From an uncultured Pseudomonadota bacterium (GTDB taxonomy: Bacteria; Pseudomonadota; Alphaproteobacteria; UBA9219), in the NCBI GenBank assembly GCA_903919315.1, contig CAIXHP010000032.1:1-64000 (forward strand): a stretch of DNA of 64,000 bases, given 5' to 3'. Below the pieces are notes generated by a model. That model saw only the letters and a list, made by a program, of their open reading frames with translations, was not told where the DNA came from and ran no database searches. Positions 1 to 64,000 of the stretch are shown here, one piece after another. Within the stretch, counting starts at the first letter, position 1. Every line of letters begins with the position of its first letter. The position numbers were made by a program, and so were the translations under genes.

Positions 1-2
1 AC

Positions 3-158
3 GGGCGCAAGGCAAAATCCGTCATCCGCCGAGGCCTCGAAACTCTCGCAAGGCTCCTCGCCGGAGCAGAAAACGAAGCCCAAAAAATATTCTTTACCTC
101 CCCCTCATCCCCCAAAAGACAACCTAACATGCTGATATTACAGGGTGTTCAAAAATGA
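3..158 (+). CDS. C-terminal end of an unknown protein (5' partial)
   Basis: One frame stays open from the window edge to a TGA at 156-158 and gives a protein-like, Arg/Ala/Glu-rich tail (about 51 residues) that begins with basic residues followed by a plausible helix. The other two forward frames look low-complexity and non-coding. It overlaps the first possible GTG start (145) of the next gene by a few bases, which favours the later ATG (169) for that gene. No family is recognised. From its neighbours it probably belongs to the same prophage-like remnant. This may not be a real gene. Confidence 0.3.
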   Translation, partial: GRKAKSVIRRGLETLARLLAGAENEAQKIFFTSPSSPKRQPNMLILQGVQK

Positions 159-168
159 GTCCAGTACT

Positions 169-651
169 ATGGCAAACCACACAAGCTCACAAAAGACCGC
201 CCCACCTGTAGCAACTGTAGCAAGTGTAGCCGTAGCAAACTCTCCAAACACTCTTGACGCGGACGCTTTCACCGAACGCGCAGCCATCATCGAGGCGAAC
301 GGGATTCCCCGCGCATGGGCCGAGGGCTTCGCTACGCTCTGCGCCAAGCCTTGCCCATCGTCCTATGCGCCCCAGCGCTGGGCGCAGCTTATGGACGATG
401 GTGGGCGCTTTCTGGACACATGGGGCCGCCAAGCGGCGGCGCTGGGCTGGATGGCTGTGGATGTGTTTGGCGTGAGTCCTGACGCACCAGAGACGGCCTA
501 TCATGGCATGGGGCTTGTGCCGTTGCTCACGGGCAGAAAAGTCGTCGCCATCACTGCCGACACAGCACGGATCGACAACGGCGGGACGTTCTACCGCAAG
601 ACAATGGCCGCCGGAGCGGTGGCGCTATGGGAGGGGGAGATACGGGCATGA
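169..651 (+). CDS. conserved hypothetical protein, prophage-type
   Basis: A protein of 160 residues from ATG 169; a GTG at 145 would add 8 residues. The N-terminal 30 residues are Ala/Val/Ser/Thr-rich and probably disordered. The rest is a compact domain ending in a stretch like 'GLVPLLTGRKVVAITA' followed by an aromatic/basic tail. From memory, small proteins with this kind of ending occur in alphaproteobacterial prophage accessory regions, but I know no function. The stop overlaps the start of the DUF5681 gene (ATGA at 648-651), so the two are translationally coupled. Nothing in it looks enzymatic. Confidence 0.6.
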   Translation: MANHTSSQKTAPPVATVASVAVANSPNTLDADAFTERAAIIEANGIPRAWAEGFATLCAKPCPSSYAPQRWAQLMDDGGRFLDTWGRQAAALGWMAVDVFGVSPDAPETAYHGMGLVPLLTGRKVVAITADTARIDNGGTFYRKTMAAGAVALWEGEIRA

Positions 652-1103
652 CTGAAACAACAGCCCTACAACAACGCGGCAAGCCCTTTCAGAAGGGCCA
701 GTCTGGCAATCCTGCGGGCCGTCCTGTCGGTGCGCGTCATAAGACCACCTTAGCCATTCAGTCGCTACTTGACGGAGAGGGCGAGGCTTTGACGCGTCGC
801 GCTATCGAACTGGCACTGGCGGGCGATATGGTGGCCTTGCGTCTATGTCTCGAACGTCTGGCCCCACCGCGCAAGGATGCGCCTGTTGCGCTTGATCTGC
901 CGCCTGTCGCTACGGCTGCGGATATTGTCGCGGCTCAATCTGCGATTCTGGCCGCTGTAGCCTCCGGCGAGATAACCCCCAGCGAAGGCGCTGCACTGGC
1001 TGCACTGACAGATGGGTTGCGCAAAACCATAGAGACCAACGATTTAGAGCAACGCCTAACTGCGCTGGAAGCCAACCTGCAATCATCAACCAAGAGGAGA
1101 TAA
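648..1103 (+). CDS. DUF5681 domain-containing protein
   Basis: A protein of 151 residues. Near the N-terminus is the diagnostic DUF5681 signature: 'KGQSGNPAGRPVGARHK' followed by a helix-rich stretch with 'ALTRRAIELALAGDMVALR' and 'LCLERLAPPRKD'. The domain is frequent in phage and mobile-element gene sets of alphaproteobacteria; its function is unknown. The N-terminal GNPAGRP segment is basic and might contact DNA (inference). The C-terminal third is a predicted helix ending in an Arg/Lys tail. The start at 648 is chosen because it forms an ATGA overlap with the upstream gene; an ATG at 627 would overlap it by 25 bases. Confidence 0.75.
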   Translation: MTETTALQQRGKPFQKGQSGNPAGRPVGARHKTTLAIQSLLDGEGEALTRRAIELALAGDMVALRLCLERLAPPRKDAPVALDLPPVATAADIVAAQSAILAAVASGEITPSEGAALAALTDGLRKTIETNDLEQRLTALEANLQSSTKRR

Positions 1104-1105
1104 CG

Positions 1106-1297
1106 ATGGGAAACCGTTTAGACCACCGCGTGACGAACCTTGAACAAGCCGCCGCCCCCAAACGTAGTGGGTTATCCGTCGTCATTATAGAGGAAGGCGA
1201 AACCTACGAACAAGCCGCCGCCCGCTTCCCCAATGACGAAAACGCCAGCCTTCGAATCATCATTGATATGACTAAAGGGGGCGTTTCCGCTCCGTAA
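1106..1297 (+). CDS. small hypothetical protein
   Basis: A 63-residue ORF that starts 2 bases after the DUF5681 stop and has an AGGAGATAACG ribosome-binding stretch just before ATG 1106. It begins with a short helix-like region (RLDHRVTNLEQ) and then a hydrophobic strand (LSVVIIEEG), followed by 'TYEQAAARFP'. This layout is common in small accessory prophage proteins of unknown role. The tight spacing makes it the third gene of a small operon. No catalytic motif is visible. Confidence 0.55.
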   Translation: MGNRLDHRVTNLEQAAAPKRSGLSVVIIEEGETYEQAAARFPNDENASLRIIIDMTKGGVSAP

Positions 1298-1394
1298 CAC
1301 CAGAACGCCCTGAAACACGGGCGCTATTCCGGCAAGGCGAGCCGAAAGGCGACGGCTTCGGGAACTCCTGCGCGAGGTGCTGGAGGGTCTTTAA
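1298..1394 (+). pseudogene. frameshifted remnant of a 'NALKHGRYS' phage-type protein
   Basis: Directly after the TAA of the preceding gene, in the same frame, the sequence reads 'HQNALKHGRYSGKA'. A +1 shift then gives 'ERRRLRELLREVLEGL' and a stop at 1392-1394. Together these match the pattern of small alphaproteobacterial phage-associated proteins: a short Asn/Gly-rich lead, NALKHGxYS, then an Arg-rich helix of the RRxLRxLLRE type. The start codon and N-terminus are missing and the frame is broken, so this is decayed DNA rather than a gene. The match is from memory of the pattern, not a search. Confidence 0.5.
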
Positions 1395-1503
1395 GCCCCC
1401 CTCTTTGTGCCACGTTGTACCCTGTCGTTGGCTTCAAACTGGTGGGGTAGTTGGTGGGGCAAAACCGATAAAGCTGAAATAACCAAATAATATCAATGGC
1501 AAA
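1395..1503. other. intergenic stretch at the tRNA-Ser 3' flank
   Basis: No supported gene. This stretch joins the remnant phage-like genes to the 3' end of tRNA-Ser, the usual side for integration of a tyrosine-recombinase element. No integrase reading frame and no clear att core repeat are visible inside the window; the second att copy would lie to the left of base 1. Confidence 0.4.
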
Positions 1504-1593
1504 TGGCGGATGGGGTGGGATTCGAACCCACGGAGAGCTTGCACCCTCGCCGGTTTTCAAGACCGGTTCCTTAAACCGCTCGGACACCCATCC
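1504..1593 (-). tRNA. tRNA-Ser (anticodon TGA)
   Basis: Read on the minus strand, the 90-base element starts GGATGGG and ends CCCATCC-G-CCA, giving a perfect 7-bp acceptor stem, a G discriminator and an encoded CCA end. The anticodon arm reads CCGGTCTTGAAAACCGG with anticodon TGA. The long variable arm typical of class II tRNAs follows, and the T arm carries GGTTCGAATCC. The plus-strand translation of this gene produces a well-known spurious peptide, which should not be annotated. It borders a phage-like remnant on its 3' side. Confidence 0.97.
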
Positions 1594-1681
1594 AACGGGG
1601 GTACAGATAACAAAACCTTGGGATGGCGGAAAGGGGCAAACTTGATCGACAAGATCAGGTGGTTCTGCGAGATTCGGCCCT

Positions 1682-2848
1682 ATGTCCGATTCGAACCTTG
1701 AGCTTTCCATCGTCATGCCGTGCCTGAACGAGGCGCGGACGTTGCCGTTGTGCCTCAAAAAAGCGCAGGCTTTTCTAGCGGAAAACGGCGTTTCCGGCGA
1801 GATCATCGTGGCCGACAACGGCAGCACGGATGGCTCGGCGGCCTTGGCCCTCGAGTATGGCGCAAGGGTGCTGACGGTCGAAGAGCGCGGGTATGGCGCG
1901 GCGTTGGCAGGAGGAATCGCGGCGGCGCGTGGGCGCTATGTCATCATGGGCGATGCCGACGACAGTTACGACTTTGCCAACCTCATGCCCCTTCTGGCCA
2001 AGCTCCGCGAAGGCTACGATCTGGTGGTGGGCAACCGTTTCAAAGGGGGGATCGAACCGGGAGCCATGCCCTTCCTCAACCGCTTTCTCGGCAATCCGGT
2101 TTTAAGCGCGTTGGGGCGGTTGTTTTTCCGCATTCCGCTCGGCGATTTCCACTGCGGTCTGCGCGGCTTTGGTCGCGAAGCGATGCAAAAGCTCGACTTG
2201 CGCACCACCGGCATGGAGTACGCCAGCGAGATGATCGTCCGCGCCGCCCTCCACGGCCTCAGCATGGCCGAAGTCCCCGTGGTGCTGAAACCCGACGGAC
2301 GCGGCCACAAATCGCACCTGCACCCATGGCATGACGGCTGGCGGCACTTGCGCTTTCTGCTGCTTTATTCGCCGCGCTGGCTTTACCTCTATCCGGGATT
2401 GGCGATGATCGTGGCGGGGTTGGCCATCGCCGCGCTGCTGCTGCCCGGCCCCATGATGATCGCGGACGGCGTGGGGCTGGATGTCCACACGCTGCTGGTC
2501 GGTTCCATGAGCATCCTTGTGGGCGTGCAAAGCATCACTTTCGGCTTTATGGCGCGCAGCTATGCCATGGCGAACGGGATCATCCCAACGCCCTCGCGCT
2601 ACGACAAACTCATGGTCGGCCTCACGCTCGAACGGCTTCTTGTGCTGGCGGGCGGGCTGATCCTGCTGGGACTGATCGCGGTGGCGTGGGCGATGCACCG
2701 CTGGTCGGCGGTGAACTTCGGAGCCCTCGATTACCGCGACGCCATGCGCCTCCTCATCGTCGCCGTCACCTGCATCGTCGCTGGCCTCCAACTCGGCTTC
2801 GCCGCGTTTCTGCTGGGCGTGATGCAGATACGGCGGAGGAAGGGGTAA
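1682..2848 (+). CDS. family 2 glycosyltransferase with C-terminal membrane domain
   Basis: A protein of 388 residues. The N-terminal GT-A domain has the family 2 signatures: 'SIVMPCLNEART' (about 9-20), 'VADNGSTDGS' (43-52, nucleotide binding) and 'DADDSYD' (91-97, the DxD-type metal/sugar-nucleotide site). It resembles dolichyl/undecaprenyl-phosphate sugar transferases (DPM1/GtrB type). From about residue 230 there are about four hydrophobic segments, so the enzyme is likely anchored in the inner membrane and charges a polyprenyl phosphate with a sugar; donor and acceptor cannot be read. It lies alone between the tRNA and convergent rpoH, with only 8 bases to the rpoH stop and no terminator visible between them. 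The ribosome-binding site is weak. Confidence 0.88.
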   Translation: MSDSNLELSIVMPCLNEARTLPLCLKKAQAFLAENGVSGEIIVADNGSTDGSAALALEYGARVLTVEERGYGAALAGGIAAARGRYVIMGDADDSYDFANLMPLLAKLREGYDLVVGNRFKGGIEPGAMPFLNRFLGNPVLSALGRLFFRIPLGDFHCGLRGFGREAMQKLDLRTTGMEYASEMIVRAALHGLSMAEVPVVLKPDGRGHKSHLHPWHDGWRHLRFLLLYSPRWLYLYPGLAMIVAGLAIAALLLPGPMMIADGVGLDVHTLLVGSMSILVGVQSITFGFMARSYAMANGIIPTPSRYDKLMVGLTLERLLVLAGGLILLGLIAVAWAMHRWSAVNFGALDYRDAMRLLIVAVTCIVAGLQLGFAAFLLGVMQIRRRKG

Positions 2849-2856
2849 CCCCCACA

Positions 2857-3750
2857 TCACGCCACCGGCAGCAATCCCTCCTTGGCCGCCGATTTCTGGA
2901 TGTTCGCCTGCAGTTTCTCGAACGCGCGCACTTCGATCTGGCGGATGCGTTCGCGACTGATGTTGTGTTTTTGGGAGAGGTCTTCGAGCGTAGCGGGCGG
3001 ATCGGTCAGACGGCGGGCGACGATGATCTCGCGCTCGCGCTGGTTGAGCCCCAGCATCGCGCTGGCCAACAGTTTTTGCCGCAGGCGCAATTCCTGCTGC
3101 GCGCCCATGTGGCTTTCCTGGCTTTCGGTTTCGTCGGCCAGCCAGTCCATCCACTCGCCCTCGCCGTCCATGCGGATGGGCGCGTTGAGCGATTGGTCGC
3201 CGCCCGCCAAACGGCGGTTCATCTGGACGACATCGTCCTCCGGCACGGCAAGTTGAAAAGCGATCTTCTTCACCTGCTCCGGCGACAAATCGCCGTCATC
3301 AATCGCCTGCATCTCGCGCTTGAGACGCCTGAGATTAAAGAACAACTTCTTTTGCGCCGCCGTGGTGCCGATCTTCACCAATGACCACGAATGCAGAACA
3401 TATTCCTGCATCGCCGCCTTGATCCACCACATGGCATAGGTCGCAAGGCGAAAGCCGCGTTCGGGATCGAAACGCTTGACCGCCTGCATCATGCCGACGT
3501 TGCCCTCGGCGATCAGTTCGGACAGAGGCAAGCCATAGCCGCGATAGCCCACGGCGATCTTGGCCACCAGACGCAAATGGCTGGTGACAAGCTTGTGCGC
3601 AGCCTCAAGGTCGCCATGCTCGCGCCACGACTTGGCGAGCATGTACTCCTCGTGCGGCTCCAGCATGGGGAATTTACGAATCTCGCGCAAGTAAACCGCA
3701 AGATTGCCTTCCCCCCTCAGCACCGGAAGATTGGTCACGGCTACGTTCAA
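2857..3750 (-). CDS. rpoH: RNA polymerase sigma-32 factor RpoH
   Basis: About 297 residues, normal for RpoH. Region 2 has 'RLVAKIAVGYRGYGLPLSEL' and 'GMMQAVKRFDPERGFRLATY', and 'MWWIKAAMQEY' in 2.4. It is followed by the RpoH-box-like 'QKKLFFNLRRLK', which separates heat-shock sigma factors from RpoD. The region 4 helix-turn-helix is at the end ('LEDLSQKHNISRERIRQIE'). It directs transcription of heat-shock genes and in alphaproteobacteria is itself regulated. No ATG fits: TTG at 3750 is chosen because AGGAGG (3760-3765) lies 9 bases upstream, whereas TTG 3756 would leave only 3 bases. A TTG start would lower translation, which may be part of its control (inference). Confidence 0.95.
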   Translation of the reverse strand: MNVAVTNLPVLRGEGNLAVYLREIRKFPMLEPHEEYMLAKSWREHGDLEAAHKLVTSHLRLVAKIAVGYRGYGLPLSELIAEGNVGMMQAVKRFDPERGFRLATYAMWWIKAAMQEYVLHSWSLVKIGTTAAQKKLFFNLRRLKREMQAIDDGDLSPEQVKKIAFQLAVPEDDVVQMNRRLAGGDQSLNAPIRMDGEGEWMDWLADETESQESHMGAQQELRLRQKLLASAMLGLNQREREIIVARRLTDPPATLEDLSQKHNISRERIRQIEVRAFEKLQANIQKSAAKEGLLPVA

Positions 3751-3759
3751 GATCAAACG

Positions 3760-3765
3760 CCTCCT
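3760..3765 (-). promoter_or_regulatory. AGGAGG ribosome-binding site fixing the rpoH TTG start
   Basis: The minus strand reads AGGAGG, then nine bases, then TTG at 3750. This is the best Shine-Dalgarno match here and is too close (3 bases) to the TTG at 3756. A GTG further in (the Val of 'AVTNLPVL') is too far away. The site therefore decides for a TTG start at 3750. Confidence 0.6.
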
Positions 3766-3809
3766 CTGCCCGCGCAGGCTAACAGCATCCCGCCTCTCGG
3801 CCTAACGGC

Positions 3810-3838
3810 AATATTGTGGCAGCACAGCGCAATTACAA
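3810..3838 (-). promoter_or_regulatory. possible sigma-70 promoter of rpoH
   Basis: On the minus strand, TTGTAA (3833-3838) and AATATT (3810-3815) are separated by 17 bases, about 60 bases upstream of the rpoH start. Each hexamer matches consensus at four of six positions. This is a weak match of correct geometry only. Confidence 0.3.
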
Positions 3839-3883
3839 GACCGGCTGATAACCTTATGATAACAATAAAAAACACCCTCCAGA

Positions 3884-3997
3884 GTCATGCTCGCGAAGGC
3901 GAGCATCCATCACCCGATGGAGCCCCAAGCGCACAGTTTCAGAACCCAGCGCAAACGTTGCCGACAGGTGATGGATTGCCGCCTACGCGGCAATGAC
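3884..3997. repeat. inverted pair of a genome repeat (REP/BIME-like)
   Basis: The left arm 3884-3913 begins GTCATGCTCGCGAAGGCGAG and runs on to CATCCATCAC. The right arm 3968-3997 is its imperfect inverse. Inside the left arm, ATGCTCGC-GAAG-GCGAGCAT is an 8-bp hairpin with a four-base loop. Related units occur at 4023, 7002, 21935 and 44126-44238, always between genes or at gene ends. This is a dispersed palindromic repeat family. Its translation gives the 'VIPAKAGIH'-type spurious peptide familiar from many genomes. Mobility or function is unknown. Confidence 0.75.
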
Positions 3998-4022
3998 GCT
4001 TGCGGAGAGAAAGCCCCTTTGT

Positions 4023-4056
4023 GTCATCCCCGCGAAGGCATCCATCGCCCGATGGA
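4023..4056 (+). repeat. partial unit of the same repeat family
   Basis: Begins GTCATCCCCGCGAAGGCATC and continues CATCGCCCGATGG. It lacks the second half of the hairpin (the GCGGGG that would follow GAA). It lies just downstream of gatA and looks like a truncated copy of the unit at 3884. The whole 3767-4080 gap between rpoH and gatA is filled with repeat units and no gene. Confidence 0.6.
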
Positions 4057-4080
4057 GCCTTACGCGCGCCGCCCCGGAAC

Positions 4081-5565
4081 CTACCCCATAAACGGCGGAG
4101 TCGCGGTAAAGCCCGCCGCCTTTTCGAGCGCCGAGGCCGCCTTAAACAGCGTCATCTCGTCAAAAGCGCGGCCAATCATCTGCAAGCCCATCGGCAACCC
4201 GTTCGCCCCCAGCCCCACCGGCACCGAGATGCCCGGCAGCCCAGCAAGATTCAGCGTAACGGTGAACACGTCCTCCAGATACATCTGGATCGGATCGTCC
4301 TGCTTCTCGCCGATGGCAAAGGCCGTGGACGGAGCCGTCGGGGTGAGGATCACGTCGCAGGATTTGAACGCTTCCTCGAAATCGTTACGAATGCAGCGCC
4401 GCACTTTCTGCGCCTTGAGGTAGTAAGCGTCGTAATAGCCCGCCGACAACACATAGGTGCCGATCAAAATACGCCGCCGCGTTTCCTTGCCGAAACCCGC
4501 GCCGCGCGTGTTTTCGTACATGCTGATCAAATTGTCGCCGGGGACGCGCACGCCGAACCGCACGCCGTCATAGCGCGCGAGGTTCGAAGACGCCTCGGCG
4601 GGCGCGATGATGTAATAAACCGGCAAAGCGTATTTGGCGTGGGGCAAGCTGACCTCCACCACCTCCGCGCCCGCGTCGCGCAGCATGGCCGCGCCTTTGT
4701 CCCACAGCGCGTTGGTTTCGGCGGGAATGCCATCGATGCGGTATTCGCGCGGAATGCCGATCCGCAAGCCCTTGACGGACTGGCCCGTCGCCGTCGTGAA
4801 ATCCGGCACCGGCTGGTTGACCGAAGTGGAATCTTTCGGGTCGAACCCGGCCATCGTGCGCAGCATCAACGCGGCATCGTCCACCGTCCGCGCCAACGGC
4901 CCGGCCTGATCCAACGACGAAGCATAGGCGATGATGCCCCAGCGCGAGCAACGACCATAGGTCGGCCTGACGCCGACGATGCCGGTGACGCTTGCGGGCT
5001 GGCGGATCGAACCGCCCGTGTCCGTTCCCGTCGCCGCCATGGCGAAACGTCCCGCCACCGCCGCCGCCGAACCACCCGAAGAACCGCCCGGCACCAGCTT
5101 GCGCGCGGCCTTGGACGGTTCCGCGCCCGACCAAGGGCTAACGACATTGCCATAGCCCGACGTGGTGTTCGACGAGCCCATGGCGAACTCATCCAAATTC
5201 GTCTTGCCGAGCATAACCGCGCCCGCGTCGAACAATTTCTGCGACACGGTGGATTCATAGGTCGGCACGAAATTATCGAGGATACGGCTCGCCGCCGTCG
5301 TCCGCACGCCCTTGGTGCAATACAAATCCTTCATGCCCAGCGGAATGCCGTCCAAAGCCCCGACCGTGCCCGCCGCGCGCCGCGCGTCCGAGGCCTTGGC
5401 CTGTTCCTGCGCCAGATCAAAGGTGGTGGTGATGAACGCGTTGGTTTCCGCCTGCCCTCGTTCGGCAGCCTTGATATGCGCCGCCGTGAGTTCAACCGCG
5501 CTGAATTCTTTCTTCGCAAGGCGCGTCACGGCCTCGGTGATGGACAGATGCGTAAGCTGGGTCAT
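4081..5565 (-). CDS. gatA: Asp-tRNA(Asn)/Glu-tRNA(Gln) amidotransferase subunit A
   Basis: 494 residues, the usual GatA length. It is the amidase subunit that releases ammonia from glutamine so GatB can transamidate mischarged Glu-tRNA(Gln) or Asp-tRNA(Asn). The amidase-signature triad is visible: Lys79 in 'GIPLGMKD', Ser162 in '[10 protein letters not shown]' and Ser186 in '[10 protein letters not shown]', with the expected spacing. The start ATG at 5565 overlaps the gatC stop by one base (TAATG), so translation is coupled; the longer upstream open frame is rejected. gatB, often the third gene, is not here: downstream come only repeats and rpoH. Confidence 0.97.
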
Positions 5566-5852
5566 TATTCGATAACCTTCGGAACGGTAAAGAAATCGGC
5601 AGTCTTGGAAGGCGCGTTGGCGAGGATGTCCTCCGCCTTGCCGCCGTCGGTGACGACATCGTCGCGCAAGCGCAGCGCCATGTCGTTGACGTTGGTGAGC
5701 GGCTCGATGCCGGTGACATCGACCTCGTTCAACTGGGCGACCCAATCGAGGATTTTGGACAATTCGCCCGCGACCTGCTGTTGTTCTTCGAGCGGAACCT
5801 TAAGCCGCGCCAAATGCGCGATGCGGGCAACGGTGGTCTGGTCAATCGACAT
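5565..5852 (-). CDS. gatC: Asp-tRNA(Asn)/Glu-tRNA(Gln) amidotransferase subunit C
   Basis: 95 residues, full length for GatC, the belt-like subunit that stabilises the GatA-GatB complex. The family pattern is clear: '[17 protein letters not shown]' at the start, '[22 protein letters not shown]' in the middle, and the ending '[10 protein letters not shown]', which matches the conserved FxVPKVIE tail. It is the first gene of a gatC-gatA unit and runs divergently from ruvX, with a 76-base intergenic space that must hold both promoters. Confidence 0.97.
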
Positions 5853-5928
5853 GCGGCGTTTCCTTAATCTTCGGATGCCGGAGAGCCTCTATTCGCTCCC
5901 CGCCCCTGCTCGCACAAGGGTTGGTAAA

Positions 5929-6453
5929 ATGATGGAAGGCAAGCTATCATTCGGCATGCCCATCTGCAACCTCGCCGATCTGCCCCCCTTGCTGAAACCC
6001 GGTCAGTGCCTGCTTGGCCTCGATCCGGGCAGTGTCGTTGTGGGCGTGGCCATTTCCGACCCCGGCCTGCGCGTAGCCTCGCCGCTTATGGGGTTAACGC
6101 GGGGCAAATTCGCGGCGGATGCGGCAACTCTGGCGAAAATCATCCGGGAACGGGCCATCGGCGGCCTCGTCATCGGCCTGCCCAAGAACATGGACGGCAC
6201 CGAAGGCCCCTCGGCGCAGTCGGCCCGCACCTTCGCGTCCAACCTGCTGCGGTTTCTCAAAGCACTGCCGGACAACCCCCACGACATGCCCGCCGCCTTT
6301 TGGGACGAACGCTTCTCCACCGCCGCCGTCACCCGCTTTATGATCGAAGGCGACATGAGCCGCAAACGCCGCGACGCCGTGGTGGACAAAGCCGCCGCCG
6401 CCTACATCCTCCAAGGCGCCCTCGACGCCCTCACCCACCGCGCTACGCCGTAA
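5929..6453 (+). CDS. ruvX: RuvX/YqgF Holliday-junction resolvase-like nuclease
   Basis: 174 residues from ATG 5929, which has AAGGG 8 bases upstream; ATG 5956 ('MPICNLADLP...') matches the usual family N-terminus better but lacks a site. The RNase H-like fold is recognisable: 'LLGLDPGSVVVGVAISD' (first acidic residue), 'GGLVIGLPKNMDGTEGPSA' (second strand and Glu) and 'WDERFSTAAV' (family WDER signature), with the final Asp in 'KRRDAVVDKAAA'. YqgF proteins take part in 16S rRNA 5'-end maturation or in recombination. The long open frame running upstream to 4000 is antisense to gatA and not coding. The last 26 codons are duplicated at 7025-7105. Confidence 0.93.
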   Translation: MMEGKLSFGMPICNLADLPPLLKPGQCLLGLDPGSVVVGVAISDPGLRVASPLMGLTRGKFAADAATLAKIIRERAIGGLVIGLPKNMDGTEGPSAQSARTFASNLLRFLKALPDNPHDMPAAFWDERFSTAAVTRFMIEGDMSRKRRDAVVDKAAAAYILQGALDALTHRATP

Positions 6454-6489
6454 AACGCTCCAAAGCGTCGTCAACTCAAAGAACGCCGC

Positions 6490-6846
6490 TCAGCGCAACT
6501 TTTTTTTGCCACCTTGCCCGCAACCGAACACTCTCGTTCTAACCAACAAAAAGGCGGCCAACAAGGGAAGCACCGTTAAACAAAAATAAGCACCAGCTAT
6601 GAATAGACCGTCAACAATTTGTTCTCGGGTAGCATAGACAAAAACAGCAAAGAACAACAGCGACACCGCCAGATAGGTCCAGACAAAACGCATCCTTGCG
6701 AAGGCCAAGAGTCCCAAAAACACAAAAGAGTCTATCGCCAATATAATCCAAGCATTCAACATAAACATGTCAAAGGCGGTCATATCGGCAGCCATCGCCT
6801 CTACCGGAATAAAAATGGCCAGCAGGGCCACGATGAACCTGATCAT
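6490..6846 (-). CDS. hypothetical membrane protein with signal peptide
   Basis: 118 residues from ATG 6846, supported by GGAGGA 8 bases upstream; the longer start at 6879 has no such site. The N-terminus is a clear signal sequence ('MIRFIVALLAIFIPVEAMA', likely cut after AMA). Two or three further hydrophobic segments follow ('NAWIILAIDSFVFLGLLAF', 'YLAVSLLFFAVFVYA', 'AYFCLTVLPLLAAFLLV') and the C-terminus is basic. No family is recognised. It lies in the AT-richer pocket between ruvX and the duplicated ruvX tail, so it may have arrived with that rearrangement. Confidence 0.65.
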   Translation of the reverse strand: MIRFIVALLAIFIPVEAMAADMTAFDMFMLNAWIILAIDSFVFLGLLAFARMRFVWTYLAVSLLFFAVFVYATREQIVDGLFIAGAYFCLTVLPLLAAFLLVRTRVFGCGQGGKKKLR

Positions 6847-7001
6847 AACAAACGTCCTCCGACAGTCCCTCGCGCACAAGGCAACAAAACAACGTCAAAA
6901 CAAACATAAACCATGCTTTGCCACGAAACAACACACCTCACCGATCGCGCCCAGCACAAGGCTCTATCCGTCCTCGCGCCACGCCATAAAGCCCCCCAAG
7001 A

Positions 7002-7022
7002 GTCATCGCCGCGAAGGCGGCG
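7002..7022 (+). repeat. half unit of the dispersed repeat, fused to the ruvX-tail copy
   Basis: Reads GTCATCGCCGCGAAGGCGGC and then runs, with no gap, into the duplicated ruvX 3' end. In complete units the hairpin would be followed by GATCCATCAC. The switch point lies at about 7022-7025. Confidence 0.6.
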
Positions 7023-7024
7023 AA

Positions 7025-7105
7025 GCCGTGGTGGACAAAGCCGCCGTCGCCGCCTACATCCTCCAAGATGCCCTCGACGCCCTCCCCCACCGCGCTGCGC
7101 CGTAA
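7025..7105 (+). pseudogene. duplicated 3' end of ruvX
   Basis: These 81 bases match the last 78 bases of ruvX (6376-6453), from GCCGTGGTGGACAAAGCCGC to the TAA, with four substitutions and one 3-base insertion (an extra Val codon). The frame is kept to the stop. No start codon or upstream domain is present, so it cannot encode a functional RuvX; it is a gene fragment about 650 bases from its source. Similarity ends at the stop codon and at the repeat unit on the left. Confidence 0.85.
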
Positions 7106-7118
7106 GCCGCCGACAAGC

Positions 7119-7619
7119 TCAGGCCCGAACAGAATCAAGCCACGCATTAAGCTCTGTAAGAAAAGCTCCCGCCTGTTCAAAATATCCCAAGGCATACACA
7201 GGGTCGTTCCACATCGCCTGATAAGCAACGGCCTCCTCCTGCGAGTGTACCTTCACCATGTCAAAGCATGGCGCGTTTTCCCCATCCCACTCGGCTATGC
7301 GAAAACCTGCTTTTCTCAGTGCAGGATCAAAACTTGGATCCAGAATGCGCCAAGCCCCATCGATTTCAGCCTCGACATAAAAATGCGTCACAAGAAACCG
7401 GGCCGGATACAAATCGACGATTCGATCAGGAATGATGGTTCTGTCCCAACGCGTTTCACCTACACGCCCACGGACAGCGTACCCTAAGACCCCCAAGCGT
7501 TGGAGCAGTTCAACCCCTTTGAAATAACAATTGTCCGCAGGCATCCCGATTTTATCTGATACCCGATAAGGGCGCGACCGTATTTCCTCGAAAATGCGCC
7601 TCGCGGTTTCATGTGCCAT
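7119..7619 (-). CDS. transglutaminase-like cysteine-peptidase-fold protein
   Basis: 166 residues. The arrangement fits the transglutaminase-like core: Cys31 in 'DNCYFKGVELLQRLG' at the start of a helix, His79 in 'VTHFYVEAEIDGAWRILD', and Asp94 following in 'ILDPSFDP', the expected Cys-His-Asp triad. No signal peptide or membrane segment is seen, so it is probably cytoplasmic. Such small stand-alone domains may act as peptidases or amidases; the substrate is not readable. ATG 7619 has GAGGG 5 bases upstream. It stands 40 bases downstream of mutT on the same strand and may be the last gene of that unit. Confidence 0.65.
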   Translation of the reverse strand: MAHETARRIFEEIRSRPYRVSDKIGMPADNCYFKGVELLQRLGVLGYAVRGRVGETRWDRTIIPDRIVDLYPARFLVTHFYVEAEIDGAWRILDPSFDPALRKAGFRIAEWDGENAPCFDMVKVHSQEEAVAYQAMWNDPVYALGYFEQAGAFLTELNAWLDSVRA

Positions 7620-7659
7620 TTACACCCTCTTGCTCTCCACAGGAAATATCGCGCAGCCC

Positions 7660-8067
7660 TTATAGCCACGCCGCCAACAAGGCCGCCACCGGCACATCCG
7701 CCGGAGGCATGGGGTAGGCCGTAAGCTGATCCTTCCGCACCCAAACCAACCTCTGGCCCTCTTGCGGCTGAGGCTCCCCCCGCCAGACACGGCAGACGAA
7801 AAGCGGCATCAGAAGGTGAAAATCAGGATAGGCGTGCGAAACGAACGTAAACGGCGCGAGGTCTTCCAGCGCAACCGTGATGCCAAGCTCCTCATCCAGC
7901 TCCCGCGCCAAAGCCTGCTCCGGAGTCTCGCCATCGTGTATCTTGCCGCCGGGAAATTCCCACAGTCCCGCCATCGACTTGCCCGCCGGACGATCCGCCA
8001 GCAGCACGCGCCCCGCGCCGTCGATCAACGCAACCGCCGCCACCAGCATCAGCTTGCCGGAACTCAC
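7660..8067 (-). CDS. mutT: 8-oxo-dGTP diphosphatase (MutT, Nudix)
   Basis: 135 residues. A complete Nudix box is visible at 41-63: 'GGKIHDGETPEQALARELDE' followed by ELGI, matching Gx5Ex7REUxEExGU. The upstream 'VLLADRPAGKSMAGLWEFPGG' and downstream 'HAYPDFHLLMPLFVCRVW' are typical of MutT, which hydrolyses oxidised dGTP and prevents A:T to C:G transversions. The start is GTG, overlapping the TGA of the upstream acetyltransferase by GTGA (8064-8067), so the two are translationally coupled. Confidence 0.93.
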   Translation of the reverse strand: MSSGKLMLVAAVALIDGAGRVLLADRPAGKSMAGLWEFPGGKIHDGETPEQALARELDEELGITVALEDLAPFTFVSHAYPDFHLLMPLFVCRVWRGEPQPQEGQRLVWVRKDQLTAYPMPPADVPVAALLAAWL

Positions 8068-8636
8068 AGCGCCCCCTTCCGGCGCTCATTCCGCTCATAG
8101 ACAACGCGCGTCAACTCCCAGCGCGTGACCTCGACCCCGCCGCGCAGCGCCTCGCCCACGCGGGGACGCAGCCCGACATAGGTCAGTCCGGCGCGGCGCA
8201 ACACATTCTGCGAAGCCTCGTTGGCAGGGTCGGTGGTGGAAATAACCCGTTCGATTTCCGGCCGCCGGAACGCCAGCGCCAAAACCGCCGCCACCGCCTC
8301 GCTCATATAGCCCTGCCCCCAGTACGCGCGGCCCAGCCAATAGCCGATCTCGACTTCTTCAGGAAGCCGCTCCTGCGTGTTCGAAGGATGCAGCCCGACC
8401 CCGCCCATCGCCGCGTCGCTGGCCTTGTTCGCGATCAGGAACAGCTCCGGCCTATCGGCGCGATAGCCCTCCTCCATGTGCCGCAAGAATTTCTCCGCGT
8501 CTTTCAGCGTAAAAGGATAAGGCACGCGCGAAAGCCACTGCGTCACGTCCCATTCGCCGATCAGGCGCGTATAGCGCGGCAGATCCTCGCGCGTCAGCGC
8601 GCGCAGGATCAAACGGTTCGTTTCGGCAAAAATCAT
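8064..8636 (-). CDS. GNAT family N-acetyltransferase (RimJ/RimL type)
   Basis: 190 residues. Begins 'ETNRLILRALTREDLPRY', the usual opening of RimJ/RimL-type acetyltransferases. It contains the acetyl-CoA-binding motif A region 'EIGYWLGRAYWGQGYMSEAV' (Q/R-x-x-G-x-G/A variant) and motif B 'TDPANEASQNVLRRAGLTYVG'. Such enzymes acetylate protein N-termini or small molecules; the substrate cannot be inferred. It forms an operon with mutT (4-base overlap) and lies 6 bases downstream of the ABC ATPase gene. Confidence 0.9.
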   Translation of the reverse strand: MIFAETNRLILRALTREDLPRYTRLIGEWDVTQWLSRVPYPFTLKDAEKFLRHMEEGYRADRPELFLIANKASDAAMGGVGLHPSNTQERLPEEVEIGYWLGRAYWGQGYMSEAVAAVLALAFRRPEIERVISTTDPANEASQNVLRRAGLTYVGLRPRVGEALRGGVEVTRWELTRVVYERNERRKGAL

Positions 8637-8642
8637 AACCGC

Positions 8643-9632
8643 CTACCGTCGGCTCGTCAGTTGCAGGAAAATATCTTCGAGCGCGGTTTCCCGCGTCGTC
8701 AGGTCGGTGATGCCGAGGCCGTTCACCTGCACCGACAGCAGCAATTGGCCGATGCTGCCCAGCGAAGGCTGATAGCTCAACGTCAACTGGCGCGGCGCGG
8801 TCAGTTGCCAGCCTTGCGTTTTAAGATTGTCCGGCACTTCGGCCAGATCGTTGGCAACCGTCACCGTCACCTGCTTGTTGTCGAGGCGACGGAGCAGATT
8901 ATCCTTGCGATCAAGCGCCACCAACTGGCCGTGATTGATGATCGCGATTTGATCGCACAGTTCTTCCGCTTCCTCCAGATAGTGCGTGGTAAGCAAAATC
9001 GTCGTGCCCGCCGCGTTCAACCGCCGCACATAGGCCCACAACGAACGGCGCAGTTCGACATCCACCCCGGCGGTCGGCTCGTCCAGCACCAAAACGGGCG
9101 GATTATGCACCATCGCCTTGGCCACCATGAGGCGGCGGCGCATGCCGCCGGACATGGTGCGGGCATAAGCCCCCTCCTGCTCGGTCAAATCCACGGCAGC
9201 CAAAAGCTCGTCCGTAATGCGCTCCCGCTTGGGCACGCCGTAAAGCCCCGCCTGCAGCTCCAGCAAATCGCGCGGCGTGAAGAAAGCGTCGAGGTTCAAC
9301 TCCTGCGGTACCACGCCGATTGCGCTGCGCGCCATGCGCGGCTGTTCGGCAACCTCATACCCCCAAACCCGCGCCTCGCCCGAAGTCTTGATCGTCAGGC
9401 CCGCCAGAATGTTGATGAGAGTCGATTTCCCCGCCCCATTCGGCCCCAAAAGACCGAAAATACAACCGCGCGGGATGGAAAGACTGATGTCCTTCAACGC
9501 TTCCTTAGGCGGCGCGTGCTTGAATCCCGGATAAGTCTTGGTTAACCCGCTGATCTCAACGGCAAACTCCGGCAAATCCGCCACGGAATCCGTAACCTCG
9601 GCCTGCTGGGGCATAGGGGCGATGTCAGGCAT
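8643..9632 (-). CDS. ABC transporter ATP-binding protein (ABC-2 exporter type)
   Basis: 329 residues. The nucleotide-binding domain is complete: Walker A 'GLLGPNGAGKST', Q-loop region 'IGVVPQELNLD', signature 'MSGGMRRRLMVAKAM', Walker B 'VLVLDEPTAGVD' and the switch 'LLTTHYLEEAE'. The MSGGM signature and the 80-residue C-terminal extension are typical of DrrA/NatA/CcmA-like ATPases that work with an ABC-2 permease in drug, lipid or polysaccharide export. No permease gene follows; the next genes are GNAT and mutT. Its partner is therefore encoded elsewhere or the gene is an orphan. About 35 residues precede the domain. Confidence 0.9.
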   Translation of the reverse strand: MPDIAPMPQQAEVTDSVADLPEFAVEISGLTKTYPGFKHAPPKEALKDISLSIPRGCIFGLLGPNGAGKSTLINILAGLTIKTSGEARVWGYEVAEQPRMARSAIGVVPQELNLDAFFTPRDLLELQAGLYGVPKRERITDELLAAVDLTEQEGAYARTMSGGMRRRLMVAKAMVHNPPVLVLDEPTAGVDVELRRSLWAYVRRLNAAGTTILLTTHYLEEAEELCDQIAIINHGQLVALDRKDNLLRRLDNKQVTVTVANDLAEVPDNLKTQGWQLTAPRQLTLSYQPSLGSIGQLLLSVQVNGLGITDLTTRETALEDIFLQLTSRR

Positions 9633-9805
9633 GAAACCACGGCCAAATTTGAGGAGGGGAAACTTATAGGCTAGCTTCGCCGATGTTAGGATAAATGCGA
9701 TGCCGATTCAACTTCGCGTAATACATGCGCAAACCGCGCTATTGGTTTTTACACTCACACGAATTATACCTTCGCGGCATAACCTTTTTCGGAGCATGGC
9801 ATTTT

Positions 9806-10057
9806 ATGAGCGGAGTCCTTCCTTCTGAAGTCGAAGCCCTGATGGAAGGGCAACAAAATGAGCTACAACCAAACGAATTGCAAAGAGACATCCTTCGCGA
9901 AACGCACCCCCACATCGCGATGTCCTACGATTATGTGCTGAGATGCCTTCGAATCAAAGATCCGGAGCTGGACGGCGACACTGTGCAGGAATGCATAGAA
10001 GGCCTCGAGATCGCGCGCATCCTCGTATCGAGCCCCTTGCCCGACCGATCGGGATAA
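9806..10057 (+). CDS. small hypothetical protein
   Basis: 83 residues from ATG 9806, preceded by GGAG at 9791-9794; an ATG at 9725 would give 110 residues but without a site. Mostly acidic and helical ('SEVEALMEGQQNELQPNELQRDI', 'DTVQECIEGLEIARILVS'). No family is recognised. The region is AT-richer than neighbouring core genes. The next ORF (10143) is also of unknown function, so the two may form an accessory pair. Confidence 0.4.
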   Translation: MSGVLPSEVEALMEGQQNELQPNELQRDILRETHPHIAMSYDYVLRCLRIKDPELDGDTVQECIEGLEIARILVSSPLPDRSG

Positions 10058-10142
10058 CCGTCTCTATCGTCAGTCACCGCAAGGCGCAGCCCTCGCCAAA
10101 ACGCTCGGCTACCAACACAGCGCCAAGAAACGGCAAAACGCG

Positions 10143-11030
10143 GTGCGAATCTTCCCTCGCCCCGATCATCCTCCCGTCGCAACCACCCCGGATTGCCCCC
10201 CACTTTCCGACCTCGAAGCTAAAATTTTGTTCGAAACGCACGCGCGTGTGCTGACGTCCTGCATACGCGTCAACGCCCGGCTGAACGCGGACGGAATGGT
10301 AATCACGCTCGGCACGGTAGAACCGGCGATGGATGATCTCGCGACAAGGAGCCTCTTGGCTCGCAGCCTCCACCACAAAGATCGTGATCGTGTCCACTAT
10401 CGGCTCACGCCGCAAGGTAGCGATGCCCTTCTGAAATTTCTCGAAACATCGCCGCCCCTGACGGAGGATCATCTGGAATACAGAACTATCTTGCTCCAAG
10501 AAAAAAGACACCAGTGTTCCTCCCAACGCGCCGTGCCGGCGGAACCGTGCAGAATGTCAGAGGCCGTAGCCGACCGCGCCGCTCCGAACGCGACTGAAGA
10601 TGCAGTTGGCCCAACATCTCCGGACAATACAACACGGCAATGCTCCGGCGAGTTTGTATTTAGTCGGCGCAAACGCCTTGTTCGCGAAGAAATGGCGCTT
10701 ATTCTCGCGCTACGCGGGGAAAGTTTCACTTCTTTTGGTCAGATCCGAAGCCGATTGCAAAACTCGTCGTTCGAAATAGTCGAAAGCGCCATAGGGCATC
10801 ACATCATCAGGCTGATAAGATGCAATGTCATTCAGCGTGAGAACATCTCTCAACCGAACAAAAGCCTTCAATACCGATATTCGCTTACAGATCACGGGGT
10901 CCTTGCCTGCGCCTTCATTGCCAAAAACCACCCCGATCTATACGCCGCGCTGAATTCTGATAACATGGGTGGACAACGTCCCCCTGAGGCCACCCCATGC
11001 CAAACAACGCCCCCGCCCCCATCGCCGTAA
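10143..11030 (+). CDS. hypothetical protein with two winged-helix-like segments
   Basis: 295 residues from GTG 10143; the start is uncertain and no ribosome-binding site is clear. Two segments resemble the end of winged-helix transcription-factor domains: 'HYRLTPQGSDALLKFLE' (about 84-100) and 'QYRYSLTDHGVLACAFI' (about 242-258). Both follow a stretch of predicted helices, which suggests a duplicated wHTH fold joined by a polar linker. Cys/Pro-rich low-complexity sequence at the end overlaps the next gene by 34 bases. A DNA-binding role is an inference from the pattern. Composition and lack of a known family suggest an accessory gene. Confidence 0.45.
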   Translation: MRIFPRPDHPPVATTPDCPPLSDLEAKILFETHARVLTSCIRVNARLNADGMVITLGTVEPAMDDLATRSLLARSLHHKDRDRVHYRLTPQGSDALLKFLETSPPLTEDHLEYRTILLQEKRHQCSSQRAVPAEPCRMSEAVADRAAPNATEDAVGPTSPDNTTRQCSGEFVFSRRKRLVREEMALILALRGESFTSFGQIRSRLQNSSFEIVESAIGHHIIRLIRCNVIQRENISQPNKSLQYRYSLTDHGVLACAFIAKNHPDLYAALNSDNMGGQRPPEATPCQTTPPPPSP

Positions 11031-11182
11031 CAACCCCCTCCATCGCCTGTGACGGCAACAACGGCGGCCCCGGCGGTCATCCGCGTGTGTTCCTTGCCCT
11101 AAACGGCACGGGCAGGGTCGATTGCCCCTACTGCGGGCGGCGTTTCGTGCTGGCTACCGGCGCAAAAGCGCAAGGGCACTAG
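10997..11182 (+). CDS. zinc-finger (zf-CHCC) protein, NDUFS6-like
   Basis: 61 residues. The C-terminal half matches the zf-CHCC family: 'IACDG' then 'GHPRVFLALNGTGRVDCPYC' and 'GRRFVL'. The zinc ligands are Cys, His and the CxxC pair. The mitochondrial homologue is the NDUFS6 accessory subunit of complex I, and alphaproteobacterial versions are short stand-alone proteins, so a respiratory-complex role is likely by family. ATG 10997 has GAGG about 8 bases upstream. It ends 34 bases before polA. Confidence 0.88.
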   Translation: MPNNAPAPIAVTTPSIACDGNNGGPGGHPRVFLALNGTGRVDCPYCGRRFVLATGAKAQGH

Positions 11183-11215
11183 GCACGGCTTAGGGTTCGT
11201 GCGAAAAGCGGATTT

Positions 11216-14017
11216 ATGACAGCTCCGCACGATTCCACGCTCTATCTCATCGACGGCTCCGGCTATATCTTCCGCGCCTTTCACGCGTTGCCGCCCATGA
11301 CCCGCCCCGACGGCACGCCCGTCAACGCGGTCTATGGCTTTTGCAACATGCTGCAAAAGCTCCTCAACGACCTGAAAGCCGAACGCATCGCGGTGATCTT
11401 TGACGCGGCGCGTAAGACCTTTCGCAACGACATCTACCCCGACTACAAAGCGCACCGCCCGCCGCCCCCGCCGGAATTGGTGCCGCAGTTCCCGCTAATC
11501 CGCGAAGCCACCCGCGCCTATGGCATCCCCTCCATCGAAGCCCCAAACTATGAAGCCGACGACCTGATCGCCGCCTACGCGCGTGAGGCCATGGCGCAGG
11601 GGCAAAACGTCCGCATCGTTTCCGCCGACAAAGACCTGATGCAACTGATCCGCCCCGGCGTAGAGCTGTACGACCCCATGAAAGCCGTGGCCATCGGCCC
11701 CGCCGAAGTCGAAGCGAAATTCGGCGTACCCCCGGAAAAAGTCATCGACGTGCAAGCCCTCGCGGGCGACAGCACCGACAACATCCCCGGAGTCCCCGGC
11801 ATCGGCGTCAAGACCGCCGCGCAATTAATCCTCGAATACGGCGACCTCGAAAACCTTTTGCATCGCGCTGGAGACATCAAGCAACCCAAACGGCGCGAGC
11901 TATTGACGCAACACGCCGAACTGGCGCGCATTTCAATGAAGCTGGTCACGCTGGACGACCACGCGCCACTGCCGGAACCGCTCGACACCCTCCGCGCCCG
12001 CGCCGACCACAGGCCGGAACTCATCGCCTTTTTGCAAGAACAAGGCTTCCGTTCGCTGCTGGCGCGGATCGAAGGCAAACCCGCCCCCGCTGCGGCCCGC
12101 TCAACGCCGGAGCCAACCGCCGCAACGCCGCCGGACGAAACGGAGCCACTGCCGCTCGTCGCGCAAGACTACGAATGCGTCCAAGACGCCGCGCACCTCC
12201 GCCGCTGGGTCGAAGCGGCGCGGGCGCAAGGCTATGTGGCGCTGGATACGGAGACAACCTCGCTCACGCCCTCCACGACGACGCTGGTCGGCGTATCGCT
12301 GGCGATTGCGCCGGGCAAAGCCTGTTACATCCCCATCAATCACGTCGATCCCAACGCCAGCCCCGACGGCGGATTCAGCTTTGACGCGCCGCAAGCGCCC
12401 CAACAAATCACCATCGCCGAGCTGGTCGCGGAGCTGCGCGACCTTCTCCTCGATCCTGCGACGATCAAAATCGCGCACAATCTGAAATTCGATCTTCAGG
12501 TTCTGGAACAACACGACCTCAAGATCGCGCCCTATGACGACACGATGCTGATGTCCTACGCGCTGGGCGCGGGGTTGCACGGGCACGGGCTGGACGAACT
12601 GGCGCTGAAGCATTTCAAGCACAAGATGATTTCCTTCGCGGACGCGACCGGAACGGGCCGGAACAAAATCACCTTCGACCGCGTCCCGCTCGACAAAGCC
12701 ACCGCCTACGCCGCCGAAGATGCCGACTTCGCCCTGCGCCTCTGGCTCTTGCTCAAACCGCAAGTGGCGCAACAGCATGTGACGCGGGTTTACGAACGAT
12801 TGGATCGCCCTTTGATCCCCGTCGTCGCAGCAATGGAGCGCGACGGCATCCTCGTCGATTCCGCCATCCTCAAAGCGCAAAGCCACAGACTGGCGCAACG
12901 CTTGCAAGTTCTGGAAGGCGAGATTCACGCGCTCGCCGGACACGCCTTCAACGTCGGTTCGCCCAAACAGTTGGGCGATGTTCTGTTCGGCGAAATGGGC
13001 CTGCCCGGCGGCAGCAAGGGCAAGACCGGAGCCTATTCCACCAGCCACGACGTGCTGGAACCGCTCGCGGAACAGGGACACGAGATCGTCACCAAGCTGC
13101 TCGACTGGCGCGGTTTGGCCAAACTCAAATCCACCTACACCGACGCGCTGCCGGAACAGATCGACGCGAAAACGGGGCGCGTTCACACATCGTTTTCGTT
13201 GGTGGGCGCGGCGACGGGGCGGCTGTCCTCCACCGACCCGAATTTACAGAACATCCCCATCCGCACCGAAGACGGCCGTGCCATCCGCCGCGCCTTTGTG
13301 GCCGCCGAAGGCTGCGAGCTGCTTTCGGTCGATTATTCGCAAATCGAATTGCGCCTCGCCGCCGATGCCGCCGACATCAAGGCGTTGATCGGCGCGTTCC
13401 AAGACGGCGCGGACATCCACGCCCTGACCGCCAGCCAAGTGTTCGGCGTGCCGCTGCAAGACATGACCCCCGACATCCGCCGCAAGGCCAAGGCGATCAA
13501 TTTCGGCATCATCTATGGCATCAGCGGCTTTGGTCTGGCCAAACAACTCGGCATCGCGCCCGGCGAAGCCAACGACTTCATCCGCCAATATCTCGACAAA
13601 TTCCACGAGCTGCGCGACTGGATGGAGGCGACCAAGCAATTCGCCCACGACCACGGCTATGTCGAAACCCTGTTCGGGCGGCGCGTGCATATCGCGGGCA
13701 TCCACGAGAAAATGGCGGCCCGCCGCAACTTCGCCGAACGCCAAGCCATCAACGCGCCGCTGCAAGGCACCGCCGCCGACATCATGAAACGCGCCATGAT
13801 CCGCATTCCCACGGCGCTCGACGAGGCCGGGCTAAAGGCGAAATTGCTGCTGCAGGTGCATGACGAATTGGTGTTCGAAGTCCCCGTCGCGGAAATCACG
13901 TTCACCGCCGAGATCGTCAAACGCGTGATGCAGGAAGCCCCCGCCCCCGCCGTCACCCTCAAAGTCCCGCTCGTCGCCGAAGCCGGTCACGCGCAAAACT
14001 GGGCCGAGGCGCATTAG
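11216..14017 (+). CDS. polA: DNA polymerase I
   Basis: 933 residues, all three domains present. The 5' nuclease (1 to about 290) has 'YLIDGSGYIFRAFHALP', 'YEADDLIAAYA' and 'ALAGDSTDNIPGVPGIGVKT'. The 3'-5' exonuclease seems catalytically intact: 'VALDTETTSL' (DxE), 'AHNLKFDLQVL' and 'YAAEDADFALRL' supply the acidic residues, unlike many bacterial PolA proteins with a dead exonuclease. The polymerase has motif A 'LLSVDYSQIELRLAA', motif B 'RRKAKAINFGIIYG' and motif C 'QVHDELVFEVP'. It fills gaps and removes Okazaki primers. It ends with TAG. Single gene; downstream lies a convergent broken transporter. Confidence 0.98.
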   Translation: MTAPHDSTLYLIDGSGYIFRAFHALPPMTRPDGTPVNAVYGFCNMLQKLLNDLKAERIAVIFDAARKTFRNDIYPDYKAHRPPPPPELVPQFPLIREATRAYGIPSIEAPNYEADDLIAAYAREAMAQGQNVRIVSADKDLMQLIRPGVELYDPMKAVAIGPAEVEAKFGVPPEKVIDVQALAGDSTDNIPGVPGIGVKTAAQLILEYGDLENLLHRAGDIKQPKRRELLTQHAELARISMKLVTLDDHAPLPEPLDTLRARADHRPELIAFLQEQGFRSLLARIEGKPAPAAARSTPEPTAATPPDETEPLPLVAQDYECVQDAAHLRRWVEAARAQGYVALDTETTSLTPSTTTLVGVSLAIAPGKACYIPINHVDPNASPDGGFSFDAPQAPQQITIAELVAELRDLLLDPATIKIAHNLKFDLQVLEQHDLKIAPYDDTMLMSYALGAGLHGHGLDELALKHFKHKMISFADATGTGRNKITFDRVPLDKATAYAAEDADFALRLWLLLKPQVAQQHVTRVYERLDRPLIPVVAAMERDGILVDSAILKAQSHRLAQRLQVLEGEIHALAGHAFNVGSPKQLGDVLFGEMGLPGGSKGKTGAYSTSHDVLEPLAEQGHEIVTKLLDWRGLAKLKSTYTDALPEQIDAKTGRVHTSFSLVGAATGRLSSTDPNLQNIPIRTEDGRAIRRAFVAAEGCELLSVDYSQIELRLAADAADIKALIGAFQDGADIHALTASQVFGVPLQDMTPDIRRKAKAINFGIIYGISGFGLAKQLGIAPGEANDFIRQYLDKFHELRDWMEATKQFAHDHGYVETLFGRRVHIAGIHEKMAARRNFAERQAINAPLQGTAADIMKRAMIRIPTALDEAGLKAKLLLQVHDELVFEVPVAEITFTAEIVKRVMQEAPAPAVTLKVPLVAEAGHAQNWAEAH

Positions 14018-14099
14018 GGGGCAGTGCCAAATTTCCCCGCCAGCACCCCACACCAAAGGGGAACAACACAAGCGACCACAGGACACGCAGGCACGATTT

Positions 14100-14795
14100 T
14101 CACCGCCCCGGAGCATCGGTAATAAAGGGATTAAAGTTTGTTTTTCGGTCGTAATAATCCATACCTTCGGCTTTTTTCAGGTAGCGAACGACAGGATAGG
14201 TAACAGGAAGCATTACGACTTCAACCAACGTTTTTGCGGCCCACCCCATGAGAATGCCCTGAACTAACAGCTCGTTGGGCAAAACACTGTATAAGGCTAT
14301 TCCGTAGAAAACCGTTGTATTGACCCCCTCTCCGACAACTGTCGAAACAACAAAACGGGCCCATAGATGCTTACCGTTATTCCATATCTTCATTTTGGCA
14401 AGGACATAACTGTTGCATATATCTCCGCTAAAAACAGCCAACAGCCCCGCGATTGCTATTCTGGGAGCCGCTGAAAAAACCTATTGAAAAGCAGCGTCGT
14501 CATGAAAAAACGCGGCTGGCGGAACTAGCAGCTGCAGTCCAACAACAAACGATGCTGTAATCGAACAAAGAATAGACAACCACAAAACGCTGCGAGCCTG
14601 CGCATAGCCATAAACTTCAGTCAAAATGTCCGCAATCAGATAAGTGAGCGGAAAATACAATACCGACACGGACACGCCGACACCGTAAATCGTGACAATC
14701 CTCGCGGCTGTAAAGTTTGACGCTAACAGGAACGTTATATTAAGCGCAGCAAACAGGCCAATGTACTTAAATTTCCCAAAATCTGTGCGAAACAT
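14100..14795 (-). pseudogene. queuosine-precursor transporter (YhhQ/VUT family), interrupted by an in-frame TAG
   Basis: The frame from ATG 14795 to the stop at 14100 is continuous except for one TAG at 14481-14483 (codon 105 of 232). Before it: 'FKYIGLFAALNITFLLASNF', 'YFPLTYLIADILTEVYGYAQ'. After it, in the same frame: 'APRIAIAGLLAVFSGDICNS' and 'YVLAKMKIW', then 'VVGEGVNTTVFYGIA'. Together these match the PF02592 (Vut_1/YhhQ) family, inner-membrane importers of preQ0/preQ1-type precursors, at the expected total length of about 230. No frameshift is needed. Either the gene is a recent nonsense pseudogene, the codon is read through, or there is a sequencing error. The AT-richer composition suggests transfer. 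Confidence 0.85.
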
Positions 14796-14864
14796 CGACC
14801 ACCCCGCTCTAAATGGTTAGAATTCTACTTCCGTCCGCTATCGAGTTAACCACCTTCCAAGAAG

Positions 14865-15632
14865 CTACAAATCCCGCCGCGCCCGCCGCCGATAGCTGTA
14901 GGAGCCATAAGGCACGCTCAACAGATAAACCGCACCGGCGATCGACAGCGTGAGCCATGTCTTGGTGATCATCATCGCGACGAACAGACACGCCAGCACC
15001 ATCACCGGCGCGACCATCACCGGCGCGATGCGACGGCCCTTGATCGACAACGTCGGCAGTCGGCTGACCATCAGCCCACCAACAATAAGGAGCCATATCG
15101 CCATCGCCTGCGGCGGCGGCTTCAGCATATCGCCGAACTCCAACGCCAGAAACAGCGGCAGCAGAGCCAGCCCTGCGCCCGCCGGAGCGGGAACGCCGGT
15201 GAAATAGCTCTTGGCCCAAGCGGGGGCCGAGTGATCCTCCAGCATCGTGTTAAAGCGCGCGAGGCGCAACGCAGTGCAAACGACAAAAGCCAGAACGGCG
15301 ATCCAGCCAAGGCCTTCGCCGTCGCGCAGCACCCACAGATAAAGCACGAACCCCGGCGCAACCCCAAAGCTGATAAGGTCGGCAAGGCTGTCGAGTTCTG
15401 CCCCGAACTTGCTCGTGATGTTGAGCAACCGCGCCACGCGACCGTCCAGCACGTCAAAGACACTGGCGATCACGATGGCCAACGCCGCCGCTTCCCACTT
15501 ATCCTGCAAAGCAAAGCGCATCGCCGACAGACCGGAACACAACGACAACATGGTCAGCATATTGGGCAACAACCGCGTCAACGGCATATCGCGCACAATA
15601 CGACGGGGTTCGTTTTGATCGGCATCGCTCAT
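14865..15632 (-). CDS. pssA: CDP-diacylglycerol-serine O-phosphatidyltransferase
   Basis: 255 residues, integral membrane. The CDP-alcohol phosphotransferase motif D-G-x2-A-R-x8-G-x3-D-x3-D is complete in 'DGRVARLLNITSKFGAELDS' plus LAD. Hydrophobic segments follow through to the basic C-terminus. The enzyme makes phosphatidylserine from CDP-DAG and serine, the substrate for Psd next door. The ATG at 15632 overlaps the psd stop by one base (TGATG), so psd and pssA form a coupled operon, the usual alphaproteobacterial arrangement for phosphatidylethanolamine synthesis. Confidence 0.96.
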   Translation of the reverse strand: MSDADQNEPRRIVRDMPLTRLLPNMLTMLSLCSGLSAMRFALQDKWEAAALAIVIASVFDVLDGRVARLLNITSKFGAELDSLADLISFGVAPGFVLYLWVLRDGEGLGWIAVLAFVVCTALRLARFNTMLEDHSAPAWAKSYFTGVPAPAGAGLALLPLFLALEFGDMLKPPPQAMAIWLLIVGGLMVSRLPTLSIKGRRIAPVMVAPVMVLACLFVAMMITKTWLTLSIAGAVYLLSVPYGSYSYRRRARRDL

Positions 15633-16339
15633 CAGCGCACCTCGCCCTTACGCGCCGCTTCGGTGCCGAGGCAATCCGCCAGCACCGTCTCGCCCGCGAT
15701 CATGCGCTGCCCGATGCATACAAGAGGATGCAGCCCCTGCGGCAGATAAATATCCGCGCGGCTACCGAACCGAATAATGCCGAAACGCTCGCCCGCCTGC
15801 AAAACATAGCCCTTTTGAACCGTGCAGATAATGCGCCGCGCGATCAGTCCCGCGATTTGCACGACCCCCAACAACTGGCCGTCATAGGGATGCTGGCCGC
15901 TCATCTGCAACGCAAGCGCCATGCGTTCGTTGTCCACGCTGGCCTTGTCGAGTGAGGCGTTCACAAATTTCCCCGGGCGATAATGCGCATGCACAATCTT
16001 GCCGTCCACAGGACTGCGGTTCACATGCACGTCGAACACGTTGAGGAAGATGCTGATGCGCGTGCGCTTTTGATCGCCCAGCCCCAGATCGGGATCGGGC
16101 ACCACTTCGGAAATCGCGATGACGCGCCCGTCGGCGGGACTGATGACCAGACCGGGACGCGCCGGAGTCACCCGCGCCGGATCGCGGAAGAAATAGATGC
16201 ACCACGCGAACAACACGATGCCAAAGAAGAAAGGCACAAGGCCGAACAGCCCCAGCGCCACCGCAGCAACGGCGAACAAGCCGATGAAGGGCCACCCGGC
16301 GGGGTGGATATAGGCCGCGAGATTCTTAAGCTTCATCAT
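15632..16339 (-). CDS. psd: phosphatidylserine decarboxylase (short proenzyme type)
   Basis: 235 residues, the compact alphaproteobacterial form. Two N-terminal hydrophobic segments (about 15-50) anchor it in the membrane. Conserved sites: 'ISPADGRV' (Asp70), 'FDVHVNRSPVDG' (His105) and the self-cleavage sequence 'IIRFGSRADIYLP', where Ser193 of Gly-Ser becomes the pyruvoyl group. It converts phosphatidylserine to phosphatidylethanolamine. First gene of psd-pssA; the preceding ~150 bases hold the promoter region shared with the divergent ORF at 16489. Confidence 0.96.
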   Translation of the reverse strand: MMKLKNLAAYIHPAGWPFIGLFAVAAVALGLFGLVPFFFGIVLFAWCIYFFRDPARVTPARPGLVISPADGRVIAISEVVPDPDLGLGDQKRTRISIFLNVFDVHVNRSPVDGKIVHAHYRPGKFVNASLDKASVDNERMALALQMSGQHPYDGQLLGVVQIAGLIARRIICTVQKGYVLQAGERFGIIRFGSRADIYLPQGLHPLVCIGQRMIAGETVLADCLGTEAARKGEVR

Positions 16340-16488
16340 GTTTCCCTGTTGTTTTCATACGATCAAAGGAGCCGCGCATACGGCCAAAGGCGGGATGTTA
16401 AAGCTATGTTAAAGATACGCACCTAGAATGACAACCCTGTCGGAAATTCGCGTTTTCACCGCCCCTTGACCGGGAAGGCCAGCACTGT

Positions 16489-16953
16489 ATGTCATCCCCT
16501 CTGCCGACCGCATCCGCCGCGCCGTTTTATGACGCGCACGCGCAGCAGCTCCCCCCGTCGATGCGCAACATCATGGGCGACTCGCGCCCGCTGGCGCGCC
16601 AAGTCCCGCCGCCCTGCGCCAGCCGCTTTACCTTCCAGTTCGACGGCGTGTTGTTTCAAGCCAGCCACACCGTCGGCGAAGGCAAAATCAGGCTGCGGAT
16701 CGGCGCAATCCTCGGCTATATGCCCTACAGCGCCGAATCAGCGCAGCGGCGGCGAATCGTGCTGCGCATTCTGGAAGGCTCCGGATCGTCAAAGACAACG
16801 GCGAAGTTCGGCATCAACGCCGACAACCAGATCGTCGTGCGCGGCGAGTTTTTGGTGGACGACATCGACCCGGCGGACTTCGTCTTTGTGCCCGCCGTGA
16901 CGTTCCTGCGCGACGCGATGCCGTTCATCCGTCTGATCGGCTCATGCCTCTGA
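16489..16953 (+). CDS. hypothetical protein
   Basis: 154 residues from ATG 16489, with GGGAAGG about 10 bases upstream. The first 45 residues are Pro/Ala-rich and probably unstructured. The rest is an alternating strand-helix domain ('FTFQFDGVLFQASHTVGEGK', 'RLRIGAILGYMPY', 'FGINADNQIVVRGEFLVDD', 'AVTFLRDAMPFIRLIG'). The layout recalls the YbjN/CesT-like chaperone fold, but that is a shape impression, not a recognised family. It is divergent from psd and convergent with the nitronate-monooxygenase-like gene. Confidence 0.55.
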   Translation: MSSPLPTASAAPFYDAHAQQLPPSMRNIMGDSRPLARQVPPPCASRFTFQFDGVLFQASHTVGEGKIRLRIGAILGYMPYSAESAQRRRIVLRILEGSGSSKTTAKFGINADNQIVVRGEFLVDDIDPADFVFVPAVTFLRDAMPFIRLIGSCL

Positions 16954-16966
16954 TCCGCGCCGCGCG

Positions 16967-18364
16967 TCAATACCCCGTCGCGATACGCTCCACCAACTGC
17001 TTCACCGTCGGCACAAAGCCGTTGGCGTAATAGGGATCGGACGCGAAGCGATAGGCATTATGCCCGGCGAACATCAGCTGCTTTTCGACATCGCCGTCAT
17101 GGCTGATGTTCTGAAGCGTCTTCTGAATGCAAAAGCTGCGCGGATCGGGTTTGCGCCCCGTGGTGCCCGCTTCGCTCTGCGACCAGTTGGAGAAATGGCA
17201 AGCCGAAAGACAGCCCATGCAGCTGATCTGATCGGCCAAAATCATCTGCGCCCTGTCCGGCGCGACAAAGATCAGCGTGTTGTCGGGCGTGCGCATCGGA
17301 CGGGTAAATCCGGCGGCGATCCAGCCTTGCGCACGCGTCAAATCTTCGGGAGTCATGTAAACCGGCTTGCCGACCGTCCCGACCTGAAACGCCGCCGTCA
17401 GTTCGCCGAGGGGCTCCAGAGCATACGCGACCTGCCGCTCCGACCGCTCCTGCAGTTCCTTCAAAAACGGATTGCGCACGGCGGACGAATAAAACCCCGT
17501 GGGCGAGAATTTGTTGAGATAAACGTCGCCCGCCTTGAGCGTCAGCAGCCGCTGTTTCCACGCGTTGGAAATCGGACTCTCCTGCGTCAGCAAGGGCCGC
17601 GTACCATATTGGAATGCGATGGGGCCAAGGTCGGGATTGCCGATCCAGTCCTGCCATTCGCTCAGCCACCATACGCCGCCCGCCATAACGATCGGCACAT
17701 CGCCAAGGCCATACTCGCGCATCAACTGGCGCAGCGCCAGCACGCGGGGAAACGGCGATTCGGGCTTGAGGGGATCTTCGCTGTTCGACAAACCGTTATG
17801 ACCGCCCGCCAACCACGGATCTTCGTACACCACGCCGCCCAGAAATTCGCGGTACTTGTGGTACGAACGCAGCCACAAGGCGCGAAACGCCCGCGCCGAC
17901 GACACGATGGGATAGTAGTAAGCGCCGAAATGCGCGGCGATCTCCGCCACCTTATAGGGCATGCCCGCGCCGCAGGTGATTCCGTGGATCAGTCCCTTGG
18001 TCTTCTCAAGAATGCCGTGCAGAATTTGCTCGGCCGCCGCCATCTCCCACAGCACGTTCATGTGCAGACGGCCCTGCCCGTTCGCGATCTCGTGCGCTTT
18101 TTGCGCCTGCGCGATACCGCCGCGAATGGAAAACGTGATCAGCTCTTTATGCCGCTCGCCGCGTGTCTTGCCCTTGTAGATTTGCGGAAACAGATGGCCG
18201 TCGTCGTCATAGCTGTCGGCGTTCACGCCGGAAAAAGTGCCCACGCCGCCCGCCGCCGCCCAAGCGCCGGAACTTTCGCCATTGGACACGGAAATGCCCT
18301 TCCCGCCTTCGATCAAAGGCAAAACTTCTTGTCCAGAAATGAGCAATGGTTGCAGCGCTTTCAC
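16967..18364 (-). CDS. nitronate monooxygenase-like flavoprotein with extra cysteine cluster
   Basis: 465 residues from GTG 18364, with AAGGA about 9 bases upstream. The body resembles the 2-nitropropane dioxygenase/nitronate monooxygenase TIM barrel: 'GGVGTFSGVN' early, 'GITCGAGMPYKVAEIAAHFG', 'PIVMAGGVWW' and 'GPIAFQYGTRPLLTQESPIS' (the FMN-phosphate loop region in this family). Unusually for the family, the C-terminal part has Cys382-x2-Cys385-x3-Cys389 plus Cys412, which could bind a metal or iron-sulfur cluster (inference). Family members oxidise alkyl nitronates or act as FMN-dependent enoyl reductases; the substrate is unknown. Confidence 0.8.
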   Translation of the reverse strand: MKALQPLLISGQEVLPLIEGGKGISVSNGESSGAWAAAGGVGTFSGVNADSYDDDGHLFPQIYKGKTRGERHKELITFSIRGGIAQAQKAHEIANGQGRLHMNVLWEMAAAEQILHGILEKTKGLIHGITCGAGMPYKVAEIAAHFGAYYYPIVSSARAFRALWLRSYHKYREFLGGVVYEDPWLAGGHNGLSNSEDPLKPESPFPRVLALRQLMREYGLGDVPIVMAGGVWWLSEWQDWIGNPDLGPIAFQYGTRPLLTQESPISNAWKQRLLTLKAGDVYLNKFSPTGFYSSAVRNPFLKELQERSERQVAYALEPLGELTAAFQVGTVGKPVYMTPEDLTRAQGWIAAGFTRPMRTPDNTLIFVAPDRAQMILADQISCMGCLSACHFSNWSQSEAGTTGRKPDPRSFCIQKTLQNISHDGDVEKQLMFAGHNAYRFASDPYYANGFVPTVKQLVERIATGY

Positions 18365-18592
18365 GGTTTCGTCATCCTTTCAACGTGGAACCCGAATATA
18401 GCGCACATTTTAAAAGCCATTCCAAGCTTTCTCACAGCATGGCTACCAAAAAACAGGTAATGCAACGCAATAGGCCGCCCCATCCCCGCTTAAGCCCCGT
18501 TTGGATGATTGCAATCGCAGCGGCAATGCGGTCAACTCACGCCTCTTACAACCGCCAAGCTCGGAAAGCCTGTGCTTCAAGCAATCAAGAAC

Positions 18593-19153
18593 ATGAAGTC
18601 CGAAAACTGGGGCGGTTGGGCCAGCATGACCGGCAGCCTCATCACGGTCGCCGCCGGAGACGCGCAAAGCTTTATCTCGACCGTCAGTTTCGTCGGGGCG
18701 GAAATCTGCTTCGTCCGGAAAGGCCACACCAGCTGGGGTTATTCCCTCGGTTGCGCCGGACTGAGCTTTGGCGACGGCATGCTCTGCTTCTCGGACGCGA
18801 CAAGCGGGGGGACGGCCCTTAAAATAACGCTGATCGCGCTCACCATCGCTTGGGCCATCGGCGCTTTGCGCTATCCGCTGGAACGGCTTGGCAAAGCCAT
18901 CGCTTCCCGTTCCCAACGCTGGAGCGATCAGCTTCAAAGAACGGCGAACGCCATCCCTCCTTTTGCCGGAAGCGTGACTCTCCTCCTAAGAATTCCAACG
19001 CTGTACACGGCGGCTTTTTCCGGCGAGCATTTTAACGCGGTCGTGTTCGTTTGCACGGCGTTCTGGGCGACGGCCGACGTTTTGCTCGGACGCGTGCAAA
19101 ACTTCATTCAAGGCCCATTCCGGTCTTTCCTGCGACGGATCCACGCGGCATAG
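18593..19153 (+). CDS. hypothetical membrane protein
   Basis: 186 residues from ATG 18593; the open frame extends upstream but only with a TTG start and no binding site. Several moderately hydrophobic segments are present: 'MTGSLITVAAGDAQSFIS', 'ALKITLIALTIAWAIGAL', 'PFAGSVTLLLRIPTLYTAAF' and 'AVVFVCTAFWATADVLLG', with a basic C-terminus. No family is recognised. It is convergent with pnp, and the pnp terminator lies between them. Confidence 0.5.
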   Translation: MKSENWGGWASMTGSLITVAAGDAQSFISTVSFVGAEICFVRKGHTSWGYSLGCAGLSFGDGMLCFSDATSGGTALKITLIALTIAWAIGALRYPLERLGKAIASRSQRWSDQLQRTANAIPPFAGSVTLLLRIPTLYTAAFSGEHFNAVVFVCTAFWATADVLLGRVQNFIQGPFRSFLRRIHAA

Positions 19154-19169
19154 CGGCCAATACGGCAAC

Positions 19170-19199
19170 AAAAAAGGCGGGATGGTTGCCCACCCCGCC
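19170..19199 (-). terminator. intrinsic terminator of the pnp operon
   Basis: On the minus strand, GGCGGGGTGG-GCAA-CCATCCCGCC forms a 10-bp stem (one G-T pair) with a GCAA tetraloop, followed by six T. It lies 26 bases after the pnp stop, a textbook Rho-independent terminator. Confidence 0.92.
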
Positions 19200-19224
19200 C
19201 TCATTGGTTATCGCACGCGGAGGT

Positions 19225-21342
19225 TTACACCGCCGGGCGTTGCGAAAGGTCTTCGCCGGTCTTTTGATCGACCGCCTTCATCGACAGCTTAACCTTGCCG
19301 CGATCATCGACACCCATAACCTTCACGCGCACTTCGTCGCCCACGTTCACAACGTCGGCAACCTTGGCGATACGCTGCTGGCTGATTTCCGAAATGTGCA
19401 CGAGACCGTCCTTCGAGCCGAGGAAGTTCACGAAAGCGCCGAAATCGACGACCTTCACGACCTTGCCGACATAGATCTGGCCGATCTCAGGCTCCGCGAC
19501 GATGCCCTTGATCCAACCGATGGCGGCATCGGCCGCCTTTTGGTCAACGGCGGCGACCTTGATGGTGCCGTCGTCTTCGATGTCCACTTTCGCGCCGGTG
19601 ACTTCGCAGATTTCACGAATCACCTTGCCGCCGGAACCGATCACTTCGCGGATCTTGTCCTTTGGAATAGTGATGGTGGTGATGCGCGGAGCGTTGTCGT
19701 TCACGCCGTCGCGCGCCGCCGTCAAGGCCTTCGCCATCTCGCCAAGAATGTGCATCCGGCCTTCCTGCGCCTGCGCCAGAGCGATCTTCATGATCTCCTC
19801 GGTGATCGAGGTGATCTTGATGTCCATCTGCAGCGAGGTGACGCCCTTGTCCGTGCCCGCCACCTTGAAATCCATGTCGCCGAGGTGATCCTCGTCGCCC
19901 AGAATATCCGACAGCACCGCAAAGCCGCGATCTTCCTTGATGAGGCCCATGGCGATGCCCGCCACCGGACGAGCCAGCGGAACGCCCGCGTCCATCAACG
20001 CCAGCGACGAACCGCACACCGTGGCCATCGACGACGAGCCGTTGGATTCGGTGATCTCGGACACGACGCGGATGGTGTAGGGGAACTTGTCCTTCGCCGG
20101 AAGCAACGGATGCACCGCGCGCCAAGCCAGCTTGCCATGGCCGATTTCGCGGCGGCCGGGGCTGCCCATGCGGCCCGTCTCACCGACCGAGTAGGGAGGG
20201 AAGTTGTAGTGCAGCATGAAATGCTCGCGGTATTCGCCCGCCAGCGCGTCGATGATCTGTTCATCCTGCCCGGTGCCGAGCGTGGTGACGACCAGCGCCT
20301 GCGTCTCGCCGCGTGTAAACAACGCCGAGCCGTGAGCGCGGGGCAAAACGCCCACTTCGGCCACAATCGGGCGCACCGTCTTGGTGTTGCGTCCGTCGAT
20401 ACGGCGGCCGCTGTCCAAAATCATGGCGCGGACGTGATCGTATTTCAGTTGGTCGATGCCGTCGAGAATCTGCTCAGCCGTAAACGCTTCCGCCGGAATA
20501 GAGGCCAAAGCCTTTTCCTTCATCGCGTCGAGCTTGCTGTAGCGGATTGCCTTGGCCGTTTCGTTGTAGGCATCGGTCAAATCGGCACCGACGACGCTCT
20601 TCAGCTTCGCTTGCAGCGCCTTCTTGTCGAACGCGGGCGGCGGCAGCTCGCGCGGCTCCTTCGCCGCCATTTCCGCGAGGCTGATGATGAGGTCGATCAC
20701 CGGCTGGAAGTTCTGGTGGCCGAACATGACGGCCTTGAGCATTACGTCTTCCGGCAGTTCCTTAGCCTCGGACTCGACCATCAGCACGCCTTCCTTGGTG
20801 CCCGCGACGATCAGTTCCATCTCGCTGCTTTCCATTTCAAGCAGCGTCGGATTCAGAATGTATTGCCCGCCGACATAGCCGACGCGCGCGCCCGCGATCG
20901 GGCCGAGGAACGGCACGCCCGAAATCGTCAGCGCCGCCGAGCAACCGATCAACGCGACGATGTCCGGACTGTTCTCCAGATCGTGGCTGAGGACGGTGGC
21001 GATCACCTGCGTTTCGCAGAGATAGCCTTCGGGGAACAGCGGACGGATCGGACGGTCAATCAAACGACTGATCAACGTCTCGGCTTCCGAAGGACGGCCT
21101 TCGCGACGAAAGAAACCGCCCGGGATTTTACCGGCGGCAAAAGTCTTTTCCTGATAATTGACCGTGAGCGGAAAGAAATCCTGCCCCGGCTTCGCCTTAC
21201 GCGCCGCGACGACCGTGCAAAGCACCGTCGTGCCGCCTATGGAGGCCATCACCGAACCATCGGCCTGACGCGCAACCTTGCCCGTTTCCAACACGAGCTT
21301 CTTGCCCTGCCAGTCCATTTCCTTGCGATAAACTGTAAACAT
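19225..21342 (-). CDS. pnp: polyribonucleotide nucleotidyltransferase (PNPase)
   Basis: 705 residues, full length. Two RNase PH-like domains flank a helical linker; the catalytic second core contains '[20 protein letters not shown]' and '[20 protein letters not shown]'. It is followed by a KH domain ('[10 protein letters not shown]', about residues 567-576) and an S1 domain ('[20 protein letters not shown]'). It degrades mRNA phosphorolytically and joins the degradosome. As in many bacteria it is at the end of the nusA-rpsO cluster, but here a GNAT gene and a repeat separate it from rpsO. A strong terminator follows. Confidence 0.98.
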
Positions 21343-21470
21343 CCACTTTTCCTCTTATCCTTGAGTCCCGCAGGTCCCCATGACCGACGGCTTTCATGTT
21401 GCTTCTGCTTCATGAGTGCGCCCGGAACCTAGCGGGAATTGCCCTGTAATGCCAGCGTTTTGATGGGGCG

Positions 21471-21899
21471 TTAACGATCCGCCAGCCGCCTCATAAACCC
21501 ATAACGCTGATGCCCGGCAGGAAAATCGGGCATAATCACGAATTGCTGGAAACCGATCTTTTGGTAGAAGCCCGGAGCGTCAAAGGTCTGCGTCCAAAGG
21601 TAAATCCCCCCGCACCCGCGCCGACGGGCTTCCTCCTCGGCGATGGCCATAAGCGCACGCCCCACACCCTGCCCACGCAAATCGGGATGCACCCACAGCG
21701 TGTCCACATACAGCCAATCCCAGAACGTCTTGCCATAAAGACCCGCAACAATCTTCCCGCTCGCGTCGCGCCGGAGTGCAGCAAGAGGACGAAAAGCAAT
21801 CGGAGCAACCCCCTTCGCCGCCGTATGCTCCGCCAACCCCGCCTCAAGCGCAGCAAGGTCAGCCTCCGTTATCGTATCGGAAATCTCGGTTAAAGACAT
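21471..21899 (-). CDS. GNAT family N-acetyltransferase
   Basis: 142 residues from ATG 21899. The acetyl-CoA motif A is clear: 'LYVDTLWVHPDLRGQGVGRA', continuing LMAIAEEEARRRGC, and the C-terminal 'QTFDAPGFYQKIGFQQF' is motif B of the GNAT fold. Similar stand-alone acetyltransferases act on small amines; the substrate is unknown. Its position between rpsO and pnp, normally adjacent, shows an insertion into the operon. A dispersed repeat unit lies 36 bases upstream, consistent with local rearrangement. Confidence 0.88.
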   Translation of the reverse strand: MSLTEISDTITEADLAALEAGLAEHTAAKGVAPIAFRPLAALRRDASGKIVAGLYGKTFWDWLYVDTLWVHPDLRGQGVGRALMAIAEEEARRRGCGGIYLWTQTFDAPGFYQKIGFQQFVIMPDFPAGHQRYGFMRRLADR

Positions 21900-21934
21900 G
21901 CCATCCCCCATGCAGAACACATTCTGCCTCCAGC

Positions 21935-21967
21935 GTCATCGCCGCGCAGGCGGCGATCCATCACCTG
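21935..21967 (+). repeat. unit of the dispersed palindromic repeat
   Basis: Begins GTCATCGCCGCGCAGGCGGC and continues GATCCATCACCTG. The hairpin ATCGCCGC-GCAG-GCGGCGAT has 8 bp. It is a single unit between the GNAT gene and rpsO; no inverted partner is obvious before rpsO. Confidence 0.65.
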
Positions 21968-22076
21968 TCCGCAACGCAAGCCATGCGTTGAAAACAAAAG
22001 CGCAGGAATCCAGACACGGAAAAACGCGCCACAACATGGCAGCGCGCTCACCCGATCAGAAACGAACGTCCGATGC

Positions 22077-22349
22077 TTACTTACGCAGACCCAACGTGGC
22101 GATCAGCTTTTCGTACTTCGCCATATCGACGCGCTTCAGATAGGTCAGCAGACGGCGGCGGTTGCCGACCATCATGAGGAGACCACGGCGCGAGTGGTGG
22201 TCTTTCTTGTGCATGGCGAAATGTTCGGTCAGGTGATTGATGCGCTGCGTCAGCAACGCGACCTGAACTTCCGGCGAACCGGTGTCGCCCTTTTTACGGG
22301 CGTGCTTTTGAATGACCGCAGACTTGTGGGCCAAGAGGTGCTTCGACAT
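22077..22349 (-). CDS. rpsO: 30S ribosomal protein S15
   Basis: 90 residues, normal for S15. Family features: '[20 protein letters not shown]', continuing [18 protein letters not shown], and the ending '[20 protein letters not shown]'. It binds 16S rRNA helix 22 and nucleates the platform. ATG 22349 has AAGGAG 7 bases upstream; a start five codons earlier is rejected. It sits directly after truB, as in most proteobacteria. Confidence 0.98.
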
Positions 22350-22367
22350 CGTAGTCTCCTTCATGCG

Positions 22368-23390
22368 TTAAAAGTGAAAACCGCGCACCACGCGAAACTC
22401 ACCGGCTTTGGCCTCAACGAGGGCCACAGGAACGCCCTGATGCTCGGCCATGATAACGGGCGCGTTCATCAGATCGATATGCTGCGGCCTGATCAAAAGG
22501 CCTTGTCCGGCGCGCAAACGCTGCGCCTCGCTGGCGGTCAGATGCAGGCCCGGGATGTCGTCCAGTGCCGCGCCGAGCGCCAACAATGCCGTTAAGGCAG
22601 CGCCCTTATGCGCCAGATTTTCCAGATTTTCCAGCGAAATTGCGCGATCCAGCCCAAACGGCCCCACCCGCGTCCGGCGCAGGGCGCTGACATGGCCGCA
22701 CGTTCCCAACGCCAAGGCCAAATCCCGCGCCAGCGACCGCACATACATCCCCTTGCCGCACGTCACGCGAAACGAAGCAAAATCGCCCGCCCCCCCCCTA
22801 GAGCCCTCCCCCTCTGGGGGGAGGGTTGGGTGGGGGGTCGAAACCCGCGATTCGCCCGCAAATTCAGCGCCCTGAGGAACACACCCTCCACCCGGAGCGG
22901 AAGCGCTTTCCACCAATTCCAGCCCGTAAATCATCACCTGCCGCGAAGCCAGTTCCGGCACCCCGCCCGCCCGCGCGATGTCATAGGCGCGCTCGCCGTC
23001 CAGCTTGATCGCCGAAAAAGCTGGAGGCGTTTGGTTAATAAGCCCGGTGAAGCGCGGCAACGCCTGCCGGATCGCCGCCTCGGTAGGCCGCACGTCGCTT
23101 TGCGCCGTGACCTCGCCTTCGCCATCGTCAGTGGAGCGTTGCTCGCCCCAACGGATGGTGAACTCATACGTCTTGTCGCCGTCCATGACATAGGGGATCA
23201 GCTTGGTCGCCTCGCCGAACGCCAGCGGCAGAATCCCGGTCGCCAGCGGATCGAGCGTCCCGCCATGCCCTGCCTTTTTGCCGCCCAGCAACCGCCGCAC
23301 CTTCCCCAACGCCTGCGTCGAAGTCAGCCCCAAAGGCTTGTCGAGGATCAACCAACCGTGAACGGGAATCTGGATTTTCGGAGAACTCAT
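22368..23390 (-). CDS. truB: tRNA pseudouridine(55) synthase TruB with a low-complexity insert
   Basis: 340 residues, longer than usual. Catalytic Asp47 lies in 'KAGHGGTLDPLATG'; 'GDKTYEFTIRWGEQRSTDD', 'TPPAFSAIKLDGERAYDIAR' and 'FRVTCGKGMYVRSLARDLA' are standard TruB segments. It makes Psi55 in the T loop of tRNAs. Between 'VMIYGLELV' (160) and 'FRVTCGKGMYVRSL' (207 on), where family members have a short loop, about 40 extra residues appear ('APGGGCVPQGAEF', 'STPHPTLPPEGEGSRGG'), encoded by a GC-rich palindromic repeat (22791-22838). The frame is kept, so the enzyme is likely active with a surface loop. Confidence 0.95.
   Translation of the reverse strand: MSSPKIQIPVHGWLILDKPLGLTSTQALGKVRRLLGGKKAGHGGTLDPLATGILPLAFGEATKLIPYVMDGDKTYEFTIRWGEQRSTDDGEGEVTAQSDVRPTEAAIRQALPRFTGLINQTPPAFSAIKLDGERAYDIARAGGVPELASRQVMIYGLELVESASAPGGGCVPQGAEFAGESRVSTPHPTLPPEGEGSRGGAGDFASFRVTCGKGMYVRSLARDLALALGTCGHVSALRRTRVGPFGLDRAISLENLENLAHKGAALTALLALGAALDDIPGLHLTASEAQRLRAGQGLLIRPQHIDLMNAPVIMAEHQGVPVALVEAKAGEFRVVRGFHF
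22791..22838. repeat. palindromic GC-rich repeat inserted in frame in truB
   Basis: The plus strand has a run of C, then GAGCCCTCCCCCTCTGGGGG continuing GAGGGTTGGGTGGGG. CCCTCCCC and GGGGAGGG form an 8-bp hairpin. On the coding strand it gives the 'HPTLPPEGEGSRGG' type of peptide, which I recall as the product of a common bacterial palindromic repeat. It has no similarity to the GTCAT family. Confidence 0.75.
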
Positions 23391-23396
23391 GCCCGC

Positions 23397-23780
23397 CTAG
23401 TCTTCATCAGACGGAGCAAGGTCTTTCGCCACAACCGGGTCGTGCAGGATAGTCTCGATCTTCTGCGCGTACTCAAAGCTGTTGTCCGACTTGAACTGCA
23501 ACTTCGGCACATAGCGCAACTTGACCGACTTGGCGATTTCGTGGCGGAAGAACCCGACCACATCATTCAACCCGCGCACCGTCTCCGGCATATTCTGGCC
23601 GCCCATGGGCATAACGAACGCCGTCGCGTTGCGCAAATCGGGGCTAACCTGCACCTCCGTCACCGTGACCACCGTGGACGGCAAAAAGCCCCTCGGCCAC
23701 GGCACGTCGCCGCGCATCAGGATCGCGGCCAAAACATGCCGTATTTCCTCGCCGACGCGGAGTTGTCTCTGGTTACGCAT
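23397..23780 (-). CDS. rbfA: 30S ribosome-binding factor RbfA
   Basis: 127 residues. It carries the RbfA pattern: 'RQLRVGEEIRHVLAAIL' at the N-terminus, 'TVTEVQVSPDLRNATAFVMP' in the middle, and 'EIAKSVKLRYVPKLQFKSDN' with 'IETILHD' towards the end, a KH-like fold with an AxG-type kink replaced by 'AKS'. It assists maturation of the 16S rRNA 5' end and cold adaptation. It lies 15 bases after infB and 6 bases before truB, in the standard cluster order. Confidence 0.96.
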   Translation of the reverse strand: MRNQRQLRVGEEIRHVLAAILMRGDVPWPRGFLPSTVVTVTEVQVSPDLRNATAFVMPMGGQNMPETVRGLNDVVGFFRHEIAKSVKLRYVPKLQFKSDNSFEYAQKIETILHDPVVAKDLAPSDED

Positions 23781-23795
23781 GCTGGCCCCTACCCC

Positions 23796-26474
23796 TTACA
23801 GCGTCCGCGCCACTTCTTCCATTTCAAAGCATTCGATCACGTCGCCCGCTTGAATGTTGTCATAGCTTTCGAACGCCATGCCGCACTCAAAGCCTTCGCG
23901 GACTTCCTTCACTTCGTCCTTGATGCGCTTCAGGGTCTTGAGCGAGCCTTCGTGGATCACGACGTTGTCGCGCAGCAGACGAACCTTTGCGCCGCGTTTG
24001 ACGATGCCGTCGGTGATCTTACAGCCCGCCACCTTGCCGACCTTGGTGATGTTGAACACCTGAAGAATCTGCGCGTTGCCGAGGAATTTCTCGCGCAAGT
24101 CGGGGGCCAACATGCCGGTGAGAACCAGCTTCACGTCGTCGATGACGTTATAGATGATCGAATAGTAGCGAATCTCGACGCCATCGCGCTTCGCCATCTC
24201 ACGCGCCTGCGGATTGGCGCGGACGTTGAAGCCGATGATGAGGCCCTTTGAGGCGTTGGCGAGCGTCACATCCGATTCCGTGATCGCGCCGACGGCGGCA
24301 TCCAGAACATGCACCTTGACCTCGGTGTTGTCGGCGGACAGCTTGACCAAAGCGTTCTTGAGCGCTTCGACCGAACCATGCACGTCGCCCTTGATAAGGA
24401 CGGCGAATTCCTTGGCCGAACCCGCCTTGATGTTCTGCAACATCTGCTCCAGCGAACCGCGCTGGTTGGCGGTCGCATGCAAAGCGCGGCGGCGGCGTTG
24501 ACGGAACTCGCTGATCTCACGCGCCTTCGCTTCCGTCGGCACCACGGTCAGTTCGTCGCCCGCTACGGGCGTGTTGTTGAGGCCAAGGACTTCGACCGGC
24601 GTAGCAGGCCCCGCTTGCGTCACGTTCAAGCCGTGATCGTCGATGAGAGCGCGAACGCGTCCCCATTCGCTGCCCGCCACGAAAATGTCGCCGACCCTGA
24701 GCGTACCTTTTTGCACCAAGACGGTGGCCACCGAGCCACGGCCCTTTTCAAGCTTGGCCTCGACGACCGCGCCTTCCGCCGGACGATCCGGATTGGCTTT
24801 CAGATCGAGGATTTCCGTCTGCAACAAGACCGCTTCTTGAAGCTTGTCGAGACCCATGCGCGTCTTGGCGGAAATTTCGACCGACAGCACGTCGCCGCCC
24901 ATCTCTTCCACCTGAATGTCATGCTGCAGCAATTCCTGCCGCACGCGCGACGGATTGGCGGCGGGCAAATCGCACTTGTTGATGGCGACGACGATGGGAG
25001 CGCCCGCCGCTTTGGCATGGCGAATGGCTTCGACCGTCTGCGGCATGATGCCGTCGTCCGCCGCGACCACCAGAATGACGATGTCGGTGACGTTCGCGCC
25101 GCGCGCGCGCATTTCGGTAAAGGCGGCGTGGCCGGGCGTGTCGATAAAGGTGATGCGATCAAACCCATGCACAGGCTTGGGCATAACGACCTGATACGCG
25201 CCAATATGCTGCGTGATGCCGCCCGCCTCGCCCGATACCACGTTAGTCTTGCGCAAAGCGTCGAGCAGCGAGGTCTTGCCGTGATCGACATGGCCCATGA
25301 CCGTGACGACCGGAGGCCGTGGCTTCAGGTTCTCGGCGGCATCTTCCGTCGTCGAAAGATTGGCTTCAACGTCGGCCTCGGTCACGCGCTTGATGCGGTG
25401 GCCAAATTCGGATGTGACCAGTTCCGCCGTATCGGCATCGATGCTCTGCGTGATCGTCGCCATGACGCCCATTTTCATGAGGCACTTGATAACGTCCGCC
25501 GCGCGCTCGGCCATGCGGTTGGCCAATTCCTGCACGGTGATGATTTCGGGGATGACAACATCGCGGATGATCTTCACCTGCTCCTGCTGCTGCATCGCCT
25601 GACGACGTTCGCGTTCGATGCGGCGGCGCATCGAGGCCATACTGCGCTGGCGTCCGCCGCTCTCGTCGTCCGACAAAGCTTGCGTCACAGTGAGTTTGCC
25701 GACGCGACGGCGATCCGTGCTCGCGCCACGGCGAGGCGGCGGAGCGCCGCGCCCGCCCTTGCCGCGACGGGCCGCTTCTTCGCTTTCCTCGTCCGCGATC
25801 AGGCCGCGACGCGCCAACGACAGCGACAAAGCCTTGGCCGCCGCCACTTCGCTCGCGGTGGCGGGAGCCTTCGGCCGTTCCGCTTCGCCGCCCGCGCGGT
25901 TGCCGCCGGGAAGATTACGGGCGCGTTGTTCGTCTTCCAGCTTACGCCGCTCGCTGTCGGATTTTTCCTGACTTTGGATGTCGCGCAATTCTTCGAGTTC
26001 GCGCAAACGCAACCGCTCGCGTTCGGTCAACGGCGGACCCGCCTCGACGGCCGGTTCAACCGCCGCCGCATCGGCATCCCCTGCGCCGGTTGCGGCGGGA
26101 GCATGGCTGCGCTTTTGCTCATTTTCCAAAACCGCGCCGCGCAAGGCGCGCATGCGCGTGTCGCGTTCTTCCTGCGTCAACTTGCGAATGACGGCGCTGG
26201 TGGCGCGGCCGCGTTCGTTCACACCGACCGAGGTTCCGGCCTCAGGCCCGCGCACGAGCTGCTGCGCGCTGGGTTTGGATTCGGCAGCCGACGACGGCGC
26301 TTCGGAACGCTTGCGCTTGACCTCCACCGCCACCGTCTTGGAACGGCCGTGGCTAAAGCTCTGGCGCACTTGTCCGGCGGACGCGGCACCCTCCGGATGA
26401 ACCGGTTTCTTCAGCTCAAGTTTCGGTTTGCTGCCGCCGAGGCTCAAAACTTTTTTCGGCTCTTGATCGGTCAT
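23796..26474 (-). CDS. infB: translation initiation factor IF-2
   Basis: 892 residues. A long, charged, Ala/Arg/Glu-rich N-terminal region (about 1-300) is typical of proteobacterial IF-2. It precedes the IF2_N-like segment '[20 protein letters not shown]' and the GTPase domain with G1 '[14 protein letters not shown]', G3 '[15 protein letters not shown]' and G4 'NKCDLP'. The C-terminal EF-Tu-like and fMet-tRNA-binding domains end in '[17 protein letters not shown]'. It delivers initiator tRNA to the 30S subunit. The start overlaps the ylxR stop by 4 bases (26471-26474), so translation is coupled. Confidence 0.98.
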
Positions 26475-27145
26475 GGCTGTTCACTATCTGGGGTTGCGTC
26501 AATCGGCAAAGGCGAATCTTCCCTGACGCCATGCCAGCGCGTCAGTTCGGTGTGCAATTTTTCCGTAAGGGTATGCGGCCGAAGGCCGATATAGACCAGT
26601 TGCTCGCGGCCCAAGGCCTCGCCCAATTCGTCCCGCGTAAAGCCGGACGGCACGAGCTTTGCGTGATGCAGTTTCTTCGGCCCGTCGCCGCCCGCGTCGC
26701 TCGACACCAGCACGAAAGCCAGCTCTCGCGCCTTGACCGCCTGCTCCACCTGCGGCTGACCCGTGATCGCAAGGCCCGCGCCGCGCGCCAGACCCAAAAG
26801 CTCAAGACAGCGCCGCGCCAACAGGCGCTCCACTTGCTGCGGCAATTCGGGATCGACGATGACGGAAGCCTTGGCGGCTTTGGCGAACAGCTTTTTCTGC
26901 ACCGCGAGCCGCAACGCGTCGCGTCGCGCCGCAACCCAAAGGCCCCGCCCCGGCAGACGCGCCGCTAGATCAGGAACAACCTGCTGTTCAGGCCCGACGA
27001 CGAAGCGAATCAGCTCCGGCTTTGGCAACACCGCACCCGTCGCCAGACAACGGCGTTCCGCCGCTGGCGTTAAGGACGAAACCTCTGGCAAAGCCGTTGC
27101 GGGCATTGCCGTTTCGTCTTGGATGGTGGTGAGAACCATAACCAT
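26471..27145 (-). CDS. RNA-binding protein, YlxR (DUF448) plus L7Ae-like domain
   Basis: 224 residues with two domains. The N-terminal YlxR/DUF448 fold is marked by '[20 protein letters not shown]', '[19 protein letters not shown]' and '[11 protein letters not shown]'. The C-terminal half ('[20 protein letters not shown]' onward, with '[20 protein letters not shown]') resembles the ribosomal L7Ae/L30e fold. This two-domain form is the usual alphaproteobacterial gene between nusA and infB; it binds RNA and is linked to ribosome or RNase P function, role not settled. It starts 20 bases after the nusA stop; ATG 27139 is an alternative. Confidence 0.92.
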
Positions 27146-27165
27146 GAAAGCCGTTGCACCTCATT

Positions 27166-28665
27166 TTACGACTGGGCCGGGGCCGAAGCCTCGCCCTCAA
27201 ACCAGTGAGCCCGCGCGGCCATAATGATCTCGTTGGCCTTGCCCTCGGTCAAATCGGAACCCAGAATCTCGCGCAGCTCGTCGCTGGCCAAATCAGCCAC
27301 ATCGTCGAGCGTCAGGATGTTCTTTTCGCCAAGCTTGACCGCCATCTCGACCGTCATGTTCGGCAGTTCCGCGACATCGTCCGTCACGCCCAGCTCTTTG
27401 CGCTTCGCCAGCAGCTTGGCGGCGGTTTCCGCCAGCCATGCGCCCGCGCGTTGTTGCAGCTCGGCGGCGACCTCAAGATCAAAACCTTCGATCTCGGCCA
27501 ATTCGTCGGTCGGCGTGTCGGCGATCTGCTCGACGCGCGTGAAGCCTTCGGTCACCAGCAAATGCGCGATGACGTCGTCAACCGACAAAGCCTCGATGAA
27601 CAGCGCGGTCCTTGTCCGCGACTCTTCCTGCCGCCGTTCCGACTCTTCCTTCTCGGTCAGAATGTCGATGTCCCAGCCGGTGAGCATGGAAGCCAAACGC
27701 ACGTTCTGGCCACGGCGGCCGATGGCGAGCGACAGTTGCTCGTCCGGCACCACCACGTCCATGCGGTTGTTGTCTTCATCAAGCACGACCTTCGCCACTT
27801 CGGCGGGGGTCAGCGCGTTGACGACGAACGTCGCGGGGTCTTGCGACCACAGGATGATGTCGATTTTTTCGCCCTGAAGTTCGCCGGACACGGCCTGAAC
27901 GCGGCTGCCGCGCATGCCGACGCACGCGCCAACCGGATCGATGGAGCTGTCGTTCGACAACACGGCGATCTTGGCGCGGCTGCCCGGATCGCGAGCGACC
28001 GACTTGATCTCAATGATGTTGTCATAGATTTCCGGCACTTCCTGCGCGAACAGCTTGGCCATAAACAGCGGATGGGTGCGCGACAGGAAAATCTGCGGCC
28101 CGCGCTGCTCTTCGCGCACGTCATAGATATAGGCGCGCACGCGGTCGCCGTTGCGGAAATGCTCGCGCGGCAAGGTTTCGTCGCGGCGCAAGACCGCTTC
28201 GGCCCGCCCCAGTTCGACGGTGACGTTGCCGTATTCGATGCGCTTGACGGTGCCGCCGACGATTTCGCCGATGCGATCCTGATATTCGACAAACTGGCGA
28301 TGACGCTCGGCCTCGCGCACTTTTTGCACGATCACTTGCTTGGCGGTCTGCGCCGCGATGCGGCCCAGATCGATCGGCGGCAAATCGTCCACCAGAAATT
28401 CGCCCATGGCGATGTCCGGCTTGCTCTTGCGCGCGGCCTTTAGCGTGATTTGCGTGAATTCGTTCTCGACCGGATCAGCCACCTGCAGGAATCGCTGCAA
28501 CCGCACTTCGCCGGTGCGCCGATCAATCTCGGCCCGGATGTCGTGCTCATAGCCGTATTTGGCGCGACCCGCTTTTTGGATCGCCTGCTCCATCGCCGAC
28601 AGCACCTCGTCGCGATCGATGTTTTTCTCGCGCGCCACGGCATCTGCTACATGCAACAATTCCAT
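27166..28665 (-). CDS. nusA: transcription termination/antitermination factor NusA
   Basis: 499 residues from ATG 28665 (GAGGG 8 bases upstream). Order: NusA N-terminal domain ('[20 protein letters not shown]'), S1 domain ('[20 protein letters not shown]'), two KH domains ('[20 protein letters not shown]', '[19 protein letters not shown]') and two C-terminal acidic helix-hairpin repeats ('LIVTEGF'-like '[20 protein letters not shown]' and '[20 protein letters not shown]') as in enterobacterial NusA. It modulates pausing, termination and rRNA antitermination. rimP, nearly always upstream, is absent; an intrinsic terminator lies in the leader. Confidence 0.98.
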
Positions 28666-28717
28666 GTCTTTAACCCTCGTCCTTCTTGCGTTACGACGAC
28701 CTTCCCAACCGGCCAAT

Positions 28718-28742
28718 AAAAAAGGCGGGCTTTTGGCCCACC
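28718..28742 (-). terminator. intrinsic terminator in the nusA leader (possible attenuator)
   Basis: The minus strand reads GGTGGGC-CAAAA-GCCCGCC and then six T, ending 52 bases before the nusA ATG. The stem is 7 bp with one G-T pair. No minus-strand gene ends just upstream (divergent pyrB begins at 28970), so it either ends unknown upstream transcription or attenuates nusA. Confidence 0.7.
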
Positions 28743-28767
28743 CCGTCAACCTATCGGATCAAGGCGT

Positions 28768-28795
28768 ATCATAGAGCTTTGCCCCGACAAATCAA
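28768..28795 (-). promoter_or_regulatory. possible sigma-70 promoter of nusA, upstream of the leader terminator
   Basis: On the minus strand, TTGATT (28790-28795) and TATGAT (28768-28773; five of six match TATAAT) have a 16-base spacer. The predicted start near 28761 would put the hairpin at about +19 to +43 of the transcript. Confidence 0.45.
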
Positions 28796-28931
28796 GGCCT
28801 TTTCCTTACCCTGCGAACGATGCGTCGCGTCTCCCGTTTTGGCGAAAACAAGCCGGAATCGACCGTCACAACGTTAACCATCACGCCACAGCCCCCTGAT
28901 TCGCCTCAAACAACCCGTCCGCGAAATGCAT

Positions 28932-28960
28932 TTGTCAGGTGTCGCCTCCCCCATTATAGT
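28932..28960 (+). promoter_or_regulatory. predicted pyrB promoter giving a near-leaderless mRNA
   Basis: TTGTCA (28932-28937) and TATAGT (28955-28960) are separated by exactly 17 bases; each matches consensus at five of six positions. The predicted transcription start, 6-8 bases after the -10 element, falls at about 28966-28968, 2-4 bases before the pyrB ATG. No Shine-Dalgarno sequence exists in between. Confidence 0.6.
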
Positions 28961-28969
28961 GCCGCCCCG

Positions 28970-29902
28970 ATGACACACACATTCCCCCACAAGCATCTGC
29001 TTGGTATCGAACGGCTGAGCGTCAGCGACATTTCAGCCATTCTTGAGCGGGCGGCCGCCTACGCCGTCCAGAATCGTTCCCACCAGAGAAAGAACAACCG
29101 GCTGGCGGGAAAAACCGTCGCCAACCTGTTCTTTGAGCCATCCACCCGCACCCGCACGTCGTTCCAGCTCGCGGCGCAGCGGTTGGGCGCGGACGTGGTC
29201 AACCTCGACATCCAGTTCAGCTCAACCAAAAAAGGCGAAACGCTGCTCGACACCGTCCGCACGGTCGACGCGATGCAGGTGGATGCCTTTGTCATCCGCC
29301 ATCATGAAAACGGCGTGCCGGAACTGATCGCGCAACATGTGCAAGCCTCCGTCCTGAACGCGGGCGACGGCTCGCACGAACACCCCACACAGGCGCTTCT
29401 CGATGCCCTGACCATGCAGCAGCGCAAAGGCCGCCTCGAAGGCCTGACCGTGGCGATCTGCGGCGACATCGAACACAGCCGCGTGGCGCGGTCGAACATC
29501 CACCTCTTGAACAAGTTCGGCGCGAAAGTCCGTATCATGGGCCCGGCGCAGTTCATGCCGCACGACCTCGCCACCTTGGGTGTCGAAGCCTTTGACAACA
29601 TGAACGACGGACTGCGCGGCGTGGATGTCGCGATGATGCTGCGCATCCAGCACGAACGTCTGGCCGACGGCGAATTCGCCATATCGCTCAAGGACTATCA
29701 CGAACGCTATGGCCTGACGCACGACAAGCTGAAAGTGGCCAAGCCGGACGTGATCGTCATGCACCCCGCGCCGATGAATCGCGGCGTTGAAATTACCGAC
29801 GAACTGGCCGACGACCCGCAGTACAGCGTCATCTTCAAACAAATCGAAAACGGCGTGGCCGTGCGCATGGCCGCGCTCGACCTGCTGCAAGGAACGGACT
29901 GA
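28970..29902 (+). CDS. pyrB: aspartate carbamoyltransferase catalytic subunit
   Basis: 310 residues. The carbamoyl-phosphate motif is 'FFEPSTRTRTSFQ' (54-66); 'HENGVPELIAQHV', 'LNAGDGSHEHPTQALLDALT' and 'VMHPAPMNRGVEI' are further ATCase signatures (HPxQ loop, aspartate site). It catalyses the committed step of pyrimidine synthesis. The start at 28970 matches the family N-terminus; the frame open upstream to 28820 lacks similarity. No pyrI-type regulatory gene or adjacent pyrC follows; the next gene is plsY. A promoter lies so close that the mRNA is likely leaderless. Confidence 0.97.
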   Translation: MTHTFPHKHLLGIERLSVSDISAILERAAAYAVQNRSHQRKNNRLAGKTVANLFFEPSTRTRTSFQLAAQRLGADVVNLDIQFSSTKKGETLLDTVRTVDAMQVDAFVIRHHENGVPELIAQHVQASVLNAGDGSHEHPTQALLDALTMQQRKGRLEGLTVAICGDIEHSRVARSNIHLLNKFGAKVRIMGPAQFMPHDLATLGVEAFDNMNDGLRGVDVAMMLRIQHERLADGEFAISLKDYHERYGLTHDKLKVAKPDVIVMHPAPMNRGVEITDELADDPQYSVIFKQIENGVAVRMAALDLLQGTD

Positions 29903-29925
29903 ACGACAAAGCGGGCCTGTCGCGC

Positions 29926-29943
29926 GAGGCGGGTCTCCGCCTC
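29926..29943. other. hairpin between pyrB and plsY
   Basis: GAGGCGG-GTCT-CCGCCTC is a 7-bp stem with a four-base loop and no T-run on either strand, in the 73-base gap. It could be a processing or stability element; this is a structural observation only. Confidence 0.4.
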
Positions 29944-29975
29944 CCCCCGCAGCGTGTTGCAACAAAGGACTCCCC

Positions 29976-30584
29976 ATGACGCTCGCGACCGCCGCACTCC
30001 TCCTGTTTGGCTACCTCCTCGGCAGCATTCCGTTCGGCCTGCTTCTGACCAAATTCGCGGGCGCGGGCGACATTCGCTGCATCGGCTCCGGCAACATCGG
30101 CGCGACCAATGTTCTGCGCACGGGCCGAAAGAGTCTGGCGCTGTTAACGCTCCTCCTCGACGGCGGCAAAGGCGCGGCGGCGGTTCTTCTCGCGGCGCAA
30201 TGCGCCCCCGGCGTTGAAGCTTGGGTGGGTCTGGCCGCGCTGCTCGGCCACCTGTTCCCCGTGTGGTTGAAATTCAAAGGCGGCAAGGGAGTCGCCACAT
30301 CGTTGGGCATCTTGCTGGCGCTGGCATGGCCGGTCGGCTTGGCGGCGTTGGCGTTGTGGATTCTCACCGCCGCCGCGTTCCACTATTCCTCGCTGGGCGC
30401 ATTGGTCGCGTTGGGCCTGTCGCCGCTCGCAGCCTATGCCTTTGAGTATCACGACATCATCAGCCTCACCGTCGTGATCGCCGCGCTGGTCGCGTACAAA
30501 CACGCGCACAACATCCGCCGCCTGTGGAACCACACCGAGCCGAAGATCGGCGACAAGCGCGATCATGCAACACCGCCCGCTTAA
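29976..30584 (+). CDS. plsY: glycerol-3-phosphate acyltransferase PlsY
   Basis: 202 residues, about five membrane segments. The three PlsY motifs are visible: 'GYLLGSIPFGLLL' with 'GSGNIGATNVLRTG' (motif 1), 'FKGGKGVATSLGILLAL' (motif 2) and 'AYKHAHNIRRLWNHTEPKIG' (motif 3). It transfers acyl groups from acyl-phosphate to glycerol 3-phosphate, the first step of phospholipid synthesis. AAGGA lies 7 bases before ATG 29976. It overlaps dprA by 20 bases, so the two are co-transcribed; pyrB-(pyrC)-plsY-dprA is a common alphaproteobacterial order. Confidence 0.96.
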   Translation: MTLATAALLLFGYLLGSIPFGLLLTKFAGAGDIRCIGSGNIGATNVLRTGRKSLALLTLLLDGGKGAAAVLLAAQCAPGVEAWVGLAALLGHLFPVWLKFKGGKGVATSLGILLALAWPVGLAALALWILTAAAFHYSSLGALVALGLSPLAAYAFEYHDIISLTVVIAALVAYKHAHNIRRLWNHTEPKIGDKRDHATPPA

Positions 30585-31674
30585 CCCCGCCGAACGCCGC
30601 GACTGGCTGCGCCTCGCCCGCACCGAGCACGTCGGCCCCGTCACCTTTCGCCAGTTGTTGGCGCGTTTCAAAACGGCAACCGCCGCCCTTGACGCTTTGC
30701 CGGAACTGGCCAAACGCGGCGGCGGTCGCCGCGTGTTGGTCGCGCCGTCCGCCGCCTCGGTGGAAGACGAACTCGCCCGACTGGAAAAACTGGGCGGACG
30801 CGCCATCGCGCTGGCCGAACCCGATTACCCCGAAGCGCTGGCCGCCATCGAAGACGCGCCGCCCGTCCTGTCCGTGCGCGGGCAAACCGATCTGCTGCAC
30901 CGGCGCGGCATCGGTATCGTCGGCGCGCGCAACGCCTCGCTGAACGGACGCAAGATGGCGGAAAGACTGGCGCATGATTTGGGAGCGCAAGGACTGGTGA
31001 TCGCCTCCGGCCTCGCGCGCGGCATCGACACCGCCGCGCACAAAGCCAGCCTGCCCACCGGCACCGTCGCCGCGCTGGCGGGCGGCGTGGACATCGTTTA
31101 TCCCGAAGAGAATCGCGGTCTGTACGACGAACTGGTCGACCGTGGCGCGGTCATTTCCGATCAACCGCTGGGCTGCGAACCACGCGCCCAGTTGTTCCCC
31201 AAGCGCAACCGTCTGATCTCAGGCCTCAGCCTCGGCGTTATCGTCGTGGAAGCGGCGCGGCAGTCCGGTTCGCTCATCACCGCGCGGATGGCGCTGGAAC
31301 AGGGACGCGAAGTGTTCGCCGTGCCGGGCTCGCCGCTCGATCCCCGCGCCAACGGCACCAACGATCTGCTGCGACAAGGCGCCGTCCTGACCGAAGGCGC
31401 TGACGACGTTTTACGTCACATTCACACCATGCCGCGCACACTCTGCGAATCTCCGCCAACATTCGAAGACGAACCCGTGAGCGCGGACGAAGCCCATAGC
31501 AACGCCCACCGCGAAAAAATCCTCGAAGCGATCGGCTACACGCCCGTTGCGGTCGACGAGTTGATCCGGCAAAGCCAGCTGCCGCCCGCCATCGTCCTCA
31601 CCATCCTCCTCGAACTCGAACTCGCCGGACGCGCCGAACGCCAGCCGGGGCAGATGGTGGTTTTGGTGGCGTAG
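30565..31674 (+). CDS. dprA: DNA-processing protein DprA
   Basis: 369 residues: N-terminal SAM-like helical region, central Rossmann-like DprA/Smf domain and a C-terminal winged helix. Core signatures are 'IGIVGARNASLNGRKMAERL', 'VIASGLARGIDTAAHKASL', 'ALAGGVDIVYPEENRGLYDE' and 'PKRNRLISGLSLGVIVVEAA' with 'SGSLITARMALEQGREVFAV'. The C-terminal domain ('EAIGYTPVAVDELIRQS') resembles DprA DML1-like helices. It loads RecA on incoming single-stranded DNA in transformation and is widely conserved. It ends with TAG; topA, often next, is not here. Confidence 0.96.
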   Translation: MQHRPLNPAERRDWLRLARTEHVGPVTFRQLLARFKTATAALDALPELAKRGGGRRVLVAPSAASVEDELARLEKLGGRAIALAEPDYPEALAAIEDAPPVLSVRGQTDLLHRRGIGIVGARNASLNGRKMAERLAHDLGAQGLVIASGLARGIDTAAHKASLPTGTVAALAGGVDIVYPEENRGLYDELVDRGAVISDQPLGCEPRAQLFPKRNRLISGLSLGVIVVEAARQSGSLITARMALEQGREVFAVPGSPLDPRANGTNDLLRQGAVLTEGADDVLRHIHTMPRTLCESPPTFEDEPVSADEAHSNAHREKILEAIGYTPVAVDELIRQSQLPPAIVLTILLELELAGRAERQPGQMVVLVA

Positions 31675-31797
31675 AGCGGACTGTGGTTACGGACTTTTGA
31701 GGGCATAGGCTCACCCCACATCACCCAGACGCCCCATCACGTACGTGAGCACCGCCACCGCAAATCTGTTGGCTCGCTCACAAAGATCGGAACCGCC

Positions 31798-32577
31798 TTA
31801 TGGGATTTTCTGGAGCCAACCTCTGGCCATCGGGAGACCGTATGTTTGCTGATTCATATAGTCGCCCTTTGTCAGCTCCACGCGGTTCTCATCTGGTCGG
31901 TATGGTCTACCAAAGGTAACCGTGCCGCAAAAAGCTTTTTTCAGCGCAGCAACAATACCCAACATTGATCTCTCGCCTGCTTCATTTAGACCTGAGCACA
32001 GTTCGTAAATACTCCAGTGCATAACCCCAAACCCGCATCTGTCGCCGAATGTCACAGCCACGCCTTGATGGATAGCCAGAGCTGCCTCAAGAGCAACCTA
32101 AATGGCCTGAGTTTTCCGACTATAAGACGGGACCGCCATGACCAAGACACGACCGTCGGACACCTCGTCACTGCGCAGTTTCATAGGTGAGCCTCCATCG
32201 TTCGTTACAGCAACGAGACGAACAGTCCCAGCCTGGGTTGTAGGACTCAGCATGTACTCACCAGCCAGCCTAAAGTTACTCAGTCTCGCCCCTCTTTTCG
32301 AAGCCAACTCCGCCAAACCCTGGGTAAAGCCACCATTGGGCCCAAACAAGCTTCCTTCCGCCACAACCATTCCCCATGGGTGCGTCCCGTCTCTCACCGC
32401 CTCAAAAACATCGTAACACGAGGAATGCTCAACATCCTTTCCCGGAGAAGGGACGATAAGCTTATTAATCACAAAACGCATGCGAGATTCCGCAACAAGC
32501 CCGTCCAAACAATACGCTACAGACAAAATTTCCTCCGTTGAAAATAGTTTCCCACAAGCATCAACCCCTCTGTCCAT
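31798..32577 (-). pseudogene. hypothetical gene interrupted by an in-frame TAG
   Basis: The frame from ATG 32577 to the TAA at 31798 is open except for one TAG (32098-32100, codon 160 of 260). Before the stop: 'VSDGRVLVMAVPSYSRKTQA'; after it, same frame: 'VALEAALAIHQGVAVTFGDR' and 'SMLGIVAALKKAFCGTVTF'. The sequence before and after reads as one globular protein with a helix across the interruption, so a single nonsense change is the simplest reading; two separate genes (159 and about 97 residues, the second lacking an ATG near its start) are less likely. No family recognised. The region is AT-richer than flanking genes, suggesting transfer. The GGGAAGG is directly adjacent to the ATG, so the start is uncertain. 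Confidence 0.5.
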
Positions 32578-32759
32578 CCTTCCCTGATATTATAGAAAGT
32601 CATTCCTTGCAAAAAATGGACAGGTTGTAACAAAACTAGCCGCGCCGTTAGGGTAGAACAAGCCCAACGTTTTAGTTTCATCCCCTCCAGACCACGTCAG
32701 CCAAAACATAAGCGCTTTATTTTCAATGAGTTGGCCAACACAAAAGTTTTACCCCGTAT
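32578..32759. other. AT-richer gap between the interrupted gene and glmU
   Basis: No open frame of note, RNA gene or terminator seen. It has the same lower-GC look as the interrupted gene and may be part of the same acquired segment. Confidence 0.4.
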
Positions 32760-34124
32760 TCACTTATCCCCCGCCCCCCGCGTCTTTTGCTCGCGATAGC
32801 GGCGGGCCCAGCCGTCGATGTTGGATTGGCGGCTCCGCGCCACGGCCAAGGTATCGGCGGGAACGTCCATGGAAATAACGCTGCCCGCGCCGACGTACGC
32901 GCCGTCGCCCACCGTCACCGGTGCAATCAGCGACGTATGCGAGCCGATAAAGGCTCCCGCCCCGACATGCGTGCGCGATTTGAGGAAACCGTCATAGTTG
33001 CAGGTAATCGTCCCCGCGCCGATGTTGGCCTTGGGCCCGACAAAGGCATCGCCGATGTAGGACAGATGGTTGATCTTCGCGCCCTTGCCGACCTCGGCGT
33101 TTTTGATCTCGACAAAGTTGCCGATATGCGCCCCCGCGCCAACGACCGAGCCGGGCCGCAGCCGCGCGAACGGGCCGACGATGGCCCCCGCCTCAACCCG
33201 CACTTGCTCCAAATGGCAAAAAGCCCTGATCTCCACATTGTCGGCAATCTCAACACCCGCGCCGATCACGACGTTAGGGCCGATGACGACATCGCGTCCT
33301 ATTTTCGTATCCGCCGCCAGATAGACTGTATCCGGGTCCGTCAGCGTCGCGCCGCCCAGCATCGCTTGCCGCCGCAACCGCTGCTGCATCAGCCGTTCGG
33401 CCTCGGCCAACTCCACGCGCGTGTTGACCCCCAGCACATTCTCGGCGGAAACTTCCGCCACCGCGCAATTCAACCCCTGCGCCCGCGCCAAACCGATGCA
33501 GTCGGTCAGATAGAATTCTTTCTTCGCGTTGTCGTCTTTGATCGCGTCCAACAGCGGCCCCAACGTCGCGCCGTCGAACAGCATGATGCCGCCGTTGCAA
33601 AGCCGTATGAGGCGTTGTTCAGGTGTCGCATCGTTGGTTTCGACAATCGCCTCCAACCGCCCGTCATTGTCGAGGATCAACCGCCCATAGGCCGCAGGAT
33701 CGACAGGCGTAAAGCCCGCGACCACAATCGCCGCCCCGGTCGCCGCCCGTTTTTGGCGCAGCGCCAGCAAGGCTTCCGACGTGACCAAAGGCGTATCGCC
33801 GAACAGCACCATCACATCGCCGACGAACCCTTTAAGCTCCGACCGCCCCGCCTTAACGGCATCACCCGTCCCACAAGCCTCTTGCTGAATGGCGCAACGA
33901 TGAGGCACCACCAGCTCCTGCACCGCCTTCATACCGGGGGCCACGACCACGACCACGCGTTCAGGAGCCAACGCGGCGCAAGCGTTCGTGACATGCCGCA
34001 ACATCGGTAACCCCGCGATGGGGTGCAGCACCTTAGGCAGCTCGGAACGCATGCGCGTCCCCTGCCCTGCGGCCAAAACGATGCAAGCGAGCGGATACAT
34101 GGGGGATTGTGCTGTGTCGGTCAT
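32760..34124 (-). CDS. glmU: bifunctional UDP-GlcNAc pyrophosphorylase / GlcN-1-P acetyltransferase
   Basis: 454 residues, full length. The N-terminal uridyltransferase has 'IVLAAGQGTRMRSELPKVLH' (nucleotide loop with the Arg/Lys), 'GDTPLV' and 'CNGGIMLFDG'. The C-terminal left-handed beta-helix acetyltransferase starts around residue 265 ('PDTVYLAADTKIGRDVVIGP') and has 'FVEIKNAEVGKGAKINHLSY' with 'GAGTITCNYDGFLK'. It makes UDP-GlcNAc for peptidoglycan and lipopolysaccharide. Divergent from gph across 56 bases. No Shine-Dalgarno sequence precedes ATG 34124; M9 is an alternative. Confidence 0.98.
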   Translation of the reverse strand: MTDTAQSPMYPLACIVLAAGQGTRMRSELPKVLHPIAGLPMLRHVTNACAALAPERVVVVVAPGMKAVQELVVPHRCAIQQEACGTGDAVKAGRSELKGFVGDVMVLFGDTPLVTSEALLALRQKRAATGAAIVVAGFTPVDPAAYGRLILDNDGRLEAIVETNDATPEQRLIRLCNGGIMLFDGATLGPLLDAIKDDNAKKEFYLTDCIGLARAQGLNCAVAEVSAENVLGVNTRVELAEAERLMQQRLRRQAMLGGATLTDPDTVYLAADTKIGRDVVIGPNVVIGAGVEIADNVEIRAFCHLEQVRVEAGAIVGPFARLRPGSVVGAGAHIGNFVEIKNAEVGKGAKINHLSYIGDAFVGPKANIGAGTITCNYDGFLKSRTHVGAGAFIGSHTSLIAPVTVGDGAYVGAGSVISMDVPADTLAVARSRQSNIDGWARRYREQKTRGAGDK

Positions 34125-34180
34125 AATGCTTATTTGCCATATTCGGCGCAGGTCGCCAACAGGAAGATAGGAAACGGGTT

Positions 34181-34858
34181 ATGAAGCACTTGCAGGGGCT
34201 GATTTTCGATCTCGACGGCACATTGCTCGACAGCGCCCCCGATCTTCGCCAAGCCATCAACCTGATGCTGGCGGAAAACGGGCGTCGCCCCCTGACGCTC
34301 GAAGAGGTCAAGCAAGCCATCGGCGACGGCATGATGGACACCGTGCGCCGCGCCTTTGCGGCGACGGGCGCAGTGCCCAGCACCGACTTGTTCCCCTTTG
34401 TGCAGCAATACATCAAGCACTACCGCAGCCTCAGCGCCGACCCCTCCCAAATTTTCCCGCATGTCGTCGACCTGTTGGAGCATTACGGCAAAGCCGGAGT
34501 CAAAATGGGAGTCTGCACCAACAAAGCCGAAAACGCGACCCATCACCAGCTTCAAAAACTCCATCTGGCGCACCACTTCACCTTCATCGCGGGCGGCGAT
34601 ACTTTCGTGACACACAAACCGAACCCGGATCATGTCTACGGCGTTATCGCGGCGCTCGACGTACCGCGCGAGAACTGCGTCATGGTGGGCGACAGCAGGA
34701 ACGACGTTCTGGCCGCGCACGGCGCGGGCGTCCCCTGCATCATCATCCGCCAAGGCTATGGCGACGAATCAGACGACCTGCGGGCCGACCACACCATCAA
34801 CCATTTCGGCGAACTTCCCAAGGCTCTGGCGGCGTTAGGGTTCAGCGAGCTCGGCTGA
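34181..34858 (+). CDS. gph: phosphoglycolate phosphatase (HAD family)
   Basis: 225 residues. HAD motifs are visible: motif I 'LIFDLDGTLLDSAPDL' (Asp nucleophile and second Asp), motif II Thr in 'GVCTNKAENA', motif III Lys in 'HKPNPDHVYGVI', motif IV 'VMVGDSRNDVLAAHGAG'. The helical cap between 20 and 95 is typical of Gph, which removes phosphate from 2-phosphoglycolate formed in DNA repair. Its 3' end overlaps the convergent DUF3108 gene by 24 bases. Confidence 0.9.
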   Translation: MKHLQGLIFDLDGTLLDSAPDLRQAINLMLAENGRRPLTLEEVKQAIGDGMMDTVRRAFAATGAVPSTDLFPFVQQYIKHYRSLSADPSQIFPHVVDLLEHYGKAGVKMGVCTNKAENATHHQLQKLHLAHHFTFIAGGDTFVTHKPNPDHVYGVIAALDVPRENCVMVGDSRNDVLAAHGAGVPCIIIRQGYGDESDDLRADHTINHFGELPKALAALGFSELG

Positions 34859-35743
34859 CGTGGCGTAATGCCATTCGCTGAGATGCACGATGATCCAGCC
34901 CCAAACGCTCTGGCTCTCCGCGCGTACCGCAAGTTCCGGCATGTCGGGAGCGAGACTGGCCAACCAGATGCGGAACGGCTCGCGCCGTCCCTTCTCGCCC
35001 GTCTTGGTTTGCCAGAATTTGCTGCGCTCGCGGTCTTTCCACTCGCCCGCCACCATCTTAAAGCCGATGTCGCACAGGCGCGCGCGGCCCTTGTAAACGC
35101 CATAATCGTCAGGGTCCGTGTCGTCCCACCCAAGATCCGTGCCGGTCAGATCGAACCGCCGCTTGCCGTCGAACACCGGCTCGGTGCCCGCACAGGATTT
35201 GTTGACCGCGAGATTGCCCAACAGTTGCAACACGCTGCTTAAAGGATCGAGCGCCCCGCGCTTCTGTTCCTCCGTCACAATGTTGCGCTTGTCGCTCGGC
35301 GGATCGGGAGGATCAAAATCGACGGCGACATTGTGCTGCGCGTCAAAATGCATCGCCAGAGTCTTGGGCTGTTTCTTCCAAATGCTGGTGTTCGTATGTT
35401 CGACCGGAGCAAAGCGCGCGCCCTCGATCTTGCCCTCCGAAACAATGTGCGACTCCCACGGCGCGACAAAGTGCCAGAAACCGCGCGTCCGCGCCAAAGC
35501 CTTGATGCGATAGCGCCCCGGCTCCTCTTGAAACAAAAACCGCACCTCCAGCAAATGCACGCCGCCCACATAAACGTCATAAGACGTCACGACGGGACGC
35601 AAACTAGGCAATTGCGGTTGCGGTGGCGGCGGCGGTTCAACCGACTGGACAGAGTGAGCCCTGTGCTTGGTCTTGGCCTGAGCCGCGACGATGGGAGTCA
35701 CTCCCAAAAACACAACCAGAAGTGCTAATACAATAGTGCGCAT
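34835..35743 (-). CDS. DUF3108 domain-containing periplasmic protein
   Basis: 302 residues. A signal peptide is clear ('MRTIVLALLVVFLGVTPIVAA', likely cut at AQA), followed by a Pro-rich stretch (35-47). The rest has the DUF3108 layout: 'VTSYDVYVGGVHLLEVRF', 'GRYRIKALARTRGFWHFVAP', 'GKIEGARFAPVEHTNTSIWK' and 'DPLSSVLQLLGNLAVNKSCA'. The family is a periplasmic beta-rich protein with unknown role, common in alphaproteobacteria. Convergent overlap with gph at the 3' end. Confidence 0.88.
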   Translation of the reverse strand: MRTIVLALLVVFLGVTPIVAAQAKTKHRAHSVQSVEPPPPPQPQLPSLRPVVTSYDVYVGGVHLLEVRFLFQEEPGRYRIKALARTRGFWHFVAPWESHIVSEGKIEGARFAPVEHTNTSIWKKQPKTLAMHFDAQHNVAVDFDPPDPPSDKRNIVTEEQKRGALDPLSSVLQLLGNLAVNKSCAGTEPVFDGKRRFDLTGTDLGWDDTDPDDYGVYKGRARLCDIGFKMVAGEWKDRERSKFWQTKTGEKGRREPFRIWLASLAPDMPELAVRAESQSVWGWIIVHLSEWHYATSAELAEP

Positions 35744-35791
35744 GGCGGACTTTATCCCTTCCGTTTGTGGCCGAATAAAGACCCATATCGT

Positions 35792-36283
35792 TCAAATAGC
35801 GGGCAAAACGGCGCCGCCCGCCCGTACTGGGCGCTCGGCAAAGCGGCCAAGGCTGATCATCCGGTCGTAAATCACCAACGCTCCGGCTACACCGACGTTG
35901 ACGCAAAACTTCATCGGGATTTTGACGATATGATCGCACCGCGCCACCAACTCCGGCGACAGACTGCCCTTCTCCGGCCCCAGCACATAGGCGGCGCGCA
36001 ACGGATGGCGAAAGGTCGGCAAATCAACCGCCTCGTCCAGCAGCTCCACGCCGACCAGCGAACAATCCTTCGGCAGATCAAACGCGCCTACGTTCGGATA
36101 GCTGTAAAACGGCATATGAATATCGGCATGCGACGTGTCCGTCGCCTTGATGTCGGCGTATTTTGCCGAAGCGTTGATGGTGAAGAAAAAGCTGCCGCCA
36201 AAGGCATGCGTCGTGCGCACCAGATTGCCCAGATTGAACCCCTTGCTGATTTCCTCGACCCCAACCGCAAAATAACCGCGCAT
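35792..36283 (-). CDS. SpoU/TrmH-family RNA 2'-O-methyltransferase
   Basis: 163 residues from ATG 36283 (AGAGAGG 8 bases upstream; a TTG at 36301 is rejected). It has a SPOUT fold: 'NLGNLVRTTHAFGGSFFFTI' (motif 1, N-x-G-x-x-x-R), 'YVLGPEKGSLSPELVARCD' (motif 2) and 'IPMKFCVNVGVAGALVIYDR' (motif 3). Family members methylate ribose in tRNA or rRNA; the compact size without an N-terminal RNA domain resembles stand-alone TrmH-type proteins of alphaproteobacteria. Target not inferable. Confidence 0.88.
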   Translation of the reverse strand: MRGYFAVGVEEISKGFNLGNLVRTTHAFGGSFFFTINASAKYADIKATDTSHADIHMPFYSYPNVGAFDLPKDCSLVGVELLDEAVDLPTFRHPLRAAYVLGPEKGSLSPELVARCDHIVKIPMKFCVNVGVAGALVIYDRMISLGRFAERPVRAGGAVLPAI

Positions 36284-36407
36284 TTTCCTCGCCTCTCTCA
36301 ACCGTTAACGTCTTTCGCAAACGCTTTTCTCAAATGTTTTGCTGCCATTCCCACTTTCGCCGGAAACGCGGTCAAGGTAAAGTGCCGAAAACAACCCAAT
36401 ATAGGCC

Positions 36408-36845
36408 ATGATGGACGACCAGCAGCGTTTTAACCAGAAGCGATACCGGCATTGGATCGACGACCGCGTGCGTTTCAGCGATCTCGACCCGCTGGGCCAC
36501 GTCAACAACAACGCCATCGGCACCTATTTCGAGAACGCGCGCGCCACGCTGTTCGCGCTCGTCACGCCCAACTGGCCCGCGCGAAAGCAATTGTTCGTGC
36601 TGGCGCGTTCCACCATCGACTTCCGGCGCGAATTGCACATGCCCGCGTCGTTGCGGATCGGCTCGTGCATCACCGAACTGGGCCGCACCTCGATGAAAAT
36701 GGCCAACGCGGTTTTTCACGACGATGTCGGCATCGCCTATTGCGAGAACGTCTCCGTCCTCATCGACCAAACCACGCGCAAGCCCGCCGAACTGCCCGCC
36801 GATCTGCGCCAAGCATTGACCGCCTATCTCGACGGTACGCTGTGA
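36408..36845 (+). CDS. acyl-CoA thioesterase (4HBT hot-dog fold)
   Basis: 145 residues. 'VRFSDLDPLGHVNNNAIGTY' carries the 4-hydroxybenzoyl-CoA thioesterase/YbgC-type motif with the catalytic Asp, and 'RSTIDFRRELHMPASLRIGS' and 'TSMKMANAVFHDD' follow as in the hot-dog fold. It hydrolyses acyl-CoA thioesters; chain preference is unknown. Its stop shares GTGA with the following methyltransferase start (36842-36845), giving a coupled pair. Confidence 0.88.
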   Translation: MMDDQQRFNQKRYRHWIDDRVRFSDLDPLGHVNNNAIGTYFENARATLFALVTPNWPARKQLFVLARSTIDFRRELHMPASLRIGSCITELGRTSMKMANAVFHDDVGIAYCENVSVLIDQTTRKPAELPADLRQALTAYLDGTL

Positions 36846-38101
36846 GCGATACACAGGAACTCACCATCGCCGATCTCGGCGCGCAAGGCGACGGCATCGC
36901 GCATCACGACGGCGCGACATGGTTCGTGCCCGGCACACTGGCGGGCGAACGCGTGCGCGTCAAACCCGGCATGCGCGACAAAGACCTCCAACGCGCCGAG
37001 CTTAACAACATTCTCACCCCCAGCCCCGACCGCGCCGCCGCGCCCTGCCCGCACTTCCCGCGCTGCGGCGGTTGCCGTTTGCAGCACATGAGCGACACGG
37101 CCTACAGCGCATGGAAAATCAAGCAGCTCATGGGCACGTTGGAGCGCGAAGGGCTCCACGACGCGCCGTTGCTCCCGCCCATCGTGACCGCTCCCGGCAC
37201 GCGCCGCCGCGCCCGTCTGGCGGCCTCGCACGGCAAAGACGGCGTAACGCTCGGCTTCAACGCATGGCGCAGCCACGACATCGTGAACCAGAACGCGTGC
37301 CCGGTTCTGTTGCCGCAGCTGGAACAGTTTATTCAAGCCTTGCGTGAAGCGTTGCCGCTGTGGTTGCCCGAAGGCGGCAGCTGCGACGTGCAGCTCACGG
37401 CCTTGCGCGGCGGCATCGACATGGTGCTGATCGGCGGCCCGGCGCTGGGACTGGCCGAACGCGAAAATCTGGCGATGCTGGCCGAAAGGCTGAACATCGC
37501 CAAAATGTCATGGCGCAAATGGGATCGCAGTCCCATCGAGCCGGTGGCGCACCGTCTGCCGCTCACCGTGACGTTTGGCGGCACGGACGTTCCGTTTCCG
37601 CCCGCCTCGTTCCTGCAAGCGACACAGTCCGGTGAAACCGCCCTGTTCGACTTCACGCGCCGCGCCGTGGGTCAAAGCGCAAAGATACTCGACCTGTTCT
37701 GTGGCCTCGGCGGTTTCGGCCTGTCGTTGCCGGACGCGCAGCAGGTGAGCTTCATCGACCTCGACGGCCCCGCCGTGACGGCGCTGGAACAAGTGGCGCG
37801 ACGTTCGCCGCGTTACCGCGTCGAGCAACGCAACCTGATCCGCGAGCCCGTAACGACGCAGGAAAGCAACGCGTTTGATGCCGTGGTTTTCGATCCGCCG
37901 CACGGCGGCGCGAAGGCGCAAGCGGAGCAACTGGCGCACAGCCACGTCCCCCACGTCGTCGCCATCAGCTGCGACCCGCCCAGCTTCGCCCGCGATGCCG
38001 CGATCCTGCTCCGAGGCGGCTACCGTCTGCAATCGCTGCAACCCGTCGATCAATTCCTATGGTCAACCCACTTGGAACTCGCCGCGCATTTCACGCGTTA
38101 A
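36842..38101 (+). CDS. TrmA/RlmD-type RNA 5-methyluridine methyltransferase
   Basis: 419 residues from GTG 36842. A TRAM-like domain ('ELTIADLGAQGDGIAHHDGA') is followed by the iron-sulfur cysteines 'CPHFPRCGGCRLQH', as in RlmD. The C-terminal class I SAM domain has 'ILDLFCGLGGFGLSLPDAQ' (motif I), 'VVFDPPHGGAKAQ' (motif IV) and the catalytic-Cys loop 'VAISCDPPSFARDAAIL'. It probably makes m5U in 23S rRNA or tRNA. It ends with a 4-base convergent overlap with rlmI. Confidence 0.9.
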   Translation: MSDTQELTIADLGAQGDGIAHHDGATWFVPGTLAGERVRVKPGMRDKDLQRAELNNILTPSPDRAAAPCPHFPRCGGCRLQHMSDTAYSAWKIKQLMGTLEREGLHDAPLLPPIVTAPGTRRRARLAASHGKDGVTLGFNAWRSHDIVNQNACPVLLPQLEQFIQALREALPLWLPEGGSCDVQLTALRGGIDMVLIGGPALGLAERENLAMLAERLNIAKMSWRKWDRSPIEPVAHRLPLTVTFGGTDVPFPPASFLQATQSGETALFDFTRRAVGQSAKILDLFCGLGGFGLSLPDAQQVSFIDLDGPAVTALEQVARRSPRYRVEQRNLIREPVTTQESNAFDAVVFDPPHGGAKAQAEQLAHSHVPHVVAISCDPPSFARDAAILLRGGYRLQSLQPVDQFLWSTHLELAAHFTR

Positions 38102-39288
38102 TCCACCTGCAACAGCAACCCCTTCAAATACGCGCTCTCCGGCAAATGCGGATGGACGGGATGGTCGGGCGCGGCGAAGACGGTGAAGAGGATGCGCCCC
38201 TGCCGTCGCGCTTCGCTCAACCCCCGCGCCACTTCCTCGATGAAGGCCGTCAGTTCCATGTTGTGGCTGCATGAAGCAATGAACAACAGACCGTCCTTAG
38301 CCGTCACTTGCGCCGCGAGTTTCGCCAGTTTGCGATAACCCCGTGCGCCGCTGGCGACATCCTTGCGGCTTTTCACAAAGGGCGGCGGATCGGCGACGAC
38401 AATGCCGAATTTTTCCTTGGCCGCGATCAAACGCTCTAATTCTTCGAACACATCGGCGCGTCGCCACTGGCACTGTGGAGACAGACGGTTAAACGCCGCC
38501 GTGCGCACCGCCAGATCCAGCGCCGATTGCGAGGAGTCGACGCTGACGACTTCCGCCGCGCCCGCCTGTGCCGCCAGCAAGCCAAAACCGCCCGCATGGC
38601 AATACAAATCCAACACCCGCGCTCCGGCGGCGTAACGCGCCACCAACGCATGGTTGTCGCGCTGATCGAAATACCATCCCGTCTTTTGCCCGCCGACCAG
38701 ATCGGCGAAATAAGCCAGACCGTTTTCGCGGATTTGGATCGGCGCATTCAACGTGCCGCGAACCTGCGTGACCGAACGCTCCAGCCCCTCCAACGCGCGT
38801 ACGGAACTCTCGTTGTGCAGAATGATCGACTCCGGCGCGAACAGCTCGACCAGCGCCGCTTCCAGCTCCGGCCACAGTTTCTGCATCCCTGCCGTGTTGA
38901 GCTGCACGCTGAAATGCGGGCCGAAACGATCAATGATGAGGCCGGGCAAGCCGTCCGCCTCGGCATGAACCAGACGGTAATAAGGCTCCGCCACCAGCTT
39001 TGACCGCAGCGCCGCCGCCGCCTCAAGCCGAACACGCAGCCAAGCCGCGTCGATCACCGCCAACAGCTCGCGCGAAAAGATGCGCCCCGCCACCAACGTA
39101 TGCGGGTTAAAGCTGCCAAGGCCGATGAAGTTCTGATCATGGGTGCAAAACCGGACGATAGAGCCGGGCTCCAAAGCCTTGGCCGCGCCGTCCATGACGA
39201 CCTCGTTCGAGTAAACCCACGGATGGCCGTTCGCGACGCGCTTATGGCGCTGCGGCTGAATCCGGACGACGGGGCTGGTATCGGTCAC
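38098..39288 (-). CDS. rlmI: class I SAM-dependent rRNA (5-methylcytosine) methyltransferase, RlmI-like
   Basis: 396 residues from GTG 39288 (weak site). The PUA domain opening is 'RIQPQRHKRVANGHPWVYSN'; the EEHEE segment and SAM domain follow ('RVLDLYCHAGGFGLLAAQAG', 'VVSVDSSQSALDLA', 'GIVVADPPPFVKSRKDVASG'). 'LLFIASCSHNMELTAFIEE' holds the catalytic Cys. E. coli RlmI makes m5C1962 in 23S rRNA. It lies 10 bases after the gpt stop, so they probably share a transcript. Confidence 0.93.
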   Translation of the reverse strand: MTDTSPVVRIQPQRHKRVANGHPWVYSNEVVMDGAAKALEPGSIVRFCTHDQNFIGLGSFNPHTLVAGRIFSRELLAVIDAAWLRVRLEAAAALRSKLVAEPYYRLVHAEADGLPGLIIDRFGPHFSVQLNTAGMQKLWPELEAALVELFAPESIILHNESSVRALEGLERSVTQVRGTLNAPIQIRENGLAYFADLVGGQKTGWYFDQRDNHALVARYAAGARVLDLYCHAGGFGLLAAQAGAAEVVSVDSSQSALDLAVRTAAFNRLSPQCQWRRADVFEELERLIAAKEKFGIVVADPPPFVKSRKDVASGARGYRKLAKLAAQVTAKDGLLFIASCSHNMELTAFIEEVARGLSEARRQGRILFTVFAAPDHPVHPHLPESAYLKGLLLQVD

Positions 39289-39298
39289 GCTGAAAATC

Positions 39299-39805
39299 TC
39301 ACTCTGTTTTGTTTTGCTTGGCGATGGGATGCGCGAACTGCAATTCAATGTCCCACGGAAAATAAATCCAAGTGTCCTGACTGACCTCCGTCACAAACGT
39401 ATCGACAAGAGGACGGCCCTGCGGCTTGGCATAAACGGTGGCGAAATGCGCTTTCGGGATCATGCGGCGCAGCAGCTCAAGCGTGCGCCCGGTGTCCACC
39501 AGATCATCGACGACCAGCCAGCCCTCGCCATCGCCCACATTCGACGCGCCTTTGAGAACCTTGGCCTCGTCGGAACGCTGCGGATTGCTGTCGTCATAAT
39601 CGTAACCGACGACCGCCACGGTCTCGATCATACGGATTTCCAGCTCGCGCGCCACAACGGCGGCAGGCACCAACCCGCCGCGCGTGATCGCGACCAGCCC
39701 CCGCCACGGCCCCAACGCATGCAGCCGCCACGCCAAAGCCTTGGCGTTGCGGTGCAACTCGTCCCAGCTCACGGGAAAAAACTTCTGTTTCGTCGCTTCA
39801 GCCAC
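39299..39805 (-). CDS. gpt: xanthine phosphoribosyltransferase
   Basis: 168 residues. The PRPP motif '[17 protein letters not shown]' is clear; '[20 protein letters not shown]' (PPi loop region) and '[19 protein letters not shown]' are typical of Gpt. It salvages xanthine/guanine with PRPP at the inner membrane side. First gene of gpt-rlmI, 84 bases from the MoCF-domain gene. Confidence 0.95.
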
Positions 39806-39889
39806 GGTGCGCCCCTGTCTTGGAAATGGATGTCAGCCGGAACTTATAGCGAACGGCGATGGCACATGGCAATCCGGCACAAGCCGGAA

Positions 39890-40666
39890 TCACGGTCTTT
39901 TCGCGCTGTCCGGCATCTCGACGACCGGTTCGCCGCCGTGATGGAGCACAAGCGCCGCGACTTCGGCAGCCGCCGCCGCGACCATCGCCCCCTCCACGCC
40001 GCGCACCACCAGCGCAAGACCGATTTTCCCAAGGCGGAACGAGGGGTACGAGCCGATGTCGAGCTGCGGATACCGCGCCGCCAACGCCGCCAGATCGTCC
40101 GCCACCGCGCCTTCCGCAAGCGAACAAGCCACGCTGGCCGTGTAAATGGCAGGCCCGTGGCGCAGTTCCGCCGCCACGCTGTCCAGCATGGCCCGCATAA
40201 TATCGGGAACACCGGCCATCACATAAACGTTATCCATGCGAAAGCCCGGCACGACGCTGGCGGAATTGTCGATCAGCGCCGCGCCCAGCGGCATCAGCGC
40301 CATGCGCCGCCGCGCCGCGTTCAGATTCGCGGGCGTGTAATAGGTCATCAGCCGCGCAAAGGCTTCGGGATGTTCCAACAACGGCACGTCAAAAGCCTTG
40401 GCGATACTGGCCGCCGTAATGTCGTCGTGGGTCGGGCCGATGCCGCCGGTGGTGAACACATAGGTGTAAGGCCCCCGCAGAGCGTTCACGGCAGCCACGA
40501 TGTCCGCCTCCACATCGGCCACAACCCGCGCTTCGGTCAGCCTGACTCCGACCGCTTGCAGCTTTTGGGCGATGACGTTCAAATTGCGGTCCGGCGTACG
40601 GCCCGACAGAATTTCGTTGCCGATGATCAGGACGGCGGCGGTTGGGATGGTATCGGTTGCGCTCAT
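39890..40666 (-). CDS. MoCF-domain (CinA N-terminal type) protein
   Basis: 258 residues from ATG 40666; the start at 40705 is rejected because the family begins at 'TAAVLIIGNEILSGRTPDRN'. 'YVFTTGGIGPTHDDITAASI' is the molybdopterin-binding-fold motif (GGxGPTxDD), and 'VYVMAGVPDIMRAMLDSV' continues the CinA/YfaY type. The C-terminal nicotinamide-nucleotide amidase domain of full CinA is missing. Similar short proteins are common in alphaproteobacteria, may be ADP-ribose or NMN-related hydrolases, and are not proven competence proteins. Confidence 0.85.
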   Translation of the reverse strand: MSATDTIPTAAVLIIGNEILSGRTPDRNLNVIAQKLQAVGVRLTEARVVADVEADIVAAVNALRGPYTYVFTTGGIGPTHDDITAASIAKAFDVPLLEHPEAFARLMTYYTPANLNAARRRMALMPLGAALIDNSASVVPGFRMDNVYVMAGVPDIMRAMLDSVAAELRHGPAIYTASVACSLAEGAVADDLAALAARYPQLDIGSYPSFRLGKIGLALVVRGVEGAMVAAAAAEVAALVLHHGGEPVVEMPDSAKRP

Positions 40667-40718
40667 GGCCCTATTCAAGCACGTTTCGTCCGCGTTAAAA
40701 ACCATAGTCCGACAAGGC

Positions 40719-41231
40719 CTACAGCATCCGCTGCGCGACCGCCTGAACCAAAACGTCGTCCACCTTACCGGTGCCCAAAGTTCGTTCCAGCGCTTCGGCG
40801 ACCCTCGCTTTGACCTTGGCCATATCGATCATGTGGCCGTTACGGAGCGTCCCCTGCCCCAACCCACCATACAGCGCGCGCATGACGGAGTCCTGCACGC
40901 GGGGCATATTGGAATGCATAGCCTGAGCGGCATCGTAATCGTGCGCCTGCAAATCGATCCGTAGCGTGACGATCTGCTCAGCCCCGTTTTCGGAAATAAC
41001 GGGCAATACCAACGGTTGCAAATGGACATAGATGTTGTCGCCCTTGAACCGCCCGCCGGTAATGACACCGTCTTTCTCTTTTTTCTCGCCTCCGCCATGA
41101 CCTTCAGCCTCGGCGGCAGGGGCTTTTTCGGATTTTTCGGTCTCCGAAGCCCGCAACGTCGCTGGGCCGCAAACGAGCGCGAGGACAACAAGAAAAACCG
41201 CCAAGCCAAAGCCGAATCCCACGCGCCGCAT
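40719..41231 (-). CDS. FliL-like secreted/membrane protein
   Basis: 170 residues. An N-terminal hydrophobic segment ('GFGFGLAVFLVVLALVCG') and a polar Glu/Lys/Gly-rich linker (30-55) are followed by a domain with 'DNIYVHLQPLVLPVISENGA' and 'VTLRIDLQAHDYDAAQAMHS'. These resemble the conserved part of FliL (flagellar basal-body associated), including 'RVQDSVMRALYG'. No other flagellar gene is near, so a flagellar role is open. It follows nusB, a place where thiL is often found. Confidence 0.55.
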   Translation of the reverse strand: MRRVGFGFGLAVFLVVLALVCGPATLRASETEKSEKAPAAEAEGHGGGEKKEKDGVITGGRFKGDNIYVHLQPLVLPVISENGAEQIVTLRIDLQAHDYDAAQAMHSNMPRVQDSVMRALYGGLGQGTLRNGHMIDMAKVKARVAEALERTLGTGKVDDVLVQAVAQRML

Positions 41232-41279
41232 GCCGCCTCCCGCGAAAATTCAAAAGCCGCCGTCAACGGCCTGCAACCG

Positions 41280-41765
41280 TCAGGCCGCCCGCAACTTCCC
41301 CGCCAGCTTGTCGAGAACACCGTTCACCAGCCCCGACTCCTTGCCGTTGAAGAAGGACCGCGTAACATCGACATAGTCGTTGATGATGACACCTGCCGGT
41401 ATCTTGACGTGATGAAGAAGTTCGTAAACGCCCGCGCGAAGGATCGAGCGCAGCAGAAGCTCAAGACGGCTGGGCGACAGCCGCGCATCCAGCGCCCCGG
41501 CGATCATCTCGTCCAAAGCCGCCAGATTGGCCGCCACGCCGCGCACAATATCGCCGAACAATTCGGCATCCGGCGAACCGGGGATCGCTTCGCCGCCATC
41601 GACATCGTCGCGCAACCCCGCGAATTCATGCGCCGCGCTGTCCTGCACGATCTGCGCCAAGGGCTGCTGCTCGTAATGGTTTTGGTAAAGCGCCTGCACG
41701 GCGGCAAGACGCGCCAATCGTTTTGCGGCATGCGTCGCCGCAGGCGTGTTGGTCTTCGTGGTCAT
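41280..41765 (-). CDS. nusB: transcription antitermination protein NusB
   Basis: 161 residues. All-helical; the N-terminal Arg-rich helix 'AAKRLARLAAVQALYQNHYE' and C-terminal 'LLRSILRAGVYELLHHVKIP' with 'VIINDYVDVTRSFFNGKESG' and 'LVNGVLDKLAGKL' are diagnostic. It binds boxA RNA with S10 in rRNA antitermination. It lies 3 bases from ribH, the usual ribH-nusB pair. Confidence 0.97.
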   Translation of the reverse strand: MTTKTNTPAATHAAKRLARLAAVQALYQNHYEQQPLAQIVQDSAAHEFAGLRDDVDGGEAIPGSPDAELFGDIVRGVAANLAALDEMIAGALDARLSPSRLELLLRSILRAGVYELLHHVKIPAGVIINDYVDVTRSFFNGKESGLVNGVLDKLAGKLRAA

Positions 41766-41768
41766 AAT

Positions 41769-42296
41769 TTATCGTCCTACCCAACGTCGTTTCGAAGAAA
41801 GGCGGAAACGATGCTTCAGCTCGACCATTTTCAGGCAGGCTTCGGTCGCCTCGGCGCCGCGATTCATCCGCGCCGGATCGGCCCGTTCCGCCGCCTGCTC
41901 CATCGTGTTGCACGTCAAAATGCCGTTGCCGATGGCCAGCGTGTGTTCGAGCGCCAATTGTTGCAGCCCATGCGCACTTTCGGCGGCGACGATTTGATCA
42001 TGATGCGTGCCGCCCTTAAGAACGCAGCCCAGCGCCACATACCCGTCATAACGGCGACGCACCGCGTCGAAATTCAGCGACTTGACCGCAAACAGAATAG
42101 CCGCCGGAATCTCCAAAGCGCCCGGCACGGTGTAAACATCGTAAGTCGCGCCCGCGCGTTCCAAAACGTCCTTGGCACCGCGCAGCAAATCGTCCGCAAT
42201 GGCTTCGCAAAAACGCCCCTCCACAATCATGATGTGCGGTTTGTCTTCAAAAGCGAATGTCGCCGGAGCGCGTTCTTGTTGCATGTCAAAACCCAT
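41769..42296 (-). CDS. ribH: 6,7-dimethyl-8-ribityllumazine synthase
   Basis: 175 residues. 'HIMIVEGRFCEAIADDLLRG', 'VPGALEIPAAILFAV' and 'DGYVALGCVLKGGTHHDQIV' cover the active site (the catalytic His in the THHD segment; the usual RGET is replaced by KGGT). 'NGILTCNTMEQAAERADP' is the phosphate-binding end. It condenses the pyrimidinedione with DHBP. The start overlaps the ribB stop by one base (TGATG). Confidence 0.95.
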   Translation of the reverse strand: MGFDMQQERAPATFAFEDKPHIMIVEGRFCEAIADDLLRGAKDVLERAGATYDVYTVPGALEIPAAILFAVKSLNFDAVRRRYDGYVALGCVLKGGTHHDQIVAAESAHGLQQLALEHTLAIGNGILTCNTMEQAAERADPARMNRGAEATEACLKMVELKHRFRLSSKRRWVGR

Positions 42297-43414
42297 CAGC
42301 CCTTTCGTATCGGCCTTTGCTCTACCACACGCAGCCCGTATCCTTCCAGTCCCACGATGGTTTTCGGGGAATTTGAGAGAAGAATCATGTCCCGAACGCC
42401 CAAATCGAGCAAAATCTGCGCTCCGATGCCGTAATCGCGCAGTTGTTTGGTTAAAGACGGCGTGTCCACGGGTCGGGATTCGAGGCTTTGCGACAGACTG
42501 GCCGCCTGCGCTTCGCGCAACAGCACGACCACGCCCCGCCCGGCATCGGCAACCGCCTGCATCGCCGCCTGCAGCTCGCCGCCGTGATGCTGGGAACGGT
42601 CGCCCAACACATCCTCCAACACGTTCAGCGCATGCATCCGCACCAACGGCGGCGCATCGCCCTGCGTCAGATCGCCTTTGACCAGCGCCACATGCTCGGC
42701 ATAGGCAATCTTGTTCACATAGATATGCAGCGTGAAGTCGCCGCCGTGAAGACTGTTGAAATTCGTCGTCAAGCGGCGCTCGACCAAAGTTTCAGTAGCG
42801 CGGCGATAGGCGATCAGATCCGCGACAGTGCCGATCTTGAGATCATGCCTCCGCGCGAATTTCACGAGATCAGGCACCCGCGCCATGGTGCCATCGTCGT
42901 TCATGATTTCGCAAATGACAGCGGCGGGAATCAACCCGGCCAGCCGCGCGATGTCGACGGAACCTTCGGTCTGTCCCGCGCGTTCCAACACGCCGCCTTC
43001 ACGCGCCAGCAACGGAAACACATGGCCGGGAGTCACGATGTCCTGCGGCCCGTTCGCGGGCGCGATGGCGGTCTGAATGGTGTGGGCGCGGTCGGCGGCG
43101 GAAATGCCGGTCGTCACGCCCTCGCGCGCTTCGATGGAAACGGTGAACGCCGTTTGAAACCGCGTACCGTTCTGCTGCGTCATCAGCGGCAAGCCCAACC
43201 GTTCGACCTGTTGCTTCGCCATCGCGAGGCAGATAAGGCCGCGCCCGTGTTTGGCCATGAAATTAATCAACTCCGGAGTCGCAAACTGCGCCGGAATCAC
43301 CAGATCGCCCTCATTTTCGCGGTCTTCGTCGTCGGCCAAAATAAACATGCGGCCCTGTTGCGCCGTGGCGATGATGTCTTCGGGCGACGCGAAAACGCTG
43401 CGGGCTTCGGTCAT
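42296..43414 (-). CDS. ribB: DHBP synthase with degenerate GTP cyclohydrolase II domain (RibBX type)
   Basis: 372 residues. The N-terminal domain is a complete 3,4-dihydroxy-2-butanone-4-phosphate synthase: 'FILADDEDRENEGDLVIPAQ' (acidic metal loop), 'HTIQTAIAPANGPQDIVTPG' and 'HVFPLLAREGGVLERAGQTE'. The C-terminal 170 residues follow the GTP cyclohydrolase II fold ('LTKQLRDYGIGAQILLDLGV', 'SNSPKTIVGLEGYGLRVVEQ') but 'VRMHALNVLEDVLGDRSQHH' lacks the three zinc-binding Cys, so cyclohydrolase activity is unlikely. This matches the RibBX form described for proteobacteria; a separate ribA would then be needed. Confidence 0.93.
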   Translation of the reverse strand: MTEARSVFASPEDIIATAQQGRMFILADDEDRENEGDLVIPAQFATPELINFMAKHGRGLICLAMAKQQVERLGLPLMTQQNGTRFQTAFTVSIEAREGVTTGISAADRAHTIQTAIAPANGPQDIVTPGHVFPLLAREGGVLERAGQTEGSVDIARLAGLIPAAVICEIMNDDGTMARVPDLVKFARRHDLKIGTVADLIAYRRATETLVERRLTTNFNSLHGGDFTLHIYVNKIAYAEHVALVKGDLTQGDAPPLVRMHALNVLEDVLGDRSQHHGGELQAAMQAVADAGRGVVVLLREAQAASLSQSLESRPVDTPSLTKQLRDYGIGAQILLDLGVRDMILLSNSPKTIVGLEGYGLRVVEQRPIRKG

Positions 43415-43419
43415 AACGA

Positions 43420-44010
43420 TTACGCCCTGTTCTGCATAAGGCGGTCGATGTAACGCGCCATCATGTCGACTTCAAAATTCACATCCTCGCCGATCAAGCG
43501 TTCGGCCAACGTCGTCATTTGCTGCGTGTGGGGAATGATGTTCACGCCAAAGCGTGCGCCCTCCACCTCGTTGATCGTCAACGACACGCCATCCAACGCG
43601 ATGGAGCCTTTGGGTGCCAGAAAACGCGCGAACGCGGCAGGAAGTTCGAACGTAAAACGCAAGCTGTCCTGATCGACCCTTCGTTCCAAAACACGCGCAA
43701 CGCCGTCGACATGGCCCAGCAGCATATGCCCACCCAGTTCGTCCCCCACTCGCAAAGCGCGTTCCAGATTCAGCCGCGTGCCGACGCGCCAATGCCCCGC
43801 CGTGGTCTTCGCCAGCGTTTCCGCCGACAACTGAACCATAAAATGGTTGGAACACTTGTCGATCACCGTCAAACACACGCCTGAACAAGCCACCGAAGCG
43901 CCCAAAGCGACATCGCCAAGCGCCAGCGCCGTCGCGACGGTCAACCTCCAATCGCCCTGTTGATCAAGGGCCGTAATCGCGCCCGTGTCCTGAATTATCC
44001 CGGTGAACAT
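43420..44010 (-). CDS. ribE: riboflavin synthase, alpha subunit
   Basis: 196 residues. It begins 'MFTGIIQDTGAI', the family start, and has two lumazine-binding repeats: 'GASVACSGVCLTVIDKCSNH' and 'GSIALDGVSLTINEVEGARF', each with the S/D-x-x-S/C-LT pattern. It dismutates ribityllumazine to riboflavin. It is the first rib gene in the unit; ribD, usually upstream, is missing and a repeat-filled gap lies there instead. No FMN riboswitch was seen in the leader. Confidence 0.97.
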   Translation of the reverse strand: MFTGIIQDTGAITALDQQGDWRLTVATALALGDVALGASVACSGVCLTVIDKCSNHFMVQLSAETLAKTTAGHWRVGTRLNLERALRVGDELGGHMLLGHVDGVARVLERRVDQDSLRFTFELPAAFARFLAPKGSIALDGVSLTINEVEGARFGVNIIPHTQQMTTLAERLIGEDVNFEVDMMARYIDRLMQNRA

Positions 44011-44125
44011 ATCGCGAGCCCATAGTCCCTAAAAAAACAGCGCAACAAACGGAAACGGCGAGAGGAAAGTCTCAGTGTCGGCCCAGAAACTGGTCGTATG
44101 TTGACAACGATTTATAAAGGGAACT

Positions 44126-44238
44126 GTCATCCCCGCGAATGCGGGGATCCATCTCCTATCGAATGAATAGCGTCGGTCTGGAAAAATTGCGCTCAATCCT
44201 ATCACAGGGAGATGGATCCCCGCCTTCGCGGGGATGAC
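44126..44238. repeat. near-perfect inverted repeat pair of the dispersed family
   Basis: The left arm 44126-44156 begins GTCATCCCCGCGAATGCGGG; the right arm 44208-44238 is its inverse with one mismatch in 31 bases. The 51 bases between are AT-richer. Each arm also forms its own hairpin. No transposase or coding frame is present. It occupies the nrdR-ribE gap where ribD is often found; the rest of this 273-base gap holds no gene. Confidence 0.85.
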
Positions 44239-44283
44239 CTTAATTAACGGTTGTTTTTGCTTTTTAAGTTTCCGGACGGACAC

Positions 44284-44742
44284 TCAGGCCGTTTCCTTCT
44301 TCAGAGTTTCGACAAATTCGTTGAAATCGCCCGGCGAACGGAAATCGCGGTACACCGAGGCGTAGCGCACATAGGCGACATGGTCGAGCTTGCGCAACGA
44401 CTCCATCACCATCTCGCCGATCTGCTTGGTGGAAATATCGCCCTCGCCCATACGCTCCATCTGCTGCACCAGACCGTTGATGGTCTGCTCCAGCTTGTCG
44501 TCGTCCACGGGCCGCTTGCGCAGCGCAATCCGCATCGAATGGGCCAATTTGTCGCGGTCGAACGGCTTGCGCGTCCCGTCGCTTTTCAACACCATCAGTT
44601 CGCGCAACTGCACCCGTTCAAAAGTCGTAAAACGCGCGTCGCATTGCGGGCAAAAACGCCGTCGCCGGATCGCGGCGTTGTCTTCGCTGGGGCGGCTGTC
44701 CTTGACTTGCGTGTCATCATAACCACAAAAGGGGCACCGCAT
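44284..44742 (-). CDS. nrdR: transcriptional repressor NrdR
   Basis: 152 residues. The zinc ribbon is Cys3-x2-Cys6 and Cys31-x2-Cys34 ('[10 protein letters not shown]', '[12 protein letters not shown]'), followed by the ATP-cone ('[20 protein letters not shown]' onward). It represses ribonucleotide reductase genes by sensing ATP/dATP and binding NrdR boxes. AAGGA lies 8 bases before ATG 44742. It is 18 bases downstream of glyA, the standard glyA-nrdR pair. Confidence 0.97.
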
Positions 44743-44760
44743 GACGCATTCCTTTCCGGG

Positions 44761-46038
44761 TTAATAGATCGGGAAACGACGACAAAGTTCCAAAACACGT
44801 TGACGCACGGACTTTTCGGCGGCTGTGTTATCGTCCGGATGCGTGCGGAGCGCCTCCAGCACTTCGGCGATCAGCTCGCCGACCTGCCCGAATTCCACCA
44901 CGCCAAACCCGCGCGTCGTCGCCGCCGGACTTCCGAGCCGAACGCCCGACGTGACCGTCGGCGGCAACGGATCAAAAGGAATGCCGTTTTTGTTGCAGGT
45001 GATGCCCGCGTTTTCCAGACTCTTGCTGCTCGCCTTGCCTGTGAGATTTTTCGGGCGCAAATCGACCAGCATCAAATGAGTGTCCGTGCCGCCCGACACA
45101 ATGTCGCAACCGTGTGACTTGAGCGTCGCGGCCAAAGCCTGCGCATTGGCCACCACATTCTGCGCGTAAAGCTTGAAGTCAGGTCGCAGCGCCTCGCCCA
45201 ACATGACCGCCTTGGCGGCGATCACATGCATCAAGGGGCCGCCCTGCAAGCCGGGGAAAACGGCGGAGTTGATTTTCTTGCCGATGTCGAGATCGTTGGA
45301 CAACACCATGCCGCCGCGCGGGCCGCGCAAGGTCTTGTGCGTCGTCGTCGTCACCACATGCGCATGCGGCAAAGGACTGGGGTGAACGCCGCCCGCCACC
45401 AGACCGGCAAAGTGCGCCATATCCACCATCAGATACGCGCCGACCTCGTCCGCGATTTTACGGAACGCCGCAAAGTCGATGACGCGCGGATAGGCGGAGC
45501 CACCCGCGATGATCAACTTCGGCTTATGTTCACGCGCCAACCGCGCCACTTCGTCCATGTCGATCCGGTGATCGTCCGCCCTGACGCCATAGGGAATGGC
45601 CTTAAACCACTTCCCCGACATATTCACCGAAGCGCCATGCGTCAAATGCCCGCCCGCCGCCAACGACATGCCCAAAATCGTGTCGCCGGGTTGCAGCAGC
45701 GCCAAAAAAACCGCCTGATTGGCCTGTGAACCCGAATTCGGCTGCACATTGGCAAAGGCGCATTCAAACAACTTGCACGCGCGGGCGATGGCGATGTTCT
45801 CCGCGATGTCCACATCCTCGCAGCCGCCGTAATAGCGTCGGCCCGGATACCCCTCAGCGTATTTGTTGGTGAGGACGGAGCCTTGCGCTTCCAACACCGC
45901 GCGCGAGACGATGTTTTCCGAAGCGATCAACTCGATGTTGTCCTGCTCCCGCGCCAACTCGCCGGTGATGGAACGATACAACTCAGGATCAGCTTCGGCG
46001 ACGGAAGCGGTGAAAAACGAGTTTTGTGGTGATGACAT
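44761..46038 (-). CDS. glyA: serine hydroxymethyltransferase
   Basis: 425 residues. PLP enzyme: '[20 protein letters not shown]' holds the PLP lysine (HKT); '[20 protein letters not shown]' and '[20 protein letters not shown]' are diagnostic N-terminal motifs. It converts serine and tetrahydrofolate to glycine and methylene-THF. ATG 46038. No glycine riboswitch seen upstream; the solute-binding protein gene lies 60 bases upstream on the same strand. Confidence 0.98.
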
Positions 46039-46098
46039 TGTGACAAGATCCTCTATCGTACATTCGAGCGTTTCTCTTAGAAAACGGTAGCCTAAAGG

Positions 46099-46977
46099 TC
46101 AAATGGGCGGCTGTCCTTTGTAAGGAACAGCAACACCATAAAGACCATCCGCTACGTCTCCATATTTTTTCAAGATATGCTCAATTTCGCCACTATACAG
46201 CATTTCCTGCGTAACTGTATTGACGGCGTTCACCAGCGATTCTTCATGCTTGCCGAAAGCAATCGTATTGCCCCAAACGTTAACAGGCGGAACCCCCTCG
46301 ACAAGCTTGAGCTTTCCAGGATTGCTTTTCAGAAATTCTCTCATGATGAGACGGTCAACAAACGTGACATCAGCCTTGTTCGACATGAGTTCCATAAAGG
46401 GAGCCGAGGCACCGGAAACGGCAGGTGTCTCGTCAAGCGTTGCTCGAGGAAAACGAGACTTGGCGATAACCGAGGCGATGGATGCTTCCATCGAAGCAAC
46501 CCGAACAACCGAATCGTCGATCGCCATGAGGTTGCCATCAAACCGCACATCATCAGCCCGAACCACGGCAAACACGCTGTTGAAGCTGATCGGCGAGGTA
46601 AAATCTAATAGTTTTGCGAGCCCAGCCGTTGGCCAAATGCCAGAACAGAATGCATCAATACGACCGTCTCGAATTTCCTCATAGACATTGCCGTACAGAA
46701 CTTCGGCAGTCCATTCGACTTTAATCCCCATGTGTCGCGCCAGCCCCTCAAGGTAGTCGTAGAAGAACCCCTCAAAAGCCTGAGTCTGCAGATTGCGCGA
46801 CATATAAGGCGGCCATGAGAAATATCCACAACGCAGCACGTTTGTGCGCATAACGCGGTCGTACGCCGTTTCCTTATTATTTTCTCGCTCACCCCCCATC
46901 ACTGCTGGACGCAGAAACGAGGTGACCAAAGCTAAGGTCGCCACAACGAGAGCGATAACGGCGGTTTTGTTTTTCAC
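46099..46977 (-). CDS. family 3 solute-binding protein (amino-acid type), orphan
   Basis: 292 residues from GTG 46977 (GAGGGGG 8 bases upstream). One N-terminal hydrophobic segment ('AVIALVVATLALVTSFL') serves as a signal or membrane anchor. The SBP_bac_3 domain follows: 'VLRCGYFSWPPYMSRNLQTQ', 'FEGFFYDYLEGLARHMGIKV', 'IDAFCSGIWPTAGLAKLLDF' and 'AFGKHEESLVNAVNTVTQEM'. No permease or ATPase gene is adjacent. It is AT-richer than rpiB and glyA, which normally stand together, so it looks inserted. It may serve a distant transporter or act as a receptor. Confidence 0.85.
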   Translation of the reverse strand: MKNKTAVIALVVATLALVTSFLRPAVMGGERENNKETAYDRVMRTNVLRCGYFSWPPYMSRNLQTQAFEGFFYDYLEGLARHMGIKVEWTAEVLYGNVYEEIRDGRIDAFCSGIWPTAGLAKLLDFTSPISFNSVFAVVRADDVRFDGNLMAIDDSVVRVASMEASIASVIAKSRFPRATLDETPAVSGASAPFMELMSNKADVTFVDRLIMREFLKSNPGKLKLVEGVPPVNVWGNTIAFGKHEESLVNAVNTVTQEMLYSGEIEHILKKYGDVADGLYGVAVPYKGQPPI

Positions 46978-46999
46978 AGTCTCACCCCCTCGACTTTAC

Positions 47000-47449
47000 T
47001 CAAAGACCACCCAGATCGGCCAAAAGCTGGTTACGCTCGGCATAACGCCCGCCCAGAAATTCGGTGTCGAGAAACACGGCGAGGCTCTCCTGCGCCATGC
47101 CAACGCCGACGACATCCGCGCCCAGCGTCAGCACATTCGCGTCGTTGTGTTCACGCGCCATCCGCGCCATCGTCGCGTTCGAGCAAAGCGCGGCGCGGAT
47201 GTGGCGGTAACGGTTGGCCGTCATCGTCATCGCCTGCCCTGTTCCGCAGATCAGAACGCCCCGTGCGCCCGTGTCCTTCCTGAGCGCCTCCGCCAGTTTG
47301 ACGGCATAATCCAAAGCGTCGCAGCGGGCATCGCTGGACGGGCCGAGGTCAAACGGCTCGTACCCTTCCTGTCGCAGCCATGCGACCAACTGGGCTTTCA
47401 GGGCGAATCCTCGATGATCCGAGGCGATATAGACAGCGCGGTTGCTCAT
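47000..47449 (-). CDS. rpiB: ribose-5-phosphate isomerase B
   Basis: 149 residues. 'IASDHRGFALKAQLVAWL' (the Asp-His of the substrate site), 'DYAVKLAEALRKDTGARGVL', 'ICGTGQAMTMTANRYRHIRA' (the catalytic Cys in ICGTG) and 'HNDANVLTLGADVVG' identify RpiB. It interconverts ribulose and ribose 5-phosphates in the pentose phosphate pathway. Situated between rsh and the inserted solute-binding gene; in related genomes it is directly beside glyA. Confidence 0.95.
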   Translation of the reverse strand: MSNRAVYIASDHRGFALKAQLVAWLRQEGYEPFDLGPSSDARCDALDYAVKLAEALRKDTGARGVLICGTGQAMTMTANRYRHIRAALCSNATMARMAREHNDANVLTLGADVVGVGMAQESLAVFLDTEFLGGRYAERNQLLADLGGL

Positions 47450-47524
47450 AGGCCCAATAGTAAAGCCCCAAGCTACGAATGCAACCCCGAATTAACCAAA
47501 AAGAAACGTTTGTTCGGGGGAGCG

Positions 47525-49744
47525 TTACCGCCCCTTCGTCCGATCCACCGAGATGATGGCCGTGCTGGCGCGCAGCGCCGCGATGACATTCATAAGGTGA
47601 GCCGAGTCCTTGACCTCCACATCGACCAGAATATCAAAGAAATCCGTCGTGCGATTGGTGATTTTAAGATTAAGGATATTGCCGCCGCCCTTGCCGATGA
47701 TCGTCGTCAGAGAGCCGAGACTGTTCGGCTGGTTGGTGACGACGATGCTGAGCCGCCCGGCCATACTGGATTCTTTGCCGTAAGCATCGCCCCAACCGAC
47801 ATCCACCCAACGCTCCGGCTTGTCGCGGAACGAGCTGAGCGTTTCGCAATCCAGCGTATGGATCGTCACGCCCCGCCCCGTCGCGACGATGCCCACAATC
47901 GCGTCGCCCGGCAGCGGATGGCAACAGCGGGCGAAACGAATGGCCATGCCGGGAATAAGCCCTTTAAGTGCCAAAGGCGGATGCGCGTGAGCCTTGCCCT
48001 TCTGCGGCGCGACCATGCCCGCTTCGGAGAGCGGGATTGCCTTCTCGGCGGTTTTCGCCCGATGCTGCGGAAAAGCCGCGTTCAGCACATCGCGCGGCGA
48101 CTGCAACGAAGCGCCGATGTTGGCCAGCAAATCCTCAAACGTCGCCGCCTGAAAAGTCTTCGCCACGGCCTCGAACGGCTTTTCGCCGAAGTCCAAACCT
48201 TCCTGCTTGCACAGCTTGTCGAGGATGGCGCGGCCCAGCGTGACATATTCCGTGCGTTGCTGGGCGCGAACAAAACGGCGTATGCGGGCGCGCGCCTTGC
48301 CGCTGACGACGAAACGCTCCCACGCGGGCGACGGCGTGCCGCCCTTTTGCGTCACGACCTCGACCTGATCGCCGTTGTGCAGCACCGTCCGCAACGGCAC
48401 CATCCGCCCATTGACCTTGGCGCCGACACAACAGTCCCCGACTCCGCTATGCACGGCATAGGCGAAATCCACCGGAGTCGCGCCGCGCGGCAAGGCGATC
48501 AAATCGCCCTTGGGCGAAAAGCAAAAAACCTGATCCTGAAACAGCTCCAGCTTAGTGTGTTCCAGAAATTCTTCCGGCTTCTGCGCATGCTCCACAATGT
48601 CGAGCAACTCGCGGAGCCAGCGGTATTGCGTTCCGTCCGTGCGCTGCTCGCCCTGCTTGTAGCCCCAGTGCGCCGCGACACCCAACTCCGCCACTTCGTG
48701 CATGGCGTTCGTGCGGATCTGGATTTCAATGCGTTGACGATGCGGGCCGATGATGCCTGTGTGCAAACTTTGGTATTTGTTCGGCTTTGGCGTTGAAATA
48801 TAGTCCTTGAACCGGCCCGGCACGACCGGATAATGGCTGTGGATCACGCCCAAAGCCTGATAACACTGCTCCACCGAATCGACGAGAATGCGGAACGCCA
48901 TAATGTCGGACAGTTGCTCGAAGGCGACGTTTTTGCGCTTCATCTTGCGCCAGATGGAATAAGGAGTCTTTTCGCGCCCCTCCACCGTGGCGACGATCCC
49001 CGTTGCGGCCAGAACTTTCCGCAATTCGTCCTGAACCTTGGTGGCCACGTCGCCGCCTTCGCTGCGCAGGAAATTCAGGCGGGCAATAATGCTGTTACGC
49101 GCGTCGGGGTTCAGCTCGGCGAACGACAAGTCCTGCAACTCGTCCTGCATCGTCTCGATGCCGATGCGCTCCGCCAACGGAGCATAGATGTCCAGCGTCT
49201 CGCGCGCGATGCGGCGGCGCTTGTCCTGATTCTTCAGATGGTGAAGCGTCCGCATGTTGTGCAGACGATCCGCGAGCTTGACCAGCAGCACGCGAATGTC
49301 CTCCGACATCGCCAGCACCAGCTTGCGGAAATTTTCGGCCTGTTTGGCCTGATCGTTCTGGAATTCGATGCGCGAGAGCTTGGTAACGCCATCCACGAGT
49401 CGCGCGACGCTAGGGCCAAATTGTTTTTCAATGTCCGCCAGCGAAGCCAGCGTATCCTCGACCGTATCGTGCAGCAGCGCCGTGGCGATGGTGGTGCTGT
49501 CCATCTTCATCCCGGTCAGGATGCCCGCCACCTCCAACGGATGCGAAAAATAAGGATCGCCCGAAGCGCGCATCTGAGCGCCATGCGCCTGCATCGCGAA
49601 CACATAGGCGCGGTTCAGCAGATCTTCGTTCGCGTCGGGATCATACGCCTTGACCCGCTCCACAAGCTCATATTGCCGCATCAGACGCGGCTTCACAGGA
49701 GCGGAAACGCCATCGGTCGGCGGTACATTCAAACCATCGGGCAT
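47525..49744 (-). CDS. rsh: bifunctional (p)ppGpp synthetase/hydrolase Rsh
   Basis: 739 residues from ATG 49744; Met22 ('MRQYELVERVKAY') is the usual family start and may be the true one. The hydrolase HD domain is intact: His54, His68, 'LLHDTVEDT' (His92-Asp93, Glu96-Asp97) and 'VKLADRLHNMRTL' (Asp159). The synthetase has 'GREKTPYSIWRKM', 'LSDIMAFRILV' and 'RFKDYISTPKPNKYQSLHTG'. TGS (about 400-465) and C-terminal ACT domains follow. It controls the stringent response. Only 13 bases separate it from the upstream RSH-like gene, so the two are probably co-transcribed. Confidence 0.97.
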   Translation of the reverse strand: MPDGLNVPPTDGVSAPVKPRLMRQYELVERVKAYDPDANEDLLNRAYVFAMQAHGAQMRASGDPYFSHPLEVAGILTGMKMDSTTIATALLHDTVEDTLASLADIEKQFGPSVARLVDGVTKLSRIEFQNDQAKQAENFRKLVLAMSEDIRVLLVKLADRLHNMRTLHHLKNQDKRRRIARETLDIYAPLAERIGIETMQDELQDLSFAELNPDARNSIIARLNFLRSEGGDVATKVQDELRKVLAATGIVATVEGREKTPYSIWRKMKRKNVAFEQLSDIMAFRILVDSVEQCYQALGVIHSHYPVVPGRFKDYISTPKPNKYQSLHTGIIGPHRQRIEIQIRTNAMHEVAELGVAAHWGYKQGEQRTDGTQYRWLRELLDIVEHAQKPEEFLEHTKLELFQDQVFCFSPKGDLIALPRGATPVDFAYAVHSGVGDCCVGAKVNGRMVPLRTVLHNGDQVEVVTQKGGTPSPAWERFVVSGKARARIRRFVRAQQRTEYVTLGRAILDKLCKQEGLDFGEKPFEAVAKTFQAATFEDLLANIGASLQSPRDVLNAAFPQHRAKTAEKAIPLSEAGMVAPQKGKAHAHPPLALKGLIPGMAIRFARCCHPLPGDAIVGIVATGRGVTIHTLDCETLSSFRDKPERWVDVGWGDAYGKESSMAGRLSIVVTNQPNSLGSLTTIIGKGGGNILNLKITNRTTDFFDILVDVEVKDSAHLMNVIAALRASTAIISVDRTKGR

Positions 49745-49757
49745 AAGGAAGCCTAGT

Positions 49758-51773
49758 TCAGGCGGGCGTCGTTTGCAAGGGAGCGGGGATGGAGGCGGCA
49801 CGCCGTAGTGCCAAAGCAAAGCCCCGCGGCGGCCTTGCCATCGGCTGTGGCTGAGATGCCATTGTGAACCGAACCGTAGCAGCGTGAGGCAGTGGCCTAT
49901 TCAGTGCCTGGCGATAAGCATCATCGGTCAACCTCTGGCCATTGATTTCCGCAGCTTCAACGCCGGACCAAAAATCAATGCGAAGAGATCGGCCAAAGTC
50001 GCCAAGCGTCGGCGCACGCCCGTCAGTCTTTTCCAAGCGATGCAAGACACCGTCCGCCCCGCCCACCACGATATAAGGCCACTCCTGATGCTCCGGCAAC
50101 TCGCGCCCATTCAAACGGGCCCCCATCCACATTTGCAAATGGGCCATCATGTTATGGCGCAGTTTGCCGCGCGTCGGCCCCGTAGTATCCGGATGCGGTC
50201 TTGTGTCCGTAAGGTCCTTACCCGCAGCCCGCATTGCCTTGTGCACGCCATGGTGCGCCTCGCCATGCCCATTCGCCTCGTGCATCGATTGGGTCACCAT
50301 CTGAACTTCGACCTCAAGTCCTTGTTCAGTCCCAAGCTGCTTGATAATCAGCCCGTCATGTATCGCGGCATAACCATTGGGTTTCGGCTTCGCGACATAG
50401 TCCTTGTGCCGGCGCGGCATAGGTTCAAAAGCGTGGATCAGCGCGTTCCTAAGCCCCTTCAATCGCGCATGATTCTGTCTAGCATTGATGTGCCCCTTCA
50501 ATGTAAAACTATCGGGCAAAACAAAACGAAACGCATAGATGTCGTAAATGCCCGTGATTCTGGCGTCAGGCGACAACCGATAAACCGGATAACACTTTTC
50601 ATCGAAATCCTTCTGCAGCTGTCGCATGGCATCATTATACGCGCCCGCGTTAAGCTCGCCTCTGTCCAATTGTCCCGCCAAAGCCTCGCGCGCGGAATCA
50701 AAGGCTTTTTCGTCATCCTCTCTCGGCATAACCAGAAGCTTTTGTTGAATCGACCAAGGGGCTTTGACCCGACCAGTCACCGAAGCGATGGAATCTGTGC
50801 CGAACCCTTGCCGTTCGAGTCCTGCCAAGATTTTTTCCTGAATAACGGCAAGATTCGCTTGCGCACGCATGGCATCAAGCTGCACCCGAATAGAGCGCTC
50901 CGCGTCCGGATCGAGTTGATGCAGCAACAGATGCTGCATTTCCCGCTGAATGGGTCGGAGGGTTTCCATTTCACCCACCAGCGGCAAATACATTTCCTGA
51001 ATATGAAGCCTCAGCAGCGTTCGCGCAGCCTCGTCCCCTCGCCCTTTTCCCATAACCCGGAGCTTTTCCAAAGCATCCGCGATCTTGATGAGCGCAACAC
51101 GCGCCGGATTTCTGGTGCCGAGCACCAAATCCTGTCCCAACGCGTATTGCGTCTTGTTAAATAAAATGTCCCTTCGGCGGAGCATGCCTTGAGCGTCAGG
51201 AATACGGCTGGTAATCGGCTGGCGGGTGATGCGGCTAACCTCCTCGACCATCGCCACAATCGGCGGGTGCGCGGCAAAGGTTTCCTGCACACGGCTGATG
51301 GGAATGATGTCATAGGCCACATATTCCTGCAGCAACGCGGCTATGACAGAAATGACTCGTTGCGCTTTTTGCGTTGACGCGCTGGACTGTGTTTTTCGAC
51401 CGCCGCGTGACGGTTCTGCCACCGCCGCATCAGGCTGGACGCGATCAATATTCATGGCGGCCACCGTCATGGCCACACGGAGGTCGCTCTCGAAAGTTCG
51501 ACCGTAGTCCAGTTCATGAGACTCAAGAGCCCGCGCCAATTTTCGAGGATGGTCGCTCTCTTCGATCAGATTGACAGCCTGCGTCACCAAGCCAACATCG
51601 CCGTCGATGCCGCGAATCAGATCATAAAGATCTTGCTTGCGAGGATGGAGCTTCTGACCAACGTCAATGACGAAACTGCCGATTCGACGCGCCAAAGCCG
51701 CCTGACCGTCATCGCCGCCAGAAGGAAGCGTCAACACATCATAAGCTCTGGTCGTTGACCTGCGTCGAGGCAT
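49758..51773 (-). CDS. divergent RSH-like protein, putative monofunctional (p)ppGpp-type synthetase
   Basis: 671 residues from ATG 51773 (AAGGG 9 bases upstream; GTG 51779 is too close). The synthetase domain (about 325-515) keeps the RSH catalytic pattern: 'GRVKAPWSIQQKL' (Arg335, Lys337, Ser341), 'IYDIYAFRFVL' (Asp411), 'RRHKDYVAKPKPNGYAAIHD' (Lys457, Lys464, Asn466, Tyr468, His472) and 'EVEVQMVTQSMHEANGHGEA' (Glu489, Gln491). The upstream helical region aligns with an HD domain, but 'LLHDTVEDT' is replaced by 'LLQEYVAYD' (149-150 Gln-Glu), so hydrolysis is unlikely; only Asp233 of the later motif remains. The first 130 and last 150 residues match nothing I recognise; no clear TGS or ACT domain. 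It sits between rpoZ and rsh. Confidence 0.8.
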   Translation of the reverse strand: MPRRRSTTRAYDVLTLPSGGDDGQAALARRIGSFVIDVGQKLHPRKQDLYDLIRGIDGDVGLVTQAVNLIEESDHPRKLARALESHELDYGRTFESDLRVAMTVAAMNIDRVQPDAAVAEPSRGGRKTQSSASTQKAQRVISVIAALLQEYVAYDIIPISRVQETFAAHPPIVAMVEEVSRITRQPITSRIPDAQGMLRRRDILFNKTQYALGQDLVLGTRNPARVALIKIADALEKLRVMGKGRGDEAARTLLRLHIQEMYLPLVGEMETLRPIQREMQHLLLHQLDPDAERSIRVQLDAMRAQANLAVIQEKILAGLERQGFGTDSIASVTGRVKAPWSIQQKLLVMPREDDEKAFDSAREALAGQLDRGELNAGAYNDAMRQLQKDFDEKCYPVYRLSPDARITGIYDIYAFRFVLPDSFTLKGHINARQNHARLKGLRNALIHAFEPMPRRHKDYVAKPKPNGYAAIHDGLIIKQLGTEQGLEVEVQMVTQSMHEANGHGEAHHGVHKAMRAAGKDLTDTRPHPDTTGPTRGKLRHNMMAHLQMWMGARLNGRELPEHQEWPYIVVGGADGVLHRLEKTDGRAPTLGDFGRSLRIDFWSGVEAAEINGQRLTDDAYRQALNRPLPHAATVRFTMASQPQPMARPPRGFALALRRAASIPAPLQTTPA

Positions 51774-51823
51774 AACCACAAACCCTTACCGCAATAGACC
51801 CAATTCCAAAAATACGGCTTCGC

Positions 51824-52231
51824 TTAATCCTTCACGTCAGCGTCTTCAAAGCTGGTCACAAGGCCGCTTTGGTCAGCATCGGATTCGACTTCTTCGGCAT
51901 CCAAATCTTCGTCGCCTTCTTCCTCGCCGCCGAGATCGGCGTTGATCCAGCTCTGCTGTTCGCCCGCCATCAGTTCAACGACTTCTTCTTCCGGTTGGTC
52001 GGGTTCAACGCGCTTCTGCAAACCCTTGACCAAGGTTTCATGCAGGCTCGCCAAATCCAGACGCTCCTCGGCGATCTCGCGCAAGGCCACGACCGGGTTT
52101 TTGTCACGATCACGCTCCAGCTTCAGCTCGGCACCGGATGCCAACGCGCGCGCGCGATGCGCGGCCAGCATCACCAACTCAAACCGATTGGGAATTTGCA
52201 GAACACAGTCTTCAACAGTCACGCGCGCCAT
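51824..52231 (-). CDS. rpoZ: RNA polymerase omega subunit
   Basis: 135 residues from ATG 52231. '[20 protein letters not shown]' and '[15 protein letters not shown]' are the omega signature; '[17 protein letters not shown]' follows. The C-terminal acidic tail (Glu/Asp-rich, residues about 85-135) is an alphaproteobacterial extension. Omega helps assemble RNA polymerase and forms part of a ppGpp-binding site in E. coli. rpoZ next to rsh is a usual order; here another gene intervenes. Confidence 0.95.
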
Positions 52232-52481
52232 TTCCAAAAACCCCTGCCGATGAGAAGAAAATTCGCCTGCTTATCCGCATTACCTCTGATTGGAAGCAAA
52301 TTACCCCAAAAAGATATGAACAACGAAACAAACCAGCTTACCGCGTCTATACTAACCGTTTTTGTGAGTGCATGTAAAGCGTCGCTGCGTTATAATCATG
52401 CCGAAAGGTGGGGAGAATTTGTCAATCCCTGCCTTGCGGCTTAATTTTTCTTGGACTAGTTTTGTTTGTGGCCCTGATTCG
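52232..52481. other. intergenic region between divergent rpoZ and the NYN gene
   Basis: No gene is supported. It is AT-richer than the flanks and must hold the promoter of rpoZ and probably that of the NYN gene; no convincing -35/-10 pair stands out. The next feature, a long hairpin, begins at 52482. Confidence 0.4.
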
Positions 52482-52539
52482 GAGGCATTCTATATTCTCG
52501 GTTGCCTTTTTTTGGCAGCCTCGGTAGAATGAAAGCCTC
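52482..52539 (+). ncRNA. long hairpin upstream of the NYN gene (leader or small RNA candidate)
   Basis: Outer pairing: GAGGCATTCTA (52482-52492) with TAGAAT (52525-52530) and GCCTC (52535-52539), the two right segments split by a GAAA bulge. Inner pairing: GGTTGCC (52500-52506) with GGCAGCC (52514-52520) around a seven-T loop. It ends 69 bases before the NYN start. Such an ordered structure is unlikely from chance alone, but no known RNA family was recognised and no promoter is certain. Confidence 0.45.
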
Positions 52540-52608
52540 GCCTTTGAGCCTTGCGAGTCAGGCCGTTAAGCATGGTTAATATCGAGCTTCACACTGTATG
52601 AGGGTAAG

Positions 52609-53241
52609 ATGATATTCTATAAAGAAGAGCGGATGGCGATGTTCATCGACGGGGCCAATCTGTACGCCGCCGCACGGGGGCTCGGTTTTGACATCGATTA
52701 CAAGCGGCTTTTGGAACTCTTCGCCGGACGTGGTCGTCTGGTGCGGGCGTTCTATTACACCGCCCTCATCGAAAACGAAGAATACTCGCCGATCCGGCCG
52801 TTGGTGGATTGGCTGGACTACAACGGCTACGCCATGGTCACCAAGCCGACCAAGGAATTCACGGATGCCTTTGGCCGCCGCAAGATCAAGGGCAATATGG
52901 ACATCGAGCTGGCCATCGATGTCATGGAGATGTGCGAACACGTCGACCACATCATGATCTTCTCCGGCGACGGCGATTTCCGTCGTCTGGTCGAAGCGGT
53001 GCAACGCAAGGGTGTGCGCGTCAGCGTCGCCAGCACGATGCGCTCCTCGCCCCCCATGGTGGCAGACGAACTGCGCCGTCAGGCCGACAACTTCATCGAA
53101 CTGCAAGACCTGATGCCCCACATCGCGCGCGCGCGCGATCCGAACCAGCAACAGCAGCAGCCGGCAGGGAATCAACCCAACATGAAGGAAGTCGCCCAAA
53201 GCCTAGCGGCAACCCAAGAAGCCATCCAAGAAGTCGCTTAA
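52609..53241 (+). CDS. NYN domain (LabA/DUF88-type) protein
   Basis: 210 residues. The PIN-like NYN core is complete: 'AMFIDGANLYAAARGLGFDI' (Asp14 and Asn17), 'GNMDIELAIDVMEMCEHVDH' and 'IMIFSGDGDFRRLVEAVQRK' (DxD), with 'GVRVSVASTMRSSPPMVADE'. These acidic residues bind metal in predicted RNA-cleaving nucleases. The C-terminal tail is Gln-rich (about 180-187). Related alphaproteobacterial proteins are conserved near rpoZ/rsh; their target is unknown. A strong bidirectional terminator follows. Confidence 0.9.
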   Translation: MIFYKEERMAMFIDGANLYAAARGLGFDIDYKRLLELFAGRGRLVRAFYYTALIENEEYSPIRPLVDWLDYNGYAMVTKPTKEFTDAFGRRKIKGNMDIELAIDVMEMCEHVDHIMIFSGDGDFRRLVEAVQRKGVRVSVASTMRSSPPMVADELRRQADNFIELQDLMPHIARARDPNQQQQQPAGNQPNMKEVAQSLAATQEAIQEVA

Positions 53242-53259
53242 CCCGACCCACAAAAACCA

Positions 53260-53295
53260 AACGGCGAGCAACACCCCGTTGCTCGCCGTTTTTTT
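53260..53295 (+). terminator. intrinsic terminator after the NYN gene
   Basis: AACGGCGAGCAAC-ACCCC-GTTGCTCGCCGTT, a 13-bp perfect stem with a five-base loop, followed by T7 (53289-53295, two of them in the stem). Convergent to the DAHP synthase; its minus-strand side has an A-rich flank and may serve both genes. Confidence 0.93.
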
Positions 53296-53315
53296 ATGCG
53301 CCACGACAACGAGCG

Positions 53316-54698
53316 TCAGGACGCATCCCCGCCTTTCGCCCGCTTCTGCCGCGCAGTCTTCAAATGATCCGCCACCAGAAAGGCCATTTCGAGGGCTTGC
53401 GAGGCGTTCAACCTTGGGTCGCAGTGGGTGTCGTAGCGGTCGGCGAGGGTTAGCTCCGTCACCGCCGAGCTGCCGCCCGTGCATTCCGTCACGTCGCGCC
53501 CCGTCATCTCCAGATGAATGCCGCCGGGCCACACGCCTTCGGCATCGCACACGTCAAAGAACGCGCGCGCCTCAGACAGGACGCGGTTAAAGTCGCGCGT
53601 CTTATAGCCCGTGGCGGACATCTGCGTGTTGCCGTGCATAGGATCGGAACACCACACCACCGAACGCCCGGCTTGCTTCACCGCCCGCAGCAACGGCGGC
53701 AAGCACGACGCGACTTTGTCCGCCCCCATGCGTGTCACGAGCGTCAAACGCCCCGGCTCGTTGTCGGGATTCAACGCGTCGATCAAACGCAGCAGATCAT
53801 CCGTCGCCAGCGACGGGCCGCATTTGAGGCCAAGCGGATTTTTCACGCCGCGCAAAAACTCGACATGCGCGCCGTCCGGCTCCCGCGTGCGGTCGCCGAT
53901 CCACAGCATGTGCGCGGATACGTCGTACCAATCGCCGGTCGTGCTATCCACACGCGTCAAAGCTTCTTCATAGGGCAGCAACAAAGCTTCGTGCGACGTG
54001 AAAAGATCCGTCTCGCGCAACGCCGCCGAAGTGTCGCCGTTGATCCCGCAAGCGTCCATAAACTCCAACGCCTCGCCGATACGCCGCGCCAGATCTTGGT
54101 AGCGTTCGCCTTGCAAACTGCGCTCGACGAATCCCAAATTCCAGCGATGCACCTGATGCAAATCGGCATAGCCGCCCTGCGCAAAGGCGCGGAGCAGATT
54201 GAGCGTCGCGGCGGACTGGTTGTAAACCGAAATCATGCGCTCAGGGTCCGGCTGCCGCGCCTCCGACGTGAAATCCAGCCCGTTGATGATGTCACCGCGA
54301 TAGCTGGGCAGCGTCACGCCGTCGCGCGTCTCGGAGTCGTCCGAGCGCGGCTTGGCGAACTGTCCCGCCATGCGCCCCACCTTGACCACCGGAGTCGCGC
54401 CGCCATAGGTCAACACCACCGCGATTTGCAAGATGACGCGAAAAGTATCGCGGATATTGTTGGCGCTGAACTCGGCGAAGCTTTCCGCGCAATCGCCGCC
54501 CTGAAACAGGAACGCGTTGCCCGCCGCGACATTCGCCAGCGCCCGCTTCAAGCGCCGCGCCTCGCCCGCGAACACCAGCGGCGGCAAACGCGCTAACCGC
54601 GCCTCGGCTTCCTGCAAACGAACGGCATCACTATATACAGGCTGCTGCTTCGCGGTTTTGGCGCGCCAGCTGTCGGGAGTCCAATTATGCTGTGTCAT
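53316..54698 (-). CDS. aroG: class II DAHP synthase
   Basis: 460 residues, the size of plant-type (class II) enzymes. '[20 protein letters not shown]' and '[13 protein letters not shown]' near the start, '[20 protein letters not shown]', '[20 protein letters not shown]' and '[20 protein letters not shown]' are the class II signatures; '[20 protein letters not shown]' is the C-terminal metal/substrate region. It condenses PEP and erythrose-4-phosphate to start aromatic amino acid synthesis. ATG 54698; promoter not clear. A perfect 8+1+8 palindrome lies about 85 bases upstream (54783-54799). Confidence 0.96.
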
Positions 54699-54782
54699 GA
54701 CAAATAACTTTCATCAGTGTCGCGGCGTTTCCTGCCGACGGTTGAAAAAATTTGGATGTGTGGGGAAGAGTGAGCGCGCTGT

Positions 54783-54799
54783 TTCCGGTATTACCGGAA
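54783..54799. promoter_or_regulatory. palindrome upstream of DAHP synthase
   Basis: TTCCGGTA-T-TACCGGAA is a perfect 17-base dyad, spaced 85-101 bases before the aroG ATG. It could be an operator or chance; no T-run makes it a terminator. The rest of the 54699-54943 gap holds no recognisable gene. Confidence 0.4.
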
Positions 54800-54943
54800 C
54801 CAAAAAAAGCGCGCAAAGCCCCAACCACGCCCGACACAGGGGCGGCCAACACGCGAGGGGTTTGTCGCTTCAGTTCTCATGCCACGACCCTACCAAGGCG
54901 AAAGCCGAAAATCAAGCCGTTCTCCCGCACCGCAACATGCCCA

Positions 54944-56095
54944 TCAGTCCGGATAGCACACATAATACACCCAGCACGAGGTGCAGGCGGCATACTCGTC
55001 CTCGACCAGCCACTTCCCCGACAGATCAATGGGCTTCACATCTTTATAGCCGCAACGGCGAAGCTGCGCGATCTGCTGTTCAATCGTGATGTAATACTGC
55101 GCAATGCGGAAACCATGGGTGCCGTCGTTCACGATGGCGTATTCTTCACAGGTGTGTTCGAACTGCGCGGCCTTCGCCTTGTTGGCTTCCTCCTCGGCGT
55201 TGCGCGGCTGGCGATCGACGGTCTTGAGGTAATTTCGGTTGTGGGACGAAAACACCATCACCCCATCGGGCGCGACGACGCGGCGGAACTGCCTCCAAAC
55301 GCTCAAGCGCTCCTCATGCAAAAGACTGTCGATGCCGTTGAAGCTAAAAATCAGAAAATCGACCGAGGCATCGGCGAAACGCGACATATCCCGCGCATCG
55401 CAAATCTGGAATTTGTATTCGGGAAATTTGACGGCGCAATTGCGCACCATCGCCTCGGAATAATCCACGCCGAGATACTGGCGGCTCAGTTTCGTCAACG
55501 ACGGCGTCAACCGACCGGCACCAACGCCGATTTCCAAAATGCGCTTGCCCATGATGCTGGGTCCCATCTTCTCAAACAAGCTGGCTTCCACAGGATACAC
55601 GCCTTCCAAAACCGCATACTCCTGTGCGATCGTCGCGTCGCTCCAAAACGAACGATTGGTGGCATAAAAGCCCTCCGAAGCCGTCGCCGCCGTATCGTCT
55701 TGTCCCAGAAACGGTTCAGGATTCGCCAACGCTGCGTGAACGCGCGTGAGAACCTCCTGCCCCTCGGCGGTCAAACCCACATGCACAGCCGCCTGCTCCA
55801 TTACGCTCAAAGCATCGCTGGCACGGCCCGCCCCCAACAGCCTGTTCGCATACGACCAATAAAAAACGGCTTGGTTTGGCGCGACCTCGATGGCCTTGGC
55901 CATGAACGACAACCCCATAGCGGCGCGCCCCGTCTCGCAACACAGAACGCCGAGATTGTGATTGGCTTCGGGATGATCGGGCAGCGCCTGCAGAATGGCG
56001 CGATACAGTTGATCGGCCTCCCCCAACCGTCGTCCGCGATGACTATCGACGGCGCGCAACAGGGCTTCGTCGGCGGTGAGTTGCTCTTCGGCCAT
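54944..56095 (-). CDS. TPR-containing class I SAM methyltransferase
   Basis: 383 residues from ATG 56095 (AGGAG 9 bases upstream); the frame before it is not protein-like. About three tetratricopeptide-type helical pairs come first (residues 5-125: 'ADQLYRAILQALPDHPEANH', 'GLSFMAKAIEVAPNQAVFYW'), followed by a methyltransferase domain with motif I 'ILEIGVGAGRLTPSLTKLS' and 'YLGVDYSEAMVRNCA', and the late strand 'VMVFSSHNRNYLK'. The combination suggests methylation of a protein or polymer-bound target held by the TPRs, as in some flagellar and surface-glycan modifiers; the target is unknown. Confidence 0.75.
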   Translation of the reverse strand: MAEEQLTADEALLRAVDSHRGRRLGEADQLYRAILQALPDHPEANHNLGVLCCETGRAAMGLSFMAKAIEVAPNQAVFYWSYANRLLGAGRASDALSVMEQAAVHVGLTAEGQEVLTRVHAALANPEPFLGQDDTAATASEGFYATNRSFWSDATIAQEYAVLEGVYPVEASLFEKMGPSIMGKRILEIGVGAGRLTPSLTKLSRQYLGVDYSEAMVRNCAVKFPEYKFQICDARDMSRFADASVDFLIFSFNGIDSLLHEERLSVWRQFRRVVAPDGVMVFSSHNRNYLKTVDRQPRNAEEEANKAKAAQFEHTCEEYAIVNDGTHGFRIAQYYITIEQQIAQLRRCGYKDVKPIDLSGKWLVEDEYAACTSCWVYYVCYPD

Positions 56096-56365
56096 GACAC
56101 ACATCTCCTGAACGTTGCAGTCCCGGTTATCCGGACTGAAAATAGAGCCACGCCGTTTGCCGCAATGCAGCATCGCATGACGCAGTGCGAAGAAAGGTAG
56201 CGATAACCGGAACATCAATCAAGATAAGCGTTTTCTTGCATTTTTCTCATGATGAAAGTGCGTTCTGCACTTGACCTTTGGTGCGCGAATCGGGCCTACT
56301 GACCTCGCCGCAGCCCACTGTTTTTTTGCCCGGACTGATTCCTCGCAAACGACGCAGATGGGTAT
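56096..56365. other. intergenic region upstream of pflB
   Basis: No gene found between the divergent TPR-methyltransferase and pflB. TTGACC (56271-56276) is the best -35-like hexamer, but its -10 counterpart is poor. No convincing FNR box (TTGAT-N4-ATCAA) was found. A clear palindrome lies just downstream at 56366-56382. Confidence 0.4.
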
Positions 56366-56382
56366 GTTTGAACCGTTCAAAC
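56366..56382. promoter_or_regulatory. operator-like palindrome upstream of pflB
   Basis: GTTTGAAC-C-GTTCAAAC, a perfect 8+1+8 dyad, lies 40 bases before the pflB ATG. The single-base centre makes an RNA hairpin unlikely and favours a dimeric DNA-binding regulator. Its identity is unknown; it does not match the FNR consensus. Confidence 0.5.
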
Positions 56383-56422
56383 CCAGTCTCCTAATCGGCA
56401 TCAGATGGAAGGAAAAAGAAAC

Positions 56423-58681
56423 ATGACCGCCGTAATCAAAATTCCGGCCCCCGAAAAGTCATGGCGTGGTTTCGTTGGCGACGCATGGAAAATGTGCGTC
56501 GACGTGCGCGACTTCATTCAAAACAATTACACGCCCTATGACGGCGACGAAGCCTTTTTGGCCGGAGCGACAGCGCGCACCAAAAAGATGTGGGAAAAAC
56601 TCGCGGCCCCGCTGAAAGAAGAACGCGCGAAAGGCGTCCTCGACATTTCCACCGACAAACCCGCGTCGATCACGGCGCATGATGCCGGTTACATCGACCA
56701 AGACAACGAAGTCATCGTCGGCCTGCAAACCGACGCGCCGCTGAAACGCGCCATCATGCCGAACGGCGGTCTGCGCATGGTCGAAGCGGGCCTTGAAGCC
56801 TATGGCTACGACATGGATCCTGCGGTCAAGGAAACGTGGACAAAGCACAGAAAATCGCACAATCAAGGCGTGTTTGACGTCTACAGCCCCGAAATCGTCG
56901 CGGCGCGCAAATCCGGCATCATCACCGGCCTGCCCGATGCCTATGGCCGTGGCCGCATCATCGGCGACTATCGCCGCGTCGCGCTTTACGGCACCGACTT
57001 TCTGCGTCAGGAAAAACAACGCTCCTATCGCGAACTGGAAGACCAGGTCTTCGACGACAAGGTCATCCGTCTGCGCGAAGAAATGTCAGAGCAATGGCGC
57101 GCGCTCGACGAACTGAGACAGATGGCCGCGAAATACGGCTTCGACATCAGCCGCCCCGCCGAGACCGCGAAAGAAGCCATTCAGTGGACGTATTTCGCCT
57201 ATCTCGCCGCCGTCAAGGAACAGAACGGCGCGGCCATGTCGATCGGCCGCATCTCGACCTTCCTCGACATCTACATCGAACGCGATCTGAAGGAAGGCAT
57301 CCTGACCGAAGAAAAAGTTCAGGAGATGATCGACGATATGGTCATCAAGCTCCGCATCGTCCGCTTCCTGCGCACGCCCGAATACGACACGCTGTTCTCC
57401 GGCGACCCGACATGGGTGACGGAATCCATCGGCGGCATCGGCACGGACGGACGCTCGATGGTCACCAAGAGCAGCTTCCGCTTCCTGCACACGCTCTACA
57501 ACCTCGGCCCGGCCCCCGAACCGAACCTGACGGTTCTGTGGAGCCCGCAGTTGCCACGCGCGTTCAAGGATTTCTGCGCCAAGGTATCGATCGACACCAG
57601 CGCGATCCAATACGAAAACGACGACGCGATGCGCCCGCATTGGGGCGACGATTACGGCATCGCCTGTTGCGTGTCAGCCATGCGCATCGGCAAGCAGATG
57701 CAGTTTTTTGGCGCGCGCGCCAATCTGGCCAAAGCGCTCCTCTACGCCATCAACGGCGGTGTCGACGAAAAGACGGGCAAAAAGGTCGCCGACGGTTTCG
57801 AGCCGATCAAGTCCGACGTTTTGACCTACGACGAAGTGATGCCGAAGTTCGGTCTGATGATGGATTGGCTCGCCAAGACCTACGTCAAGGCGCTCAACTG
57901 CATCCACTACATGCACGACAAATACGCCTACGAACGTATCGAAATGGCGCTGCACGACCGCGACATCCTGCGCACCATGGCCTGTGGCATCGCGGGCTTG
58001 TCGGTGGCGGCGGACTCACTCTCGGCCATCAAGCACGCCAAGGTCAAAGTCGTCCGCAACGAGCAAGGTCTGGCAACCGACTATGTGATCGAAGGCGACT
58101 ATCCGGCCTATGGCAACAACGACGACCGGGCCGACGACATCGCGGTCTGGCTGGCCTCGAGCTTCATGGACAAGATCAAGGCGCAACCCCACTTCTACCG
58201 CGACGCGATGCCGACGCAATCCGTCCTGACGATCACATCGAACGTCGTGTACGGGAAAAAGACCGGCAACACGCCGGACGGTCGCCGCGAAGGTGCGCCG
58301 TTCGCGCCGGGTGCCAACCCCATGAACGGACGTGATGTAAAGGGCTTTGTCGCGGCGGGCGCTTCCGTGGCGAAAATCCCCTACAGCTGCTCGCTCGACG
58401 GCATCAGCTGGACGGCATCCGCAACGCCCGACACGCTGGGTCATACGGGCAACGAGCGCAAACGGAATCTGGCCAACTGCCTCGACGGCTTCGCGGCGGC
58501 AGGCGGGTTTCATGTCAACGTCAACGTCTTCAACCGCGACACGCTGCTCGACGCGATGGAGCATCCGGAACTGTATCCGCAACTGACGGTACGCGTCTCC
58601 GGCTACGCCGTGAACTTCGTGCGCCTGACCCGCGAACAGCAAATGGATGTGATCAGCCGCACTTTCCATCAAGCGATGTAA
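56423..58681 (+). CDS. pflB: formate C-acetyltransferase (pyruvate formate-lyase)
   Basis: 752 residues from ATG 56423 (GAAGGA 9 bases upstream), close to the 760 of E. coli PflB. The active-site pair is Cys415-Cys416 in '[20 protein letters not shown]', and the glycyl radical is Gly727 in '[18 protein letters not shown]'. It cleaves pyruvate with CoA to acetyl-CoA and formate without oxygen; oxygen destroys the radical form. It forms an operon with pflA 15 bases downstream. It is uncommon in alphaproteobacteria, so it may be acquired, though its GC matches the neighbours. Confidence 0.97.
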
Positions 58682-58696
58682 GGCCACAGCTCATCC

Positions 58697-59497
58697 ATGT
58701 CTCAGAAATCCGATAAGAATCCTCCTCGTACCGCCTCGCGGCAGCACGAGGAGGACGATCTTGTCGGCTATCTCCATTCGGTCGAAACCGGCGCGGCGGT
58801 GGACGGGCCGGGCATGCGCTTTGTGTTCTTTATGAACGGTTGCATGTTCCGCTGCCTGTACTGCCACAACCCGGACACATGGAAAATTCACGGCGGCCGC
58901 AAAATCACGCTCAATGAAGCGCTCGCCGAAGTCAAACCCTACAAGGATTTCCTGAAATTCGCGGGCGGCGTGACCGTCTCAGGTGGCGAACCGCTCGTCC
59001 AAGCGCCATTTGTTGGAGCCTTGCTGAAAAGGATCAAGGCCGACTTCGGCCTGCACACCGCGCTGGACACGCAAGGCTTCCTCCACGCCTCCGTCAGCGA
59101 CGAATGGTTCGACGCGGTCGATCTCGTCCTGCTCGACATCAAACACTCCGACCCTGAGGTCTACCGCAAACTGACCGGCCAAGCGCTCCAACCGACGCTC
59201 GATTTCGCGCAACGTTTGGCGCGGCTGAACAAAAAAGTCTGGCTGCGTTATGTTTTGGTTCCTGGCCTAACCGACGGCGACGACGACATCCTGCGCCTCG
59301 CCGACTTCGCGGCCAGCCTCGGCACGACCGTCGAGCGCGTCGACGTTCTGCCTTTCCACCAGTTGGGCTCCTTCAAGTGGAAGGAACTGGGCATCCCCTA
59401 CCAACTCGACCACACGCCGACACCCACGCCCGAATCCGTCACCCACGCCCGCAGCCTCTTCGCCTCGCGCGGCCTCAACCTGCAAGCCCAGGCGTAA
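58697..59497 (+). CDS. pflA: pyruvate formate-lyase activating enzyme
   Basis: 266 residues. The radical SAM cluster motif C-x3-C-x2-C is Cys49, Cys53, Cys56 in 'FMNGCMFRCLYCHNPDTW'. Preceding 'GYLHSVETGAAVDGPGMRFV' and following 'VTVSGGEPLVQAPFVGALLK' (SAM GGE motif) match PflA. It uses SAM to install the glycyl radical in PflB next door. About 20 polar residues precede the conserved core, longer than in E. coli. The run ends in the gap before convergent recQ. Confidence 0.96.
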   Translation: MSQKSDKNPPRTASRQHEEDDLVGYLHSVETGAAVDGPGMRFVFFMNGCMFRCLYCHNPDTWKIHGGRKITLNEALAEVKPYKDFLKFAGGVTVSGGEPLVQAPFVGALLKRIKADFGLHTALDTQGFLHASVSDEWFDAVDLVLLDIKHSDPEVYRKLTGQALQPTLDFAQRLARLNKKVWLRYVLVPGLTDGDDDILRLADFAASLGTTVERVDVLPFHQLGSFKWKELGIPYQLDHTPTPTPESVTHARSLFASRGLNLQAQA

Positions 59498-59558
59498 GGG
59501 CAAAAAGCCTCCCCCCCACCCGAGTCACGCCCGCGCAGGCACACCTTTGTTGGCTTTC

Positions 59559-61463
59559 TCAAACCCCCAAAATAACGCGAAGGAACGCGTCCCCATATCG
59601 CGCCAACTTGCTCGCCCCCACGCCGGGCGTACGCGCTAAGTCCTGCAAAGTCTGTGGCCGCGAACGCGCCATCGCGAGAAGCGTGGTATCGTGAAAAATG
59701 ACATAGGGCGGCACATTCTGTTCCTTCGCCAGCGCAAGCCGCAATTCCCGCAAGGCCTGAAACAACCGCTCGTCGCCCTCGTCGACCAGTTCCTCGCGCG
59801 CGGCCCGCGCCGCAGGTCGTTTCTTGCCGACCTCGGCCCTCATCGCCCGTGTTGTCTCGCTCTGGCGGCTTTCGCGCAACAGAACGGATCGCTCGCCGCG
59901 CAACACCGGACGGCACAACGCCTCCGCGCCGAGGCGCAACCCGCCATGCCCCTCCATATCCGTCACCAACAAACCATGCGCCACGAGTTGCCGAAAAATA
60001 TCGCGCCACTGATCGCGGCTGAACTCTTTGCCCACGCCATAGGTCGGCAGAGCGTCATGTTGAAACTGACGAATGCGCTCCGTGTTCGCGCCCACCAGAA
60101 CATCCGTCAAATGCGCCGCCCCAAACCTCTGCCCGGTGCGGATAACGCACGACAACGCCTTTTGCGCCGCCACCGTTCCATCCACGCTGGCGACGGGATG
60201 CATGCAAGTGTCACAGTTTCCGCAAGGCTCCGGACGGCTCTCTTCGAAATACTCCAGCAACATCTGGCGGCGGCAACGCGAACTCGCGCAAAACCCGACC
60301 AACGCATCCAATTTGCCATGCTCAAGCTGCTTGCGCCGTTCGCCGCCGTCACCGCTCTCGATCATCGAATGCAGCTTGGCGGCATCCTCGATCCCGAACA
60401 GCAGCAAAGCTTCGGACGGCAGCCCGTCACGTCCGGCGCGGCCCGTTTCCTGATAATAGGATTCGACGCTCTTCGGCAAATCCATATGCGCGACGAAGCG
60501 CACGTCCGGCTTGTCGATCCCCATACCGAACGCGATGGTCGCCACCATGACGACACCGTCGTCTTTTAAAAAACGATCCTGATTGCGGGCGCGAACATCG
60601 GCGGCCAAACCGGCGTGATACGGCAGAGCCGTGATTCCCTTTTGCGACAACCACGCCGCCGTCTCCTCGACGCGCGCGCGCGACAAGCAATAGACGATGC
60701 CCGCCTCGCCCGCATGATCGTCCTGGATAAAGCGCAACAGCTGATCGCGCGGCTTCGCCTTGGGCGTGATGTGATAGCGGATGTTGGGCCGATCAAAGCT
60801 GGTGAGGAAAATGCGCCCCTGCTCCAGCTTCAACTGGCGCACGATCTCGTTGCGCGTCGGCGTGTCCGCCGTGGCGGTCAACGCGATGCGCGGCACGTCG
60901 GGAAAGCGTTCATGCAGGACGGCCAGTTTCAAATATTCGGGCCGAAAGTCATGCCCCCACTGCGACACGCAGTGCGCCTCGTCGATAGCGAAAAGCGAAA
61001 GCGGGCATTGCGCCAACAGCGCCAACGTCCCCTCCAACAACAGCCGCTCCGGCGCGACATAAAGCAAATCGATGTTCCCTGCCCGCATGTCGCCGATCAA
61101 GCGTGAAGCCTCCGCGCTCTCCAGCGTCGAGTTGAGCGCGGCCGCGCGAACACCGAGCTGCCGCAACGCCTCCACCTGATCACGCATCAGGGCGATGAGC
61201 GGCGAAATCACAACGCCCATCCCCCTGCGGCACAGAGCCGGAATCTGATAACACAGCGACTTGCCGCCGCCCGTCGGCATCAGCACCAGAGCGTCGCCAC
61301 CCTCCACCACATGCTTGATGATCGCCGCCTGATGCCCGCGAAAGTCGTGAAAACCGAACACATCGGTCAACAACCGCCGCGCCTCCGCCATCGCGTCGGA
61401 CGGCAAAGCTTCGAGAGGATCGCGCATGGAAAGGCTGCTGTGAGGCATAAGAACGGCTGGCAT
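59559..61463 (-). CDS. recQ: ATP-dependent DNA helicase RecQ
   Basis: 634 residues. Helicase motifs: '[20 protein letters not shown]', Walker A '[17 protein letters not shown]', DEAH box '[20 protein letters not shown]', motif VI '[11 protein letters not shown]'. The zinc-binding subdomain has '[20 protein letters not shown]' plus CDTC, then the RQC and HRDC ('[20 protein letters not shown]') regions. It unwinds recombination intermediates. Start uncertain: ATG 61463, 61448 and 61427 ('[13 protein letters not shown]') are all possible, none with a good binding site. Confidence 0.95.
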
Positions 61464-61611
61464 AAGGAATCGGACCGCCAATCTACCCCATCCGCGCGTC
61501 CGGTCATGGTTTATTTACCGTCCCGACGTTTCGCCCCACACGCATCAACAAGCTTGCCAGCGCCCCCCGCGCCCTCTACCCTGCCCTGTTTTCCAAAGGG
61601 GATGCCGCACC

Positions 61612-64000
61612 GTGCCGCTATTGTTCAACGCCCAAGATGTCATTCGCAACTTCGACGACCCGGATTACCGGCGGGGGCGCGTGTATCAAAGTCAAGGCCA
61701 CGTCCTTTCCGTGCATGTCGAAGACTCAGGCACCCGCGTCGTAGCCGAAGTTCAAGGCACGGAAAGCCGCCCCTACGATGTCGAAGTCGCTCTGCGTCGC
61801 AAACCACGCGGCATCGAAATTCACGCCGAATGCACCTGTCCTGTAGGCTATATGTGCAAGCACGGAGTGGCCGCGCTGCTGGAAGCCATCGCGCAGGCCG
61901 ACCGCAAGCGCGAAAAAATCGCCGCGCCCGGCCTACGCGGCGGCGGCCACGGCAAGACGGCTGCGACCCTAAGTCCGGCGCTGACTTCATGGCTCGATAA
62001 GATCGAAGACCACGCCGCGCCGCATTTGGGCCCCGATGAAGAACAGCGGCTCGTGTATCTTCTGGGCACGACGGCATCGGGCCGCAAAACGGAACTCATC
62101 GTCACGCCGGGCGTAATCTACCGCCTGAAAAACGGAATCTGGAGCAAGCCGCGCATCCAGAGTTTCCAAAACATGCTCTTTCAATACCAACACGCCTCGT
62201 TTCTGGAAGAAAGCGACCGCGCCGTGTTCCGCCTCGCCAGCGCCAGTTCGGGCTACGGCTATGGTGTCGGCGGCGGATGGCAACCGCCCGCCGATCCCGA
62301 ACTGGTCGATGTGTTTCTGCGCCGCGTGATGGCGACGGGACGCGCCTATGATGCCGACGACACGCGCTTCCCTCTGTTACAGGGCGCGGATCTGGAAGGC
62401 CGCCTGACGTGGGAGCTGATGCCCGACGGTCGGCAGAGGCCGACTCTGACCGCGCCGCAAGCCGGACTAACGCTCTTGATGTCGCACAGCCCGTGGTACA
62501 TCGACCCCGTCGCGCATGTCTGCGGCCGCTTGCGCAGCCCCCTGACCTTTGACCAAACCCAAAGCTTCCTCGACGCGCCGCCAGTGAGCGAAGGCGAAGC
62601 GGCGATCCTCCGCGCGCAAATGGAAGGCAAAAAACTTGCCGTACCCGCGCCCTACCGCGTCACGCATGAAAACGCGGCGGCGGCCAAACCCCAACCGCGT
62701 TTGCGTCTGTCGCGCACGGATGACGGCAAGGGTTTTGCCGCGCTGTCCTTCGATTACGAAGGCACGACGGTTCATCCCGGCGATCCCACGCCGCGCTACG
62801 CCGTCACGCAGGGCGACAGCATCGTCCTGCGCCAACGCAACCGCAAAGCTGAAGCCGAAGCCCTGAAAACGCTCGAAGCGGCGCAGCTCGTCGCGCCGGA
62901 GGAGTCGCCCATCGGAGCCACGGGCCTTCGCCTCGCGCCCGCAGGCTCAGCTCCCCCATGGTTCTGGCTCGACTTCCTGCATCAACAGGCAGAAGCGCTG
63001 GAGCAAAAGGGCATCGCAATCACGCCGGAAGAAAACTTCGGCGGCGACATCGTCACGCCCGACACCGACGACATCGACGCCGCCTTTACCCAAAACGGCG
63101 AATGGTGGTTCGCGCTCGACCTCGGCATCGCCGTCAACGGCCAGCGCCTCGCGCTTTTGCCTGTTCTGGTGGCCTTGCTGCGCGACGTGCACACGCCCGC
63201 CGATGTCGACCGCCTCACCTCCGGCCCGCGCTGCTACGCGCCGCTGCCCGATGGCCGCCACGTCGCGCTGCCTTCCGAACGGGTGCGGACCATCCTGCAA
63301 ACCCTGATCGAACTGTTCGGCGACAAGCCGCTGGATGCCGACGGCAACCTGCGCGTCTCGATGGATCTCGCGGCAGCGCTGCTAAAGATTCAGGCGGTCA
63401 CGCGCCATCGCTGGCTGGGCGAAGGCAAACTGCGGAAACTGGTCGAAAAGCTGGGCGACTTCGACGGCATCGCCGAAGCGCCCCTGCCGCGCGGTCTCCA
63501 AGCCGAGCTGCGCCACTATCAGAAGGAAGGCTACGACTGGCTGCACTTTCTCGGAACCTATGGCTTGGGCGGCATTCTGGCCGACGACATGGGCCTCGGC
63601 AAAACGGTTCAGGCGCTGGCCTATATTCTCGCGCTCAAGGAAAAGAAAAAGCTTGAGCATCCCTGCCTCGTCGTCATGCCGACCAGCCTCGTCGGCAACT
63701 GGCAAGCCGAAGCCGCGCGCTTCACGCCGACCCTGCGCATCCTGACTTTGCACGGCAAAGATCGGTTCGGAAAATTCGAGGACGTGACCAAGGCCGACGT
63801 GGTGTTGAGCACCTATCCGCTGTTGGTGCGCGACATCGACACCATGCGCGAATGGCCGTGGGGACTCGTCATCCTCGACGAAGCGCAAGCGATCAAGAAT
63901 CCGACGGCCAAAATCACGCAAGCCGTCTGCGCGCTGCAAGCGAAACAGCGCCTCTGCCTGACCGGAACGCCGGTGGAAAACCATCTGGGCGAAGTATGGT
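61612..64000 (+). CDS. SWIM zinc-finger SNF2-family helicase (3' partial)
   Basis: Starts at GTG 61612 (AAGGGG 10 bases upstream) and runs open past the window end (796 codons seen). A SWIM zinc finger lies at 74-84 ('CTCPVGYMCKH', ligands Cys74, Cys76, Cys82, His84), followed by a long SNF2-associated region and the SNF2 ATPase from about 630: 'LRHYQKEGYDWLHFLGTYGL', 'ILADDMGLGKTVQALAYILA' (Walker A near 658-666), 'LVVMPTSLVGNWQAEAARF' and 'LVILDEAQAIKNPTAKITQA'. Such RapA-unrelated bacterial Swi2/Snf2 ATPases translocate on DNA; their role is poorly known. The helicase C-terminal half lies beyond the window. Confidence 0.93.
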   Translation, partial: MPLLFNAQDVIRNFDDPDYRRGRVYQSQGHVLSVHVEDSGTRVVAEVQGTESRPYDVEVALRRKPRGIEIHAECTCPVGYMCKHGVAALLEAIAQADRKREKIAAPGLRGGGHGKTAATLSPALTSWLDKIEDHAAPHLGPDEEQRLVYLLGTTASGRKTELIVTPGVIYRLKNGIWSKPRIQSFQNMLFQYQHASFLEESDRAVFRLASASSGYGYGVGGGWQPPADPELVDVFLRRVMATGRAYDADDTRFPLLQGADLEGRLTWELMPDGRQRPTLTAPQAGLTLLMSHSPWYIDPVAHVCGRLRSPLTFDQTQSFLDAPPVSEGEAAILRAQMEGKKLAVPAPYRVTHENAAAAKPQPRLRLSRTDDGKGFAALSFDYEGTTVHPGDPTPRYAVTQGDSIVLRQRNRKAEAEALKTLEAAQLVAPEESPIGATGLRLAPAGSAPPWFWLDFLHQQAEALEQKGIAITPEENFGGDIVTPDTDDIDAAFTQNGEWWFALDLGIAVNGQRLALLPVLVALLRDVHTPADVDRLTSGPRCYAPLPDGRHVALPSERVRTILQTLIELFGDKPLDADGNLRVSMDLAAALLKIQAVTRHRWLGEGKLRKLVEKLGDFDGIAEAPLPRGLQAELRHYQKEGYDWLHFLGTYGLGGILADDMGLGKTVQALAYILALKEKKKLEHPCLVVMPTSLVGNWQAEAARFTPTLRILTLHGKDRFGKFEDVTKADVVLSTYPLLVRDIDTMREWPWGLVILDEAQAIKNPTAKITQAVCALQAKQRLCLTGTPVENHLGEVW

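Follow-up and report, generated by a model that had tools for sequence, protein, structure and literature searches.

What is a second, divergent RelA/SpoT homologue (RSH) doing between rpoZ and a canonical rsh gene, in a class (the Alphaproteobacteria) whose members are generally credited with a single long bifunctional Rsh? The stretch of DNA in which it lies (64,000 nucleotides, referred to hereafter as the window) presents the following layout, X denoting the gene at issue:

52609-53241, plus strand, divergently transcribed: gene for what we take to be an NYN-like protein, the conserved border of the rpoZ-rsh neighbourhood.
51824-52237, minus strand: rpoZ (RNA polymerase omega), the upstream neighbour of X.
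49758-51773, minus strand: gene X, a 671-residue RelA/SpoT homologue, apparently hydrolase-dead and synthetase-intact (judged from its reading frame, domains, residues and model).
47525-49744, minus strand: canonical rsh, complete with HD, SYNTH, TGS, AH/RIS and ACT domains in that order and both active sites intact.

The frame of X is a real one and offers two starts, GTG at 51779 (the first start codon, giving an ORF of 49758-51779, and the point from which all residues of X are counted here) and ATG at 51773 (with a better-spaced AAGG); the latter yields exactly the 671 residues of the first-pass annotation. X begins ~50 nt downstream of rpoZ, and its stop codon is separated by 13 nt from the likely ATG of rsh at 49744 (the rsh ORF extends over 47525-49819, its first TTG lying inside X). 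This spacing makes co-transcription of rpoZ, X and rsh plausible; scans for promoters and terminators between the three genes gave site counts close to those expected from shuffling the sequence, none of the sites being convincing. The named relatives of the window Rsh come from Micavibrio and from alphaproteobacterial MAGs akin to it, and on this basis we assign the genome to the Micavibrionales; within its 2.4 Mb, X and rsh carry the only two RelA_SpoT domains. A literature search for RSH proteins in Micavibrio found nothing. The account towards which we lean, with moderate confidence, is that rsh gave rise to X, a presumably active RSH of RelA-like, synthetase-only type, housed in a slot at which alleles are swapped.

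We sought the basis of this account in the domains of X, three of which can be delineated:

50820-51380, minus strand: degenerate HD (hydrolase) fold, X residues ~134-320 (from the HD_4 profile, residues and model helices).
50238-50780, minus strand: SYNTH (alarmone synthetase) domain, X residues ~334-514 (from Pfam, residues and model).
49860-50075, minus strand: probable degenerate TGS (beta-grasp) domain, X residues ~569-640 (from model elements and profile alignment).

The hydrolase region is recognizable to HD_4 at a sub-threshold score (25.1 bits vs a cut-off of 27.2, residues 144-267), and a comparison of the eight hydrolase positions (GSQEAYDK in X vs RHHDEDDN in canonical Rsh) reveals that a single one has been kept. 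The HD motif itself reads Gln-Glu (residues 151-152) in place of His-Asp, as the first-pass annotation had stated, and residues 1-130 hold no recognized domain. The SYNTH domain scores 43-45 bits against Pfam RelA_SpoT (PF04607, cut-off 27), and every one of the 13 pocket residues that we scored is retained in the window X (R337, K339, S343, K347, D413, R418, K459, Y461, N468, Y470, H474, E491 and Q493), including all of the synthesis residues quoted earlier. The rest of the domain is identical at 28 of 102 positions (27%); the resulting difference between pocket and surroundings (Fisher p=3.6e-7) should be read as a guide only, since the aligner itself favours conserved anchors. Some of the scored positions we chose from what we take to be general knowledge of the family. 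The others, comprising the catalytic, adenine and guanine contacts, follow PMC7983052 (all 13 being numbered by RelSeq), in which R241 and R269 form the adenine sandwich, D264 and E323 serve catalysis and Y308 stacks with guanine; by alignment, the pocket set of X includes each of these five residues. Judged by its residues, X looks like a hydrolase-dead, synthetase-competent long RSH.

Two features of the synthetase region deserve separate description. The SYNTH motif of X is the basic RHKD, as in Rel. The arginine of the QIRT motif, invariant in Micavibrionales Rsh (A4 R369), is replaced by Val495 in the window X, and is also replaced in the other members of two groups of the X family (A and C, see below). 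An altered base specificity via Asn503 (at the position of RelSeq A335) was entertained and dropped, as the canonical Rsh of another genome (G010) also has Asn at this position.

An AlphaFold2 model of X, built on an alignment of 30 sequences with canonical Rsh among them, gave a mean pLDDT of 75 and a pTM of 0.76, the SYNTH core lying mostly above 80. Foldseek searches with this model retrieved B. subtilis Rel, full-length SpoT and RelP/RelQ (6ewz, 6ex0, 5ded), together with the catalytic regions of RelSeq, RelTt and S. aureus Rel; the predicted fold matches that of Rel/SpoT and RelP/RelQ, with no wrecked domain, in keeping with the earlier identification. The homology is observed directly in a profile-profile comparison of ten X proteins with twelve Rsh (E=1.6e-48), whose alignment runs from the HD region into TGS. 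Beyond this point the two part company: a Pfam profile search found neither AH/RIS (helical, ZFD) nor ACT domains in X. The first-pass annotation had described the C-terminal 150 residues as resembling neither these domains nor TGS; the former part stands, whereas the latter gives way to a region that is probably a degenerate TGS. Residues 569-640 of the full model follow a beta-beta-alpha-beta-(alpha)-beta order of TGS type, and the Pfam TGS profile reaches 21.1 bits on the X homologue of one genome (G009), just under its cut-off of 22.2. Folded alone and without canonical sequences, the C-terminus of the window X gave a low-confidence model with a weak TGS match and no significant match.

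These features suggest a protein that would have arisen from a tandem copy of rsh, with its ATP-dependent pyrophosphokinase site preserved, its HD reduced to a pseudo-HD scaffold and its TGS degenerate; it would have lost the site for hydrolysis and, with AH/RIS/ACT, the C-terminal half that senses the ribosome. Such a protein would use ATP as the pyrophosphate donor for a nucleotide of guanosine (or another base); the ppApp and pGpp first proposed as products would, judged from sequence, be speculative. Because X is without the half that contacts the ribosome, it is, from what is known of these domains, unlikely to answer stalled ribosomes in the classical manner, and would probably act outside the ribosome-bound stringent cycle; its product would be degraded by the neighbouring intact Rsh. 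All Micavibrionales Rsh in our set keep 8/8 hydrolase residues, and the synthetase pocket too, apart from one position at which Tyr has become Phe in two of them. A division of labour through loss of the Rsh synthetase was considered and rejected, the Rsh examined from this order retaining both sites.

Profile searches put X in no described RSH subgroup, consistent with the divergence first remarked upon, and X fits none of the bifunctional Rel/Rsh, RelA and SAS groups exactly. From bifunctional Rel/Rsh ([HS]) it differs in its single remaining hydrolase residue of eight, the missing AH/RIS/ACT and a TGS that is degenerate at most. A close parallel is to RelA[hS] of beta- and gamma-proteobacteria, likewise a second long RSH that descends from Rel, its HD inactive and its SYNTH intact (for X, by its residues), and that leaves hydrolysis to another RSH; however, RelA[hS] has an acidic EFDD and a full ribosome-binding C-terminus where X has RHKD and no AH/RIS/ACT, and the hypervariable X, unlike RelA[hS], has as its neighbour a bifunctional Rsh with both sites intact. 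The sections of PMC3153485 that bear on these groups state that RelA or SpoT never occurs in organisms that encode Rel. The lineage-specific RshB, RshC and RshD described there are, like X, divergent second copies of Rel (the HD of RshB has diverged, and some RshC are without ACT), although they belong to other phyla or classes and those sections describe neither a tandem rpoZ-X-rsh arrangement nor allele swapping (PMC3153485). Similarly, rickRel[hS] of the Rickettsiales comprises alphaproteobacterial synthetases, some with very divergent HD regions, but is set apart from X by its description: it comes from another order, and the corresponding section mentions no rpoZ-rsh slot (PMC3153485). 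RelP/RelQ (SAS) share the SYNTH fold, to which X adds a pseudo-HD and a probable TGS in the domain order of a long RSH. The Micavibrionales, an order related to the predatory Micavibrio, have apparently made their own RelA-like hydrolase-dead synthetase, of which all but the pocket has diverged; that a long RSH without hydrolase should have arisen independently in one order of Alphaproteobacteria would be of interest, and allele swapping at its slot more so.

To place X in its order, we inspected the rpoZ-rsh junction of 33 Micavibrionales genomes (readable in 26, unreadable in 7). An X-like gene occupies the slot in 8 of the 26 (the window genome, G001, G002, G004, G006, G008, G009 and G025), spanning all three families of the order, and in the remaining 18 rpoZ and rsh are adjacent without X; this synteny is a direct observation. 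As direct adjacency prevails in most members of the order and also occurs in other alphaproteobacteria, X is best seen as a later addition. Two further genomes, G013 and G019, carry X at a second locus (L156:4485-6296 and L157:3248-5200), beside genes that are presumably dnaK and purN, and have no X at their rpoZ-rsh junction. Across the class, searches with RelA_SpoT (192 genomes) and with an X profile (386 genomes) yielded no other tandem pair among the matches listed or followed up, a survey that rare divergent cases may escape; second RelA_SpoT matches elsewhere in the class were, among those examined, mostly short SAS-like ORFs or on separate contigs. The tandem had been called unusual, and with these counts it is indeed rare.

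The ten X proteins are 16-40% identical in pairwise comparisons (the nine others to the window X, 16-27%). Seven residues are invariant in all ten (R337, K339, D413, Y470, G506, H510 and K514), every one within the SYNTH region; the other nine proteins retain 8-13 of the 13 pocket residues, the lowest being G019 (8/13) and G009 (10/13). A tree resolves firm small groups, A (G006, G008, G013, G019), B (G004, G001, G002) and C (window, G025), with G009 alone; its branches are very long and the deeper ones unreliable. The idea that X forms one RSH subfamily of its own does not survive this tree, which holds at least four very divergent groups in one slot. All X fall on one side of a single branch with weak support (64/30), a single origin of X from rsh being tentative. 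Group membership mostly tracks the host family, but group A turns up in another family as well, there at the second locus.

Such a pattern could be taken to mean that X is a superfluous, decaying copy that serves no function of its own: its distribution is patchy, its divergence fast and the G002 copy shortened to 476 residues. Yet the frames remain open over 476-730 residues in ten genomes, and the catalytic residues have been selectively spared while all else diverged, which decay would not do; we consider this reading very improbable. Alternatively, X might be a pseudoenzyme or regulatory partner that binds nucleotide or Rsh and tunes the latter, making no alarmone itself. Its tight linkage to rsh, the lost QIRT arginine, the degenerate HD and TGS and the eroded pockets of some members would all be compatible with this, although in the window X neither the catalytic pair (Asp and Glu) nor either arginine of the adenine sandwich has been lost, and nothing else in the family is nearly as well conserved as the pocket; a purely regulatory X is, in our estimation, decidedly unlikely. 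It is the survival of the pocket that renders both a pseudoenzyme and a decaying copy less likely than the RelA-like synthetase that we favour.

The variability of this putative synthetase is best appreciated in two close relatives of one genus (G008 and G009), whose proteins are near-identical around the slot (rsh 97%, rpoZ 96%, NYN gene 99%, marC-like gene 97%) and whose X proteins are 21-23% identical, an allele difference between sister genomes that is observed directly. Their DNA is 87% identical in the flanks up to nt 3082 of locus L057 (X start at 3089) and again from 5016 (X stop at 5041); similarity ends no more than ~10 nt from the start of X and returns near its stop, such that the two genomes differ here over little else than the coding sequence. 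An assembly chimera is unlikely, both flanks matching inside one long contig per genome (146 and 249 kb). Simple fast divergence of one orthologue within the slot was rejected: the dN of X (1.09) exceeds the dS of four neighbouring genes (0.48-0.87), and hence in-place divergence without strong positive selection cannot explain the G008/G009 pair. The two X may have been swapped by recombination in the flanks, or each genome may have lost different copies of an older tandem array; both fit the data. The rpoZ-rsh slot would, on either route, be a hot spot whose X alleles are replaced via flank recombination or are survivors of an older array of copies.

Differing alleles at a fixed site, patchily present, are also what one might expect of a defence gene: X could be a toxin-like alarmone or tRNA pyrophosphokinase, akin to toxSAS/CapRel, restrained by its pseudo-HD/TGS and triggered by phage or competitors, with an arms race driving the swapping. 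Extreme divergence around an active site that stays intact is consistent with this, as is the GC3 of X, which lies below that of the same-locus rsh in 6-7 of 7 loci, clearly in most (0.60 vs 0.76 in the window), and several X give weak PADLOC matches to PDC-S33. However, those matches span just the SYNTH domain, which is also the extent of the likeness between X and toxSAS/CapRel; X is built like a long RSH, unlike a toxSAS; no conserved antitoxin-like partner gene stands beside X at the slot; and close relatives of X were absent from genome contigs, viral contigs, and phage and plasmid collections, the last two holding just ordinary SpoT-like matches. A toxin-like X we therefore judge rather unlikely. 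Returning to the RelA-like synthetase, the selective force behind its variability is something that we infer: the Micavibrionales rpoZ-rsh junction might be a place where whole synthetase genes are exchanged start-to-stop in an arms race with phages or competitors, each possibly having its own trigger or product, with Rsh clearing what they make, an extension that we hold to be doubtful. A core signalling slot with swapping alleles, if true, would tie the stringent response to a turnover like that of immune and competition genes, and the X set offers a natural panel of very different synthetases for probing the residues that set product and regulation.

Several X loci contain additional genes. 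In G009 and G008, X and rsh flank what is presumably a gene for a MarC-like membrane protein (L057:5017-5637 and the corresponding part of L059), and the G009 copy begins before X has ended. A 459-residue ORF with no Pfam match separates X (6438-8288) from rsh (2316-4628) in G006 (L052, minus strand) and is absent from its congener G005. The rpoZ-rsh junction of G019 holds a frame of up to 97 residues of unknown kind (L035:4557-4964, minus strand). In G002 (L155:5158-8866, L045), several genes put several kb between rpoZ-X and rsh, and these look like sugar-nucleotide and polysaccharide genes.
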